Positions 1-64,000 of a stretch of 64,000 nt of DNA are shown here, in pieces (the stretch's first letter is position 1; each line of letters begins with the position of its first letter). A program made the translations under genes and the position numbers. Source of the DNA: Candidatus Hydrogenedentota bacterium. GTDB lineage: Bacteria; Hydrogenedentota; Hydrogenedentia; Hydrogenedentales; Hydrogenedentaceae. The DNA lies in contig JAOAHN010000058.1 in NCBI GenBank assembly GCA_026415215.1, forward strand, positions 62,001 to 126,000, written 5' to 3'. The notes below the pieces were generated by a model. That model did not search any database. It was not told the origin of the DNA and saw nothing but the letters and a program-made list of their open reading frames with translations.

Positions 1-30
1 TGAAAAAACTTAGCGATAGGAGATTATGTT

Positions 31-246
31 ATGTCACAGGTCTGTAAGAATGAAGAGAGAAATAAATCTTTTTGCACTTGTAGTTATCCAGGCTGTCCTC
101 GTCATGGCTTATGTTGTGAATGTTTACAATATCATTTAAAGAAGCATCAGCTTCCAGGTTGTTGTTTTCCTACAGAAGCGGAAAGAACTTATGACCGTTC
201 TTTTCGTAATTTTGTAAAAGCTTGGAAATTAGAAGAAAAAGAATAA
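31..246 (+). CDS. Small Cys-rich protein, DUF6485-like
   Basis: A 71-residue cytosolic protein with nine cysteines and four histidines. The Cys/His-rich part (residues 5-45) contains CTC, CPRHGLCCEC and a late CCFP, followed by an acidic-basic tail with the YDRSF motif. This pattern matches from memory the small uncharacterised DUF6485 family of bacteria and archaea, which may bind zinc or an Fe-S cluster. The function is unknown. GGAG lies 8 bases before the ATG. It sits 14 bases upstream of the ribokinase-family gene on the same strand, so co-transcription is likely. The family call rests on remembered pattern only. Confidence 0.7.
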   Translation: MSQVCKNEERNKSFCTCSYPGCPRHGLCCECLQYHLKKHQLPGCCFPTEAERTYDRSFRNFVKAWKLEEKE

Positions 247-260
247 AAAGGTTGGTTTGA

Positions 261-1223
261 ATGTTTGAATGGGTCAATACTTTAAGACGGGTGCCTCCAA
301 ATGTTTTGGTGGTAGGTAGTGCAAATACTGACATAGTAGCTAAAGTACCCAGACTACCTACAGAGGGAGAATCTCTTAGAGGGAACTCTCTATCAATTGT
401 ATTTGGGGGAAAAGGTGCAAATCAAGCAGTTGCATTAGCTCGAATTGGTGCTCGTGTAGAATTCATCTCGGCTGTAGGAGGGGACTATTATGGAAGGTTA
501 ATGAAGAATAACTTTAAACGAGAAGGTATTTTGACGAGTGCGGTAAGAATGGTTAGGGGGGAGACCTCTGGAACCGCACTCATCTTTGTAGACGAAGGGG
601 GAAGAAATAGTATAGTTGTGATTCCCGGCGCCAACCATAGGTTGTTGCCAGAGGATATGGTAAGGGATGAAAATCATTTTGTAGGTAAGGACATTTATCT
701 AACTCAACTTGAACTCTTGCCTGAAACAGTGGAGGTGGGATTGGTCTTAGCTAAGAAAAATGGATTGGTCACAATTGTAGATGCAGGTCCTCCGCGGAAT
801 ATTTCGGACAAAGTATTTCCTTATATTGACTTAATCTCTCCTAATGAAACGGAGACAGAATTTTTAGTGGGTATTAAGCCTATTACAAAAAAGGATTATA
901 GGAGATGTGCAGGTTTTCTTTTGAAAAAAGGAGTTAGAGCAGTTGTGTTAAAGCTTGGTGCAAAAGGTTGTTATTACGCTGATGATACTCAAGAAGTGTA
1001 TGTGCCTGGTTTTAAGATAAAGCCAGTCGATACCACTGCTGCGGGTGATGCTTTCACTGCGGGATTAGCCTTTGCCTGGGGTAAGGCTTCTCTTGAGGAG
1101 GTTTTACTTTTTGCAAATTCTGCTGGAGCCCTTGCTTGTATGAAATTTGGAGCCCAACCTTCTATGCCATATTTAGATGAAGTTAAGTCTTTCCTAAATT
1201 CCATCAGGAAAAGTTTAGAGTAG
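261..1223 (+). CDS. rbsK: PfkB-family carbohydrate kinase, ribokinase-like
   Basis: A 320-residue cytosolic sugar kinase, probably phosphorylating ribose or a related sugar with ATP. The N-terminal beta strand LVVGSANTDIV is followed by the PfkB substrate motif GGKGANQAVALARIGA. The C-terminal signature DTTAAGDAFTAG carries the catalytic base Asp263 and the anion hole. Length is normal for RbsK (about 310). The first ATG has an AAAGG sequence upstream; a few N-terminal residues precede the first strand, so the start may be slightly further in. It is followed six bases later by a ribulose-phosphate-epimerase-family gene, which suggests a small pentose or keto-sugar phosphate pathway. Substrate is inferred; fructokinase or tagatose kinase are alternatives. 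Confidence 0.85.
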   Translation: MFEWVNTLRRVPPNVLVVGSANTDIVAKVPRLPTEGESLRGNSLSIVFGGKGANQAVALARIGARVEFISAVGGDYYGRLMKNNFKREGILTSAVRMVRGETSGTALIFVDEGGRNSIVVIPGANHRLLPEDMVRDENHFVGKDIYLTQLELLPETVEVGLVLAKKNGLVTIVDAGPPRNISDKVFPYIDLISPNETETEFLVGIKPITKKDYRRCAGFLLKKGVRAVVLKLGAKGCYYADDTQEVYVPGFKIKPVDTTAAGDAFTAGLAFAWGKASLEEVLLFANSAGALACMKFGAQPSMPYLDEVKSFLNSIRKSLE

Positions 1224-1229
1224 ATTGGT

Positions 1230-1937
1230 ATGATATCTCACATCAAAGATATTTCGAAAGTAAAGTACTCTGCTTCTGTAATGTGTTTAGATTTAGGTAA
1301 TCTGGAGCGGGAGTTTAAATCCTTGGAGTCTGTGGGCATTGACGAGTTGCACTTCGACATTATGGATGGCAGTTTTGTGCCCAATATCACACTTGGTTTT
1401 GATTTTATTAAGCTCGCGAAGCAGGTTACAAAACTTCCTTGCTGGGCTCATTTGATGATAGAAAAACCGAGTAGATACTTAAAGAGGCTCGCAGATTTGA
1501 AGTGTGACGGAATTTTTATACATTTAGAATCTTGCCTTCATTCTCACCGAATATTGAATCAAATACATGAGCTTGGGATGAAATCTGGAGTGGCGGTAAA
1601 TCCTATGACGCCCCTTATCGAATTAGAGTATCTGCTTGACTCGGTTAGCCGTGTCCTAATTATGGGAGTAGAACCGGGATATGCAGGACAGAAAATTTTG
1701 CCACAGACTTTTGAAAGGGTTCAGATACTCTCTCGAAAAATTGAACATGAGGGGGGGGCTGTAAAGATTGAAGTCGATGGAAATATTAATGTGGTTAATG
1801 GAGCTAAATTAATTCGGATGGGAGCAGATATTCTTGTACTGGGCTCCTCCAGTATATTCTTTGGATTCCCGAGAAATTACGAAGAATCTTTTCCCCAATT
1901 CAAAGAGGAACTTAAAAAGCAAGTAAATCTTGTTTAA
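1230..1937 (+). CDS. rpe: Ribulose-phosphate 3-epimerase family protein
   Basis: A 235-residue TIM-barrel epimerase interconverting ketopentose (or ketohexose) phosphates at C3. Visible family motifs are the N-terminal SASVMCLDLGNLE strand, the metal/catalytic segment HFDIMDGSFVPN, HLMIEKPSRY, the MGVEPGYAGQ phosphate-loop region and the last-barrel EVDGNIN and LGSSSIF. The catalytic Asp pair (one in FDIMDG, one in VDGN) is present. SVMCLD replaces the more usual SILSAD of Rpe and GVEPGYAGQ replaces VNPGFGGQ, so allulose-6-phosphate 3-epimerase is as likely as Rpe. It is paired with the preceding kinase. Its 3' end overlaps the convergent deacetylase gene by four bases. Confidence 0.8.
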   Translation: MISHIKDISKVKYSASVMCLDLGNLEREFKSLESVGIDELHFDIMDGSFVPNITLGFDFIKLAKQVTKLPCWAHLMIEKPSRYLKRLADLKCDGIFIHLESCLHSHRILNQIHELGMKSGVAVNPMTPLIELEYLLDSVSRVLIMGVEPGYAGQKILPQTFERVQILSRKIEHEGGAVKIEVDGNINVVNGAKLIRMGADILVLGSSSIFFGFPRNYEESFPQFKEELKKQVNLV

Positions 1938-2908
1938 TGATTTCCTTCTACCCTTTTTCTTCTCTCCATTAATTCTCGCCAGTTGGTAAGGATAAAGTTG
2001 TTATCGTTAAGGAATTGCTTAAATTCTGAATTTATTGCTATTAAATAGTCGCCTTTTCTGGTGGCTGCAGATTGAGTGAAGTGTGGAAATTCTTCGGTTG
2101 GAATTGCGCAGTGAAGGATTACCTCGGTTATACCTGGTTGCATCTCAATTAGAGTTTTTCTCATTAGTTCAAATTTATCCTCTGTTTTCCAGTCATAGGT
2201 GAATGTTATAACATCATCCACTAATGGTAGTCCTCCTTCCCATATCTTTTCGGCATATTTTTTTACCATTTCCTTGGGGAGGGGTAATTCGCTGGATAAA
2301 TATTGCATATGTCCTCCTGGAAATAAGACAGGAATCTTTCTCTCTATACCTAAGTTTATATATTTTTCAATGAAATCAGGATGAGCGAATAGTGTCCCCA
2401 TGTGACTATCTAAGTGAGTAGGAATCAGCCCCATTTTTTCTGCTAAGGCAAGTTGAGCTCTAATTTCTCTATCCACTTCCTCTGGCTTGGCACTTGTTAT
2501 TACATCTACTACATTTCCCCACATATATCCACTTTTGTCTACCAATCCAGGTACTTGTTGAAAACCAGATACGGGTCCCCATCTGTAGTTTTGCCATTCT
2601 GATGTAAGTGTTAGATGTAGACCAACATCCCAATGGGAATTTTTCTTCCACTCTTTTACAAATTCATCCACCCAGGCGCAGGGCATCATTATACTACAAG
2701 AAGTGGCTATACCTTTAGTAAGAGCCTCTATAGTTGCTTTATTCGCTCCGTGACATAATCCTACATCATCAATATGAAAAATTAGTACTCTACTTCCTTT
2801 TTTCCAACCCAGTTTTTCAGCATAGGTCATTTCTTCCGCATTACTTTCTTCGGTTTTATTAAAAATCATAAGAAGTATTAATGGCAAAAGGTATAAATTT
2901 CTTTTCAT
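1934..2908 (-). CDS. Secreted ChbG/YdjC-like polysaccharide deacetylase
   Basis: A 324-residue metal-dependent carbohydrate deacetylase-fold protein of the ChbG/HpnK (YdjC) family. The metal-binding motifs HIDDVG, GLHLTLTSEW and THLDSHMG are visible in order. The start is placed at the ATG preceded by GGAAAGGA, giving MKRNLYLLPLILLM at the N-terminus, a short basic stretch then a hydrophobic segment, which reads as a Sec signal peptide ending near SNAEE. An upstream in-frame ATG would add 10 residues. Most ChbG-type enzymes act in the cytosol on chitooligosaccharide or hopanoid substrates, so export is unusual and implies action on extracellular or periplasmic glycan. It is monocistronic and convergent with the epimerase gene. 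Confidence 0.8.
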   Translation of the reverse strand: MKRNLYLLPLILLMIFNKTEESNAEEMTYAEKLGWKKGSRVLIFHIDDVGLCHGANKATIEALTKGIATSCSIMMPCAWVDEFVKEWKKNSHWDVGLHLTLTSEWQNYRWGPVSGFQQVPGLVDKSGYMWGNVVDVITSAKPEEVDREIRAQLALAEKMGLIPTHLDSHMGTLFAHPDFIEKYINLGIERKIPVLFPGGHMQYLSSELPLPKEMVKKYAEKIWEGGLPLVDDVITFTYDWKTEDKFELMRKTLIEMQPGITEVILHCAIPTEEFPHFTQSAATRKGDYLIAINSEFKQFLNDNNFILTNWRELMERRKRVEGNH

Positions 2909-3043
2909 AAAAAATATCCTTTCCATATTGAAAAACACCTGACAAAAATATAAAAATATTAGTTATATGCAAAAATATAATTTATAAATGAGACCCGAAT
3001 GAGATTATATATGTTTCGTAATGTTAATTACAGGGTATGTTAG

Positions 3044-3805
3044 ATGAGAAAATCTCTACAAGATTATAATGTATCACCATCTCATAGAATAGATGCTGAC
3101 GCTGTTTGTGTACAATGTGGAACTGTGAATCCTGAGGGGACTCTGATATGTAAAAGCTGTGGGAATAACCTTCGCGACCAGAAAAGAATTAGAATGCAGG
3201 CAGAGGAAGAACTGAAAATAGGAGAAGAATTGCCCAGTCCCCGTAATATTATGCTCGGAGTGATAACTGTGGTGGGTGCAATTATTGTAGTTATTGCGGG
3301 GTTTAATGCGGACCGTATTATGTTGTGGCTTGTAGGAGCTTCAGAAGTAGTATATTCTTCTGAAGGAATGTGGACGGGGAGTTTAGGAAGACAATTAAAT
3401 TCACTTACACAAGATTTGAAAAATCAAATGATTGCGAGTAGTAGAATCTACTCTGCTATAAAAAATCCTATAAATTCCAATGAAATTGAAGGCCTTTATG
3501 TGGTAGCTGTGAGCGATGCAGACAATAACTTTGTCCCCGTGGGTAAGGCGATATTAAAATCATATACTGATAATGAGTATTTATTCTCAGCCCTTCTCGA
3601 TAACGGTGCTCAAATTAGGGGAGTTGCTCGGAAACAAGAACATAGATTAATTGCTTCTTGGGATAGGGCAAGCTGTGAGTGGGGAGATGTTAGAGGTGCA
3701 GTTTCTGGGATTGTTACTAAGAGGGAAGATGGAAGGTATGAAGGCTATGGAGGATATGAAAAAGGTAATGCGAACTTTGAGTTTTATGCCTTCAAACTAC
3801 CATAA
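3044..3805 (+). CDS. Zinc-ribbon, single-pass membrane protein of unknown function
   Basis: A 253-residue protein I do not recognise as a whole. Residues 22-43 form a four-cysteine zinc ribbon (CVQCGT...CKSCGNN), followed by a charged linker, one transmembrane helix near residues 69-90 (IMLGVITVVGAIIVVIAGF), then about 160 residues predicted outside the cytoplasm. That part includes GMWTGSLGR, GLYVVAVSDADNNFVPVGKA and Trp/Gly-rich stretches near the end, suggesting a beta-rich domain. The layout, cytosolic zinc ribbon plus extracytoplasmic sensor-like domain, is common among bacterial zinc_ribbon_2 membrane proteins. It stands alone upstream of ftsY, 82 bases away. No clear Shine-Dalgarno sequence is seen. 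Confidence 0.6.
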   Translation: MRKSLQDYNVSPSHRIDADAVCVQCGTVNPEGTLICKSCGNNLRDQKRIRMQAEEELKIGEELPSPRNIMLGVITVVGAIIVVIAGFNADRIMLWLVGASEVVYSSEGMWTGSLGRQLNSLTQDLKNQMIASSRIYSAIKNPINSNEIEGLYVVAVSDADNNFVPVGKAILKSYTDNEYLFSALLDNGAQIRGVARKQEHRLIASWDRASCEWGDVRGAVSGIVTKREDGRYEGYGGYEKGNANFEFYAFKLP

Positions 3806-3887
3806 TTCTTATCTCTCCTAAAAATATGGAGTTTGAATTTTTTCTCTTTACTTCTCCATTTGGAATGTAAGCAAGAAGGATAAGATT

Positions 3888-4817
3888 ATGTTCAAAATGA
3901 CTTTTTTTTCAAATTTAAAGCAGAGATTGGTAAAAACGAGAAATGCTCTGGCTGAAGGAATTAAAAGTATTTTTTCTCTGTATCCTAAGATAAGTGAAGA
4001 TGTTTACAATTCATTAGAGGAGATTCTTATAGAGGCTGATATAGGTGTGAACACTACTATGTTCTTAATAAGTAGACTGAAAGAAGAAGTAAGAAAGGAA
4101 GGCATTACAGAGGCAGAAAAATTGCTTCCTATACTGAAGAGAATTATGTATGAGATTTTAACTTCTAAGGATTCTACGGTGGCTTGGGAGGTGCCTAATC
4201 CTCCTCAGGTGAGTCTTATAGTAGGAGTAAATGGAACTGGTAAGACTACTACCGCAGGGAAAATATCGGCACTATTAGTGAGAGAAGGGAAAAAAGTAAT
4301 TTTAGGGGCGGCGGATACATTTAGGGCAGCGGCGATTGAGCAACTTGAGATATGGAGCGAGAGAAGTGGTGCTGAATTAATAAAACATAAGGAAGGTTCA
4401 GACCCGGCGGCAGTTGCTTATGATGCTGTAGATGCTGGTATCGCAAGGAAGGCAGATAATGTGATAATAGATACCGCAGGCAGATTACATACAAAGATAA
4501 ATTTAATGGAGGAGCTTAAAAAAGTTTATAGGGTCATAAAAAAAAGATTACCTGAAGCGCCCCATGAAACACTTTTAGTTTTGGATGCTACTACTGGTCA
4601 AAATGCTCTTCAGCAAGCAAAGATATTTACAGATGCCCTAAATGTTACAGGAATTGTCTTGACTAAGTTAGACGGCACTGCTAAGGGGGGAATTGTCTTA
4701 GCGATACAAAAAGAGTTTGGAATTCCTATAAAACTGATAGGAGTCGGTGAAGGTATAGAAGATTTACAACCTTTCAATGCCCAATCATTTATAGATGCAA
4801 TTTTCTCAGAGAGCTGA
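3888..4817 (+). CDS. ftsY: Signal recognition particle receptor FtsY
   Basis: A 309-residue SRP GTPase that docks ribosome-SRP complexes at the membrane for co-translational insertion. The N-domain helical bundle occupies about residues 1-95. The G domain follows with P-loop GVNGTGKTTTAGKI, the SRP-specific insertion DTFRAAAIEQLE, DTAGRLHTK (G3) and TKLDGTAKGG (G4), then GVGEGIEDLQPF at the end. There is no long acidic A domain, so this is the short form. AAGGA lies 8-9 bases before the ATG; a second ATG three codons later is also possible. The glycosylase-family gene begins one base after its stop codon, indicating translational coupling. Confidence 0.96.
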   Translation: MFKMTFFSNLKQRLVKTRNALAEGIKSIFSLYPKISEDVYNSLEEILIEADIGVNTTMFLISRLKEEVRKEGITEAEKLLPILKRIMYEILTSKDSTVAWEVPNPPQVSLIVGVNGTGKTTTAGKISALLVREGKKVILGAADTFRAAAIEQLEIWSERSGAELIKHKEGSDPAAVAYDAVDAGIARKADNVIIDTAGRLHTKINLMEELKKVYRVIKKRLPEAPHETLLVLDATTGQNALQQAKIFTDALNVTGIVLTKLDGTAKGGIVLAIQKEFGIPIKLIGVGEGIEDLQPFNAQSFIDAIFSES

Positions 4818-4818
4818 T

Positions 4819-5436
4819 ATGAATGAGTTTCCAAAATCTTTTCTTAAATTAGTGGAGGCGATAAGAAATTGTGAGTATTGTAGAGGTACTTTGCCATTAG
4901 GTCCTAATCCCGTTCTAAGAGTAGGCGTTGAAAAAGCCCCTATTTTGATAGTGGGCCAAGCTCCTGGATTGAGAGTTCATCAAACGAAATTACCTTGGAA
5001 CGACCCAAGTGGAGACAAACTCCGCCAGTGGCTTGGTGTGTCGAGAGAACAGTTTTATGATACAAGGTATTTCACAATAATTCCAGCAGGTTTTTGCTAC
5101 CCGGGCAGAAATGAGCGAGGTGGAGACTTACCGCCAAGACAAGAATGCCGGAAATTATGGTGGGATAAAATACTTGAATATACTATTGATTTTAAGCTGA
5201 TATTGCTAATGGGAGAATACGCTCAAAAGATATTTTTAGGGGAAAGGATTAAGTCATCCCTGAGAGATACAGTGTTTTCGTGGAGAGAGTATTACCCTCC
5301 TTATCTTCCATGCCCTCATCCGTCTTTTCGAAATAACCTCTGGTTAAAGAGAAATCCGTGGTTTCTGGAAGAGGTAGTGCCTTTTGTAAGAACGGTAACT
5401 CATAGGTTAATTAATGAAGTTGAAGCTAAGAAATAA
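4819..5436 (+). CDS. Uracil-DNA glycosylase superfamily protein
   Basis: A 205-residue protein of the UDG superfamily, likely involved in recognition or removal of damaged bases. Motif 1 is ILIVGQAPGLRVHQTKLPW, then DPSGDKLRQWLGVS, FCYPGRNERGGDLPPR, LLMGEYAQ (central strand) and the C-terminal PCPHPSFRNNLWLKRNPWF, where HPS is the DNA-intercalation loop. The C-terminal NNLWLKRNPW pattern matches a widespread uncharacterised COG1573-like subgroup of about 200 residues rather than classical family 4 UDG. Cysteines at NCEYC and further on could support an Fe-S cluster, but the spacing does not match family 4 clearly. The start at the ATG just after the ftsY stop is preferred over an upstream in-frame ATG inside ftsY. 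Confidence 0.75.
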   Translation: MNEFPKSFLKLVEAIRNCEYCRGTLPLGPNPVLRVGVEKAPILIVGQAPGLRVHQTKLPWNDPSGDKLRQWLGVSREQFYDTRYFTIIPAGFCYPGRNERGGDLPPRQECRKLWWDKILEYTIDFKLILLMGEYAQKIFLGERIKSSLRDTVFSWREYYPPYLPCPHPSFRNNLWLKRNPWFLEEVVPFVRTVTHRLINEVEAKK

Positions 5437-5477
5437 TTTGTGTTAGTGAGAATTATTGTTCCTATACTAATTTGAAT

Positions 5478-5506
5478 TTGACATGAAAATAGGAAATTGG
5501 TATATT
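5478..5506 (+). promoter_or_regulatory. Sigma-70-type promoter of the lipoprotein gene
   Basis: TTGACA at 5478-5483 and TATATT at 5501-5506 are separated by exactly 17 bases. This is the best promoter match in the window. It reads into the lipoprotein gene, with a leader of about 65 bases ending in AAAGGAGGT just before its ATG. Confidence 0.8.
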
Positions 5507-5578
5507 AGTATTTACTTAGAGAGGGTAACACCCAATCCTACTAAGTCTCAGTAAATTCTATTGTGAAAGGAGGTAAAT

Positions 5579-6001
5579 ATGAAAAGAGTAAAATTTTTAG
5601 TATCTGTGTTGATTTTAGTCTCTCTGATTGCTTTAGGGTGTCAGACTGGTAAGAAAATTACACCGGAAGAGGCTATTAGTTCTCAAGTAAACAAGTTTGT
5701 ACAATCGCTCAAGGCAAAGGATATTGAAACTGCAATGACAGTATTCTCTGAGAAGTTTGAGCATTATGAATGGGGAGATAAGGCGGGAGCAAAAGAATTC
5801 CTTCAGCAGGCGGCAGATGTTGGTTACCTCGATGGAATTGAAATTGACTTGAGTAAGATGCAGATAAAGGTAGAGGGTTCTACTGGAACTGCGTATCCTA
5901 TTGAAGTATCGGGGAATTTTGGCTCAACCACTGTTGAATTAGTGTTCACTAATGAGAATGGGAATTGGTTAGTTACTGGTGTTGATGCTAGTAATCTATA
6001 A
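5579..6001 (+). CDS. Lipoprotein with NTF2/SnoaL-like domain
   Basis: A 140-residue exported lipoprotein. The N-terminus MKRVKFLVSVLILVSLIALGC is a type II signal peptide with lipobox LALGC-type cysteine at residue 21. The mature part contains EAISSQVNKFVQSLKAKDIETAMTVFSEKFEHYEWGDKAGAKEFL, typical of the helix-turn start of NTF2-like (DUF4440/SnoaL) cone-shaped domains, and ends with the beta strands VELVFTNENGNWLVTGV. The ligand is unknown. It has its own strong promoter, a consensus AAAGGAGGT ribosome-binding site and a strong terminator, so it is a highly expressed single-gene unit. The fold assignment is by pattern. Confidence 0.75.
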   Translation: MKRVKFLVSVLILVSLIALGCQTGKKITPEEAISSQVNKFVQSLKAKDIETAMTVFSEKFEHYEWGDKAGAKEFLQQAADVGYLDGIEIDLSKMQIKVEGSTGTAYPIEVSGNFGSTTVELVFTNENGNWLVTGVDASNL

Positions 6002-6054
6002 TTCGGGTTAACTTGCTTAATTTCTTAAAATTAAGTTAGTATTTTAAAGAAAAG

Positions 6055-6084
6055 CTACGGCGAAGCGCCGTAGTTTTTCTTTTT
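6055..6084 (+). terminator. Rho-independent terminator
   Basis: CTACGGCG (6055-6062), loop AAG, CGCCGTAG (6066-6073), then TTTTTCTTTTT. A perfect 8-bp stem with a three-base loop and a U-tract, 53 bases after the lipoprotein stop codon. Confidence 0.95.
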
Positions 6085-6112
6085 ATAAGATATAAATATA
6101 AGATGAGGTCCT

Positions 6113-7486
6113 ATGGAAAAGGTCATAAGTTACTTGGAAAATAATTGGAATATTTTTTTAGAAAGGTTAAAGGAATTTCTTTCAATCCCGTCCATTTCAA
6201 CTCTTCCTGAATTCAAGGAAGAAGTTCGTAAAACAGCTTTGTGGTTAGGGGATATATTTAAGAGGTTAGAATTTTCGAGAGTTGAGTTTGTCGAAACAAG
6301 GGGATACCCAATTTTATTTGCGGAGTATTCACCGCCTAATCCTGAGTTAACCATTTTGATTTATGGCCATTATGATGTTCAGCCTGTAGACCCTGAATCT
6401 GAGTGGATTTCAAAACCATTTGAGCCAGAAATAAGAGGGGATTGTATATACGCTCGTGGCGCCTCGGATATGAAGAGCCAGATCCTTGCCCAGATTTTTG
6501 TTACAGAGGCATGGCTTGCTAATGAATCATTGCCAATAAGATTAAAATATATAATTGAGGGGGAAGAAGAAGTGGGTTCGCCGAACATTAGGGATTTTCT
6601 GGAGAATAATAAGGATTTGTTATTTGCTGATTTCGCTTTGAATTGCGATGCGGGTATCCATTCCCCTGATATTCCCTCTATTACATATGGACTCAGAGGA
6701 CTTGCATATTTTGAGTTAGAGCTAAAAGGGCCCAAAAAAGATTTGCATAGTGGTCTCTATGGGGGGACAATTCGCAACCCTATTCATGTCCTTTGTGAGC
6801 TTATAGCTAAGATGCATGATGATAAGGGTAAAGTGACTCTCCCAGGTTTTTATGACAAGGTAACTTCACTAACTTCCGAAGAGAAAGAACTTCTTGCACA
6901 GGTTCCTTTCTCGGAAGATGAATGGAAAAATATCACAGGAGTAACGGAACTATATGGTGAGGAGGGTTTTAACACTCTTGAACGGGTTGGGATTAGACCA
7001 ACACTCGATGTAAATGGGATTGTAGGGGGGTTTACCGGCAAAGGAGCTAAAACCGTTTTGCCATCCGAAGCGAGGGCAAAAATTTCGATGAGACTCGTTC
7101 CGAATCAAGACCCCTCGGATGTAGAGGTTTCATTTAGAAATTTTCTGGAATCAAATTGTCCAAAAGAGATTTCTTGGAGGTTGGCACTCCATTCAAGTGC
7201 TCCTCCAGCTGTAATGAATCTTCATTCTGTATACATGAAATCAGCTGAGAAAGCCTTAGAAAGGGAATTTGGTAGAAAGCCAGTATTTAAGAGAGAAGGG
7301 GGAAGCGTACCAGTAGTGGCGTGGATAAAAGAAATTCTCAAGATGGATACAGTAATGTTAGGTTTTTCTCTTCCGGATGATGGTATTCACGGTCCTAATG
7401 AGCATCAGAATCTAAGCGTATTGAAACGAGGCACCAAGGTATATGCTTATTTCTATCAGGAATTGCTAAAGAATTTGGGCAAATGA
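6113..7486 (+). CDS. M20-family metallo-dipeptidase/carboxypeptidase
   Basis: A 457-residue cytosolic zinc peptidase that probably hydrolyses dipeptides. Visible in order: LIYGHYDVQPVDP (metal His and catalytic Asp), YARGASDMKSQI (bridging Asp), EGEEEVGS (catalytic base Glu plus metal Glu), NCDAG (metal Asp), the dimerisation/lid domain (about residues 190-350) with DLHSGLYGG, and the C-terminal GPNEHQ metal His. Length and motifs match the PepV/CPDG2-like dipeptidase branch often annotated as dipeptidase. GAGG lies four bases before the ATG. It overlaps nagA by four bases, so the two are translated together, which fits peptide and amino-sugar scavenging such as cell-wall recycling. Confidence 0.9.
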   Translation: MEKVISYLENNWNIFLERLKEFLSIPSISTLPEFKEEVRKTALWLGDIFKRLEFSRVEFVETRGYPILFAEYSPPNPELTILIYGHYDVQPVDPESEWISKPFEPEIRGDCIYARGASDMKSQILAQIFVTEAWLANESLPIRLKYIIEGEEEVGSPNIRDFLENNKDLLFADFALNCDAGIHSPDIPSITYGLRGLAYFELELKGPKKDLHSGLYGGTIRNPIHVLCELIAKMHDDKGKVTLPGFYDKVTSLTSEEKELLAQVPFSEDEWKNITGVTELYGEEGFNTLERVGIRPTLDVNGIVGGFTGKGAKTVLPSEARAKISMRLVPNQDPSDVEVSFRNFLESNCPKEISWRLALHSSAPPAVMNLHSVYMKSAEKALEREFGRKPVFKREGGSVPVVAWIKEILKMDTVMLGFSLPDDGIHGPNEHQNLSVLKRGTKVYAYFYQELLKNLGK

Positions 7487-8682
7487 AAAAGAAAAAGACC
7501 AGATTTAGGTTCTTAGGAAAGTTAATAGATGAAAAAACTGAAATCAGTGTAGTTGTGGATAGAGGTGTAGTTGTCGATTTGGTTAAAAAGGATAAACCAA
7601 ATCGCTCTGGTGAAGAAGAAACAATAGTATTTGCTCCTCTTATGTTGGATGCTCAAGTAAACGGTGGATTCGGCGTAAGCATCCAAGATGAAAACTTAGA
7701 TGAAGAAAGGTTGGTTTATTTATCCAGGAAGTTTTTTTCTTTAGGAGTAGCTAAGTGGATTCCTACAGTTGTAACTGCTCCATCTGAGAAAATTCGGGTT
7801 ATATGTGAAAAGATCTCCTCTGCGATAATTTCTAATTCTGAGGTATCTAAGCATATACCGGGTATTCATCTCGAGGGTCCTTGGATATCCCCAGTTGATG
7901 GCCCTCGGGGTGCACATCCCAAAGAATATGTTAAACGCCCTTCGCTGGAAGACTGGCATAAATATAAAAAAGCGAGCAGGGGAAAGATTATTTATGTGAC
8001 ACTTGCACCAGAGGTTGATAAAAACTTAACTTTTTCTAAGCATTTGTTAAGTGAGGGGGTAATATTATCTATAGGCCATCACCAAGCGGGGATAGATATT
8101 CTGGAGAAAGCAATCGAGTGGGGTATCAATATGTTTACTCATATAGGAAATGGGATTGCAAATTTAATACATAGGCACGAAAACCCTATTTGGTTCGCCC
8201 TCGGTAATGACAAAGTGTCCTTTTCGTTGATAGCTGATGGGTTTCACTTGCCGAAGTATTTGATGAAAACTATAGCTAAGGCGAAGAGAGAGGAAAATGT
8301 GTTTTTAGTCTCCGATTCTACACAATTTCTTGGTATGAAGCCAGGGATATATAAAGAATTTGAGAATGAGGTAGAACTCTTACCGAGTGGGAAGCTTTGT
8401 TTAAAAGGAACACCATATCTTGCAGGTAGTGCTTCATCTCTGTTAGACTGTTTCAATGTGTGGTATAACATTTCAGAATGGTCCTTGAGGTCTTGTGCAA
8501 AGTCATGTTCAATAGTCCCAACTAAACTCCTTGGAGTAAAGTTTGTGCCTTACAGACTCAGATTGGGATATTTTGCTAATTTTGTTGTATTGAATAAGAG
8601 GTTAAAAAATGGAGTACCTACATTTACTCCAATGGCAGTTTTTTACGAAGGTGGTTGTAATGTGCTTGAAGATGCTACTTAG
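7483..8682 (+). CDS. nagA: N-acetylglucosamine-6-phosphate deacetylase
   Basis: A 399-residue amidohydrolase that removes acetate from GlcNAc-6-phosphate in amino-sugar catabolism or murein recycling. Motifs: LDAQVNGGFG (NagA version of the first metal motif), GIHLEGPWISPVDGPRGAH (metal Glu and substrate His), SIGHHQAG (metal His), FTHIGNGI (metal His, replacing the common THLFNAM), ADGFHLP, LVSDST (catalytic Asp) and LAGSASSLLDC. Catalytic residues are therefore retained, although the THIGNG loop is divergent, so a related substrate is possible. The ATG overlaps the peptidase stop (ATGA). No nagB is present in the window. Confidence 0.82.
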   Translation: MKKKKTRFRFLGKLIDEKTEISVVVDRGVVVDLVKKDKPNRSGEEETIVFAPLMLDAQVNGGFGVSIQDENLDEERLVYLSRKFFSLGVAKWIPTVVTAPSEKIRVICEKISSAIISNSEVSKHIPGIHLEGPWISPVDGPRGAHPKEYVKRPSLEDWHKYKKASRGKIIYVTLAPEVDKNLTFSKHLLSEGVILSIGHHQAGIDILEKAIEWGINMFTHIGNGIANLIHRHENPIWFALGNDKVSFSLIADGFHLPKYLMKTIAKAKREENVFLVSDSTQFLGMKPGIYKEFENEVELLPSGKLCLKGTPYLAGSASSLLDCFNVWYNISEWSLRSCAKSCSIVPTKLLGVKFVPYRLRLGYFANFVVLNKRLKNGVPTFTPMAVFYEGGCNVLEDAT

Positions 8683-8723
8683 ATATGATTAAATAATTAT
8701 ACGAGGTAACTGGGAGTTTCTTA

Positions 8724-10403
8724 GTGGCAAAACTGTATCTCATAAGAGAAGGGAGCGGGGAGAAGATTCCAATTTCTTCTGCTATGGTTATTGGCCGGAC
8801 GAGGGAATGTAACTTGGTACTGGAAGATCCTGCTGTTTCACGGAGACATTTTGAGATTGTGCCAAGAGAAAATGGGATTTATCTAAAAGATTTAGGAAGT
8901 ACTAATGGGACTTATGTAAACGGTCATAGATTATCAGAAGGACTGCTTAGACCTGGAGATTGTATACAAGTTGGTAGGACTGTATTGAAATTTGAAGTGG
9001 AAGAAAACAATGCCCCATCGAAATTTGAAACGGATAGAAATCTTGACCACTCAGTAGTGGAGCGTTCCTTTTTAAGTTTGGAGTTACCCAAAAGACTTAA
9101 GAAATTAGAGAAGGATCTTCCCGTAGCTCTTGAGACTCTTTACTCTGTTCTTAATGATATAGCGGGAACTTTCGATATTTGTGAACTTCAGAATGGTATC
9201 CTTGAATCTACTTCCAAGATTTTGCCAATTTCTCACGGGGCCATTCTATTTACCAATTCAGAAAATGAGATTATTCCATGTAAGAAGTGTGGAAAGGTTC
9301 ATCAACTCCAAGGGAAAGATATTGCATTGTCTGAATCTTCTCAAGTTAAAGTAAGTAGTACACTCGTTTCTAAAGTAGTTAAAGCACGACAAAGTATTTT
9401 ATATAAGGATATAGTAGATGATGAAGATATGAGAAATGCGATTAGTATAATGTCTCTTAATGTGCGTTCAGCGATGTGTGTTCCCCTGAGGAGTAGAAAC
9501 AGAGTTTTGGGGTTAATATATTTCGATTGTTCAGAAGATAAGGGAAAATACACTGAGGCGGATTTGCTTTTGGTTTCAGCAATAGGAAACTCCGCAGGGT
9601 TGGCGTTTGAAAATGCGGAATTTCATGAGCAACTGATAGAAAAATACAGACTTGAGCAAGAAGTTAAGACCGCGGGAATAATTCAGACTGGGTTTCTATT
9701 TAATGATTGGAGTTCATTACCAGAAGCCTGTGATATATATGCGAAAACATTACCTGCTAAAATTGTGGGAGGCGATTTCTTCGATGTGGTAAAGATTTCT
9801 GATAATATGATTGCTTTTGCTGTGGGCGATGTGTCTGGTAAGGGGATACCCTCTGCTCTTGCAATGGTAAAAATACTAACTATGTTTAGAACTCAAGTAG
9901 TAAGACAGGAGTCGGAGTTAGATTTAATAAAAATATTGAATACCGACCTTGTTAGGAGTTCTCAAGAGGGCATGTTTTGCTCATTGGTGCTGGGAATATT
10001 AGACATAAATACCGGGGAGTTAAGATGTGTAAATGCAGGGCATCTTCCTGGGTTGTTGATTAGGGATGAGAAGTTAGATTTTATCTTTCATCCAAGTGGG
10101 CCACCCTTAGGAATTGTAGATAAAGATGTTTGGAAGGTGGAGAGAGAAGTACTCCACTCAAGTGATTGCCTTGTTTTGGTTACAGATGGAATTACAGAAG
10201 CGAGAAGAGGGGTAACTGGGAAAAACTTAAGTGATAGAGAATTTGGTTTTCATAGGTTGAGGAAGTGCATCGATAAACACAAGACTCAGACTCCTAAAGA
10301 AATTGTGTCTGCAGTTCTGGAAAATGTTAAGAAATATGCATCTCCTGAGCTTCCACATGATGACTGCACTATTTTTGTTTTGAAATGGAATGGGTATGCG
10401 TGA
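8724..10403 (+). CDS. FHA-GAF-PP2C phosphatase, RsbU/SpoIIE type
   Basis: A 559-residue cytosolic regulatory phosphatase expected to dephosphorylate a STAS-domain anti-sigma antagonist. Domains: FHA at about 1-95 (GRTRECNLVLEDPAVSRRH and DLGSTNGTYVNG, the phospho-threonine-binding loops), GAF at about 130-305 with NVRSAMCVPLRSRNRVLGLIYF, then PP2C at about 330-557. The PP2C metal ligands are seen in GGDFFDVV, GDVSGKGIP, TDGITEARRG and PHDDCTIF. The start is GTG with GGGAG seven bases upstream. The next gene, an RsbW-like kinase, begins inside its 3' end, and the STAS target follows, so the set forms a complete partner switch that runs straight into Mla genes. Confidence 0.92.
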   Translation: MAKLYLIREGSGEKIPISSAMVIGRTRECNLVLEDPAVSRRHFEIVPRENGIYLKDLGSTNGTYVNGHRLSEGLLRPGDCIQVGRTVLKFEVEENNAPSKFETDRNLDHSVVERSFLSLELPKRLKKLEKDLPVALETLYSVLNDIAGTFDICELQNGILESTSKILPISHGAILFTNSENEIIPCKKCGKVHQLQGKDIALSESSQVKVSSTLVSKVVKARQSILYKDIVDDEDMRNAISIMSLNVRSAMCVPLRSRNRVLGLIYFDCSEDKGKYTEADLLLVSAIGNSAGLAFENAEFHEQLIEKYRLEQEVKTAGIIQTGFLFNDWSSLPEACDIYAKTLPAKIVGGDFFDVVKISDNMIAFAVGDVSGKGIPSALAMVKILTMFRTQVVRQESELDLIKILNTDLVRSSQEGMFCSLVLGILDINTGELRCVNAGHLPGLLIRDEKLDFIFHPSGPPLGIVDKDVWKVEREVLHSSDCLVLVTDGITEARRGVTGKNLSDREFGFHRLRKCIDKHKTQTPKEIVSAVLENVKKYASPELPHDDCTIFVLKWNGYA

Positions 10404-10821
10404 AGATTTTATTTTGATATTTCGGTCTCACCCGAGACTGTTAAAGTCTGTGCGCTCTCTTATTAAATCATACCTCGAGACATTAAACTTTTCTGAAGAT
10501 AGAATTTCTGAAATAGTACTCGGATTAGACGAAGCCTGCACTAATTGTATACGCCATGCATACAAAGGGAGAAGAAGTGGTAGTATTCAGTTGTTTGTGA
10601 ATCTTGGAAACTCCTGGTTGGAGTTTGTACTGCGAGATTGTGGGGTATGTCCCCCTGCTAATTTTCTCTCCGCTACAGATACTCGGGAAATCAAATCCGG
10701 TGCACCAAAACCGCATGGTGTAGGATTAATAATATTAAAAAGAACTTTCGAGCAGGTGGAGTTCAAAGTAGACAGAGAAGGTAGAAATTGTTTAATTTTA
10801 AGAACCAAAAGGCCTAAATAG
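10390..10821 (+). CDS. RsbW/SpoIIAB-like serine kinase (HATPase_c_2)
   Basis: A 143-residue GHKL-fold ATPase. The N-box is GLDEACTNCIRHAY (Glu48, Asn52, His56), the G1 box is RDCGVCPP (Asp83), and the G2 box is HGVGLIILK (Gly110-Gly112). All ATP-binding features are intact, so it should be an active kinase for the neighbouring STAS protein. Start overlaps the phosphatase gene by 14 bases; another in-frame ATG at the third codon (MREDF) is possible. In known systems such kinases also sequester a sigma factor, but no matching sigma factor lies beside it. Here the target may instead be the Mla transporter through the STAS protein. Confidence 0.9.
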   Translation: MGMREDFILIFRSHPRLLKSVRSLIKSYLETLNFSEDRISEIVLGLDEACTNCIRHAYKGRRSGSIQLFVNLGNSWLEFVLRDCGVCPPANFLSATDTREIKSGAPKPHGVGLIILKRTFEQVEFKVDREGRNCLILRTKRPK

Positions 10822-10837
10822 TTTAGGAAATTGAACT

Positions 10838-11158
10838 ATGTCCATCGAAATAAAGATAAATAATGATGAGCAGGTTTGCAAAATCGAGGTTATTGGGCAA
10901 GTTGACCTTTATACATCTCCTGAATTAAGGAAGGCTATTCTCAGTGGTATGGATAAAGTTAACAAGAAAATGCTGGTAGAACTCTCCAATGTGGAGTATA
11001 TGGATTCTTCGGGAGTGGCTACCCTCGTAGAAGGATTAAGATCTGCGATGAAACATAAGAAAGAATTTTATTTAGTTTCTCCATCACCTGCGGTTAGGAA
11101 AGTTCTAAATCTTGCAAGACTCGAAAGTGTATTTACAATATTAGAAAGTGATTCATAA
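10838..11158 (+). CDS. STAS protein, RsbV/SpoIIAA-like; candidate MlaB equivalent
   Basis: A 106-residue single STAS domain. The strand-helix pattern begins IEVIGQVDLYTSPELRKAI and the phosphorylation loop is VEYMDSSGVATLVEG, with Asp56-Ser57-Ser58-Gly59 matching the phospho-acceptor site of SpoIIAA and RsbV. The protein ends with the usual ARLESVFTIL helix. Its stop codon shares one base with the mlaE start, so the two are translationally coupled. In Mla operons the STAS protein MlaB binds the ATPase MlaF and is needed for activity. Position and sequence therefore allow two roles: antagonist in the partner switch encoded just upstream, and subunit of the transporter encoded just downstream. 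Confidence 0.9.
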   Translation: MSIEIKINNDEQVCKIEVIGQVDLYTSPELRKAILSGMDKVNKKMLVELSNVEYMDSSGVATLVEGLRSAMKHKKEFYLVSPSPAVRKVLNLARLESVFTILESDS

Positions 11159-11952
11159 TGTTCACTCGTATCTTGGGTATTATAGGGAAAAAAACCATTT
11201 TGTGTATAGGCACGACTTTAGCTATCTGTGTATTAGTTTTTGAGACTTTCAATTGGCTTTTTGTGCAACCTCTTTTGGGGAGAGGGTTAAGATGGAAAGA
11301 TGCTATTGAAAATTTTTTAGAGTTCGGCTATAGGTCCTTGCCTATTGTAGGGTTAATATCTCTCTTAGTGGGGATAATAATGGGTATGCAGTCCGCCTAT
11401 ACTCTACAACAATGGGGGGCCACTATTTTTATTGCAAATCTTGTGGGAATATCTGCGTTGAGAGAATTGGCTCCATTGATGTCTGCGATACTAATAACTG
11501 GGAGGAGTGGTTCCGCTATTACTGCTGAAATAGGTACCATGAAAATCTCAGAGGAGATAGATGCACTTATAGTAATGGGACTGAGCCCATTTAAATACCT
11601 GGTAGTGCCAAAATTTATAGGGATGCTTTTTGCAGTTCCCTGTGTAACGGTGATTTCTATGGCTATTATGATAGCAGGGGGATTTATCGTAGGTGTGGGT
11701 ATCCTGGGTTTAGATTTCTGGGCTTATTTCGACCAAACTGCTAAAGCTCTGACTTCTAAAGACCTATTCTCAGGTATGGTGAAAAGCGTTTTTTTCGGTT
11801 TGACTATTTGCTGGGTGGGAATATATAAAGGATTTCAAGTCGAGGGTAGTGCTGAGAGTGTGGGCAGAATGACTACTTCCTCTGTAGTTACTTCAATCTT
11901 TACAATAATAATTGTTGACCTTATTTGGACTAGTTTATTCTACTTCAGTTAG
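11158..11952 (+). CDS. mlaE: MlaE-family lipid ABC transporter permease
   Basis: A 264-residue inner-membrane permease of the MlaE/TGD1 family, which moves phospholipid between inner membrane and the MCE protein. Typical segments: PIVGLISLLVGIIMGMQSAYTLQQWGA, ISALRELAPLMSAILITGRSGSAITAEIGTMKISEEIDALIVMG (the conserved coupling region contacting the ATPase) and P-K-F-I-G-M at the next helix. Five to six hydrophobic helices are visible. Its start overlaps the STAS stop codon by one base and mlaF follows two bases after its stop. Confidence 0.95.
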   Translation: MFTRILGIIGKKTILCIGTTLAICVLVFETFNWLFVQPLLGRGLRWKDAIENFLEFGYRSLPIVGLISLLVGIIMGMQSAYTLQQWGATIFIANLVGISALRELAPLMSAILITGRSGSAITAEIGTMKISEEIDALIVMGLSPFKYLVVPKFIGMLFAVPCVTVISMAIMIAGGFIVGVGILGLDFWAYFDQTAKALTSKDLFSGMVKSVFFGLTICWVGIYKGFQVEGSAESVGRMTTSSVVTSIFTIIIVDLIWTSLFYFS

Positions 11953-11954
11953 AA

Positions 11955-12755
11955 ATGAGTGGCTTTGAAGAAAATATTATTGAAGTAAGAAATTTAGTGA
12001 TGGAATACAATGGCAATCATGTACTCGATAACATCACTTTTAATGTAAAGAAGGGGGAGATTTTTGTAATACTTGGTCGGAGTGGGTGTGGTAAGAGTAC
12101 ATTGCTTCGAGCTATGGTTGGGTTGTTAACTCCCACATCTGGTGAAATTTATATTTTTGGGAAAAATATATTGGCTCTCGGGCATAAAGACCAGGTTGAA
12201 TTTAGAAAGAAAATAGGAATGTGTTTTCAGAATTCTGCCCTTTTTAATTCAATGACGGTAGGGGAAAATGTTGCTTTGCCAATAAGGGAGCATACGAAGC
12301 TGGCTGATTCAACTATAGAGATAATGGCACGGATTAAACTTGAGTTAGTTGGTTTAGGAGGTTGTTATGATATGTATCCGTCTCAGTTAAGTGGTGGTAT
12401 GAAGAAAAGGGCAGGAATAGCAAGGGCAATGGCATTGGACCCGGAGATAATTTTTTATGATGAACCTTCCTCAGGATTAGACCCAGTGGTATCTGCCGGT
12501 TTAGACCAGCTTATACGAAAGATGCAAAATACATTTGGTTTAACGAGTGTAGTAGTTACTCACGATCTTGATAGTGTTAAGATTATTGCAGACAGAATAT
12601 GTGTTCTTCATAATGCTAAAATTCTTGCGATTGGAACTCTTGAAGAACTTGAGAAAAGTGAGGATCCATATATCAGGCAGTTCTTTACAAGAACGCCTGA
12701 TCCCGAAGAAACCTATTCTTCCTCTTTAATTTTGGAAGATAAAGGTAGTATGTAA
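11955..12755 (+). CDS. mlaF: MlaF-family lipid transporter ATP-binding protein
   Basis: A 266-residue ABC ATPase. Walker A GRSGCGKST, Q-loop CFQNSALFNSMTVGENVALP, signature LSGGMKKRAGIARAMA, Walker B IIFYDEPSSGLDP and switch histidine VVTHD are all present. The LSGGM(K/R)KR signature and the SALFNSMTV Q-loop are typical of MlaF rather than of other importers. The C-terminal tail after residue 235 (SEDPYIRQFF) is of the kind that contacts the neighbouring MlaF protomer and MlaB. It powers transport with the upstream permease. Confidence 0.95.
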   Translation: MSGFEENIIEVRNLVMEYNGNHVLDNITFNVKKGEIFVILGRSGCGKSTLLRAMVGLLTPTSGEIYIFGKNILALGHKDQVEFRKKIGMCFQNSALFNSMTVGENVALPIREHTKLADSTIEIMARIKLELVGLGGCYDMYPSQLSGGMKKRAGIARAMALDPEIIFYDEPSSGLDPVVSAGLDQLIRKMQNTFGLTSVVVTHDLDSVKIIADRICVLHNAKILAIGTLEELEKSEDPYIRQFFTRTPDPEETYSSSLILEDKGSM

Positions 12756-12787
12756 TAATAAAAACTTCATCTCGTTTGGGTTTGGCT

Positions 12788-13828
12788 ATGAATGTTAGTA
12801 AGTCAAAAGAGTTTGCAAAGAAGGAAATAATAGCGGGGCTTTTTGTGCTATTAAGTCTGGGAATATTAATTGCTTTTGTATTTATAGTGAGAGGATATAG
12901 GCCCTATACAGGGGAAAAGGTCTACTATGCAAAGTTTAAAAATACACTCGGATTAGACAAAGGAGCCGATGTCAGATACGGTGGCTTAAAGGTTGGAAAG
13001 GTAGTAGATATATTTCAAGATAAAGAAGATCCTACACTCGTTTGTGTTAAAATTGCGGTTTCTAAGGATGTTCAATTGAATCAGAAATGTGTAGCATCTG
13101 TTGAACAAGTTTCCCTTACATCTGCACGCCATTTAGAGATATCTACAGGAGAGCTTGATGCCCCTAAAATCCCTGAGAATTCATACATACCTTCGATAAA
13201 TAAGAGTGGGGCATTAGTTGAACTCCCTGATTTTTCATCCACTGTAGCTAAGGTAGAACAGTTAATAGAGGACCTAAGGGATTTCTTAGGAATGGAAGTT
13301 GTAAGAGCGGAGGAAAAAAATGGAAAAACCTTTCCTCGCGTAGCTCAACTTACGGAAGATATTAAACGCACTATGGAAAAGGGTTCTGAGTTTATAGGAG
13401 AGCTAAATGATTTACTAAAAGAGCAAAAGCCCCAAATCAATGAGGTAGTAGTCGAACTTAATCAAATTGAGAAGGAGCTTAAGAAAGTATTAGAGCGAGC
13501 CAATACTATATTGACTGAAAGCAGGGAACCTCTCAAAGAAACATTAGTTAATGTGAAAGAATTAGCATTGAGATTACAAAAAGTGGTTGAACAGGGATCT
13601 AATAGTCTCGAAGTAATACTTAAGAATCTTGAAAAATTAACTACCAATATAGATAGCTTGTCTGGTGAAGCTAAAATTTGGTTTAGTAAAAATAGGCGTA
13701 CTATAGAAGATATTGTGGTTGATTTGAAGGACACTATCCGTAATTTGAGAATTTTGTCTCAGATTCTCGCGGAACAACCTCAGTCTCTCCTAACAGGAAA
13801 GCCTATTTCAGGTTCAGGGAGAAAGTAA
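12788..13828 (+). CDS. mlaD: MlaD-family MCE-domain substrate-binding protein
   Basis: A 346-residue periplasm-facing protein with one N-terminal membrane anchor (IIAGLFVLLSLGILIAFVFIV) and an MCE domain at about 35-120 with YYAKFKNTLGLDKGADVRYGGLKVGKV. The remainder to about 330 is heptad-rich, Lys/Glu/Leu helical sequence, suggesting a coiled coil longer than in E. coli MlaD (183 residues) and closer to MCE proteins with helical needles. MCE proteins form hexameric lipid channels. The ATG with GGG seven bases upstream is preferred over a TTG four codons earlier. Confidence 0.93.
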   Translation: MNVSKSKEFAKKEIIAGLFVLLSLGILIAFVFIVRGYRPYTGEKVYYAKFKNTLGLDKGADVRYGGLKVGKVVDIFQDKEDPTLVCVKIAVSKDVQLNQKCVASVEQVSLTSARHLEISTGELDAPKIPENSYIPSINKSGALVELPDFSSTVAKVEQLIEDLRDFLGMEVVRAEEKNGKTFPRVAQLTEDIKRTMEKGSEFIGELNDLLKEQKPQINEVVVELNQIEKELKKVLERANTILTESREPLKETLVNVKELALRLQKVVEQGSNSLEVILKNLEKLTTNIDSLSGEAKIWFSKNRRTIEDIVVDLKDTIRNLRILSQILAEQPQSLLTGKPISGSGRK

Positions 13829-13831
13829 TAT

Positions 13832-14455
13832 ATGAGAAAATGTCGTTTTTTAAAAAGTTTTTTTGCGAAGTTTTTTTGCGTGTGTTTACTTTTATTGTTT
13901 TATGGATGTATTACATCCTCAAAAGTGAGCTACTTTACATTGGATGTTAAACAGCCCCTGATCGAATCAAATGGCGAGAAAAATATTTGTCTTGAAGTGG
14001 TTAGTATTAAACTTTCAGAACCTTTGAAACGAAAGGAGATAATGTTTAGAAGTAGTTCAGTTGAGATTGGTTATTATTCCGAATATCTTTGGGCATCAAG
14101 TATTGAGGAGATGGTTGCCCTGAGATTTAATAAGTATTTTTCCTGCCCAGGTGTGAAAATTAAACCTGATTACTATTTGCATATTGACCTTTTAAATTTC
14201 GAGCAAGAGGTATCACCTGAAGGCTCTCGAGCTATTGTATCTATGAAAATAGAAATATTAAATCCTGAAGATATGAAATTGATTTCGCAAAGGTATTATA
14301 CGGAGGTAGAAGTTATAAATTCCGAAGATATTGTAGAAACTGTCACTAAACTATCTCGTGCTACTGATAAAATTATAATTAGAGTTGAGAAAGATATCTC
14401 TGAATATGTAAGGGGATCTTCACAAGTTGGAGGTAGAACTGATGCCCCGCATTGA
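13832..14455 (+). CDS. ABC-type transport auxiliary lipoprotein, PqiC-like
   Basis: A 207-residue outer-membrane-type lipoprotein. The signal peptide ends at the lipobox LLFYGC (Cys near residue 28), followed by SSKVSYFTLDV, the YFTL motif at the mature N-terminus of the ABC_trans_aux (DUF330/PqiC) family. The later IEEMVALRFNKYF and DYYLHIDLLNFEQEVSPEGSRAIVSMKIEILN match the family's DSLxxxL and xxLxVxIxxF strands. These proteins cap MCE complexes at the outer membrane, supporting a diderm envelope. GGGAG in the 3' end of mlaD serves as ribosome-binding site. Confidence 0.87.
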   Translation: MRKCRFLKSFFAKFFCVCLLLLFYGCITSSKVSYFTLDVKQPLIESNGEKNICLEVVSIKLSEPLKRKEIMFRSSSVEIGYYSEYLWASSIEEMVALRFNKYFSCPGVKIKPDYYLHIDLLNFEQEVSPEGSRAIVSMKIEILNPEDMKLISQRYYTEVEVINSEDIVETVTKLSRATDKIIIRVEKDISEYVRGSSQVGGRTDAPH

Positions 14456-15239
14456 TATTGATGATTTTTTGACCGATTATGAGCGCGCAGTTTGTTATTT
14501 CACTTTGCCGAAAATTTCATACACTGTTAGACCAATAGTTGTATTTTTTTACACACTTATTTTACTCGTATCTTTCTCTCTTCTTTTTGTAGGTTTTTTG
14601 TATGAAAGTTTGCTACTTGTAAATCTGGGAGGGTTCTTATCATTTGGGGTAGCTTTAGTAGGTGTTTCTTTGTTTGTAGGGAGAACAATTGTAAACGAGT
14701 ATAAATGGAGAAAATACCTGAGATACTCAAGTATTTCGCCCAACAAAGTTGAAATAGATTTGCCAGACCCGTTTCAAAATCATGTCTTATTTTCTATCCC
14801 TCTTGATAAAAGGTTTAGTAATCTCTTTCCTTGTATAGATAGGAATGGAGAAGTTCTATTTTTCATAGAGGAGATTGAAAAGGGGAGAAAGTGGGTAATT
14901 AAAAATCCCCAGGATGTTGAAGTGGCGAGGGTAGAAGGAAAACCAAGTTTATTTAGTTTTGTTATCTCATACAAGACTCCCTTTGTCATGAGAGTTTACG
15001 AGGGGACCAATTTATCCTATTTCATAAAGCCTAAATGCTCTATTTTTAATGTCGGTTTTGTGGTTTTGGATAAGAAACAAACACCTAATCTTAATTACAC
15101 TATTTCTGACACCGCAGTGTTTGTTAATAAAGAATTAGTTGGTAGATTTTATCAGCTTCGCCGATATTTTTATCTCGACATTCAAGAACAACATTTCAAC
15201 CTCGGCTTACTCGCTTTTTTCATTTATTTTAGTGGATGA
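14442..15239 (+). CDS. Membrane protein of unknown function, possible scramblase/LURP-like fold
   Basis: A 265-residue protein ending the Mla operon. Two transmembrane helices lie at about residues 33-53 and 59-80 (VVFFYTLILLVSFSLLFVGF, LLLVNLGGFLSFGVALVGVSLF), then a soluble domain of about 180 residues rich in beta strands: EVLFFIEEIEKGRKWVIKNPQDVEVARVEGKP, then FFI-less strands and a final LVGRFYQLRRYFYLDI. The repeated pattern of a strand, a polar turn and 'DVEVARV' or 'ELVGRF' resembles the tubby-like barrel of phospholipid scramblase/LURP-one proteins, which would make sense beside a lipid transporter. This is only pattern resemblance. The ATG after GGAGG is chosen. It overlaps the lipoprotein gene by 14 bases. 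Confidence 0.6.
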   Translation: MPRIDIDDFLTDYERAVCYFTLPKISYTVRPIVVFFYTLILLVSFSLLFVGFLYESLLLVNLGGFLSFGVALVGVSLFVGRTIVNEYKWRKYLRYSSISPNKVEIDLPDPFQNHVLFSIPLDKRFSNLFPCIDRNGEVLFFIEEIEKGRKWVIKNPQDVEVARVEGKPSLFSFVISYKTPFVMRVYEGTNLSYFIKPKCSIFNVGFVVLDKKQTPNLNYTISDTAVFVNKELVGRFYQLRRYFYLDIQEQHFNLGLLAFFIYFSG

Positions 15240-15315
15240 GCACATTCAGTTTAAGACCTGCCTTGGAATAGGGGTAAAATGTTGAATAAGTTATAGATTC
15301 TCCTATGAGAGTTCT

Positions 15316-15462
15316 TTAGGAGATTTTACTATTTTGTTCACTATTTCTGATTGAGTTAAGCATCGAGAAAATATCAAAAAGACCTTTGATTCCCACATAC
15401 AAAGTCATAGTTGCGTACCACACTATGCAGAATATCAAAGTTGCAAGCCAAAATATTTTCAT
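15316..15462 (-). CDS. 48-residue membrane peptide, putative symporter accessory subunit
   Basis: Read directly from the sequence. The frame begins MKIFWLATLIFCIVWYATMT, continues LYVGIKGLFDIFSML, and ends in a polar tail (SEQNSKIS). It has one, perhaps two, hydrophobic helices. Its ATG overlaps the stop codon of the symporter gene (ATGA), which is strong evidence for coupled translation. Several families of SSS and other secondary transporters are known to have small single-helix partners encoded beside them. I do not recognise this one. Its position downstream, not upstream, of the transporter is less usual. Confidence 0.65.
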   Translation of the reverse strand: MKIFWLATLIFCIVWYATMTLYVGIKGLFDIFSMLNSIRNSEQNSKIS

Positions 15463-16973
15463 ATCTTCGGTCCTTTGGTAGTAGATGCTTTATCCTTAAT
15501 AAGAGCTATCTTTAGTAGTGAGCCGATAATCATTGCTAAAGCAGAGCCTGCATATGATGCCAATCCAGACTTGTAGGGACCTACTTGTTGTGCCCATTCT
15601 GCGGTTTGTGGTAGTTGCTGTAAGATTAGAAAGCCGATTGGAAAAACTGCACCTGCTATAATAGAACCCATTGCACCCCAGTTATTCGCATGTTTCCAGT
15701 AGCAACAAGCAATTAGTAATACAGACATGCTCGAAAGATATATTGTTCCTGTGACACCGAGGTAATCCCATAGATTTCCTTTTAGCGGATACCATAGGCC
15801 ATAGAACAATAAAAATAAGCCAATCAATGCTACTATCGTCCTATTTATTAGGACCCCTTTTTTCTCAGACCATTGATGTTTTTTTCGAATAGGTGCGAGA
15901 ATGTCATTGTAAATTACACCTCCCCAAGTGAGCATATATGCTGAGTCTGTAGACATATCCGCAGCGAGCATCCCTGCTATTAATATCCCCATAAGTCCAC
16001 TTGGCAAAAATGTGCTTAAGAACCTGGGCATCGCATATAAAGAATTTTCTCCAATTTGTTCTGGAAGAAGCGTGGCTAATGCAGCCATTCCCCATAATCC
16101 TGGAATTATGAAACGGGCTGTAAAGAAAAAACTCGTGTGCACATATATAAGTTTTCCCACTCTGGTGCTCTTCGCGGAGAGTATTCTCTGAATCACGGCT
16201 TGCCAAGTTAAAACGACTGCGAATTGTAAACATAGGTTGAATGCAACGAATTCCCAGCCTCTCTCCATAAGGAAAGGGTTAAACCCTTTCGGACCTAAAT
16301 GAGTTTCTACTGCGCTTATGATGTTTCCCCATCCTACTTTAATCAGGATTAGAATCGTAACAAGTAACATACTGATGCTCATTACAATAAATTGTAAGAA
16401 GTCCGTAACGAGTACAGATAGCATACCTCCTAATACAGTGTACATAGCTACTATGAGAAGTAAAATACTCATTATAATTTCCAAGCGGTAAGTCGTGGCG
16501 AACTCAGCGGGATTATACCCCATAGTTATAAGTAAGAATTCTCCACCAGTTCTTAAGAACACCCCCATATTTAGTAAACCTCCAAGCACTATAACTACTC
16601 CCGAAAGCCATCTTACATTTGAACCAAATTTATTCTCAAAGAGCTCCGGTATAGTCATCACTCCCGCATCTCTAAGAGGTTTTATGCAGAATCCGGTAAT
16701 CCCTACTACTAACATTGCTACAGTTTGTAGTATACCTGGGACAGCACCTGCGAAACCCATCTTTAGTCCGTTTTGTGCGGTATACATGCAGGTTACAATT
16801 CCGAATTCAGTTGCTGCAAGAGACGCAACACCAAGATATAGATTCATTTCTCTACCAGCCACGATATAATGTTCGACCTTACCCACATATTTTCTTACTG
16901 CAAGCCCTGCTACTATTGTAAGTAAAAGGTATATCCCAACGATCCCTGCATCTAAAAGAGAAAAATTACCCAT
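15459..16973 (-). CDS. Sodium:solute symporter (SSS family)
   Basis: A 504-residue inner-membrane protein with about 13 hydrophobic helices, importing a solute with Na+. Family features: LTIVAGLAVRKYVGKVEHYIVAGREMNLYLGVASLAATEFG near the N-terminus (TM1-TM2 core), a middle FLQFIVMSISMLLV helix and IAGMLAADMSTDSAYMLTWGGVIYNDI (TM8 sodium-site region). Sequence alone does not separate sugar, carboxylate and amino-acid substrates. GGAG lies seven bases before the ATG. It is followed by an overlapping 48-residue membrane peptide and preceded, on the same strand, by a cyclic-nucleotide-binding protein and an EIIA-like regulator, so transport may be linked to signalling. Confidence 0.92.
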   Translation of the reverse strand: MGNFSLLDAGIVGIYLLLTIVAGLAVRKYVGKVEHYIVAGREMNLYLGVASLAATEFGIVTCMYTAQNGLKMGFAGAVPGILQTVAMLVVGITGFCIKPLRDAGVMTIPELFENKFGSNVRWLSGVVIVLGGLLNMGVFLRTGGEFLLITMGYNPAEFATTYRLEIIMSILLLIVAMYTVLGGMLSVLVTDFLQFIVMSISMLLVTILILIKVGWGNIISAVETHLGPKGFNPFLMERGWEFVAFNLCLQFAVVLTWQAVIQRILSAKSTRVGKLIYVHTSFFFTARFIIPGLWGMAALATLLPEQIGENSLYAMPRFLSTFLPSGLMGILIAGMLAADMSTDSAYMLTWGGVIYNDILAPIRKKHQWSEKKGVLINRTIVALIGLFLLFYGLWYPLKGNLWDYLGVTGTIYLSSMSVLLIACCYWKHANNWGAMGSIIAGAVFPIGFLILQQLPQTAEWAQQVGPYKSGLASYAGSALAMIIGSLLKIALIKDKASTTKGPKI

Positions 16974-17011
16974 CTGTCTACTCCAACAAAAGAGCTTTTA
17001 AAGAAGTTTTT

Positions 17012-17449
17012 TCAATCTAAATTCTCATGACTTTGTTGTTTAGTTGTTTTTTCGTTAAGTATCCTTATTCTTTCGGAGAGAATGAATATTATATTCAGTA
17101 GGAACTTAATGGCTACTTTTTTATGTAACATTTTATTGAGTGTATTTTCACTTACTACTAACAATTTAGTTTTTGAGAGTGATTTTGCGGTGGCTGAGCG
17201 AGGTCTCTTTGTAAGAATTCCCATTTCCCCTATGCATTCACCCGTGCACAGTTCTGCTATCAATCTATCTTCTTTATAAATGCCTACACTTCCTTCCAGA
17301 ATTACATATATATGTGAACCCTCACTCCCTTCGTAAAATATCACTTCATCTTTATTGTAGGAGACGATGATCCCTTCTGTTAAGATTCTGTCTACATCTT
17401 TCTCTGGGATTTCTCTAAAAATAAGATATTCTACACTTTTTTCTTTCAC
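17012..17449 (-). CDS. Single-domain cyclic-nucleotide-binding (Crp/CAP N-terminal-like) protein
   Basis: A 145-residue cytosolic protein consisting of one cNMP-binding beta-barrel. VIFYEGSEGSHIYVILEGSVGIYKEDRLIAEL is the first part, and the phosphate-binding cassette is GECIGEMGILTKRPRSATAKSLS, including the Gly-Glu and Arg-Ser-Ala residues that hold the ribose phosphate. No DNA-binding helix-turn-helix follows, so it is not a Crp regulator by itself and probably acts by protein contact. The start is GTG; a GAGGAT is upstream but about 12 bases away. It lies between the EIIA-zinc-ribbon gene and the symporter. Confidence 0.85.
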   Translation of the reverse strand: MKEKSVEYLIFREIPEKDVDRILTEGIIVSYNKDEVIFYEGSEGSHIYVILEGSVGIYKEDRLIAELCTGECIGEMGILTKRPRSATAKSLSKTKLLVVSENTLNKMLHKKVAIKFLLNIIFILSERIRILNEKTTKQQSHENLD

Positions 17450-17481
17450 AAGGCTGTTTTATATCCTCGTTTTATTATCTC

Positions 17482-18321
17482 TTATGGTAAGTATACAAAC
17501 CTTTTACAATTCGGACAATAGTTAATCTTGTCTCTATTTTGAATTAGATGGGATAGGAACTCATTTGGAACGGATGTATTACAACCTTTGCAAATATTGC
17601 CCTCTATTGGTACTACCGCAGGAAACTTTTGTACCTTTAGTTTATCGTAGAACTTTAGAATTGCGGGACTAATTAATGATCTTAAGTTTTTTATTTTTTC
17701 TAAGATTTCTTTTTTCTTTCGCGGAGAAGATTTAAGTTCGTATTCACACCACTGGAGTCTTATTATTAGGTGTATATCCTGTGGGGCATCTGGGATATTT
17801 GGTACCTCAGATATTTTTATGTCCTTATCGTGGTCTTTCTTTGATACATTTATAATCTCATCACTATTTTCCAGCAAGTTTATTAAGGTTTTGTATATAT
17901 CCTTACTGTTTTTTTGTTTGAGCAAGGTATCTAAGTTTTCTTTCTTTAAAAATACTCTCGAAATTCCAGAAAGTAAGTTTAGGTAAACCGGATCTTGGCT
18001 CGGTGGATAGCATATAAGAACAGCAAAGTATGTGGGCTTCCTATCTTGTGATACAAAATCTATTCCTTTTGGAATCCTCGCTATAGAGGTGACTATTTTA
18101 TCAATTTCTTTTATTACTGCGTGAGGTATGGCTAAACCATTTTCGATCCCAGTGCTTGATACGGACTCTCTTCTAATTACTTCACTTAAAATTTTTTCCC
18201 TATCACTGATTTTATTTTTCTTTTGTAGTACATCCACAAGTGCAGTGATAACTTCGTATTTACTCGTAGCATTAAGATTAGGGATTATTGTTGCAGCGGA
18301 GAAAAAAGCCTTGTAATTCAT
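17482..18321 (-). CDS. PTS EIIA domain fused to C4 zinc ribbon
   Basis: A 279-residue protein in two parts. Residues 1-150 form an EIIA domain of the fructose/nitrogen (PtsN) type, with the phosphorylation site GLAIPH (His67) and a preceding SSTGIENG. After a linker rich in charge (about 160-235, with a short coiled-coil-like KKKEILEKIKNLRSLI), residues 240-279 form a C4 zinc ribbon: NICKGCNTSVPNEF...INYCPNCKRFVYLP. That ribbon matches the C-terminus of DUF164/CdsZ (zf-RING_7) proteins, which are coiled-coil plus ribbon. The start has AAGGAG seven bases upstream; a longer frame would add 11 residues. No EIIB, EIIC, HPr or EI is nearby, so a regulatory role is likely. The fusion is unusual. 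Confidence 0.83.
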   Translation of the reverse strand: MNYKAFFSAATIIPNLNATSKYEVITALVDVLQKKNKISDREKILSEVIRRESVSSTGIENGLAIPHAVIKEIDKIVTSIARIPKGIDFVSQDRKPTYFAVLICYPPSQDPVYLNLLSGISRVFLKKENLDTLLKQKNSKDIYKTLINLLENSDEIINVSKKDHDKDIKISEVPNIPDAPQDIHLIIRLQWCEYELKSSPRKKKEILEKIKNLRSLISPAILKFYDKLKVQKFPAVVPIEGNICKGCNTSVPNEFLSHLIQNRDKINYCPNCKRFVYLP

Positions 18322-18428
18322 ATTATCTCCTTTCCCGAATAAATCCTGATCCATTGGAAAGTCGCAATCGTTTCTATATATTATGGAATTTATAAATATT
18401 ATATTTCCAGTTGAGGTATATTGTTAAT

Positions 18429-18638
18429 TTACAGTCCTTTAAATTCAGATTCTTCATATAAAATAGTAACTACTATAATAGTTTCTTGGTCTCTCCCGTC
18501 GTGTTTAACCACAGTGCAAGGAGATTGTGTTATTTGGATTATTTTTGGTTTAGTCCTTTTTATCCATTCATTTATTAGATTGTCCATTTGGTGTAGACCT
18601 TCTAAAGATGCTTTTCCCATAAAAGATTGTACCCTCAT
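18429..18638 (-). CDS. Small conserved-looking protein, possibly Cse60/YwzC-like
   Basis: A 69-residue protein with a beta-alpha-beta-beta pattern: MRVQSFMGK, a helix GLHQMDNLINEWIK, then PKIIQITQSPC and TIIVVTILYEE. This order faintly resembles the small sporulation-annotated Cse60 family, but I would not claim homology. It starts three bases after the aroE stop codon with GGGAG eight bases upstream of the ATG, so it is the downstream gene of an aroE transcript. Function unknown. Confidence 0.6.
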   Translation of the reverse strand: MRVQSFMGKASLEGLHQMDNLINEWIKRTKPKIIQITQSPCTVVKHDGRDQETIIVVTILYEESEFKGL

Positions 18639-18640
18639 AA

Positions 18641-19525
18641 TTAGTTCTCCCGATTGTTAAAGTTAGAAGTTGTAATTGCGGATTCTACCGCCTTTCTCAT
18701 TTTATCTAAAGGTGGTTTGCACCCAGTCCACAGTTCAAACTGAATCCCCGCTTGTTCAATTAACATTTCCGTTCCCACTATTGCAACTGAACCTCTTTTT
18801 CGTGCTTCTTTAATGAGCCGGGTCTCGAGTGGTTTGTAAACCATATCAAGGACAGCATGAGTAGAATCTAAATTGTCGTAGGGGAAGTTCAATGCTTCTG
18901 TCGAATGTCCTTCCATTCCAACAGGGGTTCCTTGTATTATTACTTCATGTGTTTTTACAAGTGTACTAAAGTCCTCTGATAAATACCCATATTCTATATT
19001 TAAATATGGGAAATTAGTTTTAAGGTCTGAAACGAGCCTCCGTAGTCTATCCGGATTTCTACCTAAGATAGTAATCTTTTGGGGTGATGCTTCTGAAGCA
19101 ATGGTGAATGCCACTGCTCTAACAGCTCCACCAGCTCCGAGAAAGAGCACTCTTTTACCTTGAAGTTTCACACCTGCTCTTTCAAATGCGCGAATAGTAC
19201 CTTCTCCGTCGGTATTAGTTCCTATTAATCTGCCTTTTTCATTTATTATGGTATTTACGCTTCCTATTCTCCGGGCTACAGGGTCTATTTCATCAAGGAA
19301 CTTGGTTACATTTTCTTTATGGGGAATGGTAACACTTAACCCTCGAAATCCATCTAAAGCACGCATTCCTCTTAGACAGTTTTCCACATCTACTACATCA
19401 AAAGCAAGATATACATAGTTCAGGCCTAATGTTCTGAAGGCAGAGTTATGTATTAGAGGAGACAAAGAATGCCTCACCGGATGTCCTATGACCGCACATA
19501 GTTGAGTGTTGGTATCTATATTCAT
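18641..19525 (-). CDS. aroE: Shikimate dehydrogenase
   Basis: A 294-residue NADP-dependent enzyme that reduces 3-dehydroshikimate to shikimate in chorismate synthesis. N-terminal substrate motifs HPVRHSLSPLIHN and VTIPHKENV (catalytic Lys), NTDGEG with the catalytic Asp, and the nucleotide motif FLGAGGAVRAVAF are present, followed by TPVGMEG and the C-terminal GTEMLIEQAGIQFELWTG. Length is normal. It may be transcribed with the HIT gene (29 bases apart) and a small downstream gene. It links to the trp genes at the other end of the window only by pathway. Confidence 0.95.
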   Translation of the reverse strand: MNIDTNTQLCAVIGHPVRHSLSPLIHNSAFRTLGLNYVYLAFDVVDVENCLRGMRALDGFRGLSVTIPHKENVTKFLDEIDPVARRIGSVNTIINEKGRLIGTNTDGEGTIRAFERAGVKLQGKRVLFLGAGGAVRAVAFTIASEASPQKITILGRNPDRLRRLVSDLKTNFPYLNIEYGYLSEDFSTLVKTHEVIIQGTPVGMEGHSTEALNFPYDNLDSTHAVLDMVYKPLETRLIKEARKRGSVAIVGTEMLIEQAGIQFELWTGCKPPLDKMRKAVESAITTSNFNNREN

Positions 19526-19554
19526 GATTTTATCTTGGAAAAGTACTTATGATA

Positions 19555-19902
19555 TTAACCTGGAGGCCAACCTAAATCTCTTCCTCCAATTATGTGTAGA
19601 TGAACATGGAATATCAGTTGTCCCCCTTGTCTATTACAACTTAGTACATATCTAAATCCGGGTTCTGCAATTCCTTCTTTGTAGGTTATCTCATTTGCTA
19701 CGAGGAGCATTTTGCCTAACAAAAGGGTGTCTTCTTCTGTAGCGTCGGTGATTTTAGGTATATGTTTACGAGGTATTAGTAGCACATGGACTGGTGCTAC
19801 GGGGTTTATGTCTCTGAATGCGTAAAATTGTTCATCAGAGTATACTTCGTTAGACGGAATTTCTTTTCTTGCAATTTTGCAAAACAAACAATCATCGCTC
19901 AT
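19555..19902 (-). CDS. HIT (histidine triad) family nucleotide hydrolase
   Basis: A 115-residue HINT-like protein. The CLFCKIARKEIPSNEVY start carries the CxxC zinc pair, AFRDINPVAPVHVLLIPRKHI is the conserved central strand, and HVHLHIIGGRDLGWPPG is the histidine-triad motif with the catalytic central His. HINT proteins hydrolyse adenosine phosphoramidates. The ATG with GGAGGAG six bases upstream is chosen over an in-frame TTG five codons earlier. It is downstream of rsmE. Confidence 0.95.
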   Translation of the reverse strand: MSDDCLFCKIARKEIPSNEVYSDEQFYAFRDINPVAPVHVLLIPRKHIPKITDATEEDTLLLGKMLLVANEITYKEGIAEPGFRYVLSCNRQGGQLIFHVHLHIIGGRDLGWPPG

Positions 19903-19962
19903 TGACTTCTCCTCCAATGGTAATTATAAACTGTACTTCTATTTTGCTAAAAAGCAACTTCT

Positions 19963-20703
19963 TCATTCAAGTGTGTTGAATTCATAACATTTTTCGTAAT
20001 TACCTTGCTTCATAAGTATTATTAAACCTCCGAGGAGGCAAGCAACTTCACTTTTTAAGATTCTCGGACCTAAATGCACTCTAACTGCCCCTGCATTTAT
20101 TGATAGTTGAACTTCCCTTTCTGTTAAATCACCCTCAGGTCCTACAATAAGCCCACAGTGGTCTTTTACTTGAATAGAGGTTAATGGTTCTGAGTGTTCC
20201 GAGGGTACCGCAACGAATAAGGAGCCTTTGAAATCTTCGAGTGCTAACTGGAGATTTTTGAAAAATTTCACTTCTGGGAATTTACTTTGTCCTGTAACTT
20301 TACAAGATTGAATTATCCATTTCTCTATTTTACTGAGAGGTTTAATTGGTCTTGTAGAGTGTTCTGCTTGGAAAAACCTAAACTCAGATATTCCAATTTG
20401 GGTTCCGATGGATACTAAAGTCTCAATAGAATTATCTCTGTTAAGCCATCCAGAGATAATAGTGCATTTATTAATTCTGTTTTCTTCTTCAAGAGTTTTT
20501 AACTTCTTGAGTTTTAAGTGTTTTCCGCCACAATGTATTACCTCGCAAATCCATTTTTTCCCCTTCCCGTTAATAATACCGACTTTTTCTCCAGGCTTAA
20601 CTCTGGCCACTTTAATAGCGTGGTGGGCTTCATCTCCTTCTATTACTAATTCGTCTTTTTCTAACTCGTTTACTGGGGAATAGAAGTAGAAGAGGTGTGC
20701 CAT
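19963..20703 (-). CDS. rsmE: 16S rRNA m3U1498 methyltransferase
   Basis: A 246-residue SPOUT methyltransferase. The N-terminal PUA-like part includes DEAHHAIKVARVKPGEKVGIINGKGKKW. The SPOUT trefoil knot has LIVGPEGDLTEREV and VHLGPRILKSEVACL, close to the family's GPEGG(F/L)...LG.RILRxETA, with small substitutions (GD for GG, KSEV for RxET). The start at the ATG with GAGGT upstream gives the usual family length; the longest frame would add 35 residues that look non-coding. Divergent from the AICAR transformylase gene. Confidence 0.9.
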   Translation of the reverse strand: MAHLFYFYSPVNELEKDELVIEGDEAHHAIKVARVKPGEKVGIINGKGKKWICEVIHCGGKHLKLKKLKTLEEENRINKCTIISGWLNRDNSIETLVSIGTQIGISEFRFFQAEHSTRPIKPLSKIEKWIIQSCKVTGQSKFPEVKFFKNLQLALEDFKGSLFVAVPSEHSEPLTSIQVKDHCGLIVGPEGDLTEREVQLSINAGAVRVHLGPRILKSEVACLLGGLIILMKQGNYEKCYEFNTLE

Positions 20704-20811
20704 TTTAAGAACCTCATAATATATTAAATAAAGTTTATCAAATTCTATAATTTTAGTCGTGTGATGAGTGTATGTTAAAATTTCTAAATCCCAACTTAGA
20801 GGAGGCATTAG

Positions 20812-21939
20812 ATGGAATTTAGAGAGAGAGCAGACCTTAAAAATATGTATAAAACGAAGTTAGAGGGTTCTTTTCCTGAAAGCATAGAAATATTGGGTAA
20901 AAAATTGGTTAAAGTGGAAGATCTTCGATATGGTACTAATCCGCATCAACCAGCTGCTTATTATCGCCCAGCAGATGGAAGCAATTTATTTTTGGGTGCA
21001 TATAGAATCTTAAAAACTGGCAAAAGTGGATTATCTCAGACTAATTTAGAAGATTTACATCACGCCTACGGAATTTTGAAATACTTCTCCCAACCCGCTT
21101 GTGCGGTGATGAAACATTGCAATCCCTCAGGTGTAGCAGTTAGAAGAGATGGACAAAGACTGGTGGATGTTTATCGTAGGGCAAGGGATGCTGATGCTCA
21201 GGCTGCTTTTGGAGGGGTGGTCGCTTTCAATGTTGAATTGGATGCTGAAACTGCGGATGAGATAATGCAGACGGTGATAGAGGGTGTATCTGCTCCTTCT
21301 TTTTCTAATGAAGCATTGGAAATACTCAATAGTTATGATAAGTACAAGCGAAATAAAGAGTTGCGAGTAATTCAAGTCCCGTCTATGGATTCCCTTCCTA
21401 AGTATATCGGAGATGAGATAAATTGTTTTGAGATTAAGGTGTTTGATGATGGGAGTGTAGTATTAGCCCAACCATACCTAACGAAGATAAAGACTGTCAA
21501 AGATTTTGTTCCCGCTTATGCTGAACATCCGAAGAAAGGCAAGATAGAGTGTGTGAAATATCCTTCTCAGAGGGAACTTGAAGACCTATTGTTTGCTTGG
21601 TATGTAAATATCCATGTCCGTTCAAATGGAGTAGTGATAGCAAAAAATGGGCAAACCTTGGCTGTTGGAACAGGACAGCAAGATCGGGTCGGTGCGGTGG
21701 AGCAGGCTATAGAGAAGGCTAAAAGGAAATACAGCGGGGAAGAAAGTTTAGATGGTGCTGTATTAGCCTCGGATGGTTTCTTCCCATTTCCTGATGCAGT
21801 GGAAGCAGGATTAAATGTAGGGATCACAGCTTTTGTTCAACCCGGCGGTAGCGTAAATGATTATGATGTGATAGAGACGGTCAATAAGGCAGGTGCTTCC
21901 ATGGTATTTACTGGCGAAAGATGCTTTTCGCATCACTGA
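20812..21939 (+). CDS. purH: Stand-alone AICAR transformylase (PurH C-terminal domain only)
   Basis: A 375-residue protein corresponding to the AICARFT half of bifunctional PurH. It carries out formyl transfer from 10-formyl-THF to AICAR in the penultimate step of IMP synthesis. Visible motifs are LRYGTNPHQPAAYY, CAVMKHCNPSG (catalytic Lys-His), DADAQAAFGGVVAFN, NGVVIAKNGQTLAVGTGQQDRVGAVEQA and SDGFFPFPDAVE...GITAFVQPGGSVND. The N-terminal MGS-like IMP cyclohydrolase domain (about 130 residues more) is absent and no upstream frame encodes it. The ATG follows a consensus GAGGAGG. IMP cyclohydrolase activity must come from elsewhere. Single-domain AICARFT proteins are known in some lineages. 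Confidence 0.88.
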   Translation: MEFRERADLKNMYKTKLEGSFPESIEILGKKLVKVEDLRYGTNPHQPAAYYRPADGSNLFLGAYRILKTGKSGLSQTNLEDLHHAYGILKYFSQPACAVMKHCNPSGVAVRRDGQRLVDVYRRARDADAQAAFGGVVAFNVELDAETADEIMQTVIEGVSAPSFSNEALEILNSYDKYKRNKELRVIQVPSMDSLPKYIGDEINCFEIKVFDDGSVVLAQPYLTKIKTVKDFVPAYAEHPKKGKIECVKYPSQRELEDLLFAWYVNIHVRSNGVVIAKNGQTLAVGTGQQDRVGAVEQAIEKAKRKYSGEESLDGAVLASDGFFPFPDAVEAGLNVGITAFVQPGGSVNDYDVIETVNKAGASMVFTGERCFSHH

Positions 21940-21954
21940 ATATATAAGTTGATT

Positions 21955-23100
21955 CTACATATCCTCGAATAGCCTTAAGTATCTAAAGTAGTCAACATTT
22001 ATATGACCCCATGCATCCATACTATCATCGATTATCTCTAACTCCGCATCTTTATCTTTGAATTCTTCAACATTCCAAATTTGGATACGCATGTCTTCTC
22101 TATTAGAACTATTAGATGCGGTTCTTACGATATTCCCGTCTACATACAGTCGGACCTCCAATCCTACACCTTTGCCACCACCCAAAAGGAATGCTATAAA
22201 GGGACCTCTTATCTTAAATGAAGTTGAGCGTAGAGTGCCGAATGCAACATCCCTCCGAACTGTTCCTGGAATCTCGCCGGGTTTTCCTTGATATAACTCG
22301 TAAGTGCCTATCCAATAATTTCCTTGATGGTTGGAATGTTTATTTCCTTCTCGTACCGCAGGGTTGTCTCCAAATGTAGGTTGCTTTTCGAAAGCGGTCC
22401 CTTCCGCTTTCCAGTTGGTTAAATCACCAAATTCAAAATCACTATTTGGAAATAGTAGCATATTGATTGGAGAATAGTACCCTCTAAAGTCATCTACATT
22501 AATGCATCCCCAAGGACCTTTTTCCCTATCAACAACCGAAATAATAGCAGGTTTTCCAGCAAATTCTCTGACATCCCAAAATTCTCTCCTCATAAGAGGT
22601 TGATTCATTCCGACGGATTCTCGAACAATTTCTCCATCTATTATCAACCTTACTGCGGTGGTTTTCTTAGAACCGCCACTTATCAGAAAACCTATATATG
22701 GGGTGTCTATTGTAAATGTGGTGGATATAAGTTCACCTGTTGGTTCATTTTTTTGGGCATCCCCAGGTTTTTGAGTTGGTAGTCCCTGGTAATTTTCAAA
22801 AGTTCCCACCCACCAATTTCCCTTAGGCATGACCTTGTTTTTTTCCCGGGGATATGTGTTGTCGCCTAAGGTAGGTTGGTTGAGAAAAGCATTACCAAAA
22901 CTACGCCAATTGGTGAGGTCACCCATTTCAAAATCACTATTTATAAATAGTAACTTCTCTTTACTTACAAATTTAGGAATTATTTCAGATGGACTCTTTT
23001 GTTGATATTCTTCAGAAGCTAAAATATTAGATGTCATGAGAAATAGGACATATATGCAAGAAATATGAAATTTCACTCTAAAATTCGTAAAAATTTCCAT
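21955..23100 (-). CDS. Secreted protein with two levanase-type beta-sandwich repeats
   Basis: A 381-residue exported protein with no catalytic motif that I can find. An N-terminal hydrophobic segment (ISCIYVLFLMTSNILAS) reads as a signal peptide. Two copies of a domain of about 165 residues follow. Each begins (N)SDFExGDLTNW, then a 'QPTxGDN' motif and a WxGT(Y/F)ExYQG motif, and ends WG.INVDxFR. This repeat is the C-terminal sandwich of levanase-like GH32 proteins and of many Planctomycetes-type secreted proteins, likely a carbohydrate-binding module. The start is the ATG after GAGGGGAAA. It stands alone and is convergent with the AICAR transformylase gene. Confidence 0.75.
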   Translation of the reverse strand: MEIFTNFRVKFHISCIYVLFLMTSNILASEEYQQKSPSEIIPKFVSKEKLLFINSDFEMGDLTNWRSFGNAFLNQPTLGDNTYPREKNKVMPKGNWWVGTFENYQGLPTQKPGDAQKNEPTGELISTTFTIDTPYIGFLISGGSKKTTAVRLIIDGEIVRESVGMNQPLMRREFWDVREFAGKPAIISVVDREKGPWGCINVDDFRGYYSPINMLLFPNSDFEFGDLTNWKAEGTAFEKQPTFGDNPAVREGNKHSNHQGNYWIGTYELYQGKPGEIPGTVRRDVAFGTLRSTSFKIRGPFIAFLLGGGKGVGLEVRLYVDGNIVRTASNSSNREDMRIQIWNVEEFKDKDAELEIIDDSMDAWGHINVDYFRYLRLFEDM

Positions 23101-23137
23101 AATCACTTTCCCCTCATTCAAATGGTGATTGTCTATT

Positions 23138-23166
23138 TTAACATTAGCTTTCTTTATTTGTATACT
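23138..23166 (+). promoter_or_regulatory. Sigma-70-type promoter of the sigma-factor gene
   Basis: TTAACA at 23138-23143 and TATACT at 23161-23166, spacer 17 bases. It lies 42 bases upstream of the sigma-factor start, giving a leader of about 35 bases. Confidence 0.6.
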
Positions 23167-23208
23167 ACAACTTGAGGGCTAATTAAAAATGCGTAAAGGG
23201 TAATGTAA

Positions 23209-24066
23209 GTGGCAGATAAGGATTTTTTACAAAGCAATGTCCTGTTGGAGAAAGGGTTGGTAGCTTATATCTCTCAGATATCCAAGATTCCCCTGCTTGC
23301 ACCTGAAGAGGAAAAAAGGTTAGCTCAGCGAATAAAAAGGGGAGATGGTAAAGCCCGAAAGAAGTTGATACTCTCTAATCTAAGGTTAGTGGTAAGTATT
23401 GCGAAGAGATATATGAATTATGGCTTGCCACTATTGGATTTAATAGAAGAAGGTAATATAGGTCTAATGAAAGCAGTGGATACTTTTGATCCATCTCGTG
23501 GAACAAGATTTTCTACATATGCTACTTGGTGGATTAGGCAGACTATTACCCGTGCTCTTTCTAACCAAAGTAGAACAGTTAGGATACCAGTATATATGAG
23601 CGAAACCCTTCTGAGGTACAAAAAGGCGGTGGAGGAATTCTATGTTAGAACAGGACATCAGCCTTCAGTTAAGGAGATTGCTGAAGAACTCGGAGTAACA
23701 GAGCATGAAGCAGAGCAATTGAAAGAATACTTGGAATGTATGGTTGCAGTAGACTTTGCTCAATATGTTCCGGAAGCAGAAGACAGCATGTATTTGAATA
23801 AATCTGAGTCCCATCTAAAATCAGATAGTTTTGTAGAAGGGTTAGAGAAAGAGCAAGATTTGGAGTTTTTACTGAGTCTTCTTCCAGAGAGAGATGCTAA
23901 TGTATTAAAATATCGGTACGGTCTTATGGACGGCAAGCCACATACATTGGTAGAAACAGGTAGGAAATTTAATCTCACAAGAGAGAGAGTTAGACAAATC
24001 GAAAGAAATGCAATTAACTTTTTGAGGAATTATGTAGAGTCCCATAAAGATGATTTTATTCCATGA
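23209..24066 (+). CDS. Primary-type (sigma-70 group 1/2) RNA polymerase sigma factor
   Basis: A 285-residue sigma factor without a region 1.1. Region 1.2-2.1 starts YISQISKIPLLAPEEEKRLAQRIKRGD. Region 2.3-2.4 has FSTYATWWIRQTITRAL, the -10 recognition helix. Region 3 has RIPVYMSETLLRYKKA, and region 4.2 has TLVETGRKFNLTRERVRQIERNAINFLRN. This short four-region layout matches RpoS/SigA-like group 2 factors; in some small-genome lineages it is the principal factor. Start codon is GTG. It is 29 bases from apt and may be co-transcribed with it. Confidence 0.88.
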   Translation: MADKDFLQSNVLLEKGLVAYISQISKIPLLAPEEEKRLAQRIKRGDGKARKKLILSNLRLVVSIAKRYMNYGLPLLDLIEEGNIGLMKAVDTFDPSRGTRFSTYATWWIRQTITRALSNQSRTVRIPVYMSETLLRYKKAVEEFYVRTGHQPSVKEIAEELGVTEHEAEQLKEYLECMVAVDFAQYVPEAEDSMYLNKSESHLKSDSFVEGLEKEQDLEFLLSLLPERDANVLKYRYGLMDGKPHTLVETGRKFNLTRERVRQIERNAINFLRNYVESHKDDFIP

Positions 24067-24095
24067 AATTTTGAGTATTACTGTGGAGTATAATT

Positions 24096-24617
24096 ATGGA
24101 CCTAAAAAAATATATTAGAAATATTCCGGATTTTCCGAAGCCAGGTATCCAGTTTAAAGATATTACTACTTTGATTCTAAACCCTGAGGCTTTTAGATAC
24201 ACAATAGACCAGTTTGTAAAGAGATACAAAGATATGAAAATAGACGCTGTGGTGGGTATTGAGTCTCGGGGGTTTGTGTTTAGTTCTGTTGTAGCATACC
24301 ATCTAAGCTGTCCCCTTGCCTTGGCGAGAAAGAAAGGCAAATTACCATCTGAAAAAATCTCAGAGAGTTTTGCATTAGAGTACGGTTGGGATGTATTGGA
24401 AATCCATACAGATGCACTAAAGGAAAATCAGAGAGTAGTCATAATGGATGATTTACTTGCTACAGGAGGAACTGTTTCTGCAGTGAAGAGATTAGTTGAA
24501 AGATTAGGTGCGATACCTATAGAGTCAGCGTTTGTAATAGAACTCTCTTCATTAAAAGGCAGAGAAACATTATATCCTCTTCCTGTATTTTCTCTTGTTC
24601 AGTTTGAAGATGTTTAG
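24096..24617 (+). CDS. apt: Adenine phosphoribosyltransferase
   Basis: A 173-residue purine salvage enzyme converting adenine and PRPP to AMP. N-terminal DLKKYIRNIPDFPKPGIQFKDIT is characteristic of Apt. The PRPP-binding loop is VVIMDDLLATGGTVSA. ARKKGKLP is the flexible-loop region. Length is normal. It lies just after the sigma-factor gene. Confidence 0.96.
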   Translation: MDLKKYIRNIPDFPKPGIQFKDITTLILNPEAFRYTIDQFVKRYKDMKIDAVVGIESRGFVFSSVVAYHLSCPLALARKKGKLPSEKISESFALEYGWDVLEIHTDALKENQRVVIMDDLLATGGTVSAVKRLVERLGAIPIESAFVIELSSLKGRETLYPLPVFSLVQFEDV

Positions 24618-24705
24618 AATTTGATTTTGAGATAGGATTGGTAATCTTAGTTATAATTTTTAATCCTCGCCTTTATTACTCGTTTTTTTAACAGGGAGAT
24701 TGTCT

Positions 24706-25557
24706 ATGTTGGAATTAGAAGTAAGGCAATTTTTACCTTCCACAGAGATAGAGGTAGTTAATCCAGATATCGAACTTGGAAGAATAAAACATGTCCTTTT
24801 TGATTTTGATGGGACTATTAGTCTTCTTCGAGAAGGCTGGCAAAAAATAATGGGTCCTATGTGTGTGGAAATGATATGTGGTGAACATGAACCCACCCCT
24901 GAGATAGTAAAAGAAGTAGAGGATATGATAGAGGAAACTACCGGTATTCAAACTATTTTTCAGATGCAGAGACTTGTAGAAATGGTAAAAAAGCATGGCC
25001 TTGTTCCGAAAGATAAAGTACTTGATGAATGGGGATATAAAGCAATTTACAATGAACGATTGCTTAGACCCGTAAGGGAGCGTATAAAGAGGCTACAATC
25101 GGGTGAGCTAACAGTAGAGCAGTTGACTGTTCGTAAAGTATTCAATTTTCTGGAGGAGTTAAAAAAAAGGGGGGTGATAATGTATGTTTTTAGTGGAACT
25201 GATAGAGAAGATGTTCAAAATGAAGCAAAGGTATTAGGAGTAGATAAGTACTTTGCTGAAATATGGGGAGCACTACCGAGTATAGAGGAATACTCTAAGG
25301 AAAAGGTTATAAAAGAGATTATAGCTACCCATAATCTTCATGGACCGGAAGTTATGGCGGTAGGTGATGGTCCTGTGGAGTTGAGAAATGTAAAAGAGCA
25401 AGGGGGTATAGCTCTTGGAGTAGCATCAGACGAAAAGAGAGGCTATGGCTGGGACTTACACAAGAGGAAAAGGTTGTTAAGAGCTGGGGCCGATATTCTA
25501 ATTCCGGACTATCATGAATGGGATAAACTCATAAAATTTCTTTTTTGCGAAGAGTAA
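24706..25557 (+). CDS. HAD-superfamily hydrolase
   Basis: A 283-residue phosphatase-like protein. Motif I VLFDFDGTISLLREGW (nucleophile Asp), motif II MYVFSGTD, a Lys in SKEKVI of the family's motif III, and motif IV AVGDGPVEL are visible. The helical cap is at about residues 35-160. The DFDGT motif with catalytic acid-base Asp supports hydrolase activity, perhaps on a sugar phosphate. An ATG with GGGAG is used instead of a TTG two codons earlier. Substrate unknown. Confidence 0.82.
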   Translation: MLELEVRQFLPSTEIEVVNPDIELGRIKHVLFDFDGTISLLREGWQKIMGPMCVEMICGEHEPTPEIVKEVEDMIEETTGIQTIFQMQRLVEMVKKHGLVPKDKVLDEWGYKAIYNERLLRPVRERIKRLQSGELTVEQLTVRKVFNFLEELKKRGVIMYVFSGTDREDVQNEAKVLGVDKYFAEIWGALPSIEEYSKEKVIKEIIATHNLHGPEVMAVGDGPVELRNVKEQGGIALGVASDEKRGYGWDLHKRKRLLRAGADILIPDYHEWDKLIKFLFCEE

Positions 25558-25622
25558 GCCCTTTCAGATAACTACCTAATACATATTTCCCCAAACATAG
25601 TTGTTAAAAGAATAAGAGCAGA

Positions 25623-26183
25623 TCAATCGGAGCTTTTTTTGTTTTTTGGGGATTTAGCCATCTTCTCCTGATAAACCATTCTTTTACTTTTAGTTAGCGA
25701 GCTTGATGCGGGGACAGTAGTCTTTCGCTCGTAAATCTTTTCTCTTTTCTCTTTGGGGGTTAATTTTTTTATATCTACTTTCTCAGGTACATCTAATTCG
25801 TTTCGTTTAGCTTTTTCAATCATTGATCGTTTCAGTTCTTGAATTGCACGGACGCATTCGCGTTGCAAATCCACAAGACAAGCCTCGCACAGTCGTTTAC
25901 TTCTACTTATAGCAGGCTTACCACATCTTCCACAGTAAACAGAATTTTTTTGTTCTTCTTTTTCAATCAGGCCCTGCTCAACCATCCGCAATATTACATC
26001 GACTGATATATTAAGCATTTCGGAAATTTGTAATGCGTTCAAATTCCCTTCTTTCTGTAAAAGGTCTCTGATTTTTTCAAAGTCGCACCGCTCTTCTTCC
26101 TCACATTCTCGGCAAACTAAATATTGTGATTGAGAAATTCTATCGAAAATCTTATTACAGCGAGGGCACTTTGCTAAAGCCAT
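25623..26183 (-). CDS. Zinc-ribbon and helix-turn-helix protein, YvyF-like
   Basis: A 186-residue protein. An N-terminal zinc ribbon (KCPRCNKIF...CRECEEEE) is followed by a small helical domain at about 35-75 (GNLNALQISEMLNISVDVILRMVEQGLI), which looks like a helix-turn-helix, then a second ribbon (YCGRCGKPAISRSKRLCEAC) and a basic, low-complexity C-terminal tail. The order matches flagellar-region YvyF (TIGR03826) proteins of Firmicutes, but no flagellar gene is near, so the role must differ. Start at the second Met, behind AAAGGGG. It lies just downstream of the epimerase-aminotransferase fusion. Confidence 0.7.
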   Translation of the reverse strand: MALAKCPRCNKIFDRISQSQYLVCRECEEEERCDFEKIRDLLQKEGNLNALQISEMLNISVDVILRMVEQGLIEKEEQKNSVYCGRCGKPAISRSKRLCEACLVDLQRECVRAIQELKRSMIEKAKRNELDVPEKVDIKKLTPKEKREKIYERKTTVPASSSLTKSKRMVYQEKMAKSPKNKKSSD

Positions 26184-26219
26184 CAAATCCCCTTTAAAAA
26201 TAGTTGTTTCGACGCCCGG

Positions 26220-28415
26220 CTAATTATGCTTAGAATAGTATATTACTTTCTTAATTGATTCTACCACAAAATTTACATCCTCATCTGTAAGATTTGGGTG
26301 AATGGGTAGAGATAGAATTTCATAGGAGGCTTTAGTTGCAACAGGTAAGTCTTTGGGTAAAACTGAACACAGGTTTTGGATTAGGGGGTGAAGATGAACT
26401 CCGTAGAAATGAATTCCTGTTCCTATGTTTTCTTGCCTAAGCATAAAAGCGATTTCATCTCTTGACTTTTTTATTGCTTTAAGATTCAGTCTAATTATAA
26501 ACAAATGCCATGCATGTTCTACATTGTCCCTTGTGGATGGCAGAATAATTTCATCTATTTCTGATAGGGACTGCTTGTATAATTCGGCGATTTTCTTCCG
26601 CCTATTATTAAACTCCGGCAGTTTTTTTAATTGTTGAACACCTATTCCTGCTGACAAATTGCTCATGGAATATTTGAATCCTATCTCTATTAAATCTTGA
26701 GGCGATTGAAATGCGCTTCTGCCGTATCTGTCCCACGCAGTATCTACCAACCCATTTGTAGCAAGTATTCTTAAGCGTTTTGCTTCAGCATCGTTTTGAA
26801 GCGAGATCATCCCTCCTTCAATGGTTGTTATATTTTTAGTAGCATAGAAGCTAAAGCAGGTTCTCTCAGCTATTGAGCCTATGGGCTTTGAGTGGTATTT
26901 AGCTCCGAGGGCATGTGCAGAATCCTCTATTACTCTAATCTTATATTTCTCCGCTATATCGAGGATACGGTTTAGTTCGCAAGGATGTCCTGCAAGGTCT
27001 ACAGGTATTATTGCTTTTGTGCGGTCTGTGATTTTTTCTTCTATTAGTTCTGGATTGATGTTTAAAGTGTCTTCTTCTACATCTACAAAAATGGGCTTTG
27101 CTCCCATATTTAGTATAGTGTTAATGGTAGAGATCCATGTAATCGGCGGAGTTATTACCTCGTCTCCGGGTTTTACTCCGGCTTCTACTAAGCACAGGTG
27201 TATTGCAGAAGTGCAAGATGATACTGCTACCGCTTCTTCTGCTCCTACTAATCTCGCAAAATTCTGCTCGAAAGTTCTTATATTTGGGCCAGAGGTTATC
27301 CATCCACTTCTTAAACAATCTAATACTGCTTCTTCTTCTTCTCTTCCCAGGAGAGGTTTTGCAAGAGGTATAAACTTTGGCGATACAGGTTCTCCACCAT
27401 CTTTTACAGGTAGGCTTCTTAGTTTTTTTAGTCGGAATACATTTATAAACTTTTCATCAAACGGGTTTTCATCAGGATGGGTTTCTAACCATTCCAGGAC
27501 TTCCTCTATCCCTTCTTTAATTTTTCTTTGGGGTGTGTATTTAAATATGCTCGAAAATAAGTCAAACCTCACTCTATATGTTCTGAGGTCCTCATCGTCT
27601 AATAGAACCTCAATTTGGGTTCCTGGAATACGATTTGAAACTTCCTTCGCAAGATCGATGATCCTTATGTTTAAATCGTTGGAGCCTAAATTTAGAATTC
27701 GGGCAAAGGATAGCGTAGCCGGTATGTCTTTTTCTATTACCTCTGCTATCGCTTCTGCACAGTCTCTCACATTGAGAAAAGCTCTCCATTGATTTCCCCT
27801 TCCACGAACTTCTATTTTCCCATAAAGTTTTGCAGTGGCGACCATCTGGTTTAATGCAAGGTCAAATCGCATTCTCGGGGAATAACCGAATAAGGTTGGA
27901 AGTCGGAGGACCAAAACAGATAGTGATTCATTGGCTAATTTTATTAGATTTTCTTCTGCTAACTTCTTAGTTTTGCTGAAGAGTGAAATTGGATCTGTCG
28001 AACTTTCTTCATCTACCCAATTCGCAATTGTTTTTCCGTATACTGCACAAGTAGATGGGTAAACAAACTTTTTGACGCCTCTTTGTATACATTGCCGAGC
28101 TATCTCTATTGTACAATCTACATTTACTTCATATGCAGTTGGTGGAGAAAGAAGACAGCTTGGTTCGTTTGCTAACCCTGCAAGATGTATTACGCAGTTG
28201 ATTCCATCGAATAGATTTGGATACTTTTGCCAGTGCCTTATATCGCCTTCTATTACCTCAATGTTCGGATGAGTTGCCCAAAGTATTTCATTATTTTCAT
28301 TAAGTTTTCCAAAGCAGAACTTATCGAATATTCTTACGAAGTGTCCCCTTTTTAAAAGTTCTGTAGTGACCCAGCATCCTAAATATCCAGCCCCACCTGT
28401 TACTAATATATTCAT
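26220..28415 (-). CDS. Fusion of NAD-dependent sugar epimerase and DegT-type aminotransferase
   Basis: A 731-residue two-domain enzyme. Residues 1 to about 310 are an extended short-chain dehydrogenase with the Rossmann motif ILVTGGAGYLGCWVTTELL, HLAGLA, and catalytic YPSTCAVYG-like Ser plus KLAEEN region. Residues about 345-731 are a DegT/DnrJ/EryC1/StrS aminotransferase: FIPLAKPLLGREEEEAVLDCLRSGWITSGP start, SSCTSAIHLCLVEAG, PLP-binding Lys527 in FYATKNITTIEGGM and VEHAWHLFIIRL near the end. Together they could make an amino-keto sugar for a surface glycan. The reading frame is continuous with no sign of frameshift. No other glycan genes are close by. The start is the ATG, not the TTG three codons earlier. 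Confidence 0.88.
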   Translation of the reverse strand: MNILVTGGAGYLGCWVTTELLKRGHFVRIFDKFCFGKLNENNEILWATHPNIEVIEGDIRHWQKYPNLFDGINCVIHLAGLANEPSCLLSPPTAYEVNVDCTIEIARQCIQRGVKKFVYPSTCAVYGKTIANWVDEESSTDPISLFSKTKKLAEENLIKLANESLSVLVLRLPTLFGYSPRMRFDLALNQMVATAKLYGKIEVRGRGNQWRAFLNVRDCAEAIAEVIEKDIPATLSFARILNLGSNDLNIRIIDLAKEVSNRIPGTQIEVLLDDEDLRTYRVRFDLFSSIFKYTPQRKIKEGIEEVLEWLETHPDENPFDEKFINVFRLKKLRSLPVKDGGEPVSPKFIPLAKPLLGREEEEAVLDCLRSGWITSGPNIRTFEQNFARLVGAEEAVAVSSCTSAIHLCLVEAGVKPGDEVITPPITWISTINTILNMGAKPIFVDVEEDTLNINPELIEEKITDRTKAIIPVDLAGHPCELNRILDIAEKYKIRVIEDSAHALGAKYHSKPIGSIAERTCFSFYATKNITTIEGGMISLQNDAEAKRLRILATNGLVDTAWDRYGRSAFQSPQDLIEIGFKYSMSNLSAGIGVQQLKKLPEFNNRRKKIAELYKQSLSEIDEIILPSTRDNVEHAWHLFIIRLNLKAIKKSRDEIAFMLRQENIGTGIHFYGVHLHPLIQNLCSVLPKDLPVATKASYEILSLPIHPNLTDEDVNFVVESIKKVIYYSKHN

Positions 28416-28497
28416 TCTAATCAACCCAAAAAAATAATTTTTGTTGAAGGTTCTTAGTTGTATAATTTTATCAAATTTTTAGTAGGAGGTAACTTAT

Positions 28498-29694
28498 ATG
28501 AAGAGAGATATTACGCTATTTATAGTTCTGCTCATGGCGTATTCTATTGGTTTGGATTATCATCTCTGTGCTCAGGTTAGCGAGTGTTTAAAGGAGGTAG
28601 ATGAACTTCCTGTTCTTAATGAAGTTCCAAGCCCCTTTAAGACTTGTAGCGGTGAAGTAATAAAAACCAAGAATGACTGGTTGAAAAGAAGGGAAGAGAT
28701 TAAACAGATATTAATGTTTTATGAATATGGTCACATGCCACCTGCTCCACCAATCTCGAGTGTTAGGTTAATAAAAGAAGCAGATATTTTGGAGTCGAGG
28801 GGTATCTGCAAAGAATTCAAGGTAATTTACGGCCCGCCTGAATTTGAAATAGATATAATGCTTTTTCTCCCTAAAGATGGATTCCCACCTTATCCCACGA
28901 TTCTTTATATACCAAAGTTTTGGAAGGAAAATGACGATAACTTAAGAATAGCAGAAAAGTGTATTAAAAAGAACTATGTTCTTTGTGTTTTTGATAAAAG
29001 CATGTTAGATGACGATAGTGGGAGCAGAGATCAAAAAATTTATAGGATATATCCCGGATATGACTGGGGCTCTTTAGCGGTATGGGGATGGGGTGCGTTG
29101 CGTGTATTAGACTTCCTTGAGACACTACCAGATGTAGATACTAAACATTTAGCTTTGACGGGACATTCAAGAAGAGGCAAAGCTTCTCTGTGGGCATCCG
29201 CTAACGATGAAAGAATTCCTCTTGTTATTCCACAATCGAGTGGCACAGGTGGTTGTGGTTCTTACTGGATAGTAGGAGATGGAGCAGAGACACTTAAAGC
29301 AATTACTACTGATGTTGCTCCATATTGGTTCGTACCTCGATTAAAATCATTTGTAGGAAAAGAAAATAGGTTACCCTTCGACCAACATTTCTTGAAAGCT
29401 CTTATTGCACCACGAGGCCAGCTCTCTCGAGAATCATTAGGAGACTTATGGGCTAATCCAAAAGGAACGCAAGCTATGCATCTCTACACTGTTCCTGTGT
29501 ACGAGTTACTTAATGCTGAAAATAATATATATATACATTTTAGAGAGGGGGGACATGCTCTCCAAGACACTGATTGGGATTTAGTACTTGAATTTTGTGA
29601 TTTTTACTTTTTTAAGAAAAAACCGCCTTCAGGACTTAACTCATTGCCTTTTTCTGATATCCCAACTCCAAGCTGGATGTGTCAATCTAATTAG
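28498..29694 (+). CDS. Secreted esterase, CE15 glucuronoyl-esterase-like
   Basis: A 398-residue alpha/beta hydrolase with an N-terminal hydrophobic segment (ITLFIVLLMAYSIGL) acting as signal peptide. The nucleophile elbow is LTGHSRRGKASLWASANDERI (Ser224), followed by the signature IPQSSGTGG, then a motif TDVAPYWFVPRL, and the catalytic His353 in FREGGHALQDTDWDLVLEF. These match bacterial CE15 glucuronoyl esterases that cleave lignin-glucuronoxylan linkages; the usual TNRFPYWF segment has changed to TDVAPYWF. Acetylxylan esterase-like activity is the alternative. AGGAGG lies just before the ATG. Confidence 0.8.
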   Translation: MKRDITLFIVLLMAYSIGLDYHLCAQVSECLKEVDELPVLNEVPSPFKTCSGEVIKTKNDWLKRREEIKQILMFYEYGHMPPAPPISSVRLIKEADILESRGICKEFKVIYGPPEFEIDIMLFLPKDGFPPYPTILYIPKFWKENDDNLRIAEKCIKKNYVLCVFDKSMLDDDSGSRDQKIYRIYPGYDWGSLAVWGWGALRVLDFLETLPDVDTKHLALTGHSRRGKASLWASANDERIPLVIPQSSGTGGCGSYWIVGDGAETLKAITTDVAPYWFVPRLKSFVGKENRLPFDQHFLKALIAPRGQLSRESLGDLWANPKGTQAMHLYTVPVYELLNAENNIYIHFREGGHALQDTDWDLVLEFCDFYFFKKKPPSGLNSLPFSDIPTPSWMCQSN

Positions 29695-29706
29695 GCGATA
29701 AGGCTT

Positions 29707-30099
29707 ATGGGAAAGTTTGGCGTCTCACCGAAAAAGGAAGCAGAACTGCTTGATAGGATGAAAGATTTAAATATTGAAGAAAAAGATTTGGAGGAGAAAT
29801 TCATAACTGCGCGTGGACCAGGTGGGCAAAAGAGCGCGCATTCATCTACCGGAGTATACCTAAAACATATTCCTACTCAGATAGAAGTGAAGATAGACAT
29901 ATCGAGGTCATTAGCGTTGAATAGATTTTTAGCAAGGCGGAGGCTGTGCGAACTAATAGAGTTAAAATTAGGTGTAAAAGATTCACCTTTATTAAACAGA
30001 ATTAAAAAATTAAGGAAGCAGAAATTGAAGAAGCGAAAAAGGGCGTATGCGAAGTATAAAAAGACAAATAATACACTCGATGAAAGAACTGAGAACTAA
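29707..30099 (+). CDS. GGQ peptide-chain-release-factor-like protein
   Basis: A 130-residue protein with only the catalytic release-factor domain: ITARGPGGQKSAHSSTGVYL carries the peptidyl-tRNA hydrolysis motif GGQ at residues 39-41. The C-terminus is long and strongly basic (KKLRKQKLKKRKRAYAKYKK), the type of tail that in ArfB and MTRFR-like proteins binds the empty mRNA channel of stalled ribosomes. The codon-recognition domain is absent, so this is a ribosome-rescue candidate, not RF1/RF2. The GGQK-SAHSS core differs from ArfB's GGQNVNK. It follows the esterase gene by 12 bases. Confidence 0.82.
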   Translation: MGKFGVSPKKEAELLDRMKDLNIEEKDLEEKFITARGPGGQKSAHSSTGVYLKHIPTQIEVKIDISRSLALNRFLARRRLCELIELKLGVKDSPLLNRIKKLRKQKLKKRKRAYAKYKKTNNTLDERTEN

Positions 30100-30165
30100 T
30101 TAGTGATTATGTGAGATTACTTGCATAATTAAAATGGTGGATAGTTTTGCACCTTGAAAATTATC

Positions 30166-30194
30166 TTGACAATAATTAATATTTGTTATACTAT
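30166..30194 (+). promoter_or_regulatory. Promoter region of the murC-ftsQ-ftsZ cluster with iterated TATAC boxes
   Basis: TTGACA at 30166-30171 is a consensus -35. The matching -10 could be TATACT at 30187 (15-base spacer) or TACTAT at 30189 (17-base spacer). Further TATACA boxes occur at 30201 and 30216, TATAAT at 30230 and TATACA at 30252, before the murC ATG at 30261. Which element acts as the -10 cannot be decided from sequence. Confidence 0.5.
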
Positions 30195-30260
30195 ATATGC
30201 TATACACCAATGTGCTATACAAAATGTTGTATAATTAGACCCTGCTATTAGGTATACACA

Positions 30261-31694
30261 ATGAATGGGGTTAAAAGAAAAGTGCATTTTATAGGAGTAG
30301 GCGGCATCGGAATGAGCGGGCTTGCTGAGATCTTACTGAATCTCGGTTATGAAGTGTCTGGTTCGGACCTAAAAAATTCAGATATCATACAGCGCCTTGT
30401 AAACTGTGGACTTAAGTTTTACGAGGGACACTCTGCTTCTAATGTAGGCGATGCTGGGATAGTTGTTCGTTCAGCTGCGGTTCCAGAGGATAACATAGAG
30501 ATAATTACAGCTCGGAGGCACGGTATCCCGGTAATACATCGAAGTGATTTGCTGGCAGATTTAATGAGGTTAAAACCACATGCGATAGCTGTTGGGGGCA
30601 CTCATGGTAAGACTACCACTACTTCTATGATAGCTTCCTTTTTGGAATATGCTAACATTGGAGCTACAAGTATTATTGGTGGTATTTTACACAGGAGTGG
30701 GACGAATGCTAAATGGGGCACGGGGGACTATATAGTTGCGGAAGCAGATGAACATGATGGCTCCTTTTTGAGGCTTCATCCTACGATTGCTGTAGTGACT
30801 TCTATTGATCCAGAACATCTTGAGTACTATGGCACCCTTGACAGTATAAAAAGGGCTTTTACAGAATTTTGTAATAGCGTCCCATTTTACGGTTATTCAA
30901 TAGTATGCATAGATGACGCTAATATTAGAACCGTTATTAAGGATATAGAAAGCATTTGCATCACATACGGTATGAGTGAGGATGCGTCTCTGCGGGGTAT
31001 TGATATTAAAATTGATATTCCAGGACAGAACCAAAGTTTTAGAAGTAGGATTACAAACGCTACTACAGAGTTCACGGTGGTTAGTCAAGATGAGAGGCTA
31101 GGCATTACAGGTGAACTCGGTAGGGTTAAATTGAAGACTATAGGTTTACACAATGTTCGTAATGCACTCGGTGCTTGTGCTGTGGGTATCTGTTTAGGTA
31201 TTCGCTTTCCTACAATTGTTGGAGGTTTGATGCAGTTTGAAGGGGTTAGAAGAAGGTTGCAAGTTTGTGGGGAGGTGAAAGAGGTTCTTGTAATTGAAGA
31301 TTATGCTCATCATCCTACTGAGATAGAGACTACAATAGAGGCAGTGAAGATTCTGAATCCTAATAGACTTGTTTTGGTTTTTCAGCCACATTTGTTTAGC
31401 AGAACTAAATTTTTTTACCGGGAATTCGCTACTGTACTCTCCAGAGGCGATATTACAGTAGTTACGGATATATACCCCGCTCGGGAGACTCCCATCGATG
31501 GGGTCGATTCTTCACTGATTGTTAATTTTGCCAGAGAAAAAGGACACAGGGACTTTTACCTTGTCAAGGATATGAGAGAAATCCCTGATTTTTTAGTCCC
31601 TATATTAAAGCCTGGGGATGTAGTGCTAATCCTTGGAGCAGGCAATATAAATAAGATAGCCTCGAGTATTTTAACGGGATTGATGGAGAGATAA
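30261..31694 (+). CDS. murC: UDP-N-acetylmuramate--L-alanine ligase
   Basis: A 477-residue Mur ligase that adds L-Ala to UDP-MurNAc in peptidoglycan synthesis. The N-terminal Rossmann motif is KVHFIGVGGIGMSGLAEILLNLGYEVSGSD. The ATP P-loop is AVGGTHGKTTTTSMIA and the central ligands are EADEHDGSFL. IEDYAHHPTEIETTI is MurC-specific. The start has only a weak AGG upstream. Gene order continues directly to ftsQ four bases later, with no murB or ddl, unlike the classic dcw cluster. Confidence 0.97.
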   Translation: MNGVKRKVHFIGVGGIGMSGLAEILLNLGYEVSGSDLKNSDIIQRLVNCGLKFYEGHSASNVGDAGIVVRSAAVPEDNIEIITARRHGIPVIHRSDLLADLMRLKPHAIAVGGTHGKTTTTSMIASFLEYANIGATSIIGGILHRSGTNAKWGTGDYIVAEADEHDGSFLRLHPTIAVVTSIDPEHLEYYGTLDSIKRAFTEFCNSVPFYGYSIVCIDDANIRTVIKDIESICITYGMSEDASLRGIDIKIDIPGQNQSFRSRITNATTEFTVVSQDERLGITGELGRVKLKTIGLHNVRNALGACAVGICLGIRFPTIVGGLMQFEGVRRRLQVCGEVKEVLVIEDYAHHPTEIETTIEAVKILNPNRLVLVFQPHLFSRTKFFYREFATVLSRGDITVVTDIYPARETPIDGVDSSLIVNFAREKGHRDFYLVKDMREIPDFLVPILKPGDVVLILGAGNINKIASSILTGLMER

Positions 31695-31698
31695 TAAT

Positions 31699-32505
31699 AT
31701 GGCATTATTGCTTGGGGTAGACTCACGGCCTATTGTATATAAGTCTCCTTCTTATAGGAACAGGAAAAAGCATCGAAAGTGGCTAAAGGCATTCGGTTTT
31801 TTTGTGTCTATATCTTTGATATGTATTTTCCTATTAAGTGTTACTGAATTTGCTCTGGAATCATCAAGTTATGCCATAAAGAATGTAATAGTGCAAGGAC
31901 TTGAGTCTTCTTCTCCGGAGTTTTTTCTGAAGAAAGTAGGTTTAGACTTGGTGGGGATGAATTTCTTCTTGATAACTTCGAGTTTAATAGAAAGGAAAAT
32001 ACTCTCTTTGCCCTCTGTGTCTTCCTGTAAAGTTGAGAAAATCTTCCCTGACACTGTGATAATAACAGTAGAAGAGAAAATTCCGTTTGCTACTCTTTCT
32101 ATTAATGGGAATTTATTTTTGATTGACCATACCGCCAAGGTTCTAAAAAGAATTTATTCTGTAAAGGAGAGAGTAGGGCCAATCATTACAGTGGTAGAAG
32201 TTCTGTCTGATATTGAGGAGGGAGACCGAATAGATAGTGAGGGACTATGGAACGCTATGAACTTTTGGTATGAATTCAATACTGTAGCAAGTGGCTTAGG
32301 TCTAAATATTTCTGAGATTGTGGTGGAAAGGGATGAGATTAAAGTGTTTTTTGATGAAATACTGTGTGAAACAAGATGGAAAAAAGATGAAATAGATTCA
32401 CAGATTCAAAAGCTTGTTTTAGCTGTGAAGAAATTGAATTTAAAAATTTTTGACGGCTGTAAATACATAGATTTAAGATTTGGAAATGACATTGTATTTA
32501 ATTAG
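31699..32505 (+). CDS. ftsQ: Cell-division protein FtsQ/DivIB family
   Basis: A 268-residue single-pass protein. A basic cytosolic tail, one membrane helix (about 32-52, GFFVSISLICIFLLSV), then a POTRA domain starting YAIKNVIVQGLESSSPEFFLKKVGLDLVGMNFFLI, then SVSSCKVEKIFPDTVIITVEEKIPFATLSINGNLFLIDHTAKVL, the diagnostic FtsQ sequence pattern. GGAG lies before the ATG. The family is highly variable, and this assignment also rests on its place between murC and ftsZ. Confidence 0.9.
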   Translation: MALLLGVDSRPIVYKSPSYRNRKKHRKWLKAFGFFVSISLICIFLLSVTEFALESSSYAIKNVIVQGLESSSPEFFLKKVGLDLVGMNFFLITSSLIERKILSLPSVSSCKVEKIFPDTVIITVEEKIPFATLSINGNLFLIDHTAKVLKRIYSVKERVGPIITVVEVLSDIEEGDRIDSEGLWNAMNFWYEFNTVASGLGLNISEIVVERDEIKVFFDEILCETRWKKDEIDSQIQKLVLAVKKLNLKIFDGCKYIDLRFGNDIVFN

Positions 32506-32562
32506 TGATCACGCATGAGTATGAGTAGTTTTCAAATATGAAACTTTATAGGAGATAAAGGT

Positions 32563-33933
32563 ATGGGTACTAAGTTCACTTTAATTGATAATTCAGGCAC
32601 AGATGATCCTAATTTGTTAACTGACCAAGGTCAACATGAACCAAGTGAAAATGCAAATCATTTAAACAATTTTCCTCAAGATTTTGCAGGTAGGAAAATA
32701 CTCATAAAAGTTTGTGGTATAGGAGGTGCGGGAGGAAATGCTATTAATAGGATGATTGAAGCGGGAATGAGGGGAGTTGATTTTGTAGCGATTAATACGG
32801 ATGGGCAGGCTTTGTTTTGTTCTCTTGCTCCGATCCGAGTTCAGATTGGTAAGAAAAATACCGATGGATTAGGTGCTGGCTGTTTGCCGGAAGTAGGTGC
32901 CAAGTCGGCTATTGAGGATAAGCAGAGGATTGAAGAATCTCTAAGAGGGGCAAATATGGTGTTTCTGACCGCAGGGATGGGTGGTGGTACTGGTACAGGG
33001 GCTATTCCCATAGTAGCTGAAATTGCGAAGAATTTAGGAATTCTCACTGTGGCTGTTGTTACACTTCCTTTCAGTTTCGAAGGGGAAATGAAGATAAATC
33101 TTGCTAAGAAGGGGGTACAGCAACTTAAAGAGTTTGTGGATGCTCTTATAGTGATACCAAACGATAGGGTAGCAGACATTACCGAGATGTCAGTCCAAGA
33201 GGCATTTCTTAAGGTAGATGAAGTTCTTCATAATGGCATTAGGTCAGTCACAGATCTCATAACTCGTCCACAGTTGTTAAATGTAGACTTTGCAGATATA
33301 AGAACAGTTCTCCAAAAAAGCGGACATGCCCACTTTGGAATAGGCATAGGAAAGGGAGAAAATAGAGCGGAGATAGCAGTTTTAGATGCAGTTAATAGTG
33401 GTTTGCTTAAGGGAAGAAAGATTGCAGGTGCGCGCTCCGCAATCCTTTCGGTTTATGGTGGATGTGATTTGAAGATTGGAGAAGTAAAAAAAGCCGGCAA
33501 TAAGTTAATGGAGATATTAGGTAATGGTGCTACAATAAAGTTGGGTGCTATGATAGAAAAAGAGTCAATGGAGACTATTAGAATAACTGTAATTGCTGCA
33601 GGTTTTCCAGAAGAAGATATGTGCCGAGAACTGACTTCAACCAAGAATTCTTTTCCACAAGAAAGTTTAAATGTTACTTTTAGTTCTGTTGATATACCTG
33701 GCTTTTCAATCTCAGAAGGGCTTGAATCGAAAAAATCTCAATGTGACCAAATTTTTAATCCCATGGAAGTAACTCAGGATATAATTAATAAAGAGACCCG
33801 AAATGACGGGAGAGAAAAGTGTGAAGAACTCTTCCCCAAGGGCTCTTATGTTCAGGCAAAAAAGAGTGAAGAAGATCTCGAACCAGTCTCTACTGACATT
33901 CCATCTTGGTTGAAAAGATATATTAGCAAATAG
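32563..33933 (+). CDS. ftsZ: Cell-division GTPase FtsZ
   Basis: A 456-residue tubulin homologue. G-box GGMGGGTGTGAIP is present as AGMGGGTGTGAIPIVAEIA, with VCGIGGAGGNAINRMIEAG at the start, NVDFADIRTVL as the T7 catalytic loop and the C-terminal tail DIPSWLKRY as the conserved binding peptide. The N-terminal extension of about 45 residues is acidic and polar, and the linker before the tail is about 70 residues. AGGAG lies nine bases before the ATG. No ftsA is adjacent, so membrane anchoring must rely on another protein or a distant ftsA. Confidence 0.98.
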   Translation: MGTKFTLIDNSGTDDPNLLTDQGQHEPSENANHLNNFPQDFAGRKILIKVCGIGGAGGNAINRMIEAGMRGVDFVAINTDGQALFCSLAPIRVQIGKKNTDGLGAGCLPEVGAKSAIEDKQRIEESLRGANMVFLTAGMGGGTGTGAIPIVAEIAKNLGILTVAVVTLPFSFEGEMKINLAKKGVQQLKEFVDALIVIPNDRVADITEMSVQEAFLKVDEVLHNGIRSVTDLITRPQLLNVDFADIRTVLQKSGHAHFGIGIGKGENRAEIAVLDAVNSGLLKGRKIAGARSAILSVYGGCDLKIGEVKKAGNKLMEILGNGATIKLGAMIEKESMETIRITVIAAGFPEEDMCRELTSTKNSFPQESLNVTFSSVDIPGFSISEGLESKKSQCDQIFNPMEVTQDIINKETRNDGREKCEELFPKGSYVQAKKSEEDLEPVSTDIPSWLKRYISK

Positions 33934-33963
33934 TTTAATTTACTGAGATTCGAGAGAGAAAAG

Positions 33964-35076
33964 ATGAGCTCAGGTTCTGTAAAAGAAGAGTTTATAAAAA
34001 TTCTGCAACGAGCGGTTCAAAAAGATGCCTCTGACATACACCTAAAGGCGGGAAGTCCTCCTTACTTTCGTATAAATGGAGAACTTGTTTCTGCGGGTGG
34101 AGAGCCGATATATCCCGAAGCTATTTCTCAAATACTTAATTATATGTTATCAGATGAGCAATTGAGAATATTTTCACAGAGAGGGGAGTTAGACCTATCC
34201 TATCATGAGAAAGGAGTAGGAAGGTTTCGTGTAAATGTTTATAGACAAAGAGGTAATATATCTTGTGTGATGAGAAGGATAAAGACCAGAGTACAGACAT
34301 TTGAAGAATTAAATTTACCTTTACAGGTAGCGAGATTTGCTGAGCTTCAAAGAGGCCTTGTGCTAATTGCAGGTACCACTGGTAGTGGAAAGTCTACTAC
34401 TCTCGCGGCAATCATCGAGTATATCAATAATAACCGTCAATGTCATATAGTTACTATAGAAGATCCGATTGAGTATGTTTTTGTGGACAAAAAAGCAGTT
34501 ATCAGTCAGCGAGAGATAGCAATTGATACGCATGATTTTAGCTGTGCACTAAAAGCGGTAATGAGGCAAGATCCGGATGTGATAGTTATTGGTGAAATGC
34601 GTGACCCAGATACTTTTACTGCGGCGGTTCAAGCATCAGAAACAGGGCATCTTGTTTTTAGCACCCTTCACACAACTAATGTCATGCAGACGATAGATAG
34701 GATTGTTGATTTCTTTCCCCCTACCCAGCATGACCAGATAAGATCTCAACTTTCAATGCACTTGAAGGCAATAATGTGTATGCGTTTAATACCTCGAGCT
34801 GATGGGCGAGGTAGGGTGCCTGCTTGTGAAATACTCTTTAATACTCCAATAGTTAAGAGATTAATAAAGGAAAATCGCATAACTCAGTTGGATACAGCGA
34901 TTCAACAAGGGAGAGATATAGGAATGCAGTCTTTCAATGATAGTCTTCTTCAACTTGTAAAGAAGGGACTTATCACCGTTGAAATCGCTTTGGAGATGTC
35001 GGATAACCCAGAAGAGCTTCAGATGATGATACAAGGGATACATTTAAGCTCTAAAAGAGGAGGAATATTAAAGTAA
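33964..35076 (+). CDS. pilT: PilT-family twitching-motility ATPase
   Basis: A 370-residue secretion ATPase. N-terminal KDASDIHLKAGSPPYFRINGEL, Walker A GTTGSGKSTT, the Asp box and Glu box ITIEDPIEYVF, Walker B VIVIGEMRDPDT and ASETGHLVFSTLHTT (His box) are typical of PilT retraction ATPases. It lies 30 bases downstream of ftsZ and is likely co-transcribed. It converges with the histidine-kinase gene, with seven bases between the two stops. No pilin or other pilus gene is visible here. Confidence 0.95.
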   Translation: MSSGSVKEEFIKILQRAVQKDASDIHLKAGSPPYFRINGELVSAGGEPIYPEAISQILNYMLSDEQLRIFSQRGELDLSYHEKGVGRFRVNVYRQRGNISCVMRRIKTRVQTFEELNLPLQVARFAELQRGLVLIAGTTGSGKSTTLAAIIEYINNNRQCHIVTIEDPIEYVFVDKKAVISQREIAIDTHDFSCALKAVMRQDPDVIVIGEMRDPDTFTAAVQASETGHLVFSTLHTTNVMQTIDRIVDFFPPTQHDQIRSQLSMHLKAIMCMRLIPRADGRGRVPACEILFNTPIVKRLIKENRITQLDTAIQQGRDIGMQSFNDSLLQLVKKGLITVEIALEMSDNPEELQMMIQGIHLSSKRGGILK

Positions 35077-35083
35077 GTATGCT

Positions 35084-38000
35084 TTATTCGGTTAACTTGC
35101 ACTTTAATACTGATATAAGTTCATTCCAAGAAGTTTTTAAATTTGAGAATAGCGTCTGAATTTCTCCGCTACTCAAGTTAGATAGTTCTCGACACTTTTC
35201 CTCTAAAGTCTTAGCTAAGTTACCTATTTTTATTCCTCCTATAGTATAGGCAGAGCTTTTGAGAGTATGCATAGTCCTAAAAAAGGAATCTATATTATTC
35301 TCTTTGATTGCCTCTTCAGCTTCGTATATATATTTAGATGATGTTTTAATAAAAATTTCCAAAGTCTCCTTTAAGAGTTCTTTATCGTTATCTACTCTAC
35401 TTAGAGCGAGTTTTTCGTCAAATATTAATTCCTCTTGTCCTAATGGCTGATGGGTTTCAACACTTATAGAATCATCTTTTACAAGATGTCTTTTCACAGT
35501 CTCTATAAGATTTGTAGGTGAGACAGGTTTGGTAAGAAAATCATTCATACCTGCTTCAATACATCTTTCCCTGTCTTCTTCAAAGGAATATGCGGTAAGT
35601 GCAATTATCGGTGTTTGTGTACCCCTTTTCTGCTCCATCTCTCTGATTTTTCTTGTAATCTCGTATCCGTTTAACCCAGGCATCTCAATATCCATCAAGA
35701 TTAGGTCATATCGGTTGCGTGAAAATTTTTCCAAAACTTCCTCTCCCTGGGAGGCTAAATCTACTTTATAGCCTCTCCTTGCTAGGAATTCGTAAATAAC
35801 TTTTTGGTTTATGGGATTATCTTCGGCTACGAGGATTCTTCTACTAACTTCTGTTACACCACTTTCTTCATGAGATGGCTGAATTTTTATTCTGTGATAA
35901 GAAAGAGATTTGACAAAAACTTGTGTCTTGATTGGAAACTCTACCGATATTGCATTAGGTAAGGAATTTTCTAAAAGTTTGAGCTCATCTACTGACATAT
36001 TACACGGGTAGACGAGTACGCTTCGTATAGTAAGCTCTCTAAGAGTTTTTACTTCCTCGGGAGGAGTATTTTTTACTACATTCGAATCTATAATGAGAAA
36101 ACAAATTTCTGTTTTTAAGTTTTTGCTTTTTGTTTCTTCTAATAATTCTTTAACACTTGTTAGTATCTTTATTTCCTTTGCCCCTAAAGAGTTTAGCGCT
36201 TTAGTTACTTGTTCTATTAACTCCTGATTTTGTGATATTAAATAAGCCTTACTAATCTCTACTCCGAATTTAGGCACAGTGGCTTCTGAGGGTTTGTCAA
36301 GTGTGAGTTCGACCCAGAAAGTAGTTCCTTCTCCTATATTGCTTTTAACGCCTATCTTGCCTTCTAATAACTCGACTAATTGTTTGCATATTGCCAATCC
36401 TAACCCAGCTCCATCTACCTTTTTTTCCTCCGCATTTTTACCCCTCTCAAAAGTGTTAAATATTCTTTCCAAGTCATCCTCTGATAGTCCTTTACCTGTA
36501 TCTTTTACTTCGAATCTTACCTTTGCTTTTGCTAAATCTTCCTCTTTCGATTCAATAGTGATGGTAATATCACCCTCTTCGGTAAACTTTATGGCGTTAC
36601 CTACAAGATTGATCAGAATCTGCCTGATCTTACTTATATCACCTATAAGATACTCGGGGGTATTGTGAGCGATCGAATATGTTAACATCAGAGTCTTTTC
36701 TCTGGCTCGGTACCAAAACATCTGGATTATTTCTTCAGTGAGCTCTCTTAGAGAGAACAAGGATTTATGAATAGGAACCTTACCAGCTTCTATTCTTGAT
36801 AATTCGAGTAGATTGTTCAGCAGGGAGAGAAGCGCCTCCGCATTTGAAAGAGCCATATCTATGAACTCTTTAGTAGAGGGATCTTTCACACCGCTACTGA
36901 GCAAATGCAGGATACCTATGATTCCATTTAGTGGAGTTCTTATTTCATGGCTCATCTTAGCAAGAAACGCTGTTTTTGCTTTATTTGCTAATTCGGCTTT
37001 CACTGCAAGATTTTTTGTCTCTTCAACTAATTTAGCTAACTCTTGATTTTTCTCCTCTAATTGTTTTTTAGCCCTAACTATTTCCTCCTCCATTTTTTTG
37101 TGTTCAGTCAAGTCATTTCCAACACAAAGTATTTCGGTTATATTTCCATTTTCATCGTATATCGCTTTATTAGTCCAAGAAATCCATACCCTTTCACCAT
37201 TCTTTTTTATATTTTCATTTTCGTTATTTTTATATTTGTGAGGATTTTTCCCAATATCAATTATCATTTCTTGAAGGTTTCTGAAATTACTGTCTAAAGG
37301 TGGGACTATAGTGCCTATTACATTCTTGCCTACGAGTTCGTCTTTGTCATACATAAAGAAATCTTCTGCGAATTGATTTATAAATACTATAGTCCCATCA
37401 GGTTTCATTCTTAGGATGATGCTATTTACATTGTCAACTAATTCTTTGAATTTTAATTCCTCTATCTGGAGGTTTTTCTCAGCAAGTTCTCTCGCTAAGC
37501 TCTCTTGAGAGAGCACTGTTTTATGATGAGTAATTTGTTCTTCAAGAATCTTGTGGAAGGAACTTAAGGTAATCAAACGCTCATCTATTTCATCTAATAG
37601 TTTGTCTATGTAGTGTCCCACAACTCCTATTTCATCGACTGGAGACATCTTTGTCCTAAGTGAAAAGTTTTTTGTTTCCATAATTTTTTCTAATAATTTA
37701 GTGATATTCTCTAACTGTAATAGGAAAAAAGAGCCCGTTGATTTCACTATTAAGAATAGGAAGAGAAATATCACAAAAGCCATTAAAGATGTCATCAGAA
37801 TTCTTGTATAAAGTGGGTGCATAAATTGGGATCGATATGTCCATATGCAGATGTGTCCGTATATTGTATTTTGGAGTTTTATTGGATATACATATCCTGC
37901 TTTACCGTCTTCGTAGAAGTGGCCCTCCTCCGGTAATTTAGACATATCTATCTCAAGATTATTCTCCCCAAAATAACTTTTCAGGGATTCATGGATTGGA

Positions 38001-38263
38001 ATTATAGTGTGGTGAAATAAACTCTCAGTTCTCTTATGAGTGTTGATTACTTCTGATAGTTTACCAAGTTCCCCTCTTTCTATGGAGTATTTTATTAATG
38101 AGGCTAAAAATTCGCTTTGTGATTGCAAGGTTTGTTCGCAGTTTCTCTCAAGGGTTCTGTAGTCGTAGACTGTGATTATCCCCAGATAGAATAAGTAACA
38201 TAAGACAAGGGGTATTATAGTTAGCAAGTACAGTTTAGTTTTAAAGGTTTGAAACTTTTTCAT
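35084..38263 (-). CDS. Hybrid sensor histidine kinase (BarA-like), membrane bound
   Basis: A 1059-residue kinase. Two membrane helices at about residues 8-30 and 155-180 flank a periplasmic sensor domain. HAMP-like and coiled-coil stretches follow to about 275, then a PAS domain (about 280-390, NSIILRMKPDGTIVFINQFAEDFFMYD). HisKA holds His439 in KMSHEIRTPLNG. HATPase_c has the N-box QILINLVGNAIKFTEEG and DTGKGLSEDDLERIF. A degenerate receiver-like stretch (about 670-785, lacking an obvious phospho-Asp) precedes a canonical receiver with Asp858 in LILMDIEMPGLNG. A C-terminal HPt domain carries His999 in TMHTLKSSAY. The start is taken at the ATG; the longest frame begins at a TTG seven codons earlier. 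No obvious ribosome-binding site. Confidence 0.93.
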   Translation of the reverse strand: MKKFQTFKTKLYLLTIIPLVLCYLFYLGIITVYDYRTLERNCEQTLQSQSEFLASLIKYSIERGELGKLSEVINTHKRTESLFHHTIIPIHESLKSYFGENNLEIDMSKLPEEGHFYEDGKAGYVYPIKLQNTIYGHICIWTYRSQFMHPLYTRILMTSLMAFVIFLFLFLIVKSTGSFFLLQLENITKLLEKIMETKNFSLRTKMSPVDEIGVVGHYIDKLLDEIDERLITLSSFHKILEEQITHHKTVLSQESLARELAEKNLQIEELKFKELVDNVNSIILRMKPDGTIVFINQFAEDFFMYDKDELVGKNVIGTIVPPLDSNFRNLQEMIIDIGKNPHKYKNNENENIKKNGERVWISWTNKAIYDENGNITEILCVGNDLTEHKKMEEEIVRAKKQLEEKNQELAKLVEETKNLAVKAELANKAKTAFLAKMSHEIRTPLNGIIGILHLLSSGVKDPSTKEFIDMALSNAEALLSLLNNLLELSRIEAGKVPIHKSLFSLRELTEEIIQMFWYRAREKTLMLTYSIAHNTPEYLIGDISKIRQILINLVGNAIKFTEEGDITITIESKEEDLAKAKVRFEVKDTGKGLSEDDLERIFNTFERGKNAEEKKVDGAGLGLAICKQLVELLEGKIGVKSNIGEGTTFWVELTLDKPSEATVPKFGVEISKAYLISQNQELIEQVTKALNSLGAKEIKILTSVKELLEETKSKNLKTEICFLIIDSNVVKNTPPEEVKTLRELTIRSVLVYPCNMSVDELKLLENSLPNAISVEFPIKTQVFVKSLSYHRIKIQPSHEESGVTEVSRRILVAEDNPINQKVIYEFLARRGYKVDLASQGEEVLEKFSRNRYDLILMDIEMPGLNGYEITRKIREMEQKRGTQTPIIALTAYSFEEDRERCIEAGMNDFLTKPVSPTNLIETVKRHLVKDDSISVETHQPLGQEELIFDEKLALSRVDNDKELLKETLEIFIKTSSKYIYEAEEAIKENNIDSFFRTMHTLKSSAYTIGGIKIGNLAKTLEEKCRELSNLSSGEIQTLFSNLKTSWNELISVLKCKLTE

Positions 38264-38389
38264 ATATGTATTATCAAGTTTCAATTATAAAAATATTATA
38301 GGATTTTTCTGTAAAAAGTGAGTAAGGATAAATATATATTTTCGTGGAGAACAAGTTTGGCGTGAAATTTAAAGAATTTTTCTCAGAGG

Positions 38390-39031
38390 TTAGAATGATA
38401 TAGCTGATTTGTAAAGTTTAGCTGTTTCTGCTATTTGGTCAAAATTTTTAGAGGCGAGAAGATTTTTGCTCACCAGCTTTCCTCCAACTCCAACCGCAAC
38501 TGCTCCAGCATTTATATACTCTTTTGCATTTTCGTGATTTATTCCACCAGTTGGAACTAATTGTAAATGGGGTAATGGTCCTAATATAGCCTTAACATAT
38601 TCGGGACCACCGAGATTAGCAGGAAAAAGCTTTACAAATTCCGCCCCTGTCTGCCATGCGTTTAGAAGTTCCGTTGGTGTAAAACCTCCACACATGCTTA
38701 TAGTTCCATATTTTCGAGCTATATCAACCACTTCTGGGAGGCAAGTAGGAGTTACGACAAATTGAGCCCCTGCGAGTATAGCAGAGCGACAAGTGGTTCC
38801 ATCAAGAACTGTTCCAACTCCAAGTAGTAAATCTCTATTTTTCCATTTTTTAGCTAAAGTTTCAATTATTTCTAAGGCATTAGGAGAAGTCATGGTAATT
38901 TCTATACATCTAATTCCCCCTGAATACAAAGCGTCGACCGCATCGTAAAATACTTCTTTTTCTACTTCTGCTCTGATCACTGCTATGATTTTTTCTTTTA
39001 GGATGAAATCTATAACTTCGTATCTTTTCAT
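38390..39031 (-). CDS. eda: KDPG/KHG aldolase
   Basis: A 213-residue class I aldolase splitting 2-keto-3-deoxy-6-phosphogluconate (Entner-Doudoroff) or related acids. Motifs: GIRCIEITMTSPNA (catalytic Glu), LGVGTVLD, FVVTPTCLPEVVDIA and the Schiff-base Lys in AEFVKLFPANLGG, then LVPTGGIN. The start follows GAGGAT. It is the last gene of the argD-argF-argG-eda series, 21 bases after argG, which is not a standard pathway grouping. Confidence 0.93.
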   Translation of the reverse strand: MKRYEVIDFILKEKIIAVIRAEVEKEVFYDAVDALYSGGIRCIEITMTSPNALEIIETLAKKWKNRDLLLGVGTVLDGTTCRSAILAGAQFVVTPTCLPEVVDIARKYGTISMCGGFTPTELLNAWQTGAEFVKLFPANLGGPEYVKAILGPLPHLQLVPTGGINHENAKEYINAGAVAVGVGGKLVSKNLLASKNFDQIAETAKLYKSAISF

Positions 39032-39051
39032 GTAAAGAATCCTCAATTTTA

Positions 39052-40272
39052 TTATTCGTCGAAGAAACCAGCTTGTTTTCTCACTCGAAGTCTTAGTGCA
39101 TTTAACCTTATAAATCCTGTTGCGTCTGCTTGATTGTAAATTCCTTTATCATCCTCAAATGTGCTTATTTGTGGATTGTAGAGGGATTTTTCCGCTTTTC
39201 TGCCTACCACAATGCAAGAACCCTTATAAAGCTTTAATCTGGCGGTTCCTGTGACATTTTTTTGACTTTCATCTACGAATTTAATAAGAGCTTCCATTTC
39301 CGGAGAGAACCAAAAACCATTGTATATTAGCTGGGCTATCTTAGGAGAAAGCTGGTCTCTCAAAAGCATTACTTCTCTGTCCATAGTTATAGATTCGACT
39401 GCTCTGTGGGCTGTGTATAGTATTGTTCCCCCTGGAGTTTCATAAACCCCTCTTGATTTCATCCCTACAAATCTGTTTTCTACAATATCTACTCTGCCAA
39501 TTCCGTGTTTTCCGCCAAGTTCATTTAAGTATGCGAGCAATTCCTCCGGAGGGAGAATTTCGCCATTCACAGACACAGGGTAGCCCTTCTCAAAAGTGAT
39601 TTCAACATATTCAGGTTTATCAGGTGCTTTGGTTGGATCAACACTCAACACGAACATGTCTTCTGGGGGTTCTATCCAAGGGTCTTCCAATATTCCTCCT
39701 TCAAATGATATATGAAGTAGATTTCTATCAGAAGAATATGGCTTACTCTTACTTGCGGGAACGGGTATCCCATTTTTTTCGGCGTATTCAATCATTTTTT
39801 CCCTACTATTCAGAGTCCATCTCGGATCCCGCCATGGGGCAATTATACGAATTTGGGGTTCGAATGCCATGTATGTAAGTTCAAATCTCACCTGGTCATT
39901 TCCCTTTCCTGTGGCACCGTGAGCTACTGCATCTGCCTTTGCCTCTCGATACACTTCTATTTGGGCTTTTGCAATAAGGGGCCTTGCTATACTGGTTCCG
40001 AGTAGATATCCCCCTTCATAAATTGCATTTGCTCTCATTGCTTTGTATACAAAGTCTTGAACAAATTCTCGTTTTAGGTCTTTTACAATTGCTTCCACTG
40101 CTCCAGTATTCAAAGCCTTTTTTCTCGCGAGCTCCAATTCTTCTCCTTGTCCTATGTCAGCTATGAAAGCAATCACCTCCGCGTTGAAAGTCTCAATAAG
40201 CCATTTAAGTATTACCGAAGTGTCTAATCCTCCAGAGTAGGCTAATACAATCCGCTTTGGTGAAGTTTCCAT
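39052..40272 (-). CDS. argG: Argininosuccinate synthase
   Basis: A 406-residue ligase joining citrulline and aspartate. [20 protein letters not shown] is the ATP pyrophosphatase P-loop, [18 protein letters not shown] and APWRDPRW are the substrate-binding motifs and [17 protein letters not shown] lies near the end. Length is normal. GGAG is eight bases before the ATG. It is third in an arginine operon. Confidence 0.97.
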
Positions 40273-40289
40273 GGTATAAACTCCTACTT

Positions 40290-41216
40290 TCAGTTAATGT
40301 TGATGGGATTGTAACCTAAGAGAGTTACCATAATTGCTTTTTGTATATGTAATCTGTTTTCAGCTTGGTCGTACACTACGGATTGACTACTGTCTATTAC
40401 CTCAGAGGTTACTTCCATCCCCCTATGGGCGGGCAAGCAATGCATAAAAAATGCATTAGGTTTTGCCAGGGACATTAGCTCTTTATTTACTTGGTATGGC
40501 GCAAATATCTTTTCCCTTTTCTCCATCTCATGTTCTTGTCCCATACTTGCCCAAACATCTGTATATACAACATCTACATTCTTGACTCCTTCTTTTATAT
40601 CGTGAAATATTAAGAGTCGCTCACCTACTTTTTGTTTAATAGACTGCACCAGGTTAACATCACCGGTGTAACCTTCCGGACATACTAACCGTAGGGAAAA
40701 ATTGAAATGATATAGGGCTTCAGCCCAAGAGTGGAACACATTGTTTCCATCACCCACAAATGCAATTGTACAATTGTCAAAATTTTCTCCCATTTTCTCC
40801 TGTAATGTCATAATATCTGCCATTATTTGACAAGGATGTAAGAGATTACTTAAGGCATTGATTACTGGGATTCTGGCGTTCTGTGCAAGGCAAATCAAGT
40901 CCCTGTGGTCGTATACCCTTGCTACAATCAAATCTACCCACCTCTCTAAATTTTTAGCTACATCGGGAACTGCTTCTCTCTCTCCCAATTTCATATCCAT
41001 TACGAGAGTTTCTCCCCCGAGATGAAACATCCCAATTTGAAATGTCATTTTGGTTCTTAGGCTTGGTTTTTCAAATATTAATGCTTGAGTTTTTCCCCTC
41101 AACCATCTATGAGGAAGACTTTTTTTCTGGAGAGTTTTAAGCTCGTGAGCGAGGCGAAGCATCCTATGGATTTCAGGTGATGAAAAGTCTAAGAGAGAAA
41201 TAAAATCTTTTACCAT
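40290..41216 (-). CDS. argF: Ornithine carbamoyltransferase
   Basis: A 308-residue enzyme forming citrulline. [21 protein letters not shown] is the carbamoyl-phosphate loop (SxRTx), [10 protein letters not shown] is the HPCQ motif, [12 protein letters not shown] is the ornithine-binding DxxxMG and MHCLPAHRG carries the catalytic Cys. Length is normal for the catabolic or anabolic forms; the operon setting indicates synthesis. The ATG overlaps the last codons of argD. Confidence 0.96.
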
Positions 41217-42403
41217 CCTAATTCTCCTAATGTTCTATCTAAAACTTCAACGGCATAAGTAATTTCTTCTTTTTCAATTATCAGTGGAGGAAGAAATCTC
41301 AGTACATTTGGTCCTGCTGAACCGCAAATAATCCCTTTATCCATTAACTTATTTATAATTGGAGCCACTGGTTCTTCAAATTCTACACCGACCATTAGTC
41401 CCTTACCTCTAACCTCTTTTATCTTGGGGTGTTTACTTGCAAGGTTTACTAAATTAGAGATTAGAAGCTCCCCTTTAGTTTTAACTTCGTCAAGAAATCC
41501 TGGTTTTGTTAACTCTCGGATTACAGCGAGAGCAGTGGCAGTGCTTAGAGGATTGCCTCCAAAAGTAGATGCATGCATACCCGGGGAAAAACCTTGTGCA
41601 ACTTCTTCCGTGCATCCCATTGCTCCTATAGGAACACCATTAGCGAGCCCTTTCGCAAGGGTTATAATGTCTGGTTCTATATTGTAGGCTTGATGAGCAA
41701 ATAAGTATCCTGTTCTACCCATTCCAGCTTGAACTTCGTCAAAAATTAGTAAGACATTTTTTTCATTACAAAGTTGTCTAACTTCTTTTAAGTAATTTCC
41801 TGAGGGCATCCTCACCCCGCCCTCTCCTTGAATCGGTTCCAATAGAATAGCCCCAGTCTCAGGTGTGATAGCTTTTTCCAAAGCGGAGATATCGTTGTAT
41901 GGGACATAAGAAAATCCTGGAACTAAGGGCTCGAACCCTTGATGATATTTGGGTTGTGCTGTAGCAGTTATAGTTGCAAGCGTCCTCCCATGAAAAGAAT
42001 TTTCCGCAGTTATTATTTGAGGTTTGGGAGTTCCTTTAGTATGCCAATATCTTCTAGCTATCTTAATTCCTGCTTCATTTGCTTCTGCTCCACTGTTACA
42101 GAAAAACCACTTTTTGGCAAAACATAGTTCACTCAAATTCTTCGCCAACATTACCTGGGGTTCTATGTTGTATAGATTAGATATATGCAAAAGTTTTTTA
42201 GCTTGGTTGATAATTGCCTCAGTGACAGCGGGGTGAGTATGTCCCAATACGCACACTGCGATACCCGAAAAGAGATCAAGGTATTTCTTCCCATCCGCAT
42301 CCCATAAATAGGAGCCTTCTCCTTTTACGAAACAAATCTTTCGTGAACCGTAAGTGTTTATTAAAAAATTGTCTGCAAGTTTACTTATATCTTCATTTGT
42401 CAT
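41210..42403 (-). CDS. argD: Acetylornithine/acetyl-lysine aminotransferase
   Basis: A 397-residue class III PLP aminotransferase. GKKYLDLFSGIAVCVLGHTHP, FFCNSGAEANEAGIKIAR, LIFDEVQAGMGRTGYLFAHQ and the PLP-binding Lys in ITLAKGLANGVPIGA, followed by HASTFGGNPL, are typical. It heads the argD-argF-argG-eda operon, and its start follows GAGGAT. A fair match to a promoter is upstream. argB, argC, argJ and argH are not in the window. Confidence 0.96.
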   Translation of the reverse strand: MTNEDISKLADNFLINTYGSRKICFVKGEGSYLWDADGKKYLDLFSGIAVCVLGHTHPAVTEAIINQAKKLLHISNLYNIEPQVMLAKNLSELCFAKKWFFCNSGAEANEAGIKIARRYWHTKGTPKPQIITAENSFHGRTLATITATAQPKYHQGFEPLVPGFSYVPYNDISALEKAITPETGAILLEPIQGEGGVRMPSGNYLKEVRQLCNEKNVLLIFDEVQAGMGRTGYLFAHQAYNIEPDIITLAKGLANGVPIGAMGCTEEVAQGFSPGMHASTFGGNPLSTATALAVIRELTKPGFLDEVKTKGELLISNLVNLASKHPKIKEVRGKGLMVGVEFEEPVAPIINKLMDKGIICGSAGPNVLRFLPPLIIEKEEITYAVEVLDRTLGELGW

Positions 42404-42440
42404 TTTACGATTATCCTCAAATAAAAATAAATGAAAAGAT

Positions 42441-42468
42441 ATTATATTTTCTTTTTAAAATTAAACAA
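42441..42468 (-). promoter_or_regulatory. Candidate promoter of the arg operon
   Basis: On the minus strand TTGTTT (complement of 42463-42468) and TATAAT (complement of 42441-42446) are 16 bases apart, 38 bases upstream of argD. The surrounding sequence is very A+T rich, so chance matches are possible. Confidence 0.45.
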
Positions 42469-42477
42469 AAATAACTT

Positions 42478-42517
42478 AGGTGCATCCATTCCGCATTGAT
42501 TAGGAGAGGATGCACCT
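42478..42517 (-). terminator. Candidate terminator of fmdB
   Basis: Perfect 10-bp inverted repeat AGGTGCATCC (42478-42487) and GGATGCACCT (42508-42517) with a 20-base loop. On the minus strand it is followed by a T-rich stretch starting five bases later. It lies 23 bases past the fmdB stop. The long loop leaves an operator role possible. Confidence 0.5.
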
Positions 42518-42540
42518 TCGAAATTTTAAAAAGCATAAAA

Positions 42541-42831
42541 TTAGGATTTCATAGAAACTTCTGATGTAGAAGTTGTTTTAGTATCCGCGGACGACTTGCC
42601 ATTACCTCCTGTGTTTGAACTGCTCTTAGTATCTACTCCATTCTTACCTTTTCTTTTGTAATCGGTTTCATAGAATCCACTGCCCTTAAAAATAATCCCA
42701 GCACCATTGCCTATTAGTTTTTCACACCTACTTTTACATTTCTCACAGGTAATTTTAGGAGTTGCACTGATGGAATGAAAATATTCAAATTTGTTTCCAC
42801 ACTTTACACATTGGTAAGTATATGTTGGCAT
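42541..42831 (-). CDS. fmdB: FmdB-family zinc-ribbon protein
   Basis: A 96-residue protein with the CxxC-CxxC ribbon of the FmdB/regulatory family: MPTYTYQCVKCGNKFEYFHSISATP...CEKCKSRCEKLIG, and the following FKGSGFYETDYK motif. The C-terminal 35 residues are Ser/Thr/Lys-rich low complexity. It begins after AAGGAGGAG, giving a typical N-terminus; the longest frame would add 19 residues. The family's role is uncertain, and many are annotated only as putative regulators. Confidence 0.9.
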   Translation of the reverse strand: MPTYTYQCVKCGNKFEYFHSISATPKITCEKCKSRCEKLIGNGAGIIFKGSGFYETDYKRKGKNGVDTKSSSNTGGNGKSSADTKTTSTSEVSMKS

Positions 42832-42961
42832 ACACCATCTCCTCCTTTCTTGAATAGTGGGATGATTATATTTAGCTCGGAAAAACAATCTCTAAGATAA
42901 AAAACGCCTTTTCTTTGCATAACTAAGACGCAGTAAACACTCTCCCACTTCCCTTTTATAA

Positions 42962-43438
<477 letters not shown>

Positions 43439-43606
43439 ATTTCCGTTACCTATGTATACAAAAGCTGTATTTCTGCCCAGAAATGAGAGGAGAAAGGAAA
43501 AACAATTTGATTGATTACCCTCTTGGGTAGGAAAAAATTCCGCAAAAAACAATTATTTCGGTAACCCTAATAAGTGTTTTTATGCTCATATTACTTGTAA
43601 ATTAAG

Positions 43607-45054
<1,448 letters not shown>

Positions 45055-45129
45055 GGAGAGTTTGAAGTATATATAATTTTATAAATCAAGTAAGAGTTAA
45101 TTAGGTAGATGAACTGTACAGGGGAAGCT

Positions 45130-46632
45130 CTAATAAGTTTTCTCCTTTTCTGAGTGGTACCCGAATAAGTTTTTAGATGGGAGATAGCTCTTTCCCATTA
45201 GCCATTCGTCTATACATCGCGCTGATTCTCTACCTTCGGATATTGCCCATACTACTAAGGATTGCCCTCTTCTTGCATCACCTGCTGAGAATACCCCATT
45301 CTTTGAGGTCATATATTTCTCATTTGTTTTGATCGCCTTACCGAATCTTGTAGATACGAGTTCAATTCCTAAATTTTCAACGAATGCGTCAGCTTCAGGT
45401 GCTATAAATCCCATTGCAAGAATAACAAGTTCGCATGGAAGTATTTTTTCAGTTCCGGGTCTCTCCCTAAATTTTCTGGTACCATTTTCATCTGTGAACC
45501 ACTCTATTTCTATTATTTTTATTGCACTTACATTACCATAATTGTCACTTAAGAATTCTTTGGTTAATACACTAAAGATTCTTTCCCCACCTTCCTGGTG
45601 ACTTGTAGAAGTTCTGAGAATCATAGGCCATTGGGGCCATAAGTTGTCCCCAGTTCTCTGTGCAGGAGGTTTTGGTAAGAGTTCAAGGTTTATTATAGAT
45701 TTACAACCTTGTCTTATGGAAGTGCCAATGCAGTCAGAACCCGTATCACCTCCACCTATGACTACGACATTTTTATCCTTTGCAATAATTTCTTCACTGC
45801 TTATGTATTTGCCTAACAATCTCTGTGTGCTTTGTGTTAGAAAATCCATAGCGGTTACGATTCCTTTGAGATTTGAACCAGGAACATTCATATCCTTAAA
45901 TGTTCTTGCTACAGTGGAACCAATCGTGATCAGCACTGCATCATATTCGAGCATTTTTTCTATAGGAATGTTTTTTCCTACTTCAGCAGAACAGTTGAAA
46001 TTAATGCCCTCATCTATAAGTTGATTAATCCTTCTCCACACAACATTTTTATCAAGTTTGAATCCTGGTATCCCATACATTAGTAACCCCCCAGGCTCGT
46101 CGGAACGCTCAAATACTTCTACATTGTGTCCTGCTCTATTAAGTTGCTGAGCAGCTGCAAGTCCAGCAGGTCCAGACCCTATAATTGCAATTTTTTTATT
46201 TGTTCTTACTTCAGGTGGTTCAGGTTTGATCCAACCATTTTTCCAGCCTCTTTCAGCAATTTCATACTCAATTTGTTCTATAGCTACAGGCTCGTCATTT
46301 ATACTAAGTACACAAGATGCCTCACAAGGGGCAGGACATACTCTTCCGGTGAACTCTGGAAAATTATTGGTAGAGTGAAGGATTTTTAATGCAGTTTTCC
46401 AGTCTTTATCCTTAACAGCATTGTTAAAATCGGGGATTCTATTTCCTAAAGGACATCCGTAGTGACAGAATGGAATTCCGCAATTCATACATCTATATGC
46501 TTGTTCCCTGGCTTTAGTATCAGGGAGAGAGTGGTGAAATTCTTTAAAGTGTTTAATCCTCTCTTGAACAGGTTCATCAGGTGGAAGCTCTCTTTTGAAT
46601 ACTAAGAACCCTTTTTCTTTTTCAGGAAACAT
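45130..46632 (-). CDS. gltD: Glutamate synthase small (beta) subunit
   Basis: A 500-residue FAD and Fe-S protein that passes NADPH electrons to the large subunit. N-terminal cysteine motifs CMNCGIPFCHYGCPLGN and CPAPCEASCVLSI bind 4Fe-4S clusters. IIGSGPAGLAAAQQLNRAGHNVEVFER is the FAD motif and VVIGGGDTGSDCIGTSIRQG the NADPH motif. GAGGGG precedes the ATG. It is 17 bases after gltB. Confidence 0.97.
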   Translation of the reverse strand: MFPEKEKGFLVFKRELPPDEPVQERIKHFKEFHHSLPDTKAREQAYRCMNCGIPFCHYGCPLGNRIPDFNNAVKDKDWKTALKILHSTNNFPEFTGRVCPAPCEASCVLSINDEPVAIEQIEYEIAERGWKNGWIKPEPPEVRTNKKIAIIGSGPAGLAAAQQLNRAGHNVEVFERSDEPGGLLMYGIPGFKLDKNVVWRRINQLIDEGINFNCSAEVGKNIPIEKMLEYDAVLITIGSTVARTFKDMNVPGSNLKGIVTAMDFLTQSTQRLLGKYISSEEIIAKDKNVVVIGGGDTGSDCIGTSIRQGCKSIINLELLPKPPAQRTGDNLWPQWPMILRTSTSHQEGGERIFSVLTKEFLSDNYGNVSAIKIIEIEWFTDENGTRKFRERPGTEKILPCELVILAMGFIAPEADAFVENLGIELVSTRFGKAIKTNEKYMTSKNGVFSAGDARRGQSLVVWAISEGRESARCIDEWLMGKSYLPSKNLFGYHSEKEKTY

Positions 46633-46649
46633 AACTTTCCCCTCTATAT

Positions 46650-49600
46650 TTATTTTGAAATTGTTTCGAGTGGAGTTTCTAAGTGGTTGTTTACATAGTT
46701 TAATTCTTTCAATACCTTCGCATAGTTAATCGGCATTACCCTGATAAAGTTTGAAATTTCTCTTTCTAAATTATCGAGGATCTTTTTAGCTGTGGAGCTA
46801 CCTGTATATGTCCAGTGTCGCTTAAGTAGGTATATGAGTTCTGGAATACTTTTTTCGTGTAGAGGTTTTAATTCTACAGTTTCTGTGTTGCAGTTCGAGT
46901 GAAACTTTCCGTCTGGGTCATACACGAATGCTATACCCCCTGTCATCCCCCCAGCAAAATTCTTTCCTGTTTCTCCTAATACCACTGCCCTACCCCCTGT
47001 CATATATTCACATCCGTGGTCTCCGATGCCTTCTACCACAACCCATGCACCTGAATTTCTTACGCAGAATCTCTCACCCGCGATTCCTCTTATGTATGCT
47101 TCACCGCTTGTTGCACCATAGAATGAGACATTGCCAATAATAATATTCTTTTCCGGAACTATTTTAGAACTCGATGGAGGAGTTACTATAATTTTTCCTC
47201 CAGATAATCCTTTTCCGATATAGTCATTTGCTTCTCCTATCAAATTTAATGTTACACCCTTAATTGCGAAAGCACCAAAGCTTTGTCCTGCTACTCCGTA
47301 TACATCAATCCATATTAAATCTTCTGGGAGCTCGCCGTTAAAAACTCCAAGTTTATGCCTTCTTGTTAATTCACTTGACAACATAGTTCCAAATGTGCGA
47401 TTAATATTTTTAATGTTTACCGAAAATCTGACAGGTTCCTTATTCTCTAATGCGGGTCGAGCTTTCTCTAAAAGAATATTATCGAGAGCTTTTTCTAATC
47501 CATGTTCCTGAGGCTTAGAACAGTAAGGTGTTGAACCTTCCCAGGGTTTTGCTGGCATGAGTAGGGGAGAAAGGTCTAACTTTTTAGCTTTCCAGTGTTC
47601 TATGTCTGGTCTTACTTCTAACATATCTACTCTTCCAATCATTTCCTCGAATTTCCTAAAGCCTAATTCCGCCATTATCCTCCTCACATCCTCTGCTATG
47701 AAAAACATAAAGTTGATTACATATTCGGGTTTGCCAGCGAATTTTTTTCTTAGTTCAGGATTTTGTGTAGCTATACCAACAGGACAAGTGTCCGAATGGC
47801 ACTTTCTCATCATCACACAGCCAAGAGATATAAGAGCGGAAGTGGCAAATCCAAATTCCTCAGCACCAAGAAGTGCAGCTATTACTACATCTCTACCTGT
47901 TTTAAGTTGGCCGTCTACCTGCACTCTTATCCTATCTCTTAGATTATTTTGAACAAGAGTTTGGTGTGTCTCAGCAATACCAAGTTCCCATGGTAATCCA
48001 GCATGTTTGATAGAGCTCAGTGGAGAAGCACCAGTACCTCCGTCGTGACCACTAATTACTACAACTTCTGCTTTTCCTTTTGATACTCCTACAGCTACTG
48101 TACCTACTCCTATTTCTGCTACTAGTTTTACAGAAACATCTGCATATTTATTAGCATTTTTGAGGTCATAGATTAGCTGTGCTAAATCCTCGATAGAGTA
48201 AATATCATGATGTGGTGGTGGAGAAATTAATTCCACATAAGGTGTAGAATGCCTCACTTTTGCAATATGTGGGTATACTTTGTGAGAAGGTAGTTGACCT
48301 CCTTCGCCCGGCTTTGCCCCTTGTGCTATTTTTATTTGAAGCTCCTTAGCATTTACTAAATACTCGTTAGTCACTCCAAATCTCGCTTGTGCAACTTGCT
48401 TGATAGCACTACTCTTATTATCTCCATTTGGTTCAGGGATATACCTGATGGGATCTTCTCCGCCTTCTCCGGAGTTACTCCTTCCGCCTATTCTATTCAT
48501 AGCTATAGCTAAAGTCTGGTGAGCCTCGAGACTTATTGAGCCGTATGACATGGCCCCAGTTCTAAATCTTTTGACAATCTCTGAGGCTGGTTCTACCTCA
48601 TCTAAGGGGACAGGGTTTCCTCTCTTAAACCTAAGTAAATTTCTGATAGTTGCAAAAGTTTTTCGTGGATCATTTACTTCTTCAGTATATTCGAGGTATT
48701 TATCCCACCTGTTTAGTATGACTGCATGTTGAAGTTTTGCAACAGTATTTGGATTCCATTGGTGGAACTCACCTTGGCGAAGCCATCTATATTGTCCCCC
48801 AGGATCTAATGTGTCTTCCCTGTATTTAAAAGGAGCAAAGCTCATCTCATGTTTCATTAGAGTCTCTTTTGCTATGTCTCTTAGTTCGATACCTCCTATG
48901 CGTGAAGGAGTGCCTGAAAAACAACGGTCTATTACTTCCCTACCTAAACCTATAGCTTCAAATATTTGGGCTCCTCTGTAACTTTGTAAGGTTGAGATTC
49001 CCATCTTAGACATTATTTTAAGGATACCTTTATCAATTGCTTTGATGTAGTTTTTGATTGCTTCTTCTAATGAAATCTTAACTTTACCCTCTTCTACTAA
49101 TTTCTCTATTGTTTCGAAAGCAAGATAAGGATTGATTCCTCCTGCTCCATAACCTATTAGAAGTGCAAAGTGCATAACCTCACGAGGTTCTCCGGATTCA
49201 ACAACAATCCCGCATAATGTTCTCTTATGCTTTCTAAGAAGATGGTGATGAACAGCACCTACAGCGAGTAGACTTGGTATACTTGCATACTTTTCAGTTA
49301 TACCACGGTCTGATAAGATTAGAATCGAGACGCCGTTATCTACGCAATCCTCACTTTCCATACAGATTCTATCCAATGCATTCACAAATCCTTCTTCTCC
49401 CTCTTCAATTGGGAATAGTAGACTTATAGTTCGTGCTTTAAATCCCTCTTCTTTTAGTTTTGATATGTATTGAAGTTGAGAATTTGTGAGGATGGGAGAT
49501 TTCAAATGGATCATTCTACAATCCAGAGGAGACTCATCTAATAAATTTCCCTCTCGGCCTATGTCGGTTTCGAGAGACATCACGATTTTTTCTCTTATAG

Positions 49601-51194
49601 AATCCAGAGGAGGGTTTGTCACTTGAGCGAAAAGTTGCTTGAAGTAGTTAAAAAGAGGTTGGGGTCTATCAGAGAGCACTGCCAGTGGTGTATCGTTCCC
49701 CATAGAGCCTACAGGTTCTTCTCCTCTCTCGACCATAGGTTTCATAATCAATTCGATGTCTTCCTCGGTATATCCCAAGGCTTTTTGTATCTTTACTATG
49801 GACGAAGTTTCTAAAGGTTTCAGTTTTTCGTTATAATTTTCATTTTTCAAGGGGAGGGATAGTCTATATAAACTTAGCCATTCTCTATAAGGTCTCCTCG
49901 TCGAGAGATTTGTTTTTATTTCTTCGTCGTCTATAATCCTTTTTTCCTTCAAGTCGATTAGAAACATTTTCCCAGGCTGAAGACGCCACTTTTTGATAAT
50001 CTTCTCCTCAGGAATGTCCAACACTCCTACTTCCGAAGCTAAAATTACCTTATTGTCAGAGGTGATCCAATACCTCGCAGGTCTTAATCCATTCCTATCC
50101 AAAACTGCACCAATTTGAACTCCATCTGTAAATGCTATGCAGGCAGGACCGTCCCAAGGCTCTATCTTGCAAGCATAAAATTCGTAGAACGCCTTTTTCT
50201 GTTCTGAGATTTTCCCGTTGCCCCAAGGTTCTGGAATCATCATAGCTATCGCATGTGCAGGAGTTCTTCCTCCTCTAAGCAAGAGTTCAAAAGCATTATC
50301 AAATATTGCGGAGTCACTTGCTCCCTCTGTAAGAACAGGAATAATCTTTTTTATGTTTTCTCCAAAAAGCTCACTTGATAAAGAATATTCTCGGGAACTC
50401 ATGAAATTTATGTTTCCTCTAAGTGTATTAATTTCCCCATTGTGAGCGATAAATCGGAATGGTTGAGCAAGAGACCAGCTTGGGAGAGTATTAGTACTGT
50501 ATCTTTGATGAACAATTGCAAACGCAGATATAATCCGTCTATCTTGAAGATCAAGGTAGTATTTACACATAACCTCTGGCAGAAATAAACCTTTGTAAAC
50601 GATGGTGCGGGAGGACAAACTCGGAATATAAAATTCGTTTTTTCTATCTCCTAATAAATTTCTGATTTTTCTTGAGGCAACTTTCCTTATTATGAATAAC
50701 TTCCGTTCAAAAGCTTCATTGTCCGGGTTATTTTGAGATTTTATAAAGATTTGTTCTATATGTGGCTCTGATGTTTTAGCTAACCAACCTATGTAGTTTG
50801 GGTTAACAGGAACATCTCGCCAGCCCAACACTTTTTGTCCCTCTTCCGCTACAGTAGCGGATATTATTTCTTTGCATATATTTCTGAGGGTTGTATCCTT
50901 TGGTAAAAATAACATTCCTACCGCATATTCTCCCGGCTTTGGCAAAGAAAATCGCAATGTTTCTCGGAAAAATTCATCCGGGAGTTGAAACATTATTCCA
51001 CATCCATCACCTGTTTGTGGGTCACAGCCACAAGCTCCCCTGTGAGTTAAGTTAATAAGTATCTTTATTCCGTCTTCCACTATAGAATGAGATTTTGTTG
51101 CATCTATATTAACTATAAACCCAACTCCACAGGAGTCATGTTCAAATCGTTGGTCATATAAACCTTTTTCCTTCTGATTTTGGTCCTGTTGCAT
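46650..51194 (-). CDS. gltB: Glutamate synthase large (alpha) subunit
   Basis: A 1514-residue enzyme making two glutamates from glutamine and 2-oxoglutarate. A type II glutamine amidotransferase domain starts at Cys22 (HDSCGVGFI), implying removal of a 21-residue propeptide. The central domain and FMN-binding synthase domain follow (SGEGGEDP, QIKIAQGAKPGEGGQLP, SGHDGGTGASPLSSIKHAGLPWELG). The 3Fe-4S cysteines are CVMMRKCHSDTCPVG. The C-terminal beta-helix has repeats such as GEANDYIGKGLSGGKI. It is divergent from glnA across a 264-base regulatory region. Confidence 0.98.
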   Translation of the reverse strand: MQQDQNQKEKGLYDQRFEHDSCGVGFIVNIDATKSHSIVEDGIKILINLTHRGACGCDPQTGDGCGIMFQLPDEFFRETLRFSLPKPGEYAVGMLFLPKDTTLRNICKEIISATVAEEGQKVLGWRDVPVNPNYIGWLAKTSEPHIEQIFIKSQNNPDNEAFERKLFIIRKVASRKIRNLLGDRKNEFYIPSLSSRTIVYKGLFLPEVMCKYYLDLQDRRIISAFAIVHQRYSTNTLPSWSLAQPFRFIAHNGEINTLRGNINFMSSREYSLSSELFGENIKKIIPVLTEGASDSAIFDNAFELLLRGGRTPAHAIAMMIPEPWGNGKISEQKKAFYEFYACKIEPWDGPACIAFTDGVQIGAVLDRNGLRPARYWITSDNKVILASEVGVLDIPEEKIIKKWRLQPGKMFLIDLKEKRIIDDEEIKTNLSTRRPYREWLSLYRLSLPLKNENYNEKLKPLETSSIVKIQKALGYTEEDIELIMKPMVERGEEPVGSMGNDTPLAVLSDRPQPLFNYFKQLFAQVTNPPLDSIREKIVMSLETDIGREGNLLDESPLDCRMIHLKSPILTNSQLQYISKLKEEGFKARTISLLFPIEEGEEGFVNALDRICMESEDCVDNGVSILILSDRGITEKYASIPSLLAVGAVHHHLLRKHKRTLCGIVVESGEPREVMHFALLIGYGAGGINPYLAFETIEKLVEEGKVKISLEEAIKNYIKAIDKGILKIMSKMGISTLQSYRGAQIFEAIGLGREVIDRCFSGTPSRIGGIELRDIAKETLMKHEMSFAPFKYREDTLDPGGQYRWLRQGEFHQWNPNTVAKLQHAVILNRWDKYLEYTEEVNDPRKTFATIRNLLRFKRGNPVPLDEVEPASEIVKRFRTGAMSYGSISLEAHQTLAIAMNRIGGRSNSGEGGEDPIRYIPEPNGDNKSSAIKQVAQARFGVTNEYLVNAKELQIKIAQGAKPGEGGQLPSHKVYPHIAKVRHSTPYVELISPPPHHDIYSIEDLAQLIYDLKNANKYADVSVKLVAEIGVGTVAVGVSKGKAEVVVISGHDGGTGASPLSSIKHAGLPWELGIAETHQTLVQNNLRDRIRVQVDGQLKTGRDVVIAALLGAEEFGFATSALISLGCVMMRKCHSDTCPVGIATQNPELRKKFAGKPEYVINFMFFIAEDVRRIMAELGFRKFEEMIGRVDMLEVRPDIEHWKAKKLDLSPLLMPAKPWEGSTPYCSKPQEHGLEKALDNILLEKARPALENKEPVRFSVNIKNINRTFGTMLSSELTRRHKLGVFNGELPEDLIWIDVYGVAGQSFGAFAIKGVTLNLIGEANDYIGKGLSGGKIIVTPPSSSKIVPEKNIIIGNVSFYGATSGEAYIRGIAGERFCVRNSGAWVVVEGIGDHGCEYMTGGRAVVLGETGKNFAGGMTGGIAFVYDPDGKFHSNCNTETVELKPLHEKSIPELIYLLKRHWTYTGSSTAKKILDNLEREISNFIRVMPINYAKVLKELNYVNNHLETPLETISK

Positions 51195-51340
51195 ATTTTA
51201 ATCTCCGAAGTTTTGAACATTTAGTTGTGGCATTTTATACTTACATCAGTTTTTAAGGTTTTGATTGTTTTTAGCAACATGTATATTTCGGAAAATTTTC
51301 CTACTAAATTATATATAGTATTATAGCATATATTTATCCA

Positions 51341-51373
51341 AATTTCAAATACGCATAATTTCGATTTGAAATT
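51341..51373. promoter_or_regulatory. Inverted repeat in the gltB-glnA divergent region
   Basis: Perfect arms AATTTCAAAT (51341-51350) and ATTTGAAATT (51364-51373) with a 13-base centre. The right arm overlaps the -35 element of the proposed glnA promoter by two bases, so it is a candidate operator or activator site for a dimeric regulator of glnA and gltBD. The base composition is A+T rich, but ten paired bases are unlikely by chance. Confidence 0.5.
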
Positions 51374-51400
51374 GAACTATTGTATGTGCTACGATAAATA
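51372..51400 (+). promoter_or_regulatory. Candidate glnA promoter
   Basis: TTGAAC (51372-51377) and TAAATA (51395-51400), spacer 17 bases. The -10 box abuts the palindrome at 51401-51420, which would then lie over the start of transcription. Confidence 0.45.
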
Positions 51401-51420
51401 ATCGGAAGTGCACTTCCGAT
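51401..51420. promoter_or_regulatory. Perfect 20-bp palindrome, candidate operator upstream of glnA
   Basis: Half-site ATCGGAAGTG followed directly by its reverse complement, with no loop. It is the most G+C-rich element in an otherwise A+T-rich leader and lies 38 bases before the glnA ATG. The zero-base centre favours a dimeric protein site over an RNA hairpin. No other copy was noticed in the window. Confidence 0.65.
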
Positions 51421-51458
51421 AATAACTAAAGATAAAATTCAAACTAAGGAGAGTAAAT

Positions 51459-52883
51459 ATGTACAAAAATTACACACCAGATGATGTATTAAGAATAATT
51501 AGGGAAAACAACATTCAGTTTGTTGATTTGCGTTTCATGGATTTTCCCGGACTTCAACAGCATTTTACTTTTCCTATTTCAGAGATTAATGAAGAAGTAT
51601 TTACATCTGGAATAGGATTTGATGGTTCAAGTATTCGTGGTTGGCAAAGCATACATGAGAGTGATATGTTAGTGCTACCCGACCCGAAGACTGCTTTCAT
51701 TGACCCGTTTTTTGAAATACCTACTCTGGTTATGTATTGCAATGTGCTTGACCCAGTTACTCGTGAGCGCTACACTCGTGATCCGAGAAATATCGCACAG
51801 AAAGCTGAAAATTATCTAAAGTCTACAGGTGTAGCTGATGTATGCTATATTGGTCCAGAAGCTGAATTCTTTATTTTCGATGAAGTCAGGTGTGACCAAA
51901 CATCTAATTCGGGATACTATTTTATTGATAGTATTGAAGGGGTTTGGAATAGTGGTAGAGAAGAAAATCCAAACCTTGGTTACAAACTAAGATATAAGGA
52001 AGGTTATTTTCCTGTTCCTCCAGCGGATGCTACTCATGACATTCGTAGTGAAATGGTAGCGACGATGATTTCTTGTGGAATTGTTGTTGAATGTCATCAC
52101 CACGAGGTCGCTACTGGTGGGCAGGCAGAAATAGATATGCGTTATGCTCCCTTGTGTCAGATGGCTGATCAGCTTACACTTTACAAATATATTATTAAAA
52201 ATGTAGCTCGTAAACACGGGAAGACAGTTACTTTTATGCCTAAACCTCTCTTCGGAGACAATGGTTCAGGTATGCATTGTCATATATCTATTTGGAAGGG
52301 TGATAAGCCAATTTTTGCGGGTAATAAATATGCTGGGTTAAGCCAGGAAGCTTTATGGTTTATTGGTGGACTGCTAAAGCATGCACACGCATTAGTTGCT
52401 ATTACTAATCCTACTACAAACAGTTATAAAAGATTAGTTCCTGGATACGAGGCTCCTGTGAACATAGCTTATTCTGCTCGTAATCGCAGTGCTTGTTGTA
52501 GAATCCCAATGTATTCCCCCAGTCCTAAGGCTAAGCGAGTTGAGTTTAGAGTTCCTGATCCGTCCTGTAATCCATACATGGCATTTGCTGCTATGTTAAT
52601 GGCTGGATTGGATGGTATTCAGAATAGGATTGACCCGGGAGAGCCTATGGATAAAGATTTATATGATTTACCTCCTGAGGAAAAAGCAAAAATCCCACAA
52701 GTACCGGGTTCTCTCAAAGAAGCACTTGAGGCTTTAAAGAAAGACCACGAATTTCTCACAAAGGGAGATGTGTTTACTGAAGATGTTTTACTTACATGGA
52801 TAGAATACAAGATGAAACGGGAAGTTGAACAGATTAATTTAAGACCGCATCCTTATGAATTTATGTTGTACTTTGATATTTAG
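51459..52883 (+). CDS. glnA: Type I glutamine synthetase (adenylylation-type)
   Basis: A 474-residue enzyme that makes glutamine from glutamate, ammonia and [20 protein letters not shown] and [18 protein letters not shown] are the N-terminal motifs. [22 protein letters not shown] and [17 protein letters not shown] are active-site motifs. The C-terminal [10 protein letters not shown] holds Tyr402 at the adenylylation site, placing it in the GSI-beta group, so a GlnE-like enzyme is predicted elsewhere. CTAAGGAGAG precedes the ATG. It has its own leader with a palindrome. Confidence 0.98.
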
Positions 52884-52928
52884 CAAGGAGTGACTTTATA
52901 AACGCTTTTTTCCCTTTGTAGGTTTAAC

Positions 52929-55900
52929 TTACAAGCCTTCTTGGTATAAGTTTTCCAAATATTTAAGAAGCATGTCCAAAAGGTCCGAGCTGATTAGGTT
53001 ACCTCTGATTTCGAGGTAAGGGTATACTTCATAGTTTGCGTTGACTGTTCCTTGGGTAAAAGTGTAGAGTGCTAATTTTTTGCGTTCGGTAGTCAAAGGA
53101 TAGTGTGTATCGAATTCTATAATTAGATAGTTGTCTCTTAGGACAAATCTTCTCACGCCTAAATCGGTGCCGAGAGTTCGAGCTTTCATCACATTAAGTA
53201 AGATTCGAGTGGGGAGAGGTATTTCCCCATACCTGTCTCTCATTTCGTCTCTGAGTTCGTTACATTCCTCAGAAGTTTTAACTTCTGAAATTCTATGATA
53301 CCAACGCATTCTCTCTAATGAATCTGATATGTACTCTTCGGGTATGCGAGCGTCAAGGTTAGCATCAAATACAGGCAGTTTCTTTTTGATTAAAGGTTCA
53401 CCTTTGAGTTCTGCTATAGCCTCTTTGATTAGCTCGTTGTAAGTGTCAAATCCCACCGCAGTTATATGTCCACTTTGCTCAGGACCTAATAAATCTCCGG
53501 CTCCTCGTATCTCCAAGTCTTTTAAGGCTATTTGCAATCCTGCTCCAAGTGTAGAGATGTCTTGGATTGCTTTTAGTCTTTCTTGTGCTTCTTTTGTTAT
53601 TGGTTTATCCACTGGAACCAGTAGATATGCGAAGGCTCTATGTTTGTATCTCCCGACTCTTCCTCTTATTTGGTAGAGCTCACTTAACCCAAACATATCT
53701 GCCCTATCTACAATGATAGTATTAACATTGGGAATATCTATTCCAGATGCGATTATGGTTGTGCATACGAGCACATCGATTTCTCTATTAATAAAAGACA
53801 TCATTACACTTTCCATCTCACTCTTGGGCATTTGCCCATGGGCGATTCCAATTCTCGCTCTCGGCACAAGTTGCTTCAATTTATTAGCTACAAAATCTAT
53901 GGTTTGTACTCGATTATGAAGGTAATAAACTTGTCCTTCCCTTCTTAGCTCCCTTTCAATTGCTTCTCTAATGACCTCAGGGGACCAAGTAGTAATACAT
54001 GTGTGTATTGGTAATCTATCATTAGGAGCTGTGTTTATTATGCTCATGTCTCTTATACCTGATAGACAAAACTGCAAGGTTCTCGGTATAGGTGTAGCAG
54101 TTAGAGTTAATACATCAATGTGTTCTCGCATTTTTTTAAGATGTTCTTTGTGTCTTACCCCAAATCTCTGTTCTTCGTCTATTATTAACAGTCCAAGATC
54201 TTTAAATTGAACATCCTTTGAGAAGAGTCTATGTGTTCCTATTACTATGTCTACTTCTCCGGTTATCAAACCCTCAAGAACATTTTTTATTTCTCTATTT
54301 GACCTGAGCCTACTTAAAGCCTCTATTCTTATTGGAAAACCTGCCATCCTTTCTTTAAATGTTCGCCAATGTTGATGAACAAGTACTGTAGTAGGTGCAA
54401 GCACTGCAACCTGTTTTCCATCCATCACCGCTTTGAAGCTTGCTCTAATTGCTACTTCTGTTTTTCCAAAACCTACATCTCCACATATTAGTCTATCCAT
54501 TGGAATGGGAGATTCCATATCCCTTTTCACATCTTCTATTGCCCTTGCTTGATCTGGGGTTTCCTCATAGTCAAAAGCTTCTTCTATTTGTAATTGCCAT
54601 GGTGTATCTGGTGAGAATGCAAATCCTTTAGAAAGGTGCCTCTTGGCATAAAGTTTAAGCAGTTCTTGAGCAAATTGCTTTACAGATTCTTTGACTCTTT
54701 CTTTAGTTTTATTCCAGGTTTTTCCACCTATTTTGTCTAAGTCAGGGGTAGCACCTTCGCCGGCAAAATATTTTCTAACCTGGTCAAGTTGGGTTACAGG
54801 AACATATAGCATGTCTCCATTTCTATATACAATCCCCAGGTAATCTCCCTGCCTTCCAGGTATTTTGGTAAGACCTGTGAATTTGCCTATTCCATGGACT
54901 TCGTGGACTACAAAGTCCCCTGGTTTAAGCTCGGTAAATGAATAAATTTTGCTACCTTTTCTAAAGAGTTTGTGTCTCCTTCGAATAAATTTTCTTCCAA
55001 ATATCTCCTTTTCACTTACTATAACTATTTTTTCTTCTGGGTAAACAAAACCACCCCGTATTTTTCCACATTCAATTTTTAAATCAAAAGGATCTTTAGA
55101 TAGTTCATATCCTTGCTCCTTTACTAATTCCGCCATTCGAAGTTGTTCAGCGGGGGTATTGCACAATATTCGAACTTGATACTTCCCTAAGTCCCATCTT
55201 TTTAGGTCTTCCCAAAATAAACTAAGGTTGCCGAGGTAACTTTGTATAGAGGACATCGGAATTACGAATTGAGGGATAGATGACTTTGTTGGATTAGAAA
55301 TTTGAGCTATTTCTAAAATTTTGAACCGGCAAAGATATTCCTTAATAGAGTTAAGGGAAAAAGTGTATGGATTCTCCTCAAATTCGCTTTCTATTTTCTC
55401 TCCTTCAGAAAGTATATTCAAGGGCTCATCTAATACTAATAATGTTCCCTCGGTGAAGTAATCGAGAAAGTTCTTTCTCTCGTCATTTTTGATGTCCAAA
55501 ATTAGCTGTTTCTCAGGTCTTAGAATAATGTCTACTTCTTTTACGGGTGCAATGCTCTTTTGTGTTTCGGGGTCAAATTCTCTTATGGAACCTACCAGGT
55601 CTCCGATAAGCTCGATTCTTATAGGTAAGTCTCTGCCAAAAGAAAAAATGTCAATGATACCTCCCCGTATACTGAATTCTCCGGGTTGCATAGTACAATA
55701 TTCTCTTTGATACCCCGCTTTAATTAGTTTTTCGGCTATCTTATTAAAATCGATTTCATCTTCTTGCTTTAAATGTAGTTTGTTGTTTTTAATTACTTCC
55801 CAAGATGGAACTGCTTGTAGCAGGGAACGGATTGAGGTTACAGTGAAAGGAGGAAAATTATCTTTTTCTGAAACCATAGTTAATAGTTTTAATCTCTCAG

Positions 55901-56189
55901 ACACTATATCTTCGGCGGGGTCGATGATGTCTGTGGGCAAGGTTTCCCACGGTGGAAAGTAGTACACGCTTTCCTCTGAGGAGAGTGTTATAAAATCTTC
56001 CAGTATCTCCTCTGCGCTCTGAGAATCAGGAGCCACTATTAATGTGGGCTTATCTAAAGATTTAGATAGGAAATAAGTTAAAATGCTTTTCCCAAATGCC
56101 CAAGGTCCTGTGACCTGAATAATAGAGACTTTTTGGAGAGCTTTTGATAATTTCTCAATGATTTCGAACTCTTTTACTGAGATACTCAT
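52929..56189 (-). CDS. mfd: Transcription-repair coupling factor Mfd
   Basis: A 1086-residue DNA translocase that removes stalled RNA polymerase and recruits UvrA. The N-terminal UvrB-like part (about 1-370) contains [12 protein letters not shown]. The RNA-polymerase-interacting domain has [19 protein letters not shown]. The translocase has [21 protein letters not shown] (Walker A), [10 protein letters not shown] (DEEQ box), [11 protein letters not shown] and [14 protein letters not shown]. The C-terminal TRCF domain is present. It lies 45 bases downstream of the convergent glnA stop. Confidence 0.98.
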   Translation of the reverse strand: [1086 protein letters not shown]

Positions 56190-56320
56190 TTTCCGAAGGT
56201 TAGAAATTGCAAATTCTTTTTAGAGAAGACATTCTGTTGGTTTTTTGTAGACAACTATCTAAGAACAATGCTTACGAAAATATACTGGCATCGTGAGTTA
56301 CCATTAATTGGCAATTAAAT

Positions 56321-57607
56321 TTATATATTGCCCTGACAATTTCTGATAATGAGTGAGTTTCTTTCAGGTCCTACGGAAATATATCTAATTGGACACTTAA
56401 TTCTATTTTCAATTTCAAGGACATAATTTTTAGCGTTTTCGGGGAGATCATCAAAGTTCCTAACTCCGTTAATATTTTCATTCCACCCAGGTAACTCAAT
56501 ATATATAGGCTTGCAATCCTCAAGGACTGGATTTATTGGAAACTCTTCTAACTTTTTTCCCTTGTATTCGTAAGCTATGCAAATTTTCAGAGTTTTTCTC
56601 CCTGTTAGGCTGTCCAATTTCGTAAGTGCAACTTCGGTTGCTCCTTGAATCATTACTCCATATCTTGTGGCTACAGCATCGAAGTGTCCTATTGTTCTTG
56701 GCCTACCTGTCGCTGCGCCATATTCTTTTGCAATCTCTCTAAGTTGTTTTGCGTCCTCCGGTTCCATTATGGTTATAAAGGGACCTTCTCCTACACAAGT
56801 AGAGAAAGCCTTAACCACTGCAATAATTCTGTCCGGTGTTACCCCAAATAATCCGCCTCCAATAGGAGCAAAAGATGCAAGTGTGCAAGAAGAAGTAGTA
56901 TACGGATAAATCCCATAATACAAATCCCTTAAGGTGCCTAATTGGGCTTCAAATAATATTTTTTTCCCGGCTTTCATAGCTTCTGTTAAAATCGCTGTTG
57001 TATTTCTAATATAGGGAATAATCTTACTACCCCATAGTTGAGTCCATTCCCATATATCCTCGAAAGTAAATGGAGCCTCTTTCCCATATACACCCTTGGC
57101 AATTAACAATTTCCATCCTGTAATGCTTTTTAAGTGTTCTTTTATTTTCTCTGGATATAGGAGCTCACCGATTTGTATAGCCTTTTTTAATGTCCTATCA
57201 CCATAGGCGGGAGCTATTCCTCGGCGAGTTGAACCGTAGGCATTTTTGCCCAATCTTTCTTCTTCCCATATATCTTCTAATCTATGATATGGAAAACATA
57301 TTGTTGCTCTATCTGAAATTAAAATTTTAGGGTCGATTCCATGTTTCTTCAGATCTTCTATTTCTCCGACTAAAGCCTCTAAATCTATTACCATCCCCGG
57401 TCCAAGTATATTTGTGGCGTTTTTACTGAATACTCCCGATGGAATTAGGTGAAGTTTGAATTCTCCGTATTCATTTACTACAGTGTGTCCCGCATTACTT
57501 CCACCCTGATATCTAACTACGAAATCTGCCTCCTGGGCGAAGTAATCTACCATTCGCCCTTTACCTTCATCACCCCAATTCGCTCCTACAATTACATCAA
57601 CACTCAT
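56321..57607 (-). CDS. purA: Adenylosuccinate synthetase
   Basis: A 428-residue enzyme forming adenylosuccinate from IMP, aspartate and GTP. VGANWGDEGKGRMVDYF carries catalytic Asp13, QGGSNAGHTVV carries the catalytic His, and RRGIAPAYGDR, EAQLGTLRD (usual EGAQG replaced by EAQLG), TGRPRTIGHFDAV follow. This is the step after IMP, so it complements the AICAR transformylase. The ATG follows an AGGGCGGA. The terminator of rpsD lies just upstream. Confidence 0.97.
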   Translation of the reverse strand: MSVDVIVGANWGDEGKGRMVDYFAQEADFVVRYQGGSNAGHTVVNEYGEFKLHLIPSGVFSKNATNILGPGMVIDLEALVGEIEDLKKHGIDPKILISDRATICFPYHRLEDIWEEERLGKNAYGSTRRGIAPAYGDRTLKKAIQIGELLYPEKIKEHLKSITGWKLLIAKGVYGKEAPFTFEDIWEWTQLWGSKIIPYIRNTTAILTEAMKAGKKILFEAQLGTLRDLYYGIYPYTTSSCTLASFAPIGGGLFGVTPDRIIAVVKAFSTCVGEGPFITIMEPEDAKQLREIAKEYGAATGRPRTIGHFDAVATRYGVMIQGATEVALTKLDSLTGRKTLKICIAYEYKGKKLEEFPINPVLEDCKPIYIELPGWNENINGVRNFDDLPENAKNYVLEIENRIKCPIRYISVGPERNSLIIRNCQGNI

Positions 57608-57650
57608 ATTATCCGCCCTTGAATATATGTTTGGAACTATATAAATCCAT

Positions 57651-57681
57651 AAAAAAACGGGCCGATACTCTCGACCCGTTT
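57651..57681 (-). terminator. Rho-independent terminator of rpsD
   Basis: AAACGGG and CCCGTTT (57655-57661 with 57675-57681) form a stem, extended inward by CGA/TCG, with a T-run of seven on the minus strand (57651-57657). It is 28 bases past the rpsD stop. Confidence 0.9.
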
Positions 57682-57708
57682 AAGACTATTATAAATTATT
57701 TGTGCTGA

Positions 57709-58317
57709 TTATCTCGAATAGAATCCTATTACGCCCGCTGTCTCTTCCAGGAATGGGAGATTTTCTTCCGCAGGGAGAGACACCATCTGACCTTCAAAAG
57801 AGCCTTTCTCCCGATATAAATAGGGCGGAATTTCTTGATAGGGATTGTCCGCTCCATACAGAATCATTGGAATGTTTCTGCTTTTCTCTCTAACAGTTAT
57901 TTTCATACCTGGTTTTACTTGAAAGGAGGGGATATTTACCTTTTTACCATCTACCAAGAAATGGCAATGAGTTACGAGCTGTCGAGCTGCGAATATTGTG
58001 GGTGCAAAGCCCAGCCTGTAGACTATAGTATCTAACCTGCATTCGAGTAATCGCATGAGATTAACACCTGTATCACCAGATAGTCTTTTTGCCTCTTTGA
58101 AGATTTTCTTCATTTGCCGTTCAAGTATTCCATAGTGCATACGAATTTTCTGTTTTGCAAGGAGTTGCCTTGCATAAACAGAAAGTTTCCCCCTCGGTTC
58201 CCTTCCATGTTGTCCAGGGGGGAAGGGCCTTCTCTTAGATGGGCATTTTGGACTTCCCCATATACAAGAGCCCAGTCTTCTACATAGCTTATGCTTCGGT
58301 CCTAAATACTTTCCCAT
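57709..58317 (-). CDS. rpsD: 30S ribosomal protein S4
   Basis: A 202-residue ribosomal protein. KYLGPKHKLCRRLG at the start, KLSVYARQLLAKQKIRMHYGILERQMKKIF, and the S4 RNA-binding domain RLDTIVYRLGFAPTIFAARQLVTHCHFLVDGKKVNIPSF are diagnostic. The C-terminus carries extra acidic residues (LPAEENLPFLEE). It is away from the usual alpha operon, with its own terminator, so it is a separate transcription unit. AGGAAA precedes the ATG. Confidence 0.97.
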   Translation of the reverse strand: MGKYLGPKHKLCRRLGSCIWGSPKCPSKRRPFPPGQHGREPRGKLSVYARQLLAKQKIRMHYGILERQMKKIFKEAKRLSGDTGVNLMRLLECRLDTIVYRLGFAPTIFAARQLVTHCHFLVDGKKVNIPSFQVKPGMKITVREKSRNIPMILYGADNPYQEIPPYLYREKGSFEGQMVSLPAEENLPFLEETAGVIGFYSR

Positions 58318-58613
58318 ATCTTTATCATTTCCTTCTGTCTAATTTTAGATTTACAAGTAATTCGAAATGTCAGCATAATTGGTTGTACTCCGTTTCCAGC
58401 CGCGGAAAGAAGAAAGTCCTCTGTAAAGGAGTAGTATTATATATTCAGCGCAATGCAAATGACAAATCATAGTATTATCTTGGACATCTATGATCCACAT
58501 TTAGTATCAATGATAGGTCTTCATATTTTAATGCATATGAACAATTAAGTCGTATTTTTGTAAAATATCTTCACTTGTGTCCCATTTAATTAAATTATAT
58601 ATAGTTTTCTGAG
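58318..58613. other. Divergent intergenic region between rpsD and trpC
   Basis: About 296 bases without a gene or a tRNA that I can recognise. It must hold the promoters for both sides. No trp leader peptide, T-box or attenuator hairpin is evident. Confidence 0.6.
58575..58603 (+). promoter_or_regulatory. Candidate trpC promoter giving a very short leader
   Basis: TTGTGT (58575-58580), 17-base spacer, TATATA (58598-58603). A start about seven bases later would fall around 58610, only four bases before the trpC ATG at 58614. There is no Shine-Dalgarno sequence, so the message may be leaderless. Confidence 0.35.
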
Positions 58614-59405
58614 ATGATATTGGAAGAAATTATAAGACATAAAAAAATTGAAGTCGAAAAAGGAAAATTAGAGAAATCTATTCAAGAATTGGTTAAGACA
58701 ATTTCTTATACTGCACCATCTTCTCGTAGATTTTCTGAATCAATAAAAAGAAACACCCCCACCCTAATAGCAGAGATAAAAAAGCATTCCCCTTCGAAAG
58801 GGGCAATTTGGGAAGATGTAAATCCTTCTGATCTTGCTTTTAGATATGAGAAATCTGGAGCATCTGCTATATCCATATTGACTGATGAAAAGTATTTCCA
58901 CGGCTCTTCTCAAGATTTTGTAGAAGCCCGTAATTCTGTTAGTTTGCCCTGCTTAAGAAAAGAGTTTATAATTGATGAGTATCAGATATATGAGTCACGA
59001 GTCATAAATGCAGATGCACTTCTCCTGATTGTAAGGATACTTTCTAAACAGCAATTGAAGGATTATATTGCTCTGACAGCAGAGCTTGGTATGGAGTGTC
59101 TTGTAGAAGTTCACTCAGAAAATGAAATAGAGACGGCATTGTATAGTGGAGCCAAAATTATAGGAGTGAATAATAGAGACTTAGATACATTGAAGATTGA
59201 TGTAGAGAATAGTGTTAGGCTTAAGAAACTAATACCTAATGATTGTATAGCGGTAAGTGAAAGTGGAATTGATAATCCAGAGGTAATAATGGAGCTGTAT
59301 GAAATAGGATATTCCAGTTTCTTGGTTGGTGAGTCCATACTACTAAGTCGTGATCCTGAGAGATTTATACCTTGGCTTTTGGGAAAAAGTTATGGTAAAA
59401 GTTAA
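58614..59405 (+). CDS. trpC: Indole-3-glycerol-phosphate synthase
   Basis: A 263-residue TIM-barrel enzyme in tryptophan synthesis. MILEEIIRHKKIEVEKGK is the usual N-terminus. LIAEIKKHSPSKGAI (catalytic Glu-Lys), ISILTDEKYFHGS, PCLRKEFIIDEYQIYESRVINADA, ECLVEVHSENE, GVNNRDLDTLKID and VSESGI are the ordered active-site motifs. It heads trpC-F-B-A, with no trpE, trpG or trpD in the window. It has no ribosome-binding site. Confidence 0.97.
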   Translation: MILEEIIRHKKIEVEKGKLEKSIQELVKTISYTAPSSRRFSESIKRNTPTLIAEIKKHSPSKGAIWEDVNPSDLAFRYEKSGASAISILTDEKYFHGSSQDFVEARNSVSLPCLRKEFIIDEYQIYESRVINADALLLIVRILSKQQLKDYIALTAELGMECLVEVHSENEIETALYSGAKIIGVNNRDLDTLKIDVENSVRLKKLIPNDCIAVSESGIDNPEVIMELYEIGYSSFLVGESILLSRDPERFIPWLLGKSYGKS

Positions 59406-60012
59406 AATTTGTGGAATTACAAGCAAGGAAGATGCCCTTTTATCATGTGAAGCAGGGGCGGATGCTATAGGCATAGTCCTTGCACCGGAGGCAAAGTCCC
59501 GTTCCCGGTATGTCCCATTTGAGGAAGCAATAGAGATTTTGGAAGTGGTTCCTCCTTTTGTATCCACAGTGGCGGTGATTGTGAATGAGCCTATGGAAAA
59601 TTGGGTAAAATACCTTTCATATTTTGATTATGTGCAAATGAGTGGAGAGGAAAGCCCTGATGAGATTCCATTGGGACAATCTGTTATAAAATCTTTTCAT
59701 GTAGATGAAAATTTTTCTTTAGAAAAGATGCTCGAATATAAGGTAAGGGGTTACCTATTAGATGCAAAAGTGAGTGGTGCTCATGGAGGAACTGGGCAGA
59801 CTTGTAATTGGGAGAAAGCTAAGCAAGCGGTAGAAACAGGTAGGCCAATAATCCTCGCTGGTGGGCTAAATGTAGAAAATGTTGTGGATGCTATTGGGAC
59901 AGTGCGCCCTTATGCGGTGGATGTATCCACTGGAGTGGAAATGTACCCGGGAAAGAAGGATAAAGACCTTGTTAAAGAGTTTATTCACAGAGCCAAAAAC
60001 GCCTTATCCTGA
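59392..60012 (+). CDS. trpF: Phosphoribosylanthranilate isomerase
   Basis: A 206-residue TIM-barrel enzyme. [16 protein letters not shown] carries catalytic Cys. [18 protein letters not shown] matches the family's phosphate-binding stretch. [18 protein letters not shown] has the catalytic Asp and [26 protein letters not shown] match the C-terminal phosphate site. The start at the ATG inside trpC (14-base overlap) gives the usual family N-terminus. Confidence 0.95.
59956..59960 (+). promoter_or_regulatory. Shine-Dalgarno sequence that fixes the trpB start
   Basis: AAGGA at 59956-59960, eight bases upstream of the TTG at 59969. It lies within trpF, and no ATG or GTG occurs in the trpB frame between this site and the conserved [19 protein letters not shown] block. 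Confidence 0.6.
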
Positions 60013-61189
60013 TGATAGAGGCAGGTATGGGGATTTTGGAGGGAGATTTGTTCCGGAAACTCTTATGTTTGCCATTGAGGAACTGGAACAAGCCTTTAAG
60101 GATGCCTTAAACGATCCTAAATTTGCAGAGGATTTCGCACATTATGCAAAACATTATATCGGAAGGCCTACTCCTTTGTATTATGCGGAAAGACTTTCGA
60201 ATTACTTAAATGGATGTCGAATTTACTTTAAAAGAGAAGATTTAGCTCACACTGGTGCCCATAAAATTAACAATGCATTGGGACAATGTCTTCTTGCAAA
60301 ACGGATGGGTAAATCGAGAATTATTGCTGAAACTGGAGCAGGACAGCACGGTGTGGCAACTGCAACCGCATCAGCTCTTTTGGGACTTGAGTGTTGTATA
60401 TACATGGGCACAGAAGATATGGAAAGACAGAGACTCAATGTCTTTAGGATGAGATTACTTGGTGCCAAAGTTATCGGTGTAGATTCAGGTAGTAAAACAC
60501 TTAAAGACGCTATAAACGAAGCTTTAAGAGATTGGTCATTGAATGTCAGGAATACGCACTATGTCCTTGGCACAGTTCATGGTCCCCATCCTTTCCCTTG
60601 GATTTGTAGAGAATTTCAAAGTATCATCGGAGTTGAAGCTAAGAAACAGATATTGGAAATGGAGGGTCGGCTTCCCAATTTGTTGGTCGCTTGTGTAGGA
60701 GGTGGAAGTAATGCAATAGGCCTTTTCTATGAGTTTCTAAATGACTCCCAAGTGGAAATGGTGGGAGTAGAAGCGGGGGGAATTAAGATTGAACCGGGAC
60801 AACATGCTTCAAGATTTGCAGGAGGCGTTTTCGGAATGCTTCACGGTGCACAAAGTTATGTCTTACAAGATGAATATGGACAAATAGGAAACACACACAG
60901 TGTCTCCGCTGGTTTGGACTATGCAAGTGTGGGTCCTGAACATACATGGTTAAATTCAATTAAGAGGGTAAAGTATACTTATGCAACTGATGAGGAAGCA
61001 TTGAATGCTTTCCAACTCTGTTCAAAGTTAGAGGGCATTATACCTGCTTTAGAGAGTGCGCACGCTATAGCTTATGTTATTAAGGAGGCGCCGAAGAGGA
61101 AAAGAGACGAAATCATATTAGTTAATCTTTCAGGTAGAGGGGATAAAGATGTTGAACATGCGTCGAAGTTTATCAAGTTAGAAGAGTAA
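59969..61189 (+). CDS. trpB: Tryptophan synthase beta subunit
   Basis: A 406-residue PLP enzyme joining indole and serine. The N-terminal motif is [20 protein letters not shown]. Then come [17 protein letters not shown] (PLP-binding Lys99), [32 protein letters not shown] (phosphate-binding) and LSGRGDKD near the end. The start is TTG with AAGGA eight bases upstream; it overlaps trpF by 44 bases. Upstream ATGs in the same frame (such as at 59879 or 59921) would add a Trp/Met-rich N-terminus that looks non-native. Confidence 0.95.
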
Positions 61190-61195
61190 ACCAGT

Positions 61196-61993
61196 ATGAA
61201 TAGAATACAACGGAAGGCTGAAGAGCTCTTAAATAAAAACCAGAAAGCATTTGTAGCATATATTACCGCTGGACATCCTACACCCGAAAGTTTTTTAGAT
61301 ATAGTAATCTCATTAGAAAGAGCAGGGGTTGATATTGTAGAGGTAGGTGTACCTTTTTCAGACCCAGTAGGGGATGGGCCTGTAATTCAGTCTGCTTCTT
61401 TAGTTGCTCTAAGAAATGGAACTACCCCAATAAAAGTTCTTGAGTGGATATCCAAATTAAGAGAAAACTCAAATATACCTATATTGCTCTTTACTTATTT
61501 CAATCCTATTCTTGCATGCGGTATTTCCAATTTCATAGAACAGTCTGCTAAAAGTGGGGTGGATGGTATTTTGTGTGTTGACTTACCAGTAGAAGAAGCA
61601 GAAGATTATACTCACAAAGCAAGAGAAAAAGGACTTGCCACTGTATTTTTAATAGCACCCACCTCCTCGGAAGAACGAATCAGAAAAATCACACGAAATT
61701 GTTCAGGATTTGTTTATTATATTTCCCGTTTAGGGGTCACAGGTGAGAAGCAAGATGTATCACAAGATATATCTCAGAGAGTTCAGGTTATAAAGAAGTA
61801 TACAAGTTTGCCCGTGTATGTTGGTTTTGGAATCTCTAAACCTGAACATGCAAAATATGTGGCGAGAGTATCTGATGGAGTCATAGTAGGGTCAGCTTTT
61901 GTGAGATTTTTAGAAGAGCATAAAGGTGACTCTATGTGGAAAGAAAGATTCATAGATTATGTGAATTCTTTGGTAGTAGGTGCTAAGGCATAG
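61196..61993 (+). CDS. trpA: Tryptophan synthase alpha subunit
   Basis: A 265-residue TIM-barrel lyase that cleaves indole-3-glycerol phosphate. FVAYITAGHPTPESFLDIVISLERAGVDIVEVGVPFSDPVGDGPVIQ has the catalytic Glu and Asp. LCVDLPVEE and FVYYISRLGVTG, then VGFGISKPEHAKY and DGVIVGSAFVRF are typical. It starts six bases after trpB, which is consistent with an alpha-beta complex. Confidence 0.96.
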   Translation: MNRIQRKAEELLNKNQKAFVAYITAGHPTPESFLDIVISLERAGVDIVEVGVPFSDPVGDGPVIQSASLVALRNGTTPIKVLEWISKLRENSNIPILLFTYFNPILACGISNFIEQSAKSGVDGILCVDLPVEEAEDYTHKAREKGLATVFLIAPTSSEERIRKITRNCSGFVYYISRLGVTGEKQDVSQDISQRVQVIKKYTSLPVYVGFGISKPEHAKYVARVSDGVIVGSAFVRFLEEHKGDSMWKERFIDYVNSLVVGAKA

Positions 61994-62001
61994 GGGGCTA
62001 A

Positions 62002-64000
62002 ATGAAGATTCGAATATCGGATACCCCTCAACTTAGAAATTTATCGTCTCAAGATTTCTACTTCCCAATATTTTCTGAAATTGGGGCGGGAAATTTCGGC
62101 TTATGGAAAAAAGATGAGGAAGGCTTGCCATGTTATGAACTGAAAAAGGAAGTGCTCATATCAAAAGATGTATGGCATTTAGTGGGGAATGAAAGAATAA
62201 AGGCTACAGCTCATTCAGGGGGATATGTGCAAGTTTACTCTTGGGATACAGGGCCACAGGTTCTAAATTATTTTGACCCTGAAAAAGGATTTTTTTCAGG
62301 AGGCTACTCAGTAATAGTATCAAAGGATAAGCAGTATATAACTCTCTTTAAGTTGTGCTCTGAAGGAGTGGAATTTAGTTTAACATTTGGGTGTGGATAC
62401 GCAAAAAAGATACTAAGCTTTGCATCTGAACTTCATATTGAGGAGGTAGTAGAGGCTCCTCGAGGAAAGTATCCATTATTAAATCATAAGATTAAAGTAG
62501 AAAATATTTCCTCTGAAGAAAAGACTTTCTTGCTTCTACCGGTTTGGCAACCAAATTGGTATCCTCTCGATCCTGCACTCATAATGACTTCGCCTTTTGA
62601 CAAATTTTGGAAGTTTCTAAGATGTGTCAGGTCAAATAGGATTAATTCGAAGTATGAGTTAAAAGTGCTTTCAAATAGAATATCTCTCGAGTGTATTACT
62701 AAGCGTGATTTTCAAAAATCTACTTGGAAAGTTATACCAGTCCACGAGATTTATTACTGTGCTAAGGGAGATTTTAAACCAATTCGGACTTTTAAATACC
62801 GAGTAGAGTTATTAGAGTTTTTAGATAGACAATTTGATATAAAAATTAGAAACAATGCGTTAAATTCATTTTCTGATAAAGGTGATTATCTTTTCTCTTT
62901 TGCTTTTCAATGTGTCCTTCTCCCTAAAGAAAATTTAGAGATAAAAACCGCATTTGGATATTTACTTGACGAAGGTTTTAGTGTTGATGTGGCAGATAAT
63001 TTCTCAGAACAGTCAGATAAACAGTCCTATATATATTTTTCATCTCCTGAGATGAATAAGCCCCTTACCCGCGAGTTGTTGTGGCACTCATACTATCTTC
63101 AAGCTGGATGTGTATATTCGAAAGTATATGATAGATTTTTTGTAGACCAAGGTTCTGCTTATGGATACCTCCACGGTGCTTCAGGGGCACCACGAGATTG
63201 GGCATTTTTTATTATCCCGCTGATATATCTGAATCCCCAGCTTGCGAAGGAAATGTTGCTATTCATAGCAGGTTTGCAGTCTTCTAAAACAGGTAAGTTC
63301 CCATATGCTATAGTGGGAAATGGTAAACCTACAGGTGCTGGTATTCATTCTTTTAGTTCAGACCTTGACCTCTTTTTTATGTGGGCAGTATTTGAATATT
63401 TGGGAGCTACATTTGACAAAGGTCTGCTTTGGGAGGAGGTCCCGTTTGTAGATTCGAAAGAAAGGAAGACATTTCTGGACCACATAAAGATGAGTTTTCA
63501 ACATTTGAAAGGAAAAATTGGGGTAGGGAAACATGGGTTAGTTCGTGCAGGTTCGGGAGATTGGAATGACCCTCTTTTGGCATTTTCAAACAACCCTATT
63601 AGAACATTCCTTGCGGGTGAAAGTTCTTTCAACTCTCTATTGGCTCTATGTGTTATACCTAAACTCGCCTCCATTCTCGAAGAGTATGACTTAGAGTTTG
63701 CTCAAGCACTTAGCAAATATGCAGAGGAAATAAAAAAGAATGTTTCAAATACTTGGAATGGTAAGTGGTTCATTAGGGGATTTACAGGTAAAGGAGAGGA
63801 AAGTATAGGAGGATTAGATAAATTATTTTTGGATACTCAACCATTTGGTATTTTGGCAGATATCATATCTGAGGAAGAGAAAAAAAATCTTATTGAATCG
63901 ATTAAGGACTTATGTGTGAATAGAGAAAATTTTGGAGCAAGGTCTCTTTTTCCTCCAATGAAAGGTAGATTTCTTGAAGTAGGTTCTGATACTAATGGAG
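62002..64000 (+). CDS. GH94-like glycoside phosphorylase (or related six-hairpin enzyme), partial
   Basis: An open reading frame of 666 codons with no stop up to the end of the window, read directly from the sequence. The N-terminal beta-sandwich has EIGAGNFGLWKKDEEG and GGYVQVYSWDTGPQVLNY. The later (alpha/alpha)6 barrel has SAYGYLHGASGAPRDWAF, a GKFPYAIVGNG stretch and VRAGSGDWNDPLL with the putative catalytic Asp (GDWND in GH94 phosphorylases), then TWNGKWFIRGFTGKG and DTQPFGILADI. In GH94, such enzymes phosphorolyse cellobiose or chitobiose. Family 94 is favoured; GH149 or other related families are possible. Its ATG follows GGGGG, eight bases after trpA, so it is probably in the same transcript. 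Confidence 0.75.
   Translation, partial: MKIRISDTPQLRNLSSQDFYFPIFSEIGAGNFGLWKKDEEGLPCYELKKEVLISKDVWHLVGNERIKATAHSGGYVQVYSWDTGPQVLNYFDPEKGFFSGGYSVIVSKDKQYITLFKLCSEGVEFSLTFGCGYAKKILSFASELHIEEVVEAPRGKYPLLNHKIKVENISSEEKTFLLLPVWQPNWYPLDPALIMTSPFDKFWKFLRCVRSNRINSKYELKVLSNRISLECITKRDFQKSTWKVIPVHEIYYCAKGDFKPIRTFKYRVELLEFLDRQFDIKIRNNALNSFSDKGDYLFSFAFQCVLLPKENLEIKTAFGYLLDEGFSVDVADNFSEQSDKQSYIYFSSPEMNKPLTRELLWHSYYLQAGCVYSKVYDRFFVDQGSAYGYLHGASGAPRDWAFFIIPLIYLNPQLAKEMLLFIAGLQSSKTGKFPYAIVGNGKPTGAGIHSFSSDLDLFFMWAVFEYLGATFDKGLLWEEVPFVDSKERKTFLDHIKMSFQHLKGKIGVGKHGLVRAGSGDWNDPLLAFSNNPIRTFLAGESSFNSLLALCVIPKLASILEEYDLEFAQALSKYAEEIKKNVSNTWNGKWFIRGFTGKGEESIGGLDKLFLDTQPFGILADIISEEEKKNLIESIKDLCVNRENFGARSLFPPMKGRFLEVGSDTNG

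Follow-up and report, generated by a model that had tools for sequence, protein, structure and literature searches.

The window analysed here, a 64,000-nt stretch from a Candidatus Hydrogenedens genome, carries on its + strand (8724-15239) an operon in which an ABC lipid transporter of the MlaFED type is probably switched by the reversible phosphorylation of Ser57 in an MlaB-like STAS subunit. In this mechanism, the STAS subunit would be the output of a partner-switching module: when unphosphorylated, it would bind MlaF in the way known for MlaB in E. coli, with its three-helix face against the helical subdomain and the C-terminal extension of the ATPase, which would stay assembled on MlaE and active. 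An RsbW-like kinase would phosphorylate Ser57, at the centre of this face (and may also hold the STAS protein in the kinase's ADP form), so that MlaF would be released and transport would stop. To turn transport on, a PP2C phosphatase would strip the phosphate under the control of its sensor half, which here is FHA/GAF and in other phyla is HDOD or GAF alone. A sequence-only reading of the window had already put forward that STAS phosphorylation switches the transporter, and sequence comparisons now support it through a docking motif on MlaF, module-specific residues in the STAS helices, inheritance of the genes as a unit and exchangeable sensor domains.

A partner-switching module in an mla operon

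The eight open reading frames described by the sequence-only reading are all found on the + strand, in a tight single operon, and seven of them contain Pfam domains (FHA, GAF and SpoIIE in the first, followed by HATPase_c_2, STAS, MlaE, ABC, MlaD and ABC_trans_aux). The first gene (8724..10403, 559 aa, GTG start) encodes a phosphatase composed of an FHA domain (about 8787-8975; 5e-21), a GAF domain (about 9183-9611; GAF_2, 4e-12) and a SpoIIE/PP2C domain (about 9801-10388; 1.5e-44) with the motifs GGDFFD, GDVSGKG, TDGITEA and HDDCT, that is, a PP2C/SpoIIE phosphatase with a sensory domain, as expected of a partner switch. The second gene encodes an RsbW/SpoIIAB-like serine kinase (10390..10821, 143 aa; HATPase_c_2, 1.2e-21), whose ATP boxes are intact, as had been claimed: the N box with E48 (10531-10533) and N52 (10543-10545), the G1 box D83-x-G85 and the G2 box G110-x-G112 (PHGVGL). 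Its catalytic residues are invariant in 24 relatives, as in a GHKL-type serine kinase, and its scores with the NCBIfam models for RsbW (2e-9) and SpoIIAB (3e-9) are both below cut-off. Profile searches, on which all our statements about this genome are based, found no second free-standing RsbW-type kinase over cut-off.

The STAS protein (10838..11158, 106 aa; Pfam STAS 2e-17, NCBIfam ant_ant_sig over cut-off) occupies the MlaB position, and the final A of its stop codon (TAA, 11156-11158) is indeed the first base of the mlaE start codon (ATG at 11158). The MlaE permease (11158..11952, 264 aa; Pfam MlaE 2.3e-74, TIGR00056 over cut-off) has no fused STAS domain; it is followed by the MlaF ATPase (11955..12755, 266 aa; best PDB match A. 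baumannii MlaF, 8.6e-65) and by the MCE-domain protein MlaD (12776..13828, 350 aa; Pfam MlaD 2.5e-14), listed with a TTG start and having an ATG at 12788. These three proteins make up an Mla/MCE lipid ABC transporter set (by Pfam, PDB and NCBIfam), for which lipid transport is predicted. The operon ends with an ABC_trans_aux lipoprotein of the PqiC/YmbA type (13832..14455, 207 aa; Pfam 9.4e-10) and a membrane protein (14442..15239, 265 aa), whose ATG start at 14442 is supported by a conserved start column.

This gene order recurs in many phyla, rather than in a single genome. The STAS gene lies directly upstream of mlaE in 33/36 short-MlaE loci in Hydrogenedentota, and, when 84,980 species genomes were scanned, the order kinase-STAS-mlaE was seen at 77 of the 80 best STAS matches, spread over about ten named phyla; given this recurrence, both within the phylum and across phyla, a chance arrangement is excluded. 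The STAS-mlaE gap is at most 60 nt in 69 of 78 loci (often a 4-base overlap), and the module-type STAS is present in 60/82 genomes of the phylum that contains KSB1. Among the carriers is the named strain Thiohalobacter thiocyanaticus Hrh1. Such conservation of order suggests that in these bacteria lipid transport is switched on and off through phosphorylation of one of the transporter's subunits. No description of the phosphatase-kinase-STAS-mla order was found in the open-licence papers that we searched.

The six module genes share one identity pattern between Acidobacteriota and Hydrogenedentota, and the set appears, from these sequences, to have moved between the two as a unit. Since the distance-matrix correlations between module genes (0.68-0.85) also follow species descent, only the cross-phylum pattern is used here as evidence. 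The sensor half of the phosphatase varies across phyla (FHA-GAF, GAF, HDOD) while the core is constant, and this exchange of domains among loci supports the STAS protein as a part of the transporter. One Hydrogenedentota genome has phosphatase, kinase and STAS genes without mla genes, which speaks against the proposed link. Three short mla loci, considered as module losses, were rejected as such, for they belong to a different MlaE group without any STAS. A kinase-STAS fusion seen at two loci of one genome was also set aside, being a single case, without a linker and with one strand lost; it could be an artefact of assembly or of a deletion.

The acceptor site and the MlaF docking tail

The STAS protein contains the DSSG phospho-acceptor motif, as had been noted. 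The predicted acceptor is Ser57 (11006-11008), which aligns with SpoIIAA Ser58 and MlaB Thr52 (Ser58 does not); in the AF2 model (pLDDT 94.9) it opens helix 2 (residues 57-72), where a partner switch has its phosphorylatable Ser/Thr. DSSG is invariant in 81/81 module STAS proteins, a figure partly imposed by the scan motif. Three positions outside the search motifs are also characteristic of the module, namely Glu65 (11030-11032; 100%), Val89 (98%) and Thr62 (94%), each found in 6% of 35 other STAS proteins from the same genomes.

In sequence as in fold, the STAS protein matches RsbV/SpoIIAA/TM1442 better than MlaB, and MlaF binding is therefore not knowledge that it inherits from MlaB. Its sequence is not that of an MlaB orthologue (20.8 bits with the MlaB family model NF033618, whose cut-off is 90; E 0.04 with MlaB in the PDB); its position is, in an mla operon whose MlaF carries a C-terminal extension. 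The shortness of the protein (modelled without a C-terminal helix) was rejected as proof of an MlaB-like nature, given that TM1442 and RsbV are about as short. The statement that there is no separate mlaB holds, since this is the only free-standing DSSG STAS in its genome and no other free-standing MlaB-like protein with that site was found there; to this must be added a second mla operon (contig C42), in which the STAS domain is fused to MlaE.

The C-terminal extension of MlaF carries Y254-x3-L258-I259 (12714-12731), with the same spacing as Tyr261/Leu265/Leu266 of E. coli MlaF, which occupy the MlaF-MlaB groove. A Y/F-x3-L motif is found in this extension in 63/73 module MlaF proteins, versus 0/20 STAS-fused paralogues, and in 0/2 MlaF proteins from mla loci without STAS. 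In E. coli, MlaB is required for the association of MlaF with MlaE, and the Thr52Glu phosphomimic of MlaB lowers MlaF binding (PMC7367683). The T52A substitution abolishes ATPase activity, yet MlaB remains bound (PMC7367683, PMC5016091), and therefore the acceptor site may have an effect other than the mere release of MlaF.

Other possible targets of the switch

The sequence-only reading had found no partner sigma factor nearby. That argument needed correction, because the window does contain a sigma-70-family gene (RpoS/RpoD-like; 23209-24066), roughly 8 kb downstream of the operon. Such a sigma factor could be a remote target, sequestered by the kinase and freed by the STAS protein, with the mla genes merely co-transcribed or part of an envelope-stress regulon. 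This fits with the RsbV/SpoIIAA-like STAS, with the RsbW/SpoIIAB-like kinase and with the synteny of the group-2 sigma gene within the genus, and a partner switch of Shewanella is known to act on RpoS. Nevertheless, we consider it unlikely, given that no sigma gene was found in 1.13 Mb of flanks around the 80 loci (by a query that did find sigma genes elsewhere), that the genome has no SigB/F/G-type sigma over cut-off, and that a remote target gives no role to the docking motif of MlaF or to the constant placing of the module, across many phyla, directly ahead of mlaE. The module encodes no sigma factor as its output, which is likewise the case in known non-sigma partner switches. A plain sigma partner switch was accordingly demoted to a rival, the one sigma factor of the window being RpoS/RpoD-like and the other small one of the genome FliA/WhiG-like. 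The kinase-STAS set found near FliA in some KSB1 genomes is separate, and its STAS lacks Glu65.

The roles could also be reversed, the kinase itself binding and inhibiting MlaF or MlaE (RsbW and SpoIIAB act on sigma factors by direct binding) and the unphosphorylated STAS merely drawing the kinase off. The operon conservation (33/36 and 77/80 loci) fits this equally well, but the MlaB-type extension on the module MlaF and the extra invariant residues of the STAS helices would be unexplained, and the E. coli precedent is a STAS protein on the ATPase, all of which makes such a reversal improbable. It is very improbable that the STAS protein chiefly controls the terminal LURP-one/Tubby-like membrane protein, with the transporter as a mere neighbour: these two genes alone remain, side by side, in two Hydrogenedentota genomes, but the membrane protein was found in Hydrogenedentota-group loci only, while STAS-mlaE occurs in all phyla listed, and the pattern of MlaF extensions speaks for the transporter.

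Relation to known systems and the terminal membrane protein

The operon shares with MlaFEDB (E. coli, Pseudomonas, Acinetobacter) the MlaE, MlaF and MlaD relatives, a STAS gene, the MlaF extension with Tyr-x3-Leu and an acceptor aligned with Thr52; it differs in the RsbV-like STAS with DSSG, in the kinase and phosphatase, and in an ABC_trans_aux lipoprotein, no MlaC having been found in the operon. With SpoIIAA-SpoIIAB-SpoIIE and RsbV-RsbW-RsbU of Bacillus it shares the kinase, STAS and PP2C families, DSSG and a phosphatase with a sensor half, whereas its operon has no sigma factor, its predicted output is a transporter ATPase, and its STAS has extra conserved residues (Glu65 and others). A small regulated protein that itself acts on the target is found in the partner-switch-like SypA-SypE of Vibrio fischeri (PMC8256260) and in SiaC-SiaD of SiaABCD of Pseudomonas aeruginosa (PMC8457831), although neither acts on a transporter, the targets being a biofilm factor and a diguanylate cyclase. 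In the C42 operon the STAS domain is physically joined to the permease, but its motif is DTLG, with DS/DT/DA-x-G in relatives; the MlaF encoded there has no docking tail, and no module kinase or phosphatase was found within 14 kb.

For E. coli MlaB, a kinase is not known (PMC7367683, PMC5016091); two eLife papers proposed Thr52 phosphorylation as a regulator of Mla without a known kinase (PMC5016091, PMC7367683), and the regulation of active MlaB was called an open question (PMC7367683). Because a candidate kinase, phosphatase and acceptor are encoded here beside the transporter in a conserved system, Thr52-type regulation becomes directly testable. If our proposal is true, partner switching extends past transcription to the gating of ABC transporters, and the STAS-ABC pairing is a general regulatory site.

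A broader reading, possible but doubtful, is that the STAS protein is a hub exchanging the kinase, MlaF and, in Hydrogenedentota, the membrane-anchored Tubby/LURP-one-fold protein, in an ancient and widespread post-translational transporter switch, with the lipid traffic of the envelope gated by interchangeable cytoplasmic sensors. Such a hub would supply the type of kinase and phosphatase proposed, and not found, for MlaB-type STAS subunits. The terminal membrane protein has no Pfam match; its AF2 model (pLDDT 83.8) consists of two long N-terminal helices (predicted transmembrane), a 12-strand LURP-one/Tubby-like domain and a C-terminal helix, and its best Foldseek matches are 1zxu (E 6e-5, prob 1.00) and TULP1 (3c5n, prob 0.99).

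Gene order and its recurrence

The module at 8724-15239 of the window (C57:62001-126000 in a 3.33 Mb draft genome, whose nearest relative is Candidatus Hydrogenedens, L061, with a STAS identity of 70%) is real and widely conserved. It joins known partner-switch parts to a known transporter type and is apparently undescribed, no description having been found in the literature searched. Open reading frames and Pfam families bear out the gene set of the sequence-only reading, in the order FHA-GAF-SpoIIE phosphatase, HATPase_c_2 kinase, STAS, MlaE, MlaF, MlaD, ABC_trans_aux lipoprotein and membrane protein; the phosphatase gene overlaps the kinase gene, a single A belongs to both the STAS stop and the mlaE start, and mlaF starts 2 nt after mlaE.

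The survey proposed in that reading found the gene order to recur. From 60 relatives, 36 loci whose MlaE is short (unfused) were each read several kb outward; in 33 of them a STAS gene lies directly upstream of mlaE, and nearly all have the kinase and the phosphatase as well. A STAS alignment run against 84,980 species genomes gave 278 relatives; among the best 80 of these, 77 loci have kinase-STAS-mlaE, with the phosphatase too in 67 of the 77, within the stretch examined per locus. Since the scan demanded motifs around DSSG or GEVDLYSSP, the method itself selects for these residues. In 69 of 78 loci, no more than 60 nt separate the STAS gene from mlaE. The carriers, named from record titles (which can be wrong for metagenome bins), belong to Hydrogenedentota, Acidobacteria (Thermoanaerobaculales, Terriglobia), KSB1, Calditrichota, Glassbacteria, Gemmatimonadales, Methylomirabilota, Nitrospinae, Phycisphaerales, Rhodocyclaceae/Accumulibacter and Thiohalobacter, and in the phylum containing the KSB1 genome G074 a module-type STAS is encoded, as a rule in one copy, by 60 of the 82 genomes.

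Phosphatases of Hydrogenedentota and Thermoanaerobaculales have an FHA-GAF sensor half, those of KSB1, Glassbacteria, Methylomirabilota and Propionivibrio a GAF one, and that of Thiohalobacter an HDOD one; one betaproteobacterium has a phosphatase-kinase fusion. In all six genes Thermoanaerobaculales are much nearer to Hydrogenedentota than to KSB1 (e.g. MlaE 63% vs 50%, PP2C 45% vs 29%), a pattern which suggests that the module moved between phyla as one unit.

At L242 (1640-5190, one Hydrogenedentota genome), a module-type phosphatase-kinase-STAS set without mla genes is followed by a PilZ-domain protein. At L021 (7769-8461, in the genome that also contains L085), a single 230-aa frame comprises kinase and STAS with no linker; it was seen in this genome alone and may reflect a deletion or an assembly artefact. 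In two genomes of one genus (L028 9638-11278; L036 3156-4808), the lipoprotein is an apparent tandem triplicate of ~550 aa.

The STAS protein and the MlaF tail

By alignment, the phospho-acceptor is Ser57, the first Ser of DSSG and the counterpart of SpoIIAA Ser58 and MlaB Thr52. Sequence (E values of 3e-23 for TM1442, 1e-14 for RsbV and 4e-12 for SpoIIAA) and fold (top structural match 1vc1) group the protein with TM1442, RsbV and SpoIIAA, so that by membership it is not an MlaB orthologue, MlaB itself being distant (E 0.04, TM-score about 0.75). We claim for it an MlaB-like mode of action under SpoIIAA-like phospho-control.

The strongest sequence evidence for a putative MlaB-like binding to MlaF is the MlaF tail. 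In E. coli, Tyr261, Leu265 and Leu266 of the C-terminal extension enter the MlaF-MlaB groove; module MlaF proteins end in a tail some 25 residues long, in which 63 of 73 have Tyr/Phe-x3-Leu at the E. coli spacing (Y254-SSS-L258-I259 in the window) and most of the remainder another hydrophobic residue replacing Tyr. In second mla operons of the same phylum, where STAS and MlaE are one fusion protein, the MlaF tails are shorter and lack the motif (0/20), and the motif is likewise missing from MlaF of loci without any STAS (0/2); the docking tail thus accompanies a free STAS partner. Because deleting the E. coli tail destroys function but retains MlaF-MlaB binding, the motif marks this arrangement and is no proof of contact.

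Three STAS residues outside the scan motif, Glu65 (100%), Val89 (98%) and Thr62 (94%), characterize the module proteins, each being present in 6% of 35 controls. Together with Ser27/Pro28/Arg31, they are borne by helices 1, 2 and 3 (27-40, 57-72 and 84-92) of a high-confidence model, and it is exactly through helices 1, 2 and 3 that E. coli MlaB contacts MlaF (PMC7367683). Other STAS proteins of 30 module genomes score far below the module STAS, and in the sequence examined around non-module STAS genes no MlaE is adjacent; the two examined stretches that do have one (L191, L192) are module STAS loci themselves. At L099 (9935-15367), STAS-MlaE-MlaF precedes a 1131-aa MCE protein, with DSSG and Glu65 kept; no module kinase was found in the 10 kb upstream.

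Sign of the proposed switch and possible other partners

Unphosphorylated STAS would correspond to transport on, given that MlaB is required for MlaF assembly and given the T52E result. E. coli MlaB T52A is inactive although its binding persists (PMC5016091); the acceptor residue may therefore contribute to activation as well. Alternatively, as in the case of BtrV, the phosphorylated STAS form may be the one that binds the partner (PMC8256260). What makes the module of high interest is that an explicitly stated open question about Mla regulation becomes testable with it.

As to a sigma factor as partner, the sequence-only reading had stated that none is nearby and missed an RpoS/RpoD-like group-2 sigma gene at 23209-24066, which has the same neighbourhood in L245, from a further species of the genus. 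The genome's other sigma genes are RpoD (C144, assigned from position and length) and a FliA/WhiG sigma (C145), and none of its sigma factors reaches the cut-off for SigB/F/G membership; no sigma genes were found in a total of 1.13 Mb flanking the 80 loci. A separate kinase-STAS set lies close to a FliA-type sigma gene in two genomes of the KSB1-containing phylum; its STAS has no Glu65. The alternative partner-switch candidates in the own genome are poor: a STAS on C61 (L057 1798-2151), between MraZ-like and rsmH-like genes, has IDVLS instead of DSSG; the other kinase-like protein is a fusion with Fe-S domains; and the other PP2C protein is a response regulator that itself ends in a STAS-like part.

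The terminal membrane protein

The protein at 14442-15239, which belongs to no Pfam family, ends the operon in many Hydrogenedentota loci. Its model has two long N-terminal helices (predicted transmembrane), a 12-strand domain and a C-terminal helix, and Foldseek matches (LURP-one-related 1zxu, prob 1.00; TULP1, prob 0.99), at modest TM-scores, point to a predicted LURP-one/Tubby/scramblase-type fold. The LURP-one/Tubby superfamily is known for lipid binding. In two genomes (L240, L241), the genes for the module STAS and the terminal protein still lie side by side although all others, including kinase, phosphatase and transporter, have been lost, and this membrane protein may be a further STAS partner.
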